In this document: piece after piece, positions 1 to 26,244 of the stretch | Layout of the letters: each line of letters begins with the position of its first letter | How positions within the stretch are numbered: the first letter of the stretch is position 1 | Virus record (IMG/VR): IMGVR_UViG_3300046782_000193 | Location: 1-26,244 of that record | DNA: 26,244 nt | Reading direction: 5' to 3' (one strand) | Origin: a virus | Notes under the pieces: generated by a model | What the model was told of the DNA's origin: nothing | Seen by the model: only the letters and a program-made list of their open reading frames with translations | Database searches by the model: none | Position numbers and translations under genes: made by a program

Positions 1-25
1 ACTCCCATTTCCTCTTATAGCCGCC

Positions 26-37
26 GCCGCTAGCGGC
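26..37. repeat. 12-bp perfect palindrome upstream of the HTH gene
   Basis: GCCGCTAGCGGC is a perfect dyad about 70 bp upstream of the promoter-like sequence of the HTH gene. It could be an operator or a small hairpin, but in GC-rich DNA such a dyad may be chance. Positions 1-103 otherwise show nothing I can name. Confidence 0.25.
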
Positions 38-103
38 TCGGCCGGCGCCCGCCATCCATGGGTTGTGTCAATTATGATTCCTTTGCGCGATTTTCACGTT
101 AAT

Positions 104-133
104 TTGACCCATAATTTCTTAGGGGCGTATACC
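104..133 (+). promoter_or_regulatory. Sigma-70-like promoter for the HTH gene
   Basis: TTGACC at 104-109 matches the -35 consensus at five of six bases. TATACC at 128-133 is a fair -10 after an 18-bp spacer. Transcription would begin near 140 and leave a leader of about 24 nt before the ATG at 164, which has GGTGGGG as a possible ribosome binding site. The local AT-rich patch (about 66-140) contrasts with the GC-rich surroundings. This is a consensus match by eye only. Confidence 0.5.
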
Positions 134-163
134 CAAATGTTTCAACGGTACGGTGGGGTTGCA

Positions 164-412
164 ATGCCCCATAGACCAAAGCGCGCGCGCCCTCCGTCGA
201 TGACGCTGACCGAGCGCCAACGGCACGTCTTGCGCCTCATCGCGGACGGCAAAACGGCAAAGACCATCGCCCGCGAGCTCGGCGTGTCAACGACCACGGT
301 CCTCGATCATATCGAGCGCATCAAGACCCATCTCGGTGCCGCCAACCGCGCCAACGCCGTCGCCATCGCCATACGGAAAGGGCTGCTGAACAACTGCCCG
401 CCGAAGAAATAA
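164..412 (+). CDS. Small LuxR/GerE-type helix-turn-helix regulator
   Basis: An 82-aa protein that is almost only a LuxR-type DNA-binding domain. It has the family's opening (MTLTERQRHVLRLIADGKT), a turn with ARELGVS, and the recognition segment TTTVLDHIERIKTHLGA followed by the NRANAVAIAIRKGLL helix. No receiver or ligand domain is present, so it is a stand-alone DNA-binding protein. The frame is open back to a GTG at 65, but the ATG at 164 is preferred: a promoter-like sequence at 104-133 lies between them and GGTGGGG precedes the ATG. It is the only plus-strand gene here and converges on the late operon. A role in controlling phage or host genes is inference; its target is unknown. Confidence 0.8.
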   Translation: MPHRPKRARPPSMTLTERQRHVLRLIADGKTAKTIARELGVSTTTVLDHIERIKTHLGAANRANAVAIAIRKGLLNNCPPKK

Positions 413-436
413 AAAAAGCCCCGCTTGCGGCGGGGC
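411..436 (-). terminator. Rho-independent terminator of the late operon
   Basis: GCCCCGC (418-424) and GCGGGGC (430-436) form a perfect 7-bp stem with a 5-nt loop. Read on the minus strand, the stem is followed directly by seven T residues (411-417), the classic form. On the plus strand no T run follows, so it mainly stops the minus-strand late transcript after the endolysin gene. The T run abuts the end of the convergent HTH gene. Confidence 0.85.
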
Positions 437-470
437 CAAGTCATGGGGGGTAACGCCTTCACCTTACCGC

Positions 471-1028
471 CTAGTCATCGGGACTGTCGACCTCCTGCGG
501 CATCGGTTCCGGTATCGGCCGAATGACCTTGTCCGGCTTACCGTCGTAGTCCTCATCGGTGATGTTCTGAAACACCAAGGCTTCGCTGGCCCGCCGCCGC
601 ACCAAGCCAGCCAAGACCTTGCCGTTGGCTTTATTCCAACGCTTAAACTCATCTGCAGCGCCTTCGAAATCCCCGGCATTGATCTTCTTCAGCAGCGTGG
701 ACTTCTGCAGATTGCCTTCGCCGCAGTTGTAGGTGAATGACACGAGCGCATCAAACTGCCACGGCTCCAGCTCGACCTTGACTAGCCTGCGAACCGCGTC
801 CTCGAACCCATCCATGTCATCGAGGAAAGCGTCGTCGCACATCGCCTGCGTCCATCGCGAAGATTCGTCAAATTTCTCGCCGTGGTGATTGGTGTGGCCC
901 CAGCCAATCGTCAGCACGTTGGCCGGACACCGGTAAGGACGAAACCGGTCGCCATCCTCCTTCAAACAGCTCTCGAAATGCTTGATGAGGTTCGCGCCGG
1001 CCTGGGTCAATGTGAGATTTTCATTCAT
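471..1028 (-). CDS. Endolysin, GH24 phage lysozyme (muramidase)
   Basis: This 185-aa protein should cleave the glycan backbone of peptidoglycan at the end of infection. Visible GH24 marks are the catalytic Glu19 in KHFES, the TIGWGHT motif at 40-46 with Thr40, and the later SFTYNCGEGNLQKSTLLKKI stretch. The usual middle Asp of the E-D-T triad is replaced by Cys34 (YRCPAN), a variant known in phage lysozymes. There is no signal peptide or signal-anchor helix, so export depends on a holin, for which small membrane proteins lie just upstream. The ATG overlaps the preceding stop (ATGA). It is the last gene before the terminator. Confidence 0.95.
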   Translation of the reverse strand: MNENLTLTQAGANLIKHFESCLKEDGDRFRPYRCPANVLTIGWGHTNHHGEKFDESSRWTQAMCDDAFLDDMDGFEDAVRRLVKVELEPWQFDALVSFTYNCGEGNLQKSTLLKKINAGDFEGAADEFKRWNKANGKVLAGLVRRRASEALVFQNITDEDYDGKPDKVIRPIPEPMPQEVDSPDD

Positions 1029-1300
1029 GGGTTTATGTTTAGCCTCTTAGTCATCACGTCAACGATCCGTTCCAATCGCTGTTTATTGGCCTGCGTTTCT
1101 TTCTCGGTCACCGTCAAGCGATTGTTGATCTCAGCGAGATGCGGCGAGCCGCGCACTTCGAGCGTGGTCACGCGCGCCTCTAGCTCGACCATGTAGGCTG
1201 TAATGCTCAAGACCGCAGCTCCGATGGCAACGCCCTGCGCCACCAGGAAGTAGACCAGCGCCTGGTTATCTGCGAACCACGACCTGACCGAGGTCATCAT
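1025..1300 (-). CDS. Single-TM coiled-coil lysis protein (i-spanin-like or holin accessory)
   Basis: A 91-aa protein with a short N-terminus, one TM helix (about residues 14-37) and a charged coiled-coil tail (about 38-88). The start is the MetMet pair at 1295-1300, because the upstream stop overlaps there. One TM plus a coiled coil next to the endolysin resembles inner-membrane spanins, but I see no partner lipoprotein. A class III holin or unrelated lysis accessory is also possible. Its INNRLTVTE segment recurs in the fibre protein at 6859-7698. Confidence 0.6.
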   Translation of the reverse strand: MMTSVRSWFADNQALVYFLVAQGVAIGAAVLSITAYMVELEARVTTLEVRGSPHLAEINNRLTVTEKETQANKQRLERIVDVMTKRLNINP

Positions 1301-1386
1301 GGGTACATCGCCTCGAGCGTATGCACGACCCAGATCCCGGCCACGAGGATCAGCGCGAAGCCGATGGCGATGATCCAGCCGCGCAT
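1297..1386 (-). CDS. 29-aa single-TM lysis-cassette peptide
   Basis: Starts MRGWIIAIGF and is one hydrophobic helix (about residues 4-22) with a short polar tail. The ATG overlaps the stop of the two-TM protein (TGATG) and its stop overlaps the next start, so it is translationally coupled on both sides. That, more than length, supports it as a real gene. A holin or antiholin-type role is inferred from position. A similar arrangement occurs at 21180-21314. Confidence 0.6.
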   Translation of the reverse strand: MRGWIIAIGFALILVAGIWVVHTLEAMYP

Positions 1387-1622
1387 CAGTATCTCCCGTA
1401 GACGGGATGCGGCAGCCCCGGACCCATACCCAATACACCAGCAAGCCAGACCACGATCGCGATGAGGCACAGCAGACCGACGATGACGCGGCCCCACTTC
1501 TCGATATTTGCGTCAATCGACCAGCCCATGAAGCTGACGATCAACCACCGAATCGCGAACGCCACGAAGATGACGATGGCTATATATAACAGCAGATACA
1601 GGAACGAAATGAGTATCGACAT
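1386..1622 (-). CDS. Two-TM membrane protein, candidate holin
   Basis: A 78-aa protein with two hydrophobic helices (about residues 3-31 and 46-66) around a short polar loop containing NIEKWGR. It lies in the lysis cassette, two genes before a TM/coiled-coil protein and the endolysin, and the endolysin lacks its own export signal. That makes it the best holin candidate by position and topology. The start is the ATG at 1622; the longer open frame upstream is a shadow of the structural gene at 1640-2224. It resembles the 82-aa protein at 21314-21562 in size, topology and the IAIVI segment. Confidence 0.65.
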   Translation of the reverse strand: MSILISFLYLLLYIAIVIFVAFAIRWLIVSFMGWSIDANIEKWGRVIVGLLCLIAIVVWLAGVLGMGPGLPHPVYGRY

Positions 1623-1639
1623 TGTTCGGCTCCTGATCC

Positions 1640-2224
1640 TTACAGGCTCGTTGAGTAGTTGATATTCAGCGTATCCCCGTTCACCACCGCCTTGTCGCCG
1701 GTCGAGAATGTGCCGGCCGACCACAGCGTGCCGTTGGCGTCGTCCTTGGTGGCGACCGCGCCGGTGCCGAAGCACAGGAACGCCCCCTTGACGGTCCCGG
1801 TGCTGGTGATGGCGAACGACAGCGCCGCCGACAGCGCCTTCGATCCCGCCGTCGCTGCGGACCAAACTGCGGTCTTGCGGTTGCCGGAATAGGCTGGTGC
1901 ATTGGTGCCGCCGGCCTCGAGCCATCCCGAATGCGAAGCCATCGTGTCGGTTGCGGCGACCGCGGTATAGGAGGTCGACGAGATCAGGCCCATGAATGGC
2001 CCGGTCACCGTGTACGCTGTCCCGGCGAGGAACGAATCCAGCGCCAGGTTCTTGCCAACGGTGGCCACCACGTTGTCGATCACTTCGCGCCATTTAAGCT
2101 TGCCGGCGGCCCCGCGGCATTCGATCTCATAGCGGCCGTGCGCGTCGGCGTGCTCGCCGAGGCCGCTGCCGCGGATGACAGACGCGTCACTGGATTCGCG
2201 CGCCTCGGCGCGTTCCTCGGTCAT
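1640..2224 (-). CDS. Putative virion structural protein at the end of the tail block
   Basis: This 194-aa protein begins with a charged segment, then HADAHGRYEIECR and KLKWREVIDNVVATVGKN, and continues as a small-residue-rich beta region ending DTLNINYSTSL. I recognise the layout as a small structural protein found near fibre genes in proteobacterial phages, but cannot assign a named function. GGAG lies 8 nt before the ATG. It sits between a fibre-like gene and the lysis cassette. Confidence 0.6.
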   Translation of the reverse strand: MTEERAEARESSDASVIRGSGLGEHADAHGRYEIECRGAAGKLKWREVIDNVVATVGKNLALDSFLAGTAYTVTGPFMGLISSTSYTAVAATDTMASHSGWLEAGGTNAPAYSGNRKTAVWSAATAGSKALSAALSFAITSTGTVKGAFLCFGTGAVATKDDANGTLWSAGTFSTGDKAVVNGDTLNINYSTSL

Positions 2225-2237
2225 AGGCTTTTCTCCG

Positions 2238-4046
2238 TTATGTCAAGATGATCTTCGGGTCTATGTAATAGGTCGTCGACGGCTTCGCGGCGCGCACCCG
2301 CGCGTGCAGGTAGCCGGCCATGCCGGGCTGCGGTGAGGACAGCGTGGCGGTGAGCTTGAAGGGGGACCAACCTGCGCCCGAGCCGCCGCCGTTCCAGGTC
2401 GAGCCATCCGACGCGATCGCAGCGTTCGCCGTCAGCAGATTGGCCTTGGTCGTGGTGACGATCGTCCCCAGCGGACTTCCAGACGACCCCAAATACTCGA
2501 CCTCCAGCCAGATGTCGTCGTTGTTGGGCAGTGCCCCCGCGTTGACCGTCCCGCACACCGTCACCGTGACGTTGGCACCGGTCGTCGGGTTCCAAATCGC
2601 ATAGGGCTCGGCCTTGAACGGCCGCAGCCACTGCGAGTTGGCGGTGGTGACGATCTTGCGCGATTGCGCTTGCCCTGTCGGATCGCTTGCGCCGCCGACG
2701 CGCGTGATCGCGGTCTCGGTCGTCTCGGCGCCCTCATATTGATAGCGGGCGGACTTGTAACCGGTTGCTCCGCTGTCGGAACGGACCATCTGAATGACCT
2801 GCGCCAGGGCCGCGGGAGCGGGCGCCGACATCGAAGCGTTCAGCTTGCAATCCTTGACTACGAAATTGCTCTGCTCAGAGGACTGCGCATTGCCGACAAG
2901 ACCACCAGTGAGCTGGCTCAGATCGAGCGCCTCCAATGTCATAATTCCAAAACGACTAGTGCTGGACCAATTGAAAAGATTTGTCGGCACCGACGATCCG
3001 CTCGCCAATATTTGCCCACTATTCTGCCAAGTAAAATTGACGACTCCAACGTCGATGAATTGCTGGACGGCTCCAAAGCTCACCGTGCAATTGTTCCATG
3101 TCATGGCACCGGCAGCATTGGCGACATTCAATTGAACCGCTTGTGCGCTTGCAAGAGTGGTCGCAATCTTAAAGCCGCAATTATCAAAATAATAAAACGC
3201 ACCGGCTGGCGTCAAAAGAATCTGCGCAGCACCGGATGAGCCCACCCCCGCCTGAAACGTAATGCCGTAAATATAAATGCCACCTGTGTTCGGATTAAAA
3301 GTTAGGTTAAGTGCCGCGGTAGTCGAGATTGTCGCACCGGTCGCGACAGACGTAGGCGGGTAGCTGCCGGAATGGTTATGGCAGATTATCCGGCTCATGG
3401 TCGCAGTAGTAAGCGCAGGCGTGATCGTGATTGCCGTTGCCTGCGACTCGGCGTGGTTGTCGCCAATGTAGATCGTGTTACCAGCAACCCACCAAGTCGC
3501 GGTGCAAGCGTTCTGCACCCGCGCGTGCGGGGCTTGTCCGCCGGTGAAGTTGCCCACCACGCCCAAGCATGTCCACGTTACAGTGCTGTCAGCCTGTGTC
3601 GTACCCGCAGTGTTGTTCGCCCAAGCCGGCTCGGATGCGCCTACGCTTCCCGCCGTGCTGCATATCCAGTAGCTCGCGCCGTTGTTGCGCTGGATGATTG
3701 CGCCGAGCGTGACGGCTGTGTTAATCGCCCTTGCTTGCGACCATGTCGGTGTGTTGGTCAGATCGCCGTTGACCGCAGACGCGCCCGTGCATTCCTGCCA
3801 AGTGACCGTGTTGTCCGTCGTCTTCGCCCCACGGGTTAAAACCCAGGTCGGCTCGGTCGTGGCATTGGTGGTGCCAGCGACGATACAAACAAATACGCGC
3901 TCGCTGTTGACTGCAGGAGCCGTATTTTGTCGCCGCAAGGCGCCAGCGGCGATAGTCGCGCCTGTCGCCCATTTCGTGACGGCATAATAGCCGGTGGTCG
4001 ATTGATCCCCGGCGTTGCAGTACCAAGCGAGATCGTAGAATGCCAT
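2238..4046 (-). CDS. Tail fibre or tailspike-like protein
   Basis: A 602-aa, cysteine-dotted, beta-rich protein. Residues about 35-165 hold two tandem copies of a module reading roughly vFxCxxAGTTxxxEPTW...DxTVTWxCxG, common in phage tail-fibre proteins. The middle (about 165-400) is rich in short beta stretches with NC-type turns, as in right-handed beta-helix spikes. The C-terminus (about 430-602) looks like a beta-sandwich suited to receptor or sugar binding. The DNA for the middle part looks AT-richer than its flanks. Location after the tail-tip genes supports an adsorption role; the receptor is unknown. Confidence 0.65.
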   Translation of the reverse strand: MAFYDLAWYCNAGDQSTTGYYAVTKWATGATIAAGALRRQNTAPAVNSERVFVCIVAGTTNATTEPTWVLTRGAKTTDNTVTWQECTGASAVNGDLTNTPTWSQARAINTAVTLGAIIQRNNGASYWICSTAGSVGASEPAWANNTAGTTQADSTVTWTCLGVVGNFTGGQAPHARVQNACTATWWVAGNTIYIGDNHAESQATAITITPALTTATMSRIICHNHSGSYPPTSVATGATISTTAALNLTFNPNTGGIYIYGITFQAGVGSSGAAQILLTPAGAFYYFDNCGFKIATTLASAQAVQLNVANAAGAMTWNNCTVSFGAVQQFIDVGVVNFTWQNSGQILASGSSVPTNLFNWSSTSRFGIMTLEALDLSQLTGGLVGNAQSSEQSNFVVKDCKLNASMSAPAPAALAQVIQMVRSDSGATGYKSARYQYEGAETTETAITRVGGASDPTGQAQSRKIVTTANSQWLRPFKAEPYAIWNPTTGANVTVTVCGTVNAGALPNNDDIWLEVEYLGSSGSPLGTIVTTTKANLLTANAAIASDGSTWNGGGSGAGWSPFKLTATLSSPQPGMAGYLHARVRAAKPSTTYYIDPKIILT

Positions 4047-4051
4047 GAAAG

Positions 4052-5368
4052 CTAACCCTCGATATAGATCACTGTGGGCTGCGGGGTGGCCGGCATGATC
4101 GGGCCATCGAGCGCAAGTGTCCCATCAAAGCCCGCAGCCGCTGCCAGTGCAGGCGTATTGAACGCGTCACCATCGGTCAGAATGCCAGCCAATAGGTTTT
4201 GGGTGACGCCGATATTTGGCGCAAGGAACGCGTCCACATCTACAACGAGGCTCGGCACATGCGGCGCGTCCCCGATGACGGGCACGTAGATCGGCTCGGG
4301 ATCGACGACCGAGACGACCGGGAACAGGGGAGCGCGATTGACGACCGGCGCGGCTACTGCATCGGCTCCCAGCAATGGATCGTAGGCGACGCCGATGCCC
4401 TGCCCTTCAAGAGGTGGATAGAAGGTGTCGCTATCCACGACCGACGCGGATGTGAGATAGGTCGATTGCAGAACGATGGTCGGGGACGAAATGAACTCGC
4501 CGGCATCGACATACAGGGCGAATGAGCCGGGCTGCCCGAGAGCCAGACCGTTAATGATGTCTGCGGCGATGACGATGGGTGCACCGAATCCTCGCGCGAG
4601 CGACACCACGGGGAATGCGTCATCCGCAGGAACGGTGCCGGGGACGACGGGAAGCTGCTGGGTGGGCGGGTAGAACACATCGCCATCGACGAGAGCGGCC
4701 GGCGCGACCGGTCCGACCATACCAGCCGACCACACCACATCAGCGCTGCTGACCGATGCCGGCGACAAATATCCGAACGGCGGCGGTGTATAGGACGCGG
4801 TCTCACTGACCAATGTCTCGAGCAAGACACTGGTCGCAGCAGTCGTCTCGTCGAGATGGATGACTTCGCTGTCGGTCGCGAGTGCCATCTGTTGCGTGAC
4901 GATGGTGCGACCGGCACGTTCGACAATGGGGCCATAAACAATATCGACATCGACAACATTGCTGATCGGGACAGTCTGATTGATGGTCGCCTTGCCTTGC
5001 GTGATCTTCCTGGCGCCACCGAAGACATCGACGTCCACGAACAACTGCGGGCCGAGCACCTTGCTGAGCACCGTCGGCCTGTAGACAACGTCGGCATCCG
5101 CGAGCGGCGGGGCCACGATTGCCGCACTGAAGCCTTTGGTAAAATTGTAGACGGCATCGGGATCGACATACACCGGCGGGAAGATGCTCTTGGCGACATC
5201 ACCGACATAGGCAGCATAGATGAGATCGCCTTCATTGAACTGACCTTCGAACAAAAGAAAGCCGGGAACGGAAACAATCGCCGATGGGAAGCTATCCGGG
5301 TCACTCCACAGCGGTATTGTCGATGCGGATGGGATCAACAGTTCTTCGGCGATGACTCCATCGAGCAT
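4052..5368 (-). CDS. Asp-rich ~22-residue tandem repeat protein, fibre block
   Basis: This 438-aa protein is almost wholly about 19 degenerate units of 21-23 residues, each centred on V-D-x-D-x-F/V-x-x-P, for example VDGDVFYPP, VDSDTFYPP, VDVDAFLAP and TDGDAFNTP. It has no signal peptide, TM helix or long helical region. The period and strand-turn pattern suggest a beta-solenoid or fibrous shaft, and the paired Asp residues could bind metal; both are inference. The first ATG after an in-frame stop is used. A second protein of this kind lies at 15222-16442. Function unknown; a virion surface fibre is most likely. Confidence 0.65.
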   Translation of the reverse strand: MLDGVIAEELLIPSASTIPLWSDPDSFPSAIVSVPGFLLFEGQFNEGDLIYAAYVGDVAKSIFPPVYVDPDAVYNFTKGFSAAIVAPPLADADVVYRPTVLSKVLGPQLFVDVDVFGGARKITQGKATINQTVPISNVVDVDIVYGPIVERAGRTIVTQQMALATDSEVIHLDETTAATSVLLETLVSETASYTPPPFGYLSPASVSSADVVWSAGMVGPVAPAALVDGDVFYPPTQQLPVVPGTVPADDAFPVVSLARGFGAPIVIAADIINGLALGQPGSFALYVDAGEFISSPTIVLQSTYLTSASVVDSDTFYPPLEGQGIGVAYDPLLGADAVAAPVVNRAPLFPVVSVVDPEPIYVPVIGDAPHVPSLVVDVDAFLAPNIGVTQNLLAGILTDGDAFNTPALAAAAGFDGTLALDGPIMPATPQPTVIYIEG

Positions 5369-5417
5369 CTCGGTATGCTTTCAATCAACGAGTTGATTGC
5401 CACGGCCCACAATGAGA

Positions 5418-6239
5418 TCAATCGCTTAAGATCAAAGGAGGTGGATCCTGAAATGGAATGCCGTAAAGAGGTCCCTGGCTATACGTCATAATTTTTACAT
5501 CCCATTCGGGAGGTTTTTTGCTCTCGGCATAAACCTCACCGGTCCCGGATTTATCCAGTCGATATGCATTCAAATAGTATCCGGTGTATGTAACGTGCTC
5601 ATCGCCAGCGAATCCAGGATGCGAAGAAATAACCGGATAGCATTGCACCATGGAATTGGGCAAAGGCTGAGGTTGTGGATTAGCCTGGTCGTCTCTATGC
5701 GGGCCATAGCGCATTTTCCATGGCATGGTTACGTCCGGGACCTGGTCTCCGGTCTCAATGCTCCAGAGCAACCCGGATGGAGCTATATCGGAAGGCAGAT
5801 CCGCGTTCCCTGCATTTACTATGTAAAGCGGAGCTATGAGTTTTGTACCTGCGGTGGCATTAGCTAACCCACCATCAACAGCAAACGCATCAACAGCAAA
5901 CGCGAGCACAACCAACCTGGCGCCATTGACATCGTTAGGCTGTGGCAGATCTGGAGATACCGACGTGAGGAATTCAACAGCATTTCCTCGGACTTGATAG
6001 GCTGAACATTTGAATGGGGCCTGATCGTTGCTCCATGTAGGCGCAGTCCAAGTGTCTAAATATGTGCCTGATTTACTCGTCGTCAAAGACAACGTAAAAA
6101 CGAGTTGAGGTTCAAATGGCGACACTTCCATGAACACAACAATGGCATTTCCTGCTCCCCAACTCACATTGACGATGTTCTGAAATGGATCAAGCCGCCA
6201 CGGCGGGTCGATTACGGCATTGCCATCGCCATTCGCCAT
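5418..6239 (-). CDS. Putative tail-tip or fibre-associated protein, unknown function
   Basis: A 273-aa protein of mixed beta character opening MANGDGNAVIDPPWRLDPF. The start is the ATG at 6239, which overlaps the preceding stop (TGATG); an in-frame ATG at 6281 would cut into the neighbour. No known domain is recognised. An exact tandem duplication of 15 bp (5873-5902) gives FAVDAFAVD. Position among fibre-like genes argues for a virion component. Confidence 0.55.
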   Translation of the reverse strand: MANGDGNAVIDPPWRLDPFQNIVNVSWGAGNAIVVFMEVSPFEPQLVFTLSLTTSKSGTYLDTWTAPTWSNDQAPFKCSAYQVRGNAVEFLTSVSPDLPQPNDVNGARLVVLAFAVDAFAVDGGLANATAGTKLIAPLYIVNAGNADLPSDIAPSGLLWSIETGDQVPDVTMPWKMRYGPHRDDQANPQPQPLPNSMVQCYPVISSHPGFAGDEHVTYTGYYLNAYRLDKSGTGEVYAESKKPPEWDVKIMTYSQGPLYGIPFQDPPPLILSD

Positions 6240-6862
6240 CACAAACCTTCGGATAAGATAGCATTGACGTCCTGTGCCCAATTCTGTTTCGAGTACGACT
6301 GCCCCCGGTTTCGCTCGAGCGTGTGACCGTCAATGATCTCGATATCGATATACTGGCCTTCGTCCTTTGCCTCTTGTGTCAAAACATTGAAGTAATCCCC
6401 GGGATCGCTTGGCGGCTGCCCATTCGTATCGAGCCGAACATCAGGGATGTCATAATGGTAAACGCGTTTAACGTGGACCTCACGAGTCTCGTTGTCTTCG
6501 TGGTTCTCGAAAAAGACCCGGTAGGTATTGTTGGCGTCCTCGATGACCAACTGACGGCGAAGCGGGATTTTGATCGTCGTGCCGCTACCTGGATGGCCTG
6601 GAGTTGGCGGGTTGCTCGGATCGAAAATTTCCTTGAACTCGATGTAATCGGTGTCCTGACCGCTGGCCGCTGCAACGTCAGAGTCGAAAGTGCCCCAATC
6701 AAAAGAATATGTTATTTTTTGCAAACCCAGATTGTCCGCTTGCGGTGCCGTCACGGTCATTTCGGATATGCGCTCGATGTCAACCCAGACGCCGCTGGTT
6801 TGGTCGTCGTCCTTATAGATCCGTTTAATGATACTGACCCGATCGTCTCCAGCCACGATCAC
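6239..6862 (-). CDS. Putative virion protein, unknown function (GTG start)
   Basis: A 207-aa acidic protein. The GTG at 6862 is chosen because it forms a GTGA overlap with the upstream stop at 6859, the coupling pattern seen throughout this operon; the ATG at 6895 would run well into the previous gene. Segments include VWVDIERISEMTV, an IEFKEIFDPSNPP linker and a C-terminal IDIEIIDGHTLER stretch. No domain is recognised. Tight coupling to fibre-like genes on both sides suggests a tail-tip part. Confidence 0.5.
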   Translation of the reverse strand: MIVAGDDRVSIIKRIYKDDDQTSGVWVDIERISEMTVTAPQADNLGLQKITYSFDWGTFDSDVAAASGQDTDYIEFKEIFDPSNPPTPGHPGSGTTIKIPLRRQLVIEDANNTYRVFFENHEDNETREVHVKRVYHYDIPDVRLDTNGQPPSDPGDYFNVLTQEAKDEGQYIDIEIIDGHTLERNRGQSYSKQNWAQDVNAILSEGL

Positions 6863-7698
6863 ACTCCCGCTGCCAGCAGCCCAAACACGTCCCAATTATT
6901 GGCACTGATCTTCTTTGCCGTGATCACGGCACCATTGCGTCCCGTTTGAACACTTCCATCACTGAACAAAAAACCGACTATCGGACTGAGTGACACACCG
7001 GAAGCCGCCTGCAAAATCACGGGTGCGCTCGTGCATTGACGAAACGTGATTTCACAGGCAACCGGAAAGGCCAAAGTCGAGTCATTTGGAATGATGATTC
7101 GGCAACCGGAGCCATTGATGCAGCGCACGTAGCTTGCGATGTTGTCCAATGTCACGGTGTAGGTCGGATCTGGTGCCTCCCGCAACGCCTGTGCCGGGAA
7201 CACCAACGGTGTCCGCCAAGCCATGTCGTAATCGGCATCGGAGAGTTTGTAGATGTACTGCCCGGCAACCCCGCCGGCAGGAATAGTGTTGGCGGGATTG
7301 GTCAGCAATAACCCGTAGTAAAAATGACCGTCCCCGTCATTAGCATACGGATCGAACGGCGATGCACTGACATGGTTGAACAACACCATGTACGTGCCCC
7401 CATTGTAGCTAACGACATCGTTGAGATTGTACAGGGTATTGGTAACCCATTGCCCGCGAAAGTTCCACGCCAGCTGCGGTAACGCGAACGGTCCCTGGAT
7501 GGTACCGTTGCTCATGTGGATATAGAAAAGATTCCCGCTGACCTCGAAGGACGAAATCGAGACCAGCGTTGGGATGTTCTCCTCGGTGACGGTCAGCCGG
7601 TTATTGATGTCGTAAAAATTACCGTCGACCTCACCGGCAACGAGGTTAGCTCCCTTGCCAGCGCCCCACGGTCCGGCCGTTCGGTAAATGATCGGCAT
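6859..7698 (-). CDS. Tail fibre protein with chitin-binding-like module
   Basis: A 279-aa protein. Residues 23-40 (GEVDGNFYDINNRLTVTE) match the common phage fibre start motif in which a VDxNF segment runs into a short coiled coil. Residues about 78-110 read WNFRGQWVTNTLYNLNDVV followed by SYNGGTYMV, like the compact CBM5/12-type modules frequent in tail fibres. The C-terminal part (about 170-279) is beta-rich with a signature resembling fibre-tip domains. It probably contributes to sugar binding at the cell surface. Start is the ATG at 7698. Confidence 0.7.
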   Translation of the reverse strand: MPIIYRTAGPWGAGKGANLVAGEVDGNFYDINNRLTVTEENIPTLVSISSFEVSGNLFYIHMSNGTIQGPFALPQLAWNFRGQWVTNTLYNLNDVVSYNGGTYMVLFNHVSASPFDPYANDGDGHFYYGLLLTNPANTIPAGGVAGQYIYKLSDADYDMAWRTPLVFPAQALREAPDPTYTVTLDNIASYVRCINGSGCRIIIPNDSTLAFPVACEITFRQCTSAPVILQAASGVSLSPIVGFLFSDGSVQTGRNGAVITAKKISANNWDVFGLLAAGV

Positions 7699-7711
7699 TT
7701 TTCATTAATCC

Positions 7712-8044
7712 TTACGGCACACCGACGATCGGAATAGGAGGAGGACCTTGCCCGCCACCTGGATCTTGGACAGGTATCGGAGGCGGGGCACCGGCCGGAG
7801 TCCCAGTCCCGGATGGTTGTCCCTTTTGTTTCTTCTCCTTGACGACGGCGTCCATGTAGTTTTTCCAACTACGTGAATAACTACCGGAGGTTTTTTGCGT
7901 GGACGGTCCAGATCCTGCCCCAGCCCCTTTTCCGATCGCCAATGTGGTCGCTGGTGAAGGTACCGCCGGACTCGTCTGCGCCAGTGCGGGTGGTGTCGTA
8001 TCAACGACCACGAACGGTCGAATTATTTGCTCGAGACTAGGCAT
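7712..8044 (-). CDS. Pro/Gly-rich low-complexity tail-region protein
   Basis: A 110-aa protein whose start overlaps the stop of the large tail-tip gene (ATGCCTAG). The N-terminus (MPSLEQIIRPFVV) may form a docking helix. A helical KNYMDAVVKEKKQKG segment lies near residues 61-75, and the last 35 residues are dominated by Pro and Gly (PPPIPV repeats). No domain is recognised. Disordered linkers of this kind can bridge tail-tip and fibre proteins, which is inference only. Confidence 0.5.
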   Translation of the reverse strand: MPSLEQIIRPFVVVDTTPPALAQTSPAVPSPATTLAIGKGAGAGSGPSTQKTSGSYSRSWKNYMDAVVKEKKQKGQPSGTGTPAGAPPPIPVQDPGGGQGPPPIPIVGVP

Positions 8045-10001
8045 TGGCCGCTTCTAGATCCACCAGTTTGGGAACGGTTAGAAACGCAACGCCGAGATCA
8101 TATTCGGCATGGTATGTTTGCCCGGCAACTGGCGCGATGTTGATTTCGAGCCAGGTCGGATTGTACCGTATCGCATCTTCGTAGGCCTGCCATACGGAAG
8201 TTTGGCCTTGCTGGACCGTTTGGTATTGATTGGAGGCACTTCCCGATGGACTAACGTCCGACGTATTGGGATCGGTGGAGAAGTTGGGCACGAATGGTTG
8301 TGACGAGGTGATGTCACTGACCTTCGCGCCGTGATGAATTTCAAACTTCGTCACCAATTGGCCGTAGGTCAATGGCGTCACCAAGCCATCATCGACATTG
8401 AACGACGCCGGTATTTCGATCGTCAGGTCATCGGTTGGAAGTGTCAAATCAGCGTTGGTGTAGAACTGATACCCCACTGCGACATAACCGTCATCGGCGT
8501 AGGTCGGACTCCCCTCCGAAACGAAAATCTGATCACCGGTGCCGATCGTCGACTCCAACTGGATCGTCCCGATCAATGCGCCGGTGTCACCGATGCCCTT
8601 GATATGGTACTCGGTGATTTTCCCGATGATCTGTCCAGCGGGCAGTCTGGGGTCATGGAGCAGTACATTCTTACGGCAACTGAGATTCAAAGCCCGTTCG
8701 AACGTGCAATCGAAACTCACCTTGATCGCACGCGCGGACATCATCAAATGAGCCCGGGCGATCAACATCGGATAGATCATGGATTGCAGCCCGCGGTCGG
8801 TCGGCAAGAACGTACTGCGTCCAGAATACCCCAACGGCGGTGGAGTTCCCGCCACCGAAAGGGTCACATCGGTGCCTTGCATCGATATCTTGATCGGATT
8901 GAAAGGCTCGTCCTGAGGCACGGTAATGATCGATTGCAGCTCGCTCTCGACGACAAATTTGAGTGTCTCGGTGCGCCCCCGTTGCATCTCGTATTGCAAC
9001 GCCATGTTCCCCTGCACATTGTTTCCGCCACTGGCAGGAACATCCATGATCCCCGCAAAGGAGGCATTGTAAAATCCCTCACCGGCCTGGCCGGTATGCG
9101 GGTCACCGCTAACACTGGAGCCATTGACATTGAAAGCGCCTCCAGAAGTGTAGCCAGTTATCGACAAGTCATAGGACAACAGGTCCCCATTTGAATGGTG
9201 AGCCGAGAAATTCTTGATCTGAATGCTTACATCCTGCGGGGCATCCTCTGTCACCGACCCACCGCCACCAATACTGATCGAACTGCTGGCGACACTGACA
9301 CCATTCCCTAATTGATCACCAGGGGCAGGCCAATCAGCGGCTACCTGCGCCGCGTTTACAGCACTAAGGCTGGTGGCCGGTACGGCAATCACACCGACTT
9401 CCTGTTGGGTCCAATTGATCGTGCCGTCGAAGATCACCATGTTCTGCGGGGCTTGCGAGAAGGAAATCGCAACACTGTCGTAATAGGAGTCTTCCAATAG
9501 AAACTCCTCGGTCCCGTCTTCGCCGAAGGTGATGTCACTGATACTGACCGTCTGTGCGAACCGGTCCACGTGCCAGGACGAGGTGTAGGTTTCGAGAATT
9601 GTGTCGGGATCGTCCAAATGGGATTGATCGATCCAGATCGGATCGTAATACGGCGAAACCTTCAACGTCTCGGCCACCGCCTGCTTCTGGGCAAGGTAAT
9701 CCACGGGGCGAGCCAGGAATTTCAGCGTGACCACTTCCCCCAGCAGGTTCGACGGTAGCGCAACCAGCCGTCCGTAAAACAAGGGCGTGACAACACCACT
9801 CTGGGCCTGCCAGGAGAACCACGACCATTGCATTCTACCGGGCGCCAACAATCCGACGTGCGGGTTCTTGACCTCGATGTCGAGCGTGGGAATTTGTCCC
9901 TCGGTGTGGACGATGTCGAACGACAGAACAGCCTCGTCCTCGCGCAAATGCGCGGCGCTGAAAACCTCACCCGGACCGCACCACGCAAAATAAAACGGCA
10001 C
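8037..10001 (-). CDS. Large tail-tip / baseplate hub-like protein
   Basis: A 654-aa protein just downstream of the tape measure and one smaller tail gene, where siphophages keep their tail-tip hub. Its N-terminus (VPFYFAWCGPGEVF, then LREDEAVLSFDIVH and a KNPHVGLLAP segment) resembles beta domains of hub proteins. A Gly/Ser-rich insertion (about residues 225-335) looks like an added beta-sandwich. The GTG at 10001 is preferred: GAAGAGG precedes it and it begins one base after the previous stop; the frame extends upstream only through that neighbour. No lytic motif is evident. Confidence 0.65.
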   Translation of the reverse strand: MPFYFAWCGPGEVFSAAHLREDEAVLSFDIVHTEGQIPTLDIEVKNPHVGLLAPGRMQWSWFSWQAQSGVVTPLFYGRLVALPSNLLGEVVTLKFLARPVDYLAQKQAVAETLKVSPYYDPIWIDQSHLDDPDTILETYTSSWHVDRFAQTVSISDITFGEDGTEEFLLEDSYYDSVAISFSQAPQNMVIFDGTINWTQQEVGVIAVPATSLSAVNAAQVAADWPAPGDQLGNGVSVASSSISIGGGGSVTEDAPQDVSIQIKNFSAHHSNGDLLSYDLSITGYTSGGAFNVNGSSVSGDPHTGQAGEGFYNASFAGIMDVPASGGNNVQGNMALQYEMQRGRTETLKFVVESELQSIITVPQDEPFNPIKISMQGTDVTLSVAGTPPPLGYSGRSTFLPTDRGLQSMIYPMLIARAHLMMSARAIKVSFDCTFERALNLSCRKNVLLHDPRLPAGQIIGKITEYHIKGIGDTGALIGTIQLESTIGTGDQIFVSEGSPTYADDGYVAVGYQFYTNADLTLPTDDLTIEIPASFNVDDGLVTPLTYGQLVTKFEIHHGAKVSDITSSQPFVPNFSTDPNTSDVSPSGSASNQYQTVQQGQTSVWQAYEDAIRYNPTWLEINIAPVAGQTYHAEYDLGVAFLTVPKLVDLEAANA

Positions 10002-10002
10002 G

Positions 10003-10461
10003 TCATACCTCTTCGAGGTCGAGCTCCCAGGGCACCGTCCCCGCCCACTCGTCAATCTGCGCCGTGTTGGTCACAACCATCATGGTCAGACGCGGGCGGT
10101 AAAACACGAAACTCCCCTCAGTGAAATTGGAGCCGATAATCACCAGGCGTTGCGGCGTCCCACCAAGCGGGTAGCTCAAAAATGCGGCGCAATCGACCGT
10201 GACCGTCAACCCTGGCCAGACCCCGTCGAATGACGGGGTGCGCATGTCGGTGCATGTGATTTTGGATTTGTACTTGCGGAACTGTTGGTGGGCGACGTCG
10301 GTCAGTATCCCATTGATCGACCGTCGCATGTTCTTTGCCGCATCTATCGGCTCCAATGTCTGCGACAGCCCACGCGCCGAGTACAACGGCACTCCCATGA
10401 CGCTGATGGACAGCACGGTCTGATCGTTTGAAGGCGGTCCTGGGTAGAGCGGAGCGGGCAC
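10003..10461 (-). CDS. Putative distal tail protein
   Basis: A 152-aa beta-rich protein encoded between the tape measure and the large tail-tip gene, the slot used for distal tail or tip-connector proteins. The GTG start follows the tape measure stop directly. Segments such as GVPLYSARGLSQTLEPIDA and KITCTDMRTPSF are visible, with no catalytic motif. The assignment rests on order and size only. Confidence 0.5.
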   Translation of the reverse strand: MPAPLYPGPPSNDQTVLSISVMGVPLYSARGLSQTLEPIDAAKNMRRSINGILTDVAHQQFRKYKSKITCTDMRTPSFDGVWPGLTVTVDCAAFLSYPLGGTPQRLVIIGSNFTEGSFVFYRPRLTMMVVTNTAQIDEWAGTVPWELDLEEV

Positions 10462-12174
10462 TCAACGCCTCCAGGATTGCTTCCGGCCTGTACTGGCGAT
10501 TTGGCTATGCACGGCGAACCGTTCGAGGGCCGCCGCCGTATTCTCGGGAACGGACATCCCCGCGAACGATTGCCCTTCAATTGTCAGATTGAGAACGCGC
10601 GGCGCCGCACTGACGCTACCACCGATCACCCCACCAACATTGAGACCACCCGAAGCGAAGCGTGGGGCGTCCAGGGAATTGATGGCGTGCATGAAGGAGG
10701 TGCCGTATTTCTGCACCGCGCCGAGGCTCATCACGTATTCGCCGGAGGTCAACCAGGCGAGATTCGTGTCGGTGCCGCTACGGGGACCAACGAACAGCCC
10801 ACCGGTCGCCGCATGCCCGATCCCTCCACTGCCGCCACCACCGGCACTCCCGCCCGAGCCGTACCCCATCAACCCGCCGAGAACCGACATCAGGGCCTGC
10901 GCCTTCCCGGCCAGCCATTCGATCTTGCCGCCGATCTCATCGATCACCGACTGGATCGGCGCCCATATCGCATTGAAGGCATTCCCGATCGTAGTGGCGA
11001 TACTGGTGAACGTATTCTGGATGGTCTGCCCAATCGCCTCAAAGACTTTCGATGCCTGGCCGGCCACAGTGAAAAAGTCAACAATTGCATGCTCGATCTG
11101 TCCAATATAAGCAATTACTAGAGCAGCAACCCCGCCAAAAGTCGTACCCCAACCAGTGAGCAGCTCCTTGGTCCTTTCGATCGCCAGTCCCAGATCCCCC
11201 AGCGCATCCGTCGCCCATTTGTTGTCCTTGGCCGTCTGCTTGAGCTCGTTGTACTTGTCGGTCGTCTCAGTTAGAGATTTGATGACGGAATCTGGTACAC
11301 CGTCGATCTTCAACGCCTCCTTGATCTTCAATTTGGTCAGCGCGTCGGCATTGTTATACAGCTTATTGATTTCATCGGCCGCCTTGGTGGCATTCAGCGT
11401 CATCCCACTCATACCATTGCCAAAGTCCTTGACCGATGTCGCGTCCTTGGCGAGAACTTGGAGGAGCGCCTCGGCCACGGTCTTCACCGAGGTCAGAGGG
11501 CTCAACACGCTTTGGGATCCGGCCGCCATACGCCCGAGTTGTTCGGTGACCCCGGCTAATGACTCTGCCGCCGCTTCACCTGCGAGCTGCCACTTATCTA
11601 TGACTCCGCCTATGTTTGGGGCTGCCTGCGCCATCTTGGCGGCGCTTTCGGTCACCTTGAGCGACAAACTATCGAACGCCGACCCGAAGTCTTTGGCCGA
11701 AGCGCCCGATAGCTCCAACGCGCCCTGCAAAATGGACAGTTTGGCGGGCGCGTCAGCGACGACCGTCGATAAATGCTCTACTGCCTTGGCCGCGTCGGCG
11801 GCCTCGGTGGCGATGCTGAATAACTCCTTGAGGCCGTAGCCGGCCGCCAGCGCTGCAACGCCAAGCACCCCGAGCGATATGCCGATCTTGCCGAAGTGCT
11901 GGGCCAATTGGCCGACCTCGCCGAGACCGAACGAACGCAAAATGACCGACAGCTCCCGCAATTCGCCGCGCGTGACGCTGCTGCCTTCCGTCAGTTGCTT
12001 GAATTGATTGCCGGTCTGCGCGGCGGCCTTGCCGAAATTTCCGATCGACGCGCTGCTGCTGTCGCTCGCCTGCTGTAATTGGCCAAACGATTGTTTCGCG
12101 TCTGTGCCAACCTTGGCGAGCGCGCTGTCGTCAACCTCGATGACAACTTTTTGGACGATGTCGTCTTCGGCCAT
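10462..12174 (-). CDS. Tape measure protein (tail length)
   Basis: A 570-aa protein that sets tail length and is ejected during DNA delivery. It has the expected features: a helical, Ala/Ser/Gln-rich N-terminal half with coiled-coil character, hydrophobic stretches near residues 95-120 and 345-365, and a Gly-rich C-terminal part (about 440-470). It directly follows the frameshifted chaperone gene. At about 1.5 angstrom per residue, 570 residues would match a tail of roughly 85 nm. No lysozyme or peptidase domain was seen. Confidence 0.85.
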   Translation of the reverse strand: MAEDDIVQKVVIEVDDSALAKVGTDAKQSFGQLQQASDSSSASIGNFGKAAAQTGNQFKQLTEGSSVTRGELRELSVILRSFGLGEVGQLAQHFGKIGISLGVLGVAALAAGYGLKELFSIATEAADAAKAVEHLSTVVADAPAKLSILQGALELSGASAKDFGSAFDSLSLKVTESAAKMAQAAPNIGGVIDKWQLAGEAAAESLAGVTEQLGRMAAGSQSVLSPLTSVKTVAEALLQVLAKDATSVKDFGNGMSGMTLNATKAADEINKLYNNADALTKLKIKEALKIDGVPDSVIKSLTETTDKYNELKQTAKDNKWATDALGDLGLAIERTKELLTGWGTTFGGVAALVIAYIGQIEHAIVDFFTVAGQASKVFEAIGQTIQNTFTSIATTIGNAFNAIWAPIQSVIDEIGGKIEWLAGKAQALMSVLGGLMGYGSGGSAGGGGSGGIGHAATGGLFVGPRSGTDTNLAWLTSGEYVMSLGAVQKYGTSFMHAINSLDAPRFASGGLNVGGVIGGSVSAAPRVLNLTIEGQSFAGMSVPENTAAALERFAVHSQIASTGRKQSWRR

Positions 12175-12189
12175 CTTATGCGCTCGCTT

Positions 12190-12797
12190 TCATTCCGTAC
12201 CCATCAACAGCTTCTGCATATACTGCTGCATGTGTTTGTTATCGCTTTGCGCATTGCAGAGATTGGCGAACTCATCCGCCCGGTCCAGGCGCCGATTGCG
12301 TTCGCTTAATCTGATCCAGCAGGCTAATTGACGCGGGGTGATGCTCCACGCGTCAGACCAGGAGAGTCCGTCTGCAATGCTGCGTTGGATGGCGCGTGCG
12401 ATGAGTTCCCCGGCTCGGTCGACTGGGTCGGCGTATCCATGACCATCAGCCGGGCCATCTGATCGACGAAAGGGCCGAAGCCCTGCGGAAATGACAGCTT
12501 CTGCACCGCCGACAGGATCGCCATTTGATCGGCTGCTCCGAGCTCCCGCGCCTTTGCTATAACCGCTGCGTCGTCCGGCGATCCGGTCGCAATCGCGATC
12601 ACTTTAGCAAACAGATCGGGCGCCAGCTCCAACATGCCGGAGCCGCTAGTCCCCATTTCCGCGAGCGCCTGTTGCATATTGGGAAACTCGGCGAACAATT
12701 TGAAGACACTGGCAGCCGTCAGCCCGCGCACCGTCAGTTTGACGCCGCGGATTTCGACATCCTCGGTCAATGGTCCGAGGTCTAGCAGGCTATTCAT
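12190..12797 (-). CDS. Tail assembly chaperone, -1 frameshift (long) product
   Basis: The first 110 codons are shared with the 157-aa chaperone; translation then slips -1 at CCCTTTC (12468-12474) and continues for 92 codons to the TGA at 12190, giving about 202 aa. The -1 frame carries clearly protein-like sequence (SITPRQLACWIRLSERNRRL, then DRADEFANLCNAQSD). It is open from a stop at 12604 and has no ATG, GTG or TTG until an ATG at 12231, so it cannot have its own start. This is the lambda G/GT arrangement, in the canonical place between tail tube and tape measure. Confidence 0.8.
12324..12797 (-). CDS. Tail assembly chaperone, short product
   Basis: A 157-aa protein, mostly helical (about residues 26-110), after a short beta start (VEIRGVKLTVRGL). 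In lambda-like phages this product coats the tape measure until tube polymerisation. Its last 45 residues are Ser/Pro/Thr-rich, typical of the zero-frame tail left when no frameshift occurs. It lies between the tail-tube and tape measure genes. Confidence 0.8.
   Translation of the reverse strand: MNSLLDLGPLTEDVEIRGVKLTVRGLTAASVFKLFAEFPNMQQALAEMGTSGSGMLELAPDLFAKVIAIATGSPDDAAVIAKARELGAADQMAILSAVQKLSFPQGFGPFVDQMARLMVMDTPTQSTEPGNSSHAPSNAALQTDSPGLTRGASPRVN
12468..12474 (-). promoter_or_regulatory. Programmed -1 frameshift slippery heptamer
   Basis: Read on the minus strand in the chaperone frame this is C CCT TTC, an exact X XXY YYZ heptamer. Pro-tRNA can re-pair from CCT to CCC and Phe-tRNA from TTC to TTT. 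It lies where both frames are open, late in the helical domain. I did not fold a stimulatory structure; other slip points within the overlap are not excluded. Confidence 0.65.
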
Positions 12798-12822
12798 GTG
12801 CCCTTTCTCCTTTGTTTTGGGC

Positions 12823-13674
12823 TTAGGTCGCCGCGGCTACCAGCGTATTCGTACTTGTCGCTGGCGTACTACCAATCGGATTGACGCCGGTCACAATCAC
12901 CTTGAACGATTTGCCGACGTCGCCTGCGACCACCGTATAAGTTTTACCGGCCTGTGGTGGAGAGATCGGCACCCACGGGCCAGTCGTGCCGGTGACGCTC
13001 TGCCACGCGTAGGTATAGCTGTGCGCTCCAGTCCAACCGCCGATGGTCGCTGTCAGCACATCTCCGACCTTCGGGGCGCCAGGCGAAGATATGGACGCGC
13101 CGCCCGTGATCGTCGGGAGCAGCACATTTGACGGCGCAATTGAATTCACCGGCGGCATCAGCGTCATGGTGCCGAACACGCCGTCGATCGACTGCACCGA
13201 ACCAGACACGACCATCTTGACGAAAGCGTTGTCGATGATAGGCGAAAAGTCGCCGCTCGGTGTCAGGTTCACGCTGAGCAGATCAACGTACCAGCGCGGC
13301 CCAACTTCGTTGGTGGCATAGAACTTCAACTCGCCAATAAACGAGCTGCGCGAGAAGATCTGCACCTGCGGATTTGGCGGCGTACCACCATCGTTGCCGA
13401 CGTCGCCCATCAGCAACATCGCCAAATTCTGCGCCGTCAATTCCTCAAGGTCCATCTTCACCTCGCCTGACTTCTCGGTAATGATGGTCAGATCCTTGAT
13501 GCGCGAGCCCGCCATCGAGCTGTAATGGTCGAGCAACGTCACCTTGGGCGTGAAGGTAAACGTCGGCACGTTGCCGACATGAAAAAAACTGACCTGATCG
13601 ACCGGTTTAAACAGGATGAATCCCTTGCCGACCGCAAGGTTACTGACATCTGGACTACTGACGCCGTAAGCCAT
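12823..13674 (-). CDS. Major tail (tube) protein with Ig-like C-terminal domain
   Basis: A 283-aa protein in the tail-tube slot just before the chaperone genes. Residues 1-185 look like a tail-tube fold, including SSMAGSRIKDLTIITEKS and EELTAQNLAMLLMGD. From about residue 190 a separate Ig-like module follows (PKVGDVLTATIGGWTG, then YTYAWQSV), a type often added to tube and capsid proteins and exposed on the virion surface, where it may bind sugars. TPATSTN at the end is a typical closing strand. Confidence 0.8.
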   Translation of the reverse strand: MAYGVSSPDVSNLAVGKGFILFKPVDQVSFFHVGNVPTFTFTPKVTLLDHYSSMAGSRIKDLTIITEKSGEVKMDLEELTAQNLAMLLMGDVGNDGGTPPNPQVQIFSRSSFIGELKFYATNEVGPRWYVDLLSVNLTPSGDFSPIIDNAFVKMVVSGSVQSIDGVFGTMTLMPPVNSIAPSNVLLPTITGGASISSPGAPKVGDVLTATIGGWTGAHSYTYAWQSVTGTTGPWVPISPPQAGKTYTVVAGDVGKSFKVIVTGVNPIGSTPATSTNTLVAAAT

Positions 13675-13694
13675 GGTTTAAGTCTCCTTCTCTT

Positions 13695-14168
13695 TCAGTG
13701 GAGATCGGATGGATCGAGGACATAGGTCAGTTGGAAATACAGTTGCATTTGACCGACGACCGTTGATCCGGTCTGCAAATCCGAGATGTGGCCGGTGTGC
13801 ATCAATTCGCCGTTCGCACCTAGCAGGGCGCTCAGTTCGTCATCCCAGGTGAAGGCATTGAGCACCCGCATCCGTAAGCCGGACAACTCTTCACCGACGC
13901 CGGTATTCTCTATCGTGTCACGCGGCTTGAGAACGATGAATACCTGCGGCGTCAGTTCGAATATGCCAGGGGCGCGCGCACCACCGCGCGTGTGGACCGC
14001 CTGTGGGTTCTTGAGAACCTCCTTGCCGTCCAACAGAACAAGGGCCGGGAGTTTCTCCGACGGGATTTCGGCACGGTTGCGAAACACCGACAGGGTTTCC
14101 GGTCCGCCATTGACCGTCCCCAACAGCGTCAACAACCGCGACAGGATCATCTCGCGCTTGTCCTGCAT
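13695..14168 (-). CDS. Putative tail terminator / tail completion protein
   Basis: A 157-aa protein beginning MQDKREMILSRL, whose ATG overlaps the upstream stop (TGATG); the in-frame ATG at 14192 lies inside the neighbour. The pattern (N-terminal helix, then LPALVLLDGKE, FELTPQVFIVLK and a final VVGQMQLYFQLTYVLD) matches tail terminator proteins that cap the tube before head joining. Position between head closure and tail tube agrees. Confidence 0.65.
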   Translation of the reverse strand: MQDKREMILSRLLTLLGTVNGGPETLSVFRNRAEIPSEKLPALVLLDGKEVLKNPQAVHTRGGARAPGIFELTPQVFIVLKPRDTIENTGVGEELSGLRMRVLNAFTWDDELSALLGANGELMHTGHISDLQTGSTVVGQMQLYFQLTYVLDPSDLH

Positions 14169-14509
14169 CAGCGCCTGACCTGCAGTTCCCAATAAATCAC
14201 GATATTCCCCGGCACCAATTTTCCGACAGGCGAGACGATGCGCAGGGTCTCGCTCTCGGCGCCGGTCACGGGATCCAAGGTCACTAGGCGATCCTGTTCA
14301 CTATCCGGATCGAGGCCGAGACCGACTGCGGACACCAACGCCTTGCGGTCGGTCTGGTTGACGAGCTTACCCATGCGTTCCTGCGGCGTGTAATCCACGA
14401 TGAAGGCGAAGCACGGGCGATCGCCGCTGTCACGCCGCAAGATCGCCGGCGCCCCGTACTTGCGGATCATGCTGTCGGAAATAGCGCGCTCTCTGCCATA
14501 GTCGATCAT
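14168..14509 (-). CDS. Putative head closure (connector) protein
   Basis: A 113-aa protein, start chosen by ATGA overlap at 14509. The pattern KYGAPAILRR, then FAFIVDYTPQER, KLVNQTDRKALVSA and a terminal NIVIYWELQVRR matches small beta-barrel head-closure proteins that sit between adaptor and tail terminator. Gene order (adaptor, closure, terminator, tube) supports it. Confidence 0.65.
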   Translation of the reverse strand: MIDYGRERAISDSMIRKYGAPAILRRDSGDRPCFAFIVDYTPQERMGKLVNQTDRKALVSAVGLGLDPDSEQDRLVTLDPVTGAESETLRIVSPVGKLVPGNIVIYWELQVRR

Positions 14510-15225
14510 ACGATGGCAATTCCCGGGCTGTTGCGCCGCATCACCGCGAGGAACATCAAGCCATATGACGAATTGGTCAACGACGGATAGGACGACCCAC
14601 CGGAAGCTGTGGAAGCCGCAGCGTACTGGACCGAGATCTGTCCGATATGTTCCGAGGTGACCAATCGGCCGCTCCCGCCTGCCGACGCCTGGCCTTGCGC
14701 TATGAAGTGGGCCGCCAGATAAAAGGTCGCGGCTTGCGCATCCACTGGATCCCAATCATCCCCAATGAACAGCGCAGCCTCGTCCAAAGCCGTCTGCACC
14801 ACACTGTCGTCCACCGCCATGAACTCCGGGAACATGGATTTGAAAGCGACGACATTGATCGGATTCGCGGTGTCGATCACCGTCATCGTTCCGATGGTCG
14901 GCGTCGAGCGCCGGTTGTCGGCCAACGGATCGATGATGACGATCTCATAATAATAGTTGCCGGATAGAGCCATGGTATCGGCGGAAGCGAGCAGAACCGA
15001 GAAAGCATAAGACGGCGCATCCTCGACGACGATGCTCCCGTCGGATGTGGTCTTGATGACGACCGACATGGTTTTGTCGGCAACCCCGCGCACCTGCGGA
15101 TAGGCGGTCCAGGTCATGTTTACCTGCGCCATGTCAAACGGCGGATCGGGCGGTGGCACGATGCCATAATCGACATCGGTGTCATCGCCCGCGATCAGAC
15201 TGAAGTTTTGCCGAAGCTCGGTCAT
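14506..15225 (-). CDS. Head-tail adaptor (DUF4054-like) with N-terminal beta domain
   Basis: A 239-aa protein in two parts. Residues about 128-239 match the DUF4054 head-tail connector pattern: FKSMFPEF, VVQTALDEAALFI, ATFYLAAHFIA, and a final SYGLMFLAVMRR. Residues 1-125 are an additional beta domain (FSLIAGDDTDVDYGI, NMTWTAYPQV, SYAFSVLLASADTM) like Ig-type baseplate or fibre N-terminal modules. DUF4054 adaptors are usually about 120-150 aa, so the fusion is notable. It would dock below the portal. Confidence 0.7.
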   Translation of the reverse strand: MTELRQNFSLIAGDDTDVDYGIVPPPDPPFDMAQVNMTWTAYPQVRGVADKTMSVVIKTTSDGSIVVEDAPSYAFSVLLASADTMALSGNYYYEIVIIDPLADNRRSTPTIGTMTVIDTANPINVVAFKSMFPEFMAVDDSVVQTALDEAALFIGDDWDPVDAQAATFYLAAHFIAQGQASAGGSGRLVTSEHIGQISVQYAAASTASGGSSYPSLTNSSYGLMFLAVMRRNSPGIAIV

Positions 15226-16442
15226 GCTGCAGTATCAATCGAACCTTTGAGGGAGTGTGTCTTCATGCCACCAACCATGTAGGCCGGGCCGGACATCGAA
15301 CCGACAAGCCGCGAACCCTGCGTGGAATGGTAATGGCCGCCACTGACGCGAGCGGAGAAAAAGCGATCAAAGTCGATGTATCTCGGCATGGTGAAGATAG
15401 AAATCTGATTGAATGTCGCCCTGAAAACAACATCCAACACCTCGTAAGGATACGGTCCGATATTCGCATCGCCACGCATGCATACCGATGCGTACAACAA
15501 ATCGGTGTCCCCGAACCAATCGACCTGCATCCCGACCGGCCCCGGAAGCATGGACGAGCCGCTGAACGCATCGTCATGCGTCGTGTCGGGATCCTGCCAC
15601 AAAACATCACCAGGCAAAGCGACGACATCGTGGGATTGGTCGTCGTCGGTCACCAATGAGGCAATTAACGCGGCGCTCGCCTGCAGATCGGGCGGGTACT
15701 CGGCTTCCGGCGCAGCGATGAAACCCGCCGACAAACTCACAACACCAGGAACCAGGGTCGAGTCGGAAATGATGTCCGCGTCCATGATGCCCAGCTCCGG
15801 CATCAAATGGCCGAAGGCCGCTACCCCGTCAGGATCTAACGTGTCCTCGACATCGACATGGGTCGATGGCGTCAAGTACTGGATCATCAGCAGGACAGCC
15901 GATGACATGACCTGATCAGCATCGATCACGACTGCGGCGGTGGTGCTATATGACCCGACGATATCCGGCTCAATGACGGCTTCAAGATCACTGACCAGCG
16001 ATGGTGCCATCTGAACGGCACCGACACTCATGGATGGACTGCAAATGAAATCGTTGTGACCAACAGGCGGTGTAAAGATAATGAAGGTCGTTTGTATGTC
16101 ATACGACCCACCGACAGAATCATCATAAGATTCCGGCTGCAAGGTCGTCAGGCTGACAAGAGCCGCGCTGCCCACCCCGTCATTGTCGATCCAATCCTGC
16201 GGTGTGGTCCAGGCAGTGCCGAACAGCGCCGGCATCCAAAATATACTCGTGTCATTGAACAGTGTCGGTCGTTGAACATTACCCGCACTGGCAATCGGGG
16301 CAGGAAACAAATCCCCGAGATCGTGGAAGATAGCATCGACCAAAACCACACTGATACCATTCGGTGTGTGAAAGTCCTCGACATCCGTGACGAGGGACGG
16401 TGGACCGATGGTCTGCGATTTTGCCCTTAGGTCAACGTCCAT
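15222..16442 (-). CDS. Asp-rich repeat protein, connector block
   Basis: A 406-aa protein with degenerate repeats of roughly 22 residues built like those of the 438-aa protein at 4052-5368: VTDVEDFHTP, VIDADQVMSS, HVDVEDTLDP, IMDADIISDS, FGDTDLLYAS. The repeats fade near residue 330, and the last 70 residues (TMPRYIDFDRFFS, then RVSGGHYHSTQGSRL) form a different C-terminal part. The ATG at 16442, preceded by AGGAAG, is preferred over the ATG at 16475, which lies further inside the upstream gene. It overlaps the adaptor gene by ATGA. Function unknown; a head or neck fibre is a reasonable guess. Confidence 0.6.
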   Translation of the reverse strand: MDVDLRAKSQTIGPPSLVTDVEDFHTPNGISVVLVDAIFHDLGDLFPAPIASAGNVQRPTLFNDTSIFWMPALFGTAWTTPQDWIDNDGVGSAALVSLTTLQPESYDDSVGGSYDIQTTFIIFTPPVGHNDFICSPSMSVGAVQMAPSLVSDLEAVIEPDIVGSYSTTAAVVIDADQVMSSAVLLMIQYLTPSTHVDVEDTLDPDGVAAFGHLMPELGIMDADIISDSTLVPGVVSLSAGFIAAPEAEYPPDLQASAALIASLVTDDDQSHDVVALPGDVLWQDPDTTHDDAFSGSSMLPGPVGMQVDWFGDTDLLYASVCMRGDANIGPYPYEVLDVVFRATFNQISIFTMPRYIDFDRFFSARVSGGHYHSTQGSRLVGSMSGPAYMVGGMKTHSLKGSIDTAA

Positions 16443-16758
16443 TCGGCTTCCTGGTCGCATCCGGATCCATGACATACGGCATGCGGAGGACTTGGGTGTG
16501 GGGGATCACCGTCCGCCGCCTGCCTGTGGTTGCGTCATAGTGATTGGCCAGCAACATTTGCTTGCCACGACCAAACAGCTCATCGAATTTCTGTTCGGCG
16601 TCCTTTCGGAATGGATAGTTTTGTCGGATCGCATTGATCAGCATATTGACCGCCGCGCCCAGCACCGCCTCGATTGGCATGCCGGTCGAGGCGTGCGTGA
16701 TCATGTCGAACAGCACCCTTTCGTCACGAGGGAGGTGTCTGAGCGGGTCGTCAACCAT
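16432..16758 (-). CDS. Conserved-looking small head-block protein, unknown function
   Basis: A 108-aa, mainly helical protein starting MVDDPLRHLPRDERVLFDMI, with GAAVNMLINAIRQNYPF, KFDELFGRGKQMLL and a HYDATTGRRR segment. The layout seems familiar from alphaproteobacterial phages, but I know no function. The ATG at 16758 overlaps the upstream stop by 8 nt, which fixes the start against the longer open frame. Confidence 0.6.
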   Translation of the reverse strand: MVDDPLRHLPRDERVLFDMITHASTGMPIEAVLGAAVNMLINAIRQNYPFRKDAEQKFDELFGRGKQMLLANHYDATTGRRRTVIPHTQVLRMPYVMDPDATRKPNGR

Positions 16759-17380
16759 GCAGCGCGCGCTCCATGACCTTTGGATAGTCGACGGCCTGAT
16801 ACGCGCCGAGCCGACCGACGCAGTCGGGATATTGGTCTTCGACCTCATGCGCCAGCAAACCGATCGAAGGCATATGGGAACGACGGTAGCTGTACCGATA
16901 GAGCGGTAGCCCATCCGGTAGTTCGCCGATACGAATGATGTCTTCTTTCGCTTCGGCGTCGCTCAGCGTGAAGATCCCGGATGCATTCCAAGTAATCACG
17001 ATGTTGCCGCCGTTGGGCGTAACAGGCAAACCCGTCACGGATGTGTCTTCGAACAACACCAGGCGCCAGGTGGTGTTGGCACCGGCGTTCTGCCGGTAGA
17101 TCACGATCGCGCCGACCACCGTGCCGGAAACGGCCGTGAAGGTGACGTCGTCGCCGTCGAACGTGCCGTTGACCACCGTCGGGGTGGTGATCGGCTGCGG
17201 CGTTCCGACGATGTTCGACAGCGACGAATAGAACTGATGCGCTGCCGAGTAGGTGTAGCCGGACGAGGTCGTGATCAAGGCCGCGTAGGGCGCGTTGCTT
17301 CCGGTTTGGTTGAGCGACTTGTTGGCGTCGGCTTCAGTAAGAAGCGACTGCTTGAATAGCGGATATACTGCGTTTGCCAT
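16751..17380 (-). CDS. Head-block structural protein with minimal S74 self-cleaving C-terminus
   Basis: A 209-aa protein. Residues 1-138 are a beta-rich structural part (FDGDDVTFTAVSGTVVGAIVIY and ITWNASGIFTL), like small capsid-associated proteins. Residues 140-209 match the endosialidase-type intramolecular chaperone (peptidase S74) pattern: SDAEAKEDI, DGLPLYRYSY, IGLLAHEVEDQYPDCV, VDYPKVMERA. The Ser140 and Lys145 spacing matches the family's self-cleavage Ser-Lys pair. S74 tails usually end long trimeric fibres; here the domain is near-minimal and the protein is encoded among head genes. AGGAGG precedes the ATG. Confidence 0.7.
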   Translation of the reverse strand: MANAVYPLFKQSLLTEADANKSLNQTGSNAPYAALITTSSGYTYSAAHQFYSSLSNIVGTPQPITTPTVVNGTFDGDDVTFTAVSGTVVGAIVIYRQNAGANTTWRLVLFEDTSVTGLPVTPNGGNIVITWNASGIFTLSDAEAKEDIIRIGELPDGLPLYRYSYRRSHMPSIGLLAHEVEDQYPDCVGRLGAYQAVDYPKVMERALHG

Positions 17381-17457
17381 GACGCTGGCCTCCTATGACG
17401 ATATGGGGAATAGGGAAAGGCGGGGCGAGCGCTGGCACCCCAAACGAAACGCAGGCG

Positions 17458-17916
17458 CTATTTCTTCTTGGCCGGTGCGTCCGGCGCCTCGGCGACCGTC
17501 TCGAGCGCATCCACGCCGCCGCGGCCCATGATACCGATGCCGGTCTCGGCCGCGAGCTTCTGCCAATCCTTCTTGGCCATCTTCTCGCGCGCATCCTTGC
17601 CGGCTTCCTGGCCTGCCTGCATCAGCTCGGTTTCCTTCTCGGCCAGTGCATGGCGTGACTTCTGCTCGTCCGGTGTCGCGGCCTCGACCTCGGACGGTTC
17701 TTCCTTCTCCGGCTCGTGCCCCGACACCGTGAGATGGCTACCGCGCTTCGATGCCTCCTGCAGTATCTTGGCCTGCGGCTCCGCGACTTCGACCTCGGCC
17801 TCCTGGCCGGGGCCGATTACCTTTGCCTCACCGCTGGCGGCATGCAGGACATGCGGGGCCTTGCCGGTGTTCTTGACTTTGATCGCCTGCTTCGCGACTT
17901 CCTTGTGCTCGGTCAT
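17458..17916 (-). CDS. Charged small head-block protein, unknown function
   Basis: A 152-aa protein with a short beta start (IKVKNTGKAPHVLHAASGE, then IGPGQEAEVEVAEPQ) like small phage structural proteins. It continues as a Lys/Glu-rich helical segment (about residues 66-120) and ends in KKK. It could be a minor capsid-associated or assembly protein. No domain is assigned. It lies just after the HNH gene and before the S74-tailed gene. Confidence 0.55.
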   Translation of the reverse strand: MTEHKEVAKQAIKVKNTGKAPHVLHAASGEAKVIGPGQEAEVEVAEPQAKILQEASKRGSHLTVSGHEPEKEEPSEVEAATPDEQKSRHALAEKETELMQAGQEAGKDAREKMAKKDWQKLAAETGIGIMGRGGVDALETVAEAPDAPAKKK

Positions 17917-17931
17917 AGAAGTTCTCCTTTG

Positions 17932-18453
17932 TTAGACGAAATAACGGCGCTCTGCTTCCTTACGGGCAGCCACTGCTTGATCGAGATCGGCATAGTCGCC
18001 GAGAAGAATGATGCGCCCGTTCACCGTGATGCGCGCATGCCAACAACTGCGACCGCTGCGATGCGTCTTCCATGATACGCCGCGATGACCGCTTTTATTG
18101 TCGGAGCGCAGCCTGTTGACTGGATTAATATTGTTCTGAGTTCGGGTAACAAGCCGGAGATTGCGCCAGCGGTTGTCCGACCGAATGCCGTTCTTATGAT
18201 CCAATTCAGAAGGCAGTTCGCCTTTGACGAACCACCACGCTAGACGGTGTGCCCGGAAGATGTGTCCCTTAAACCCGATTTGGACATATCCATCCGATCT
18301 TAGCGTGCCCGCGGGGTCTCCTGGCTTGATCCGCCCGCCGTGAGCCTGAGTCTCGATTTTCCAGTGAAAGAGACCGGTGTGCGGATCGTACCGAAGCACC
18401 TTTTTCAACGCTGTAAGCAACAACGCCTGTTTGGCACTATTCTGAGGAAGCAT
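17932..18453 (-). CDS. Free-standing HNH homing endonuclease with AP2-like domain
   Basis: A 173-aa protein with the phage HNH layout: an AHRLAWWFVKG segment (His69), then ELDHKNGIRSDNRWRNLRLV (Asp85, His86, Asn94, Asn98) as the metal-binding core. An AP2-like DNA-binding part follows (HRGVSWKTH, WHARITVNGRIILLG, then an ARKEAERRYF helix). It lies between major capsid and a small head gene; both neighbours look complete, so it is free-standing, not an intron product. Such genes cut cognate alleles and spread by repair. AAGGAG precedes the ATG. Confidence 0.9.
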   Translation of the reverse strand: MLPQNSAKQALLLTALKKVLRYDPHTGLFHWKIETQAHGGRIKPGDPAGTLRSDGYVQIGFKGHIFRAHRLAWWFVKGELPSELDHKNGIRSDNRWRNLRLVTRTQNNINPVNRLRSDNKSGHRGVSWKTHRSGRSCWHARITVNGRIILLGDYADLDQAVAARKEAERRYFV

Positions 18454-18521
18454 CGTCTGTCTCCTTGTTTTGAAGACAATGACGTTACTCCCATTGCGTT
18501 ACATTGGCCAACTTGTGGTAT

Positions 18522-19475
18522 TTAAATTCCGTCCAAGTACTGCATTGACTTGGGCCTTCTAACCTCGACGCCACCGGTGCGGAAGATGCCGGGAACATCG
18601 AAGCGAAGCGTCGTGACCTGCATGGGCGGGCGGAAGTTGAACGGCATCGGAAGATGCAGCTTGAGAATTTCCGGGGCGCGCCGATAGGCGATGGCCCGGG
18701 CCACGCCGCCGGCGCCCGCCGTCTCGAGTCCGCGCACCGTGCGGATCATCAGCGGATTGCCGGTCAATGCGCTGTAGGCATTGCCGGTCTGCACCAGGTA
18801 GAGCCCGGTCACAGCCGTATTGGTAACCAACGATTGGGTCAATACCGTGAACCGATCCGGTGGCAGCAGCAGCGTGTCGGCGATTTCGGTCGTCAGCGAG
18901 CCGGTATAAACTCCCGACAGGATCAGGCCGACGTCGCGCGCCATTTGATTGGCCGTCTTGGTCGACCACAAGGCCGACGAGCCCGTGCCGTCGGCCGGGG
19001 CGCCGGTAATCGTGACGTTCGGATCGTTGGTGAGGCCAGTCCAGCCCTTGGTGGTGTCGCCGAAAAACGCGATGCGATCGATCATTTCCTCGGAGGCTCG
19101 CCGCGCGGCCTTGGCGCGTTCCATGACCCTGTTGATGGTGGGTCCGGAAATCATCGCTTGCTGGCCCGTCTCTTCCAGGGTCCAGTAATACCCGATCGCG
19201 GCCATTTCAATGCCCTGCTCAAACTTGTTAAGCATGACATCTGCGAACGGAACGTCTGCTGCGAGGTGATTGAACCAGCCTGCTTGGCCGACCTTGTCGC
19301 TCGACAAGAACGCGACCGATTTCATCCACTCGTTCCCTGACGAATCGATCGGCACCAGGTTTGGGTATTGAATCTCGGGATACGCCACCTCGTAAACTTG
19401 AGGCTCGATATATTGTGCCTGCTGCACCACGAAGCTGAGCGCCTGCTGAGCAGCATCGCCGAATTGGTAACTCAT
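18522..19475 (-). CDS. Major capsid protein (DUF2184-like, HK97 fold)
   Basis: A 317-aa protein. It shows the DUF2184 capsid pattern: an N-terminal helix (ALSFVVQQAQYIEPQVYEV), a loop with WFNHLAADVP, GYYWTLEETGQQAM, the helix AKAARRASEEMIDRIAFFGD followed by GWTGLTNDPNV, and the C-terminal GGVEVRRPKSMQYLDGI. It should form the icosahedral shell. Position after protease/scaffold and decoration genes is standard. No sign of interruption by the HNH gene downstream. Confidence 0.85.
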   Translation of the reverse strand: MSYQFGDAAQQALSFVVQQAQYIEPQVYEVAYPEIQYPNLVPIDSSGNEWMKSVAFLSSDKVGQAGWFNHLAADVPFADVMLNKFEQGIEMAAIGYYWTLEETGQQAMISGPTINRVMERAKAARRASEEMIDRIAFFGDTTKGWTGLTNDPNVTITGAPADGTGSSALWSTKTANQMARDVGLILSGVYTGSLTTEIADTLLLPPDRFTVLTQSLVTNTAVTGLYLVQTGNAYSALTGNPLMIRTVRGLETAGAGGVARAIAYRRAPEILKLHLPMPFNFRPPMQVTTLRFDVPGIFRTGGVEVRRPKSMQYLDGI

Positions 19476-19499
19476 GTGTTGGTCTCCATCTTTGCTGGG

Positions 19500-19970
19500 T
19501 TACGCACCCGGAGCGGTTGCGGTGAGCCGCAGCAGTGCGAGCTGGCCGGCGCCGGCCGACGTGATGTAGCGCGAGGCCGGGATCGCGACGCCGGCGGTAG
19601 CCGGATTGAGCTGCCCGGTTGTGCTGTCGTAGGTGGCCGCCAAGCCGTGCGTGACGGCCGCAACCGGACGCACCCAGATATCGCCCTCATTCAACACCGC
19701 CATGCTATCGCGCTGCTGATACAGATCGACGGTCTGGCCGGATTTGATGATGAGCGTGGTATCGATGCAGCTGATGCCGATGAACTTAGTGGCCCCACCG
19801 AGCACGGCGCCGCGGGCATTGGTGCCTTCCGACACCGCTCGCCCGAATGCGATGCCCGCCGCTGTTTCGCAGAGGCGAGTCTCGACGTCATCATCGTCGA
19901 GCATGGTGGCGACCTGGCCTTCCAGACCAGGCTGGAGCGTCGCACTATAAGTGGTTTGAACAGCAGGCAT
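19500..19970 (-). CDS. Capsid decoration / cement protein
   Basis: A 156-aa, Gly/Ala/Thr-rich beta protein directly before the major capsid gene and after the scaffold, the usual place of cement proteins. Features: LQPGLEGQVATM, then GRAVSEGTNARGAVLGG, LYQQRDSMAVLNEGDIWVRP and a terminal beta stretch. It would bind the capsid outer surface and stabilise it. Family resemblance is by pattern (DUF2190-like or similar cement proteins). Confidence 0.65.
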   Translation of the reverse strand: MPAVQTTYSATLQPGLEGQVATMLDDDDVETRLCETAAGIAFGRAVSEGTNARGAVLGGATKFIGISCIDTTLIIKSGQTVDLYQQRDSMAVLNEGDIWVRPVAAVTHGLAATYDSTTGQLNPATAGVAIPASRYITSAGAGQLALLRLTATAPGA

Positions 19971-20003
19971 GTTCTACCCTCCTCTCATTGGTTGATATTT
20001 ACG

Positions 20004-20564
20004 TTACGCGCTCTTGGCCTTGTAGGCGTTGGTTAGGCCGTCGACGTACTTTGCGTAGGCGGTCTGGGACGGCGTCAAGCTCGGGTTGGGCAGTGGCCGC
20101 GACCATGCATCGATCGTCCGCTGCAATCCGCCTTTCTTGACTTCCCGCGTCACGGCGCGGAATACGCCGTTGATGGCTTCGTCCGACATCGTCTTGGCGT
20201 CGTCGTCACCGATCTCGGCGGCCACAACCTCGCGCTTGATTTGAATGTCGGTCTTGCCGTCGGTCACGAGTTTGTCTCCGAGCACGCAGCGCGCGCGGTC
20301 GAACACTTCCATGCTGTCGCGGATGGACTGGTCGCGTTTCTGCGGCGTCCATTCGGCGTCGGCCAGTTTCTTATTCAGGCCAATGATCTCGCCGTCCTTG
20401 GTCTCGACGGTTTTGCCGAGTGCTACGACTTGCGCAGTCAGCTCACCGACCTTCTTTTCGTTGTCGGCCAGTTTGCTCTGCAGACCGCCGAGGTAACGGT
20501 CGAGAATCTGACCGTCCTTGTCCTCCAACTCGATGTTGACGCCGTCGATCGTCTTTACACTCAT
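20004..20564 (-). CDS. Nested scaffold protein from an internal start
   Basis: Within the protease gene and in the same frame, the ATG at 20564 begins MSVKTIDGVNIELEDKDG and yields a 186-aa scaffold without protease. AAAGGAG lies six bases before it, one of the best ribosome binding sites in the window. This copies the lambda C/Nu3 layout, in which excess scaffold comes from the nested start. Inferred from the site and the domain boundary; no protein data. Confidence 0.65.
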   Translation of the reverse strand: MSVKTIDGVNIELEDKDGQILDRYLGGLQSKLADNEKKVGELTAQVVALGKTVETKDGEIIGLNKKLADAEWTPQKRDQSIRDSMEVFDRARCVLGDKLVTDGKTDIQIKREVVAAEIGDDDAKTMSDEAINGVFRAVTREVKKGGLQRTIDAWSRPLPNPSLTPSQTAYAKYVDGLTNAYKAKSA

Positions 20565-21167
20565 GGCCTTCTCCTTTCGGGCGGTATCGCCCTTTTGCTT
20601 GGGAATGCGCTTGCGATCCCCGATTTTCAGCTTGTCGCCGCCGCGCGCCAGCTTGACGATGGCGACATGGTTGGCGCGAATGTCGGTCTGCACCGCGTGA
20701 TAAGGCTCGCCGGCCGGCGTCACGCCATCGCCCCAAACGAGCTTCGCCCCATAGCCGACGCTCAACTGCGCATGGCCGTTCTGCACCGCGGTGACTGCGT
20801 CGTGATCCATGAGCGCGAGCGGCACTTCGATATAGTCACCGTCGCGGGCGACCTTGCCGGTGACATACCCGACGGCAAGCTGCTTCCAGTTCTTCGCGGT
20901 GACTGCGTCGTCAGGATGATCGAGCGTGACCGGCCGCCAGGCCAGCGATGCCATTGCCGCCTTGTCGAACACCTGCTCGGCTGGCCGATAGACTCGCACC
21001 ACCTCGAGGTCATCGCGGCCAACCTCGTGGCCGCTGTAAAGCTGGATGCCGGTGCGGGCGATGCGCGGCGACGCTACCAGATAGCCGTCTTCAGTAATCC
21101 GCATTTTGGCGCCGGCGTCGTTGAGGTCGCAGCGCTCCTCAATCTCGATCCTATCGAGCATGTTCAT
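20004..21167 (-). CDS. DUF2213 prohead protease fused to scaffold
   Basis: A 387-aa protein. Residues 1-180 match the DUF2213 head maturation protease: TEDGYLVASPRIARTGIQLY, WRPVTLDHPDD with a candidate His84, and AQLSVGYGAKLVW with a candidate Ser136. Residues about 205-387 are the helical scaffold, with a coiled coil near 225-275 (LGGLQSKLADNEKKVGELTA). The fusion lets the protease enter the prohead with the scaffold and then degrade it. A strong internal start at 20564 can make scaffold alone. Confidence 0.8.
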   Translation of the reverse strand: MNMLDRIEIEERCDLNDAGAKMRITEDGYLVASPRIARTGIQLYSGHEVGRDDLEVVRVYRPAEQVFDKAAMASLAWRPVTLDHPDDAVTAKNWKQLAVGYVTGKVARDGDYIEVPLALMDHDAVTAVQNGHAQLSVGYGAKLVWGDGVTPAGEPYHAVQTDIRANHVAIVKLARGGDKLKIGDRKRIPKQKGDTARKEKAMSVKTIDGVNIELEDKDGQILDRYLGGLQSKLADNEKKVGELTAQVVALGKTVETKDGEIIGLNKKLADAEWTPQKRDQSIRDSMEVFDRARCVLGDKLVTDGKTDIQIKREVVAAEIGDDDAKTMSDEAINGVFRAVTREVKKGGLQRTIDAWSRPLPNPSLTPSQTAYAKYVDGLTNAYKAKSA

Positions 21168-21179
21168 GGGTGTGACCTT

Positions 21180-21314
21180 TCAGTCGACTATGGCTGGTGG
21201 CGCGATCGGATTGCGGTCCCACGCGCCGCTGAAATAGCCGTAGGCCGCAAGCCCAAGCATCGCGGCCACGGCCAACACGAATACGGAAAAGAAAAACTGC
21301 CGGTCGCTGGGCAT
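21180..21314 (-). CDS. 44-aa single-TM protein
   Basis: Starts MPSDRQFFFSVFVLAVAAML and has one hydrophobic helix (about residues 7-27), then a polar tail ending NPIAPPAIVD. The ATG overlaps the stop of the two-TM protein upstream (TGATG), so it is translationally coupled. Function unknown. Its pairing with a two-TM protein mirrors 1297-1622. Confidence 0.6.
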   Translation of the reverse strand: MPSDRQFFFSVFVLAVAAMLGLAAYGYFSGAWDRNPIAPPAIVD

Positions 21315-21562
21315 CAGGTCAGCGCCAACGGCACCAGGCCAGCATGCGAGATGATGCGGATCGACGGGATGCCGAACGCCAACGCCACCAGCATGTAGAG
21401 CCCGATCAGCGCGACCACAGCGATGTAGAGCTTGCGCACCATGTCCGGAACGGCAAACCCGATCCAACTGCAGAACCATAGGATGATCGCCCCGACCAAC
21501 AGCAGGATGGCGATCACAATGGCGATGTTGATGATGCCCAGAATGAGTCCGCTCAAACTCAT
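21314..21562 (-). CDS. 82-aa two-TM membrane protein
   Basis: Two long hydrophobic helices (about residues 4-34 and 43-64) with a short loop (DMVRKLY). It resembles the candidate holin at 1386-1622 in length, the IAIVI segment and topology. It lies in the head block, between a morphogenesis gene and the protease, where a membrane protein is unexpected. Holin-related, infection-exclusion or assembly roles are all open. Confidence 0.6.
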   Translation of the reverse strand: MSLSGLILGIINIAIVIAILLLVGAIILWFCSWIGFAVPDMVRKLYIAVVALIGLYMLVALAFGIPSIRIISHAGLVPLALT

Positions 21563-21577
21563 GTGACTACCCTCCCG

Positions 21578-22129
21578 TTAGGATTTGGTCATCTCAACCC
21601 GGTAGAGAGCGCCAAATGTCTTGGCTTCGGCGGTCACGATCTCCACCAGATGGAATTTCTTGGGAATGCGAACACTCTCGTGGCCGGAGTATTTGGGCTG
21701 CTTGTCATCAGCCGACATCAGCAGCGGCACGCCGCCGGACTTGCGATCGACCCGAAACAGCCGCCCCGGATAGTCCTTCGCGCTAACGCCTTGTGCTTCA
21801 GTCGCAAAACTCAACGGAATCCAAAGCAGCGGTTTTCCCTGGATAATGGCGCCGTTCTGAAAGACCCGCCAATACGGCACCGCTTCCCGAATCGTGATGG
21901 TGCGGATGGTGCCGCTGCCGCTGACGTCAGACGTCAATCCCTCGGTCGTCCAGCGCGAGCCAAATTTGCCGGCCGATGCAATGTCATCACGGCCTTTCTC
22001 AACCATCGTCTCCGCTAGCTGATCGGTGGCCGAGTCGATCGCGGCTTGGACCTTCAGCCGATACTTTTCCAGATTGCGATCGAGTTGTGCATCCAACGGC
22101 GGTCCAACAACGCGAATGCCGATCGCCAT
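21578..22129 (-). CDS. Putative virion morphogenesis protein
   Basis: A 183-aa protein. The N-terminal helix (LEKYRLKVQAAIDSATDQLAE) is followed by GRDDIASAGKFGSRW and beta segments such as TIRTITIREAVPYWRVFQNG and LLWIPLSFATEAQ. This is similar in outline to small HK97 gp10-like or DUF6441-type morphogenesis proteins, but not close enough to name. It starts at the stop of the Mu F-like gene, so the two are coupled. Confidence 0.5.
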   Translation of the reverse strand: MAIGIRVVGPPLDAQLDRNLEKYRLKVQAAIDSATDQLAETMVEKGRDDIASAGKFGSRWTTEGLTSDVSGSGTIRTITIREAVPYWRVFQNGAIIQGKPLLWIPLSFATEAQGVSAKDYPGRLFRVDRKSGGVPLLMSADDKQPKYSGHESVRIPKKFHLVEIVTAEAKTFGALYRVEMTKS

Positions 22130-23466
22130 CAGCCTTCCTCTGCCCCGCCGATTCCTAGAAGTGAAAGCTGCGCAGGATCAGCAAGCGCCGGCACCAGCGC
22201 GCAGCGGCAATTCGGGTGCGCGGGAATCAGGTCGTCCGCCTCGTCAAGTGAATACGGCCCGTCGGCTGCGAGCTCGTCGCATTCGTCACAGACGCGATCA
22301 TCGCCCGCGGTCTGCACGTTCACTTCTTCCGCTGCCGCCTCTTCTTCCGCAGGCTCTGGCGCTAGGGCTTGCTCGAGTTCGGCCGCTGCGGCTTGCTCGG
22401 TCTCGGCCTCCACCGCCGCGGCTTCTTCGGCGGCCGCCTGTGCGGCCTCCTGCTCGACGGCTTGCTCGGCCGCTTTCGCCGCATACTCGGCCGCGCGCGC
22501 CTCTTTTCTGGCAGCCAGGACTTTCTGCCACGCTGCCGCCGCCTCTTTTTCTCTCGCCGCCGTCGCGGCCTTCGCTGCCGCCACTTCCTCGCCGGCTCGC
22601 GAGCGCGCAACCGCCAATCCCGATTGAGCCTGCGCCCGGCTCAGCTCCAGCATGGCGCCAGCCTTATGGGCCTCAACCTCGGCCGCCACGCGCGCTTGCT
22701 CGGCTTCCAGCTCCGCTTGCGCCAGGGCTTGCTCGGCCTCCCGTTGGCGTTGCTGAGCCGCAAGCAACTCGTTTGCCTCGCGTAGTCTTTGTTGCTCCAG
22801 GGTCTCGCGATCGTGCAGACGATGATCGTGCCGCAAATGATCCCGCTTCAAGAACCGCGAGGGCTTGCGCGGCTCCAGGCGTTCCGGCGTGATGCCGACA
22901 CGTGTGATGCCGGCGGCCCGGAATTGCGCCAACCGGCCGGAGTTATGCACCTTGACCGTCAGAGTATTGGCAGCCATCCGCACGCGAGCATCACCGACCT
23001 TGCGCAGCACCGGCAGAACCTGGCGATACATCGGCAGCGGCTTGCGCCGGCCGAGCGCGGCACCGGCGGCTTGCCGGGCCACCTGCTGCACAAGCGCAGC
23101 CGCGATGCCCGCGAACTCGCGACCGGCGAGCTCGCGGAACACCGTCGGCAGTGGCGCGGCACCGGGAGGCGTGTGTGTCAGCGCACTGCCCGCCTTGAAT
23201 CCGGAAGCGTAGGCACGCTCGAGGAACCGCTCCCACCAGCGGCCACCGAGCAACTGAGCGTTAACCGTCTGCTCGAACCATTGCATGAACACCGCCAGCC
23301 GGTTGCCGGGATGCGGCAACAACTGCGCCAGCGGATCGCCGCGCGCCGCCATCACGTCGTGCTCGACCAGCATCGTGTGCGTGAGCGAGCGCACGCGCGC
23401 CAGTCGGCGATTGCCTTCGGCGAGAAACGCTCGACGCAGGCCTGCTGTGCCGGTCGGATCGCTCAC
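22129..23466 (-). CDS. Mu F-like minor head protein with a large coiled-coil insertion
   Basis: A 445-aa protein. Residues 1-200 and 381-427 are the two halves of a Mu gpF / SPP1 gp7-like head morphogenesis domain; the C-terminal half is clear (TAGDDRVCDECDEL, then LIPAHPNCRC with Cys393, Cys396, Cys420 and Cys422). Between them, residues about 217-380 are an uninterrupted Ala/Glu/Gln/Arg coiled coil. Homologues usually join the halves with a short linker. The protein sits inside the capsid near the portal and helps assembly or DNA delivery. The role of the insertion is unknown. Confidence 0.8.
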   Translation of the reverse strand: MSDPTGTAGLRRAFLAEGNRRLARVRSLTHTMLVEHDVMAARGDPLAQLLPHPGNRLAVFMQWFEQTVNAQLLGGRWWERFLERAYASGFKAGSALTHTPPGAAPLPTVFRELAGREFAGIAAALVQQVARQAAGAALGRRKPLPMYRQVLPVLRKVGDARVRMAANTLTVKVHNSGRLAQFRAAGITRVGITPERLEPRKPSRFLKRDHLRHDHRLHDRETLEQQRLREANELLAAQQRQREAEQALAQAELEAEQARVAAEVEAHKAGAMLELSRAQAQSGLAVARSRAGEEVAAAKAATAAREKEAAAAWQKVLAARKEARAAEYAAKAAEQAVEQEAAQAAAEEAAAVEAETEQAAAAELEQALAPEPAEEEAAAEEVNVQTAGDDRVCDECDELAADGPYSLDEADDLIPAHPNCRCALVPALADPAQLSLLGIGGAEEG

Positions 23467-23834
23467 CGAGCGGCGCCTCCCGCAGCGTCGGGTACATCGA
23501 TCGCCACCGCAAATTCGCGCAGATCCTGCTGCGGCACGGGAGCGGCACGCGTGCCCGAGCGAAACTTGATAAACGCAACGGCGCGCCCGACATCATGCGA
23601 AACGAGCACCGCCGCGCCGGGCACCACCACCGGCAACGTGAGCTCATGGCCGTCGAGCGTGAACAAATCATTGTAGAAGACGCCGTCCGTGCTGATCTGG
23701 AACGTCAGCGGCGCCGCCTCCGACCAGGCACCCGGCATGGTGAGACGCACCAATTCGCCTGGCGTGCAGTCCATTTCAGTCGAGAGCGACTCGCCGGCGT
23801 CAATGAAAGGGCCGTTCAAAACCTGCAAGGTCAT
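23463..23834 (-). CDS. Small beta-rich structural protein, unknown function
   Basis: A 123-aa protein with beta segments (LVRLTMPGAWSEAAPLTFQI, DGVFYNDLFTLDGHELTL, VAFIKFRSGTRAAP). The pattern resembles small beta-sandwich virion proteins often encoded between portal and head genes. AGAGG precedes the ATG, and its stop overlaps the Mu F-like start (ATGA). Confidence 0.55.
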   Translation of the reverse strand: MTLQVLNGPFIDAGESLSTEMDCTPGELVRLTMPGAWSEAAPLTFQISTDGVFYNDLFTLDGHELTLPVVVPGAAVLVSHDVGRAVAFIKFRSGTRAAPVPQQDLREFAVAIDVPDAAGGAAR

Positions 23835-23838
23835 CGTG

Positions 23839-23943
23839 TTACCTCTGCATTAAATTTGGTGGCCCACCGGAGAGACATGGTGCTCCCGGCGGGCCTTCCT
23901 GCTTACTGAGCATTGTGGATGGATCAGCAGGGCAGGAATTCAT
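23839..23943 (-). CDS. Possible 34-aa peptide
   Basis: Starts MNSCPADPSTML with an ATGA overlap at the end of the 76-aa gene and ends just before the 123-aa gene. It is Pro/Gly-rich with no recognisable structure. The overlap is the only support, and a hairpin (23861-23895) occupies half of it. It may not be translated. Confidence 0.25.
   Translation of the reverse strand: MNSCPADPSTMLSKQEGPPGAPCLSGGPPNLMQR
23861..23895. repeat. Imperfect GC-rich inverted repeat between head genes
   Basis: GGCCCACCGG pairs with CCCGGCGGGCC with one mismatch and one bulge, around a loop of about 12 nt. No T run follows on the minus strand. It could be an RNA processing or attenuation point between the micro-genes and the 123-aa gene, or chance in GC-rich DNA. 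Confidence 0.35.
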
Positions 23944-24170
23944 TTTTCCTCGGGCATCAGGACCATCGCCGCCGCGATGCCGAACGCTATGCTGGCGGCA
24001 GTCTGGAAGGCGGGAAACCATCCGCCAGTGACCCAGTAATAGCCGGTGATGGCAGCCGACGTGACCGCTATGACCGGGTCCATGCGGCGGAACGAACCGT
24101 AGAGATCTTCGGATCCCCATTCGCGAATTCGATCCGATATTCGCACCAGCCAACCGATCGGGATCTGCAT
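23940..24170 (-). CDS. 76-aa membrane protein, unknown function
   Basis: Begins MQIPIGWLVRISDRIREWG, an amphipathic start, followed by one or two hydrophobic helices (about residues 30-47 and 51-70) and MPEEK at the end. The ATG at 24170 follows the stop of the 41-aa gene by two bases. Small membrane proteins of this size near head genes are poorly understood. Confidence 0.55.
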   Translation of the reverse strand: MQIPIGWLVRISDRIREWGSEDLYGSFRRMDPVIAVTSAAITGYYWVTGGWFPAFQTAASIAFGIAAAMVLMPEEK

Positions 24171-24172
24171 AG

Positions 24173-24298
24173 CTACTTCCCCCCACGCTCGCTGCCCTTG
24201 ACCGGAATGCGTTTCCGGCGGCCGGTCTTGAGGCGGATGACTCGCCAATGGGCGGCCACCTTGTGGCGGCGCTTCCGGTTGGGAGGGTGCCTGGTCAT
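24173..24298 (-). CDS. 41-aa very basic protein
   Basis: Begins MTRHPPNRKRRHKVAAHWRV and contains about 16 Arg/Lys residues in 41, with no acidic residue apart from one Glu. The ATG overlaps the previous stop (ATGA) and the next gene starts two bases after its TAG, so it is coupled on both sides. It could bind DNA or RNA, or package with the genome; this is inference. Confidence 0.5.
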   Translation of the reverse strand: MTRHPPNRKRRHKVAAHWRVIRLKTGRRKRIPVKGSERGGK

Positions 24299-24375
24299 CT
24301 CCACACTCCGGCAGCAACCAGCGTGACCACGACCAGCAGCAGGAAGGCCAACCGGGCGTGGTCACGCTGAGTCAT
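24295..24375 (-). CDS. 26-aa single-TM peptide
   Basis: Begins MTQRDHARLAFLLLVVVTLV: a charged N-terminus, then a hydrophobic helix (about residues 9-24) ending in VWR. It starts eight bases after the stop of the VPLPA-CTERM gene and its stop overlaps the next start (ATGA). Coupling supports translation; function unknown. Confidence 0.45.
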   Translation of the reverse strand: MTQRDHARLAFLLLVVVTLVAAGVWR

Positions 24376-24382
24376 GTTGCGG

Positions 24383-25150
24383 TTACACTCCCAGGCATTG
24401 CCGGCGCAGCGACCGCGTCAGCCCGGCCAAGCCCAGCAAGCCGGCGGCGAAGAACGGCAAGCTTGCTGGCAACGGGGTCACCACTGCCGCCGGTGCGGCC
24501 TCAATGAAGAACGAGTCCGGCCCGTCGTTCAACCCGGACATGAGCGCCACGAAGCCAATCGTGTCGCCCAGATGGACATCGTTGAGGTTGAGGAGAGCTC
24601 CGGTGATAGAGTAGTCCGGGAAGCCTGTTCCATTGTTGAGTGACGGCACGTTGCCAGGAGTTCCGCCGGTGAACGACGCCAGCACGGTATGCGTAGTGAA
24701 GTCGAGGAAGAAGAACGAGTTCAGCGTCTGCGCCTGGTTGGTGTCGTTGACGTCAACGCCGATGCTGAAGCCGAGGCTGGTGTCGCCGTGGGCGAGCAGA
24801 AAGAGCAGGAAGGGTGAGCCAGCGCCGACGGTGTAGCCGGTGGCGAACGTGTTGTCGGCAAGCGTGTTGCGGCCGCCGTTGCCTTGATCGGAGAAGGCGG
24901 TGATCGAAGACACGCTTCCGTTGTTGCTGTAGTCGTTGTAGCCGAAATTCGCCGGTTGCTGCGGCTGGTTGGCACCGCAGATGACGCACGGCGCGTTCTG
25001 CGGCTGATTCCCGGCGGGCACCACGTTTCCGAGGCTCAGACTGCCGGAGTTGGTGGTGTCCCAGGTCACACCGCCTAGCGTGACGGTGCTGGCCGCGCCA
25101 GGACAGGTAAGCGCCGCCAGGATGGCGGTCGTAGCCAAAACTCTCTTCAT
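24383..25150 (-). CDS. Secreted VPLPA-CTERM-like surface protein
   Basis: A 255-aa predicted exported protein. It has a signal peptide (MKRVLATTAILAALTCPGAA, cleavage near residues 20-22) and a beta-rich body with Asn/Gly-rich repeats and CVIC at 55-58. The C-terminal sorting signal is VVTPLPASLPFFAAGLLGLA: TPLPASLP, a TM helix and an Arg-rich end (RSLRR). This is the tripartite VPLPA-CTERM/PEP-CTERM arrangement processed by exosortases. The ATG lies four bases after the portal stop and uses GGAG inside the portal gene. It seems a lysogenic or surface-altering cargo gene; function unknown. Confidence 0.8.
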   Translation of the reverse strand: MKRVLATTAILAALTCPGAASTVTLGGVTWDTTNSGSLSLGNVVPAGNQPQNAPCVICGANQPQQPANFGYNDYSNNGSVSSITAFSDQGNGGRNTLADNTFATGYTVGAGSPFLLFLLAHGDTSLGFSIGVDVNDTNQAQTLNSFFFLDFTTHTVLASFTGGTPGNVPSLNNGTGFPDYSITGALLNLNDVHLGDTIGFVALMSGLNDGPDSFFIEAAPAAVVTPLPASLPFFAAGLLGLAGLTRSLRRQCLGV

Positions 25151-25154
25151 AGGT

Positions 25155-26244
25155 TTATTCTCCGTTGGTTGAAGCGTTCGGTGCCGGCATCGGCGGCGGC
25201 AGTAAGGCAGCGTTTGGATCAGCCGGCGGCGCATTCGGATCTGGCGGTTGTCCCGTGAACGGAGCGAGCTGCGGAGGCGGTGGCGCGGGCGCGTTCTGCT
25301 CCTCGACTGTGTCGCCCTCGGCCTCCGCATCCGCAAGCGCCTGCTCGAGCCCTGGATAGAACCCGTCCTCAATCAACTGATTGATGCGCGCATGAGCCAG
25401 CGCGGTCGGCGGTATCTGGCCCTCGTCGGCGTCGATCTTGTAGGTCTGCGCCTTCTTCAACGCCAAATCCGCCTTCTCGCCGTCCGTCTGCTGCCACAGC
25501 GAGTTCCATTCGTAATAGATTTCGTCCGGCCGATTGCCCAACGACGAACGAATCAGAACCTCGTCAAGAATGTTCATCGCCGGCGTCAGGTTCACCGACT
25601 GCTCGCTCGCCAACCGGTCGTAATAGTTCCGAAAATCCGCCTCGCCGGTGGTGTTGAGGCCACGATGCGGTAACCCAAGAAAGCGCGATGCCGGAATATC
25701 CGCGGCACCCGACGCAATCTGTAGATACGCCGTGAGCAATGACTCAGCCCCGGCCAAATTGGTCCCGATGCGCTGCCACTCCTCGCTCGAGTCGAGCAGA
25801 ATGGTGTTGATGATCGACTTGGCGACGTTCGCGTTGCTGAACCGACTGATAATCTTGTCGGTCCCGGTTTGCGTCGACAACTCCTCGCTCAGATTTGGCA
25901 CCTTGACGACGTCGAGCTTCATCTCCGAGATCAGCGTCGCCAACGAGCCAGCTATCATTCCACAGGCTTTAATCGTGTCGTTGATCGGCTGCAGGACGCT
26001 GTCGCCGAACGACATGGTCGACGACCGCAGGATGTCCGGCGGCGGCAGTCCGACGAAGCGCACGACCCGCGAGGGATGCAGCTGCACTTGCGAACCTGGA
26101 TTTTTCTCGAACGATGCAGCGCGGGCGCTTGCCGTATTCATCCCGCCAAAACGCGGCGCCGTCGCCTGCAACTGATACCAGCTCGGCTGTCCCCAGTACG
26201 GCGACGTCACGTCCCAGACAATATCTCCCATCGACAAATAGTGC
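25155..26244 (-). CDS. Portal protein (DUF1073-like), 5' end outside window
   Basis: About 363 residues of the C-terminal part of a dodecameric portal through which DNA enters and leaves. The pattern matches DUF1073: QLHPSRVVRFVGLPPPD, then ADIPASRFLGLPHRGLNTTGE, FRNYYDRLASEQ and NSLWQQTDGEKADLALKKA. The end is Pro-rich (about residues 315-360). The frame stays open to the right edge with no convincing start or ribosome site, and DUF1073 portals are longer, so the gene is cut by the window. Its stop lies inside the region coupling it to the VPLPA-CTERM gene. Confidence 0.85.
   Translation of the reverse strand, partial: HYLSMGDIVWDVTSPYWGQPSWYQLQATAPRFGGMNTASARAASFEKNPGSQVQLHPSRVVRFVGLPPPDILRSSTMSFGDSVLQPINDTIKACGMIAGSLATLISEMKLDVVKVPNLSEELSTQTGTDKIISRFSNANVAKSIINTILLDSSEEWQRIGTNLAGAESLLTAYLQIASGAADIPASRFLGLPHRGLNTTGEADFRNYYDRLASEQSVNLTPAMNILDEVLIRSSLGNRPDEIYYEWNSLWQQTDGEKADLALKKAQTYKIDADEGQIPPTALAHARINQLIEDGFYPGLEQALADAEAEGDTVEEQNAPAPPPPQLAPFTGQPPDPNAPPADPNAALLPPPMPAPNASTNGE

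Follow-up and report, generated by a model that had tools for sequence, protein, structure and literature searches.

A modular 22-residue repeat protein as a probable virion-surface stalk of a tailed phage

This analysis indicates that the 438-aa protein encoded at positions 4052 to 5368 on the minus strand (P0001, here called the target) is probably a virion-surface stalk built from a modular, length-variable repeat, and one of two such proteins in a tailed phage, a reading to which we assign a probability of about 0.6. The window, meaning the whole stretch of DNA analysed, is an entire viral record of 26,244 bases. It carries genes for a portal, head protease, major capsid protein, head-tail adaptor, major tail protein, tape measure, fibre and lysozyme, all on the minus strand. 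The target gene is read from 5368 to 4052, and stop codons interrupt the plus strand over this interval; the original prediction gave its position and length correctly, and the gene lies on the minus strand. Orthologues were found in L002 and in L205-L208. Comparison with the L002 orthologue, which is 86% identical, gave a dN/dS of 0.197, and purifying selection acts on the gene. The protein contains 47 D or E residues against 11 K or R, and D or E occupies 30 of its 36 paired positions, in agreement with its earlier description as Asp-rich. No match was obtained in Pfam, in PHROG (searched at E 0.1) or among solved structures in a PDB search, and the GGxGxD (RTX) motif was absent when the sequence was read by eye.

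The repeat array spans residues 14-411 of the target (positions 4136 to 5329, minus strand) and comprises 18 units. Units of other phage proteins (393 distinct ones, none from the target or its orthologues) were combined into a position-specific profile, which recognised 11 non-overlapping units in the target with a score of 85.1, corresponding to a z of 30.6 against 300 shuffles of the target (mean 1.7, SD 2.7, maximum 18.7). Apart from a second repeat protein, P0003, the other ORFs of at least 150 aa in the window scored no higher than 5.3. When the target was tiled by a chain of units with spacing restricted to 18-30 residues, 19 segments were obtained at steps of 19-28 residues (mostly 20-23), with a total of 107 against a maximum of -58 among 200 shuffles. 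Eighteen of these segments are believable, and the 19th, which scores -9.6, is not. Several units with scores near or below zero are canonical in orthologues of 50-55% identity, such as unit 259, which reads WKLLPGIVLDQDIFIGPAFAQP in the L205 orthologue, and the register of the repeat is preserved in these orthologues. The independent profile, the chain and the orthologues together bear out the predicted architecture, in which some 19 units, each of roughly 22 residues, take up almost the entire protein. The period of 22 was only weakly visible by raw autocorrelation of the target (z about 2.5), so that the family profile was needed for the internal repeat to emerge clearly. In an hmmsearch, a hidden Markov model limited to one unit lacked the length to tell the target from its shuffles (9.9 against 6.0), and a repeat-aware profile scan was therefore adopted.

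Pattern scans over viral contigs and bacterial genome contigs revealed clean copies of the target's unit in many proteins, for instance VTLAPSLFTDADTFYAATVTPGA and LTPALFTNTNTFYAATV. The 514 strict-motif units collected from 71 proteins are mostly spaced by 22 or 23 residues, and a few scans sufficed to assemble a 22-residue DxD/NxN repeat family with about 70 non-redundant environmental phage loci. Further loci are found in bacterial genomes (Mesorhizobium, Rhodoferax and a Christensenella metagenome-assembled genome), and cultured members include gp68 of Pseudanabaena phage Pam2 and protein XAI96042 of Microcystis phage Mwe-JY26 (z 18.6). The target belongs to this family, since a unit profile to which it had not contributed matches it significantly and in tandem. 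The family is widespread in phages and has no Pfam or NCBIfam model of its own. PHROG 8501, for which "minor tail protein" is an annotation label, was matched by 13 of 35 relatives with a best E of 4.6e-24; it was matched neither by the target at E 0.1 nor by P0003 and P0004 at E 1. The statement in the original prediction that no named family could be recognised consequently holds for the target itself with respect to Pfam, PHROG and PDB, but not for its relatives, which form a large family filed partly under PHROG 8501. A literature search on the motif, on Pam2 and on 22-residue phage repeats found no description. For all its wide occurrence, the family is curated under a single PHROG label only.

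Members of the family differ in architecture and in length. Many consist of repeats alone, and others carry an extra N-terminal domain of 100-400 residues, which in L044 is Pfam Gly_rich_2 (E 7.6e-25). The number of units per protein ranges from a few to more than 20. In two loci with identical upstream sequence over 500 nt, L024 and L025, the difference is exactly one 23-residue unit, which shows that units are gained or lost whole. Such changes would allow the length of a stalk to evolve quickly. Many relatives (L062, L067 and L013, for example) also have short C-terminal tails with R-x-x-M every 10-14 residues, as in LPRRSMTVQELPRRSM; these tails are possibly docking peptides.

P0003, which was missing from the original prediction, is a 417-aa protein of the same repeat family (positions 15222 to 16475, minus strand) with 16 units over residues 22-380. 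The unit profile recognised nine units in it (z = 19.7), and its chain total was 54.9 against a shuffle maximum of -85.5. Its orthologues are 80-86% identical, and a dN/dS of 0.244 indicates purifying selection here as well. One of these orthologues, L214 (contig G005, 34527-35759, minus strand; 80% identical), is broken by a single in-frame TGA. The two-copy arrangement is kept in the L002 contig and in G005, G006 and G008, and the first-slot copy of G008 is just 27% identical to P0003. A 602-aa partner protein is encoded at positions 2238 to 4046 on the minus strand, starting 5 nt after the stop codon of the target, and in each of the eight loci examined its homologues adjoin a repeat gene. 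A mosaic boundary between 5418-10055 and 2238-5368, both on the minus strand, was seen in the identity to the L002 phage: three genes of 5418-10055 are 42-67% identical and the fibre gene at 6859 is 73% identical, as against 86-89% for the target, P0003 and the gene at 2238. The fibre-like protein encoded at 6859-7698 (minus strand) carries a CBM 5/12 carbohydrate-binding module.

The location that we propose for the repeat proteins is derived from their gene neighbourhood. Among non-redundant loci in which over 5 kb of sequence precedes the repeat gene, a phrog_644 gene lies upstream of it on the same strand, at a distance of 4-3265 nt, in 29 of 30 cases, and never downstream. The sole exception is L002, the target's own orthologue, whose contig also carries a P0003 orthologue. 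In the reverse direction, a repeat gene was present in the 4 kb after phrog_644 in 41 of the 44 loci where at least that much downstream sequence was available; this set is partly dependent, as its query had been taken from repeat loci and a few contigs occur more than once. phrog_644 is detectable in 318 of 50,697 phage records, mostly mycobacteriophages. The structural cassette of the relatives places the terminase large subunit, portal and phrog_644 genes upstream of the repeat gene, and scaffold, major head protein (capsid) and head closure genes downstream. In the window, the phrog_644-type "arm" protein is encoded at positions 16751 to 17380 on the minus strand (phrog_644 E 4e-20), and P0003 follows directly downstream after 275 nt, in the family's usual slot within about 3.3 kb of the phrog_644 gene. 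The target sits outside this slot: it is an additional copy some 11 kb past the phrog_644 gene, on the far side of the tail fibre genes. The arm protein has a C-terminal extension resembling the S74 chaperone, for which Peptidase_S74 scored 18.7 bits, below its cut-off of 22; the L016 homologue scored 36.4 bits, and an S74-like tail is present in 15 of 128 distinct arm-protein homologues. The phrog_644 profile matched PDB 9d93_Ra, the "tail wing arm" gp31 of phage Bxb1, with an E of 6.2e-11, and at the level of sequence the phrog_644-type protein is homologous to this arm. As the position of gp31 in the virion is solved, the linkage provides a direct hypothesis for the location of the repeat proteins, in which the stalk would probably be mounted through, or together with, the arm protein.

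With regard to the paired positions of the unit, a strict either-or rule was observed. The motif columns were masked during unit finding, and 909 distinct units from 68 non-redundant proteins were compared. The pairs comprised 278 acid-acid, 522 amide-amide and only 3 mixed acid/amide cases (3 of 803), whereas permutation within proteins gave 42 mixed pairs on average and a minimum of 24 in 2,000 trials. Among 406 further units, which served as a second set, 4 of 310 pairs were mixed, against 27.5 expected. Most family members carry an Asn-Asn pair rather than an acid pair. In target orthologues at about 50% identity, the paired acids stay acidic at 107 of 115 positions, compared with 35 of 60 for other acids (Fisher p 7e-8), and unit position 11, the second of the pair, has an identity of 0.87, against 0.25-0.67 at all other positions. 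Covariation and conservation in the sequences thus support the view that the paired Asp act as one functional unit. In its simplest form this element would be a shared site for a cation or a ladder of acids, and the amide pairs may be its ion-free equivalent. Ion binding by the target's Asp pairs is plausible. GC content as a cause of D or N units was rejected, since no correlation was seen (rho -0.06).

Coupling also arises when whole units are copied, and the rule could instead be a by-product of such copying after a few ancestral acid/amide switches, without any bearing on function. We find this doubtful, although acid units are clustered in runs within mixed proteins, where neighbouring units switch type 23 times against 36.8 expected, and units are more alike within a protein (0.62) than between proteins (0.51), both of which would follow from such copying. 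In L019 and L119, an acid unit generally has no closer relative among foreign acid units than among the amide units of its own protein, which suggests that switching probably occurred more than once; almost no intermediates are left, and the paired acids are the most conserved positions in the target orthologues. Read as a functional signal, the either-or rule marks out a functional element of two residues within a repeat protein, cleanly and in a way that can be checked.

The original prediction of a solenoid or fibre shaft remains plausible for the target, and each unit of 22-23 residues would contribute at least two short beta strands that meet at the DxD (or NxN) turn. The proposed check by monomer structure prediction failed for the target, as AlphaFold2 gave an unusable model with a mean pLDDT of 39.5. 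For the relative L012, modelled from an alignment of 35 sequences, it gave a beta-helix with a pLDDT of about 70-78 in the repeats and regular short strands at unit positions 0-2, 7-9, 13 and 17. AlphaFold2 is reported to over-predict confident but unrealistic beta-solenoids from repeats, stacked uncompensated charges being a hallmark (PMC11795689), and the L012 model may be such an artefact. Both a beta-helix and a trimeric fibre were therefore kept as candidate folds. The former would be a monomeric right-handed beta-helix of the filamentous-haemagglutinin type with 22 residues per coil and an Asp/Asn ladder at one turn, forming a rigid rod of about 90 angstroms. We hold it only tentatively. 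Besides the regular strands of the L012 model, it draws on the alignment of this model, on second look, to the HMW1 secretion domain 2odl (Z 16.6, rmsd 3.5, 275 aligned residues; Foldseek E there 4.7) and on a hit of the NCBIfam haemagglutinin beta-helix repeat model in one family member (E 1.5e-7). Foldseek found nothing below E 0.001 among PDB and viral models, its best PDB match having an E of 2.1, and this, together with the solenoid bias, the low pLDDT of the target and a unit spacing of 19-28 residues that is loose for a helix, counts against it.

A homotrimeric beta fibre shaft with intertwined chains, of the kind seen in adenovirus or phage tail fibres, in which the pairs would hold ions along the threefold axis, is in our estimate rather unlikely, and it too has points in its favour. 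The S74-like chaperone tail of the neighbouring arm protein is typical of trimeric fibres, the monomer prediction of the target fails, and coupled acid or amide pairs would suit axial cation or anion sites. The adenovirus shaft repeat, however, has 15 residues rather than 22-23, and no sequence match to any solved fibre was found. The very low pLDDT of the target, its excess of acidic residues and the variable linker lengths would also be compatible with a flexible, largely disordered acidic tether between binding domains and the particle. Strict coupling of the pairs and strong conservation of aromatic and aliphatic residues (F/Y, L, V, P) would both be unexpected in a tether, which we therefore regard as very unlikely.

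The stalk reading is affected by several of these observations. The sequence data demonstrate the array, the existence of the family, its linkage to phrog_644, the selection on the genes, the pair rule and the gain or loss of units; where the protein sits on the virion, its shape as a stalk, its attachment to the arm and any binding of ions are inferred. The distance of the target from the phrog_644 gene, outside the usual slot, and the lack of a confident AlphaFold2 model count against it. The extra N-terminal domains of relatives allow a further explanation, namely that the repeats could be linkers inside adhesins rather than stalks. For a stalk, the same domains would be carried by the repeats in many relatives; their absence from the target suggests that it works purely as a spacer or shaft alongside the adjacent 602-aa partner. 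A more far-reaching proposal is that the family represents a widespread, undescribed class of phage stalks mounted on a conserved "wing arm" protein, in which acid units that bind cations and amide units that do not are mutually exclusive. We consider this broader claim improbable; if it were true, a phage could tune the length of its stalk by the number of units, and its stiffness or ion dependence by their type.

Among known systems, PHROG 8501 covers the same repeat as found in the relatives, leaves the target, P0003 and the L002 orthologue unmatched, and offers no fold or role beyond its label. In the tail wing of mycobacteriophage Bxb1, which consists of the base gp30, the arm gp31 and the brush gp33 (PDB 9D93), gp31 is homologous to the phrog_644 protein adjoining the repeat gene, and gp33 is encoded two genes after the arm gene. 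The wing brush gp33 is a glycine-rich polyproline-II bundle (PMC13243192) and not a 22-residue repeat, and its unit-profile score is 0. A glycine-rich likeness between L044 and gp33 was considered as homology and found no support (BLASTP E 23). Pseudomonas phage F116 encodes a 987-aa protein, gp51 (L122:6217-9180), with units of about 21 residues (P-x-G...G-x) downstream of its phrog_644 gene. It was rejected as a member with a unit-profile z of -0.5, and since the profile does not recognise it, gp51 is at most an analogue in the phrog_644-adjacent slot. The mycobacteriophage proteins Brujita gp24 and Krili gp60, annotated as "minor tail protein" or hypothetical, are made of roughly 22-residue units whose P...V spacing is that of the family, and they are encoded immediately after the phrog_644 gene. 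Their unit-profile z values of 1.2 and 4.7 make them a lead rather than members, and Brujita gp24 was not assigned to the family because its score is too weak. In contrast, Pam2 gp68 and Mwe-JY26 XAI96042, both annotated as hypothetical, are clear members of the family in cultured cyanophages.
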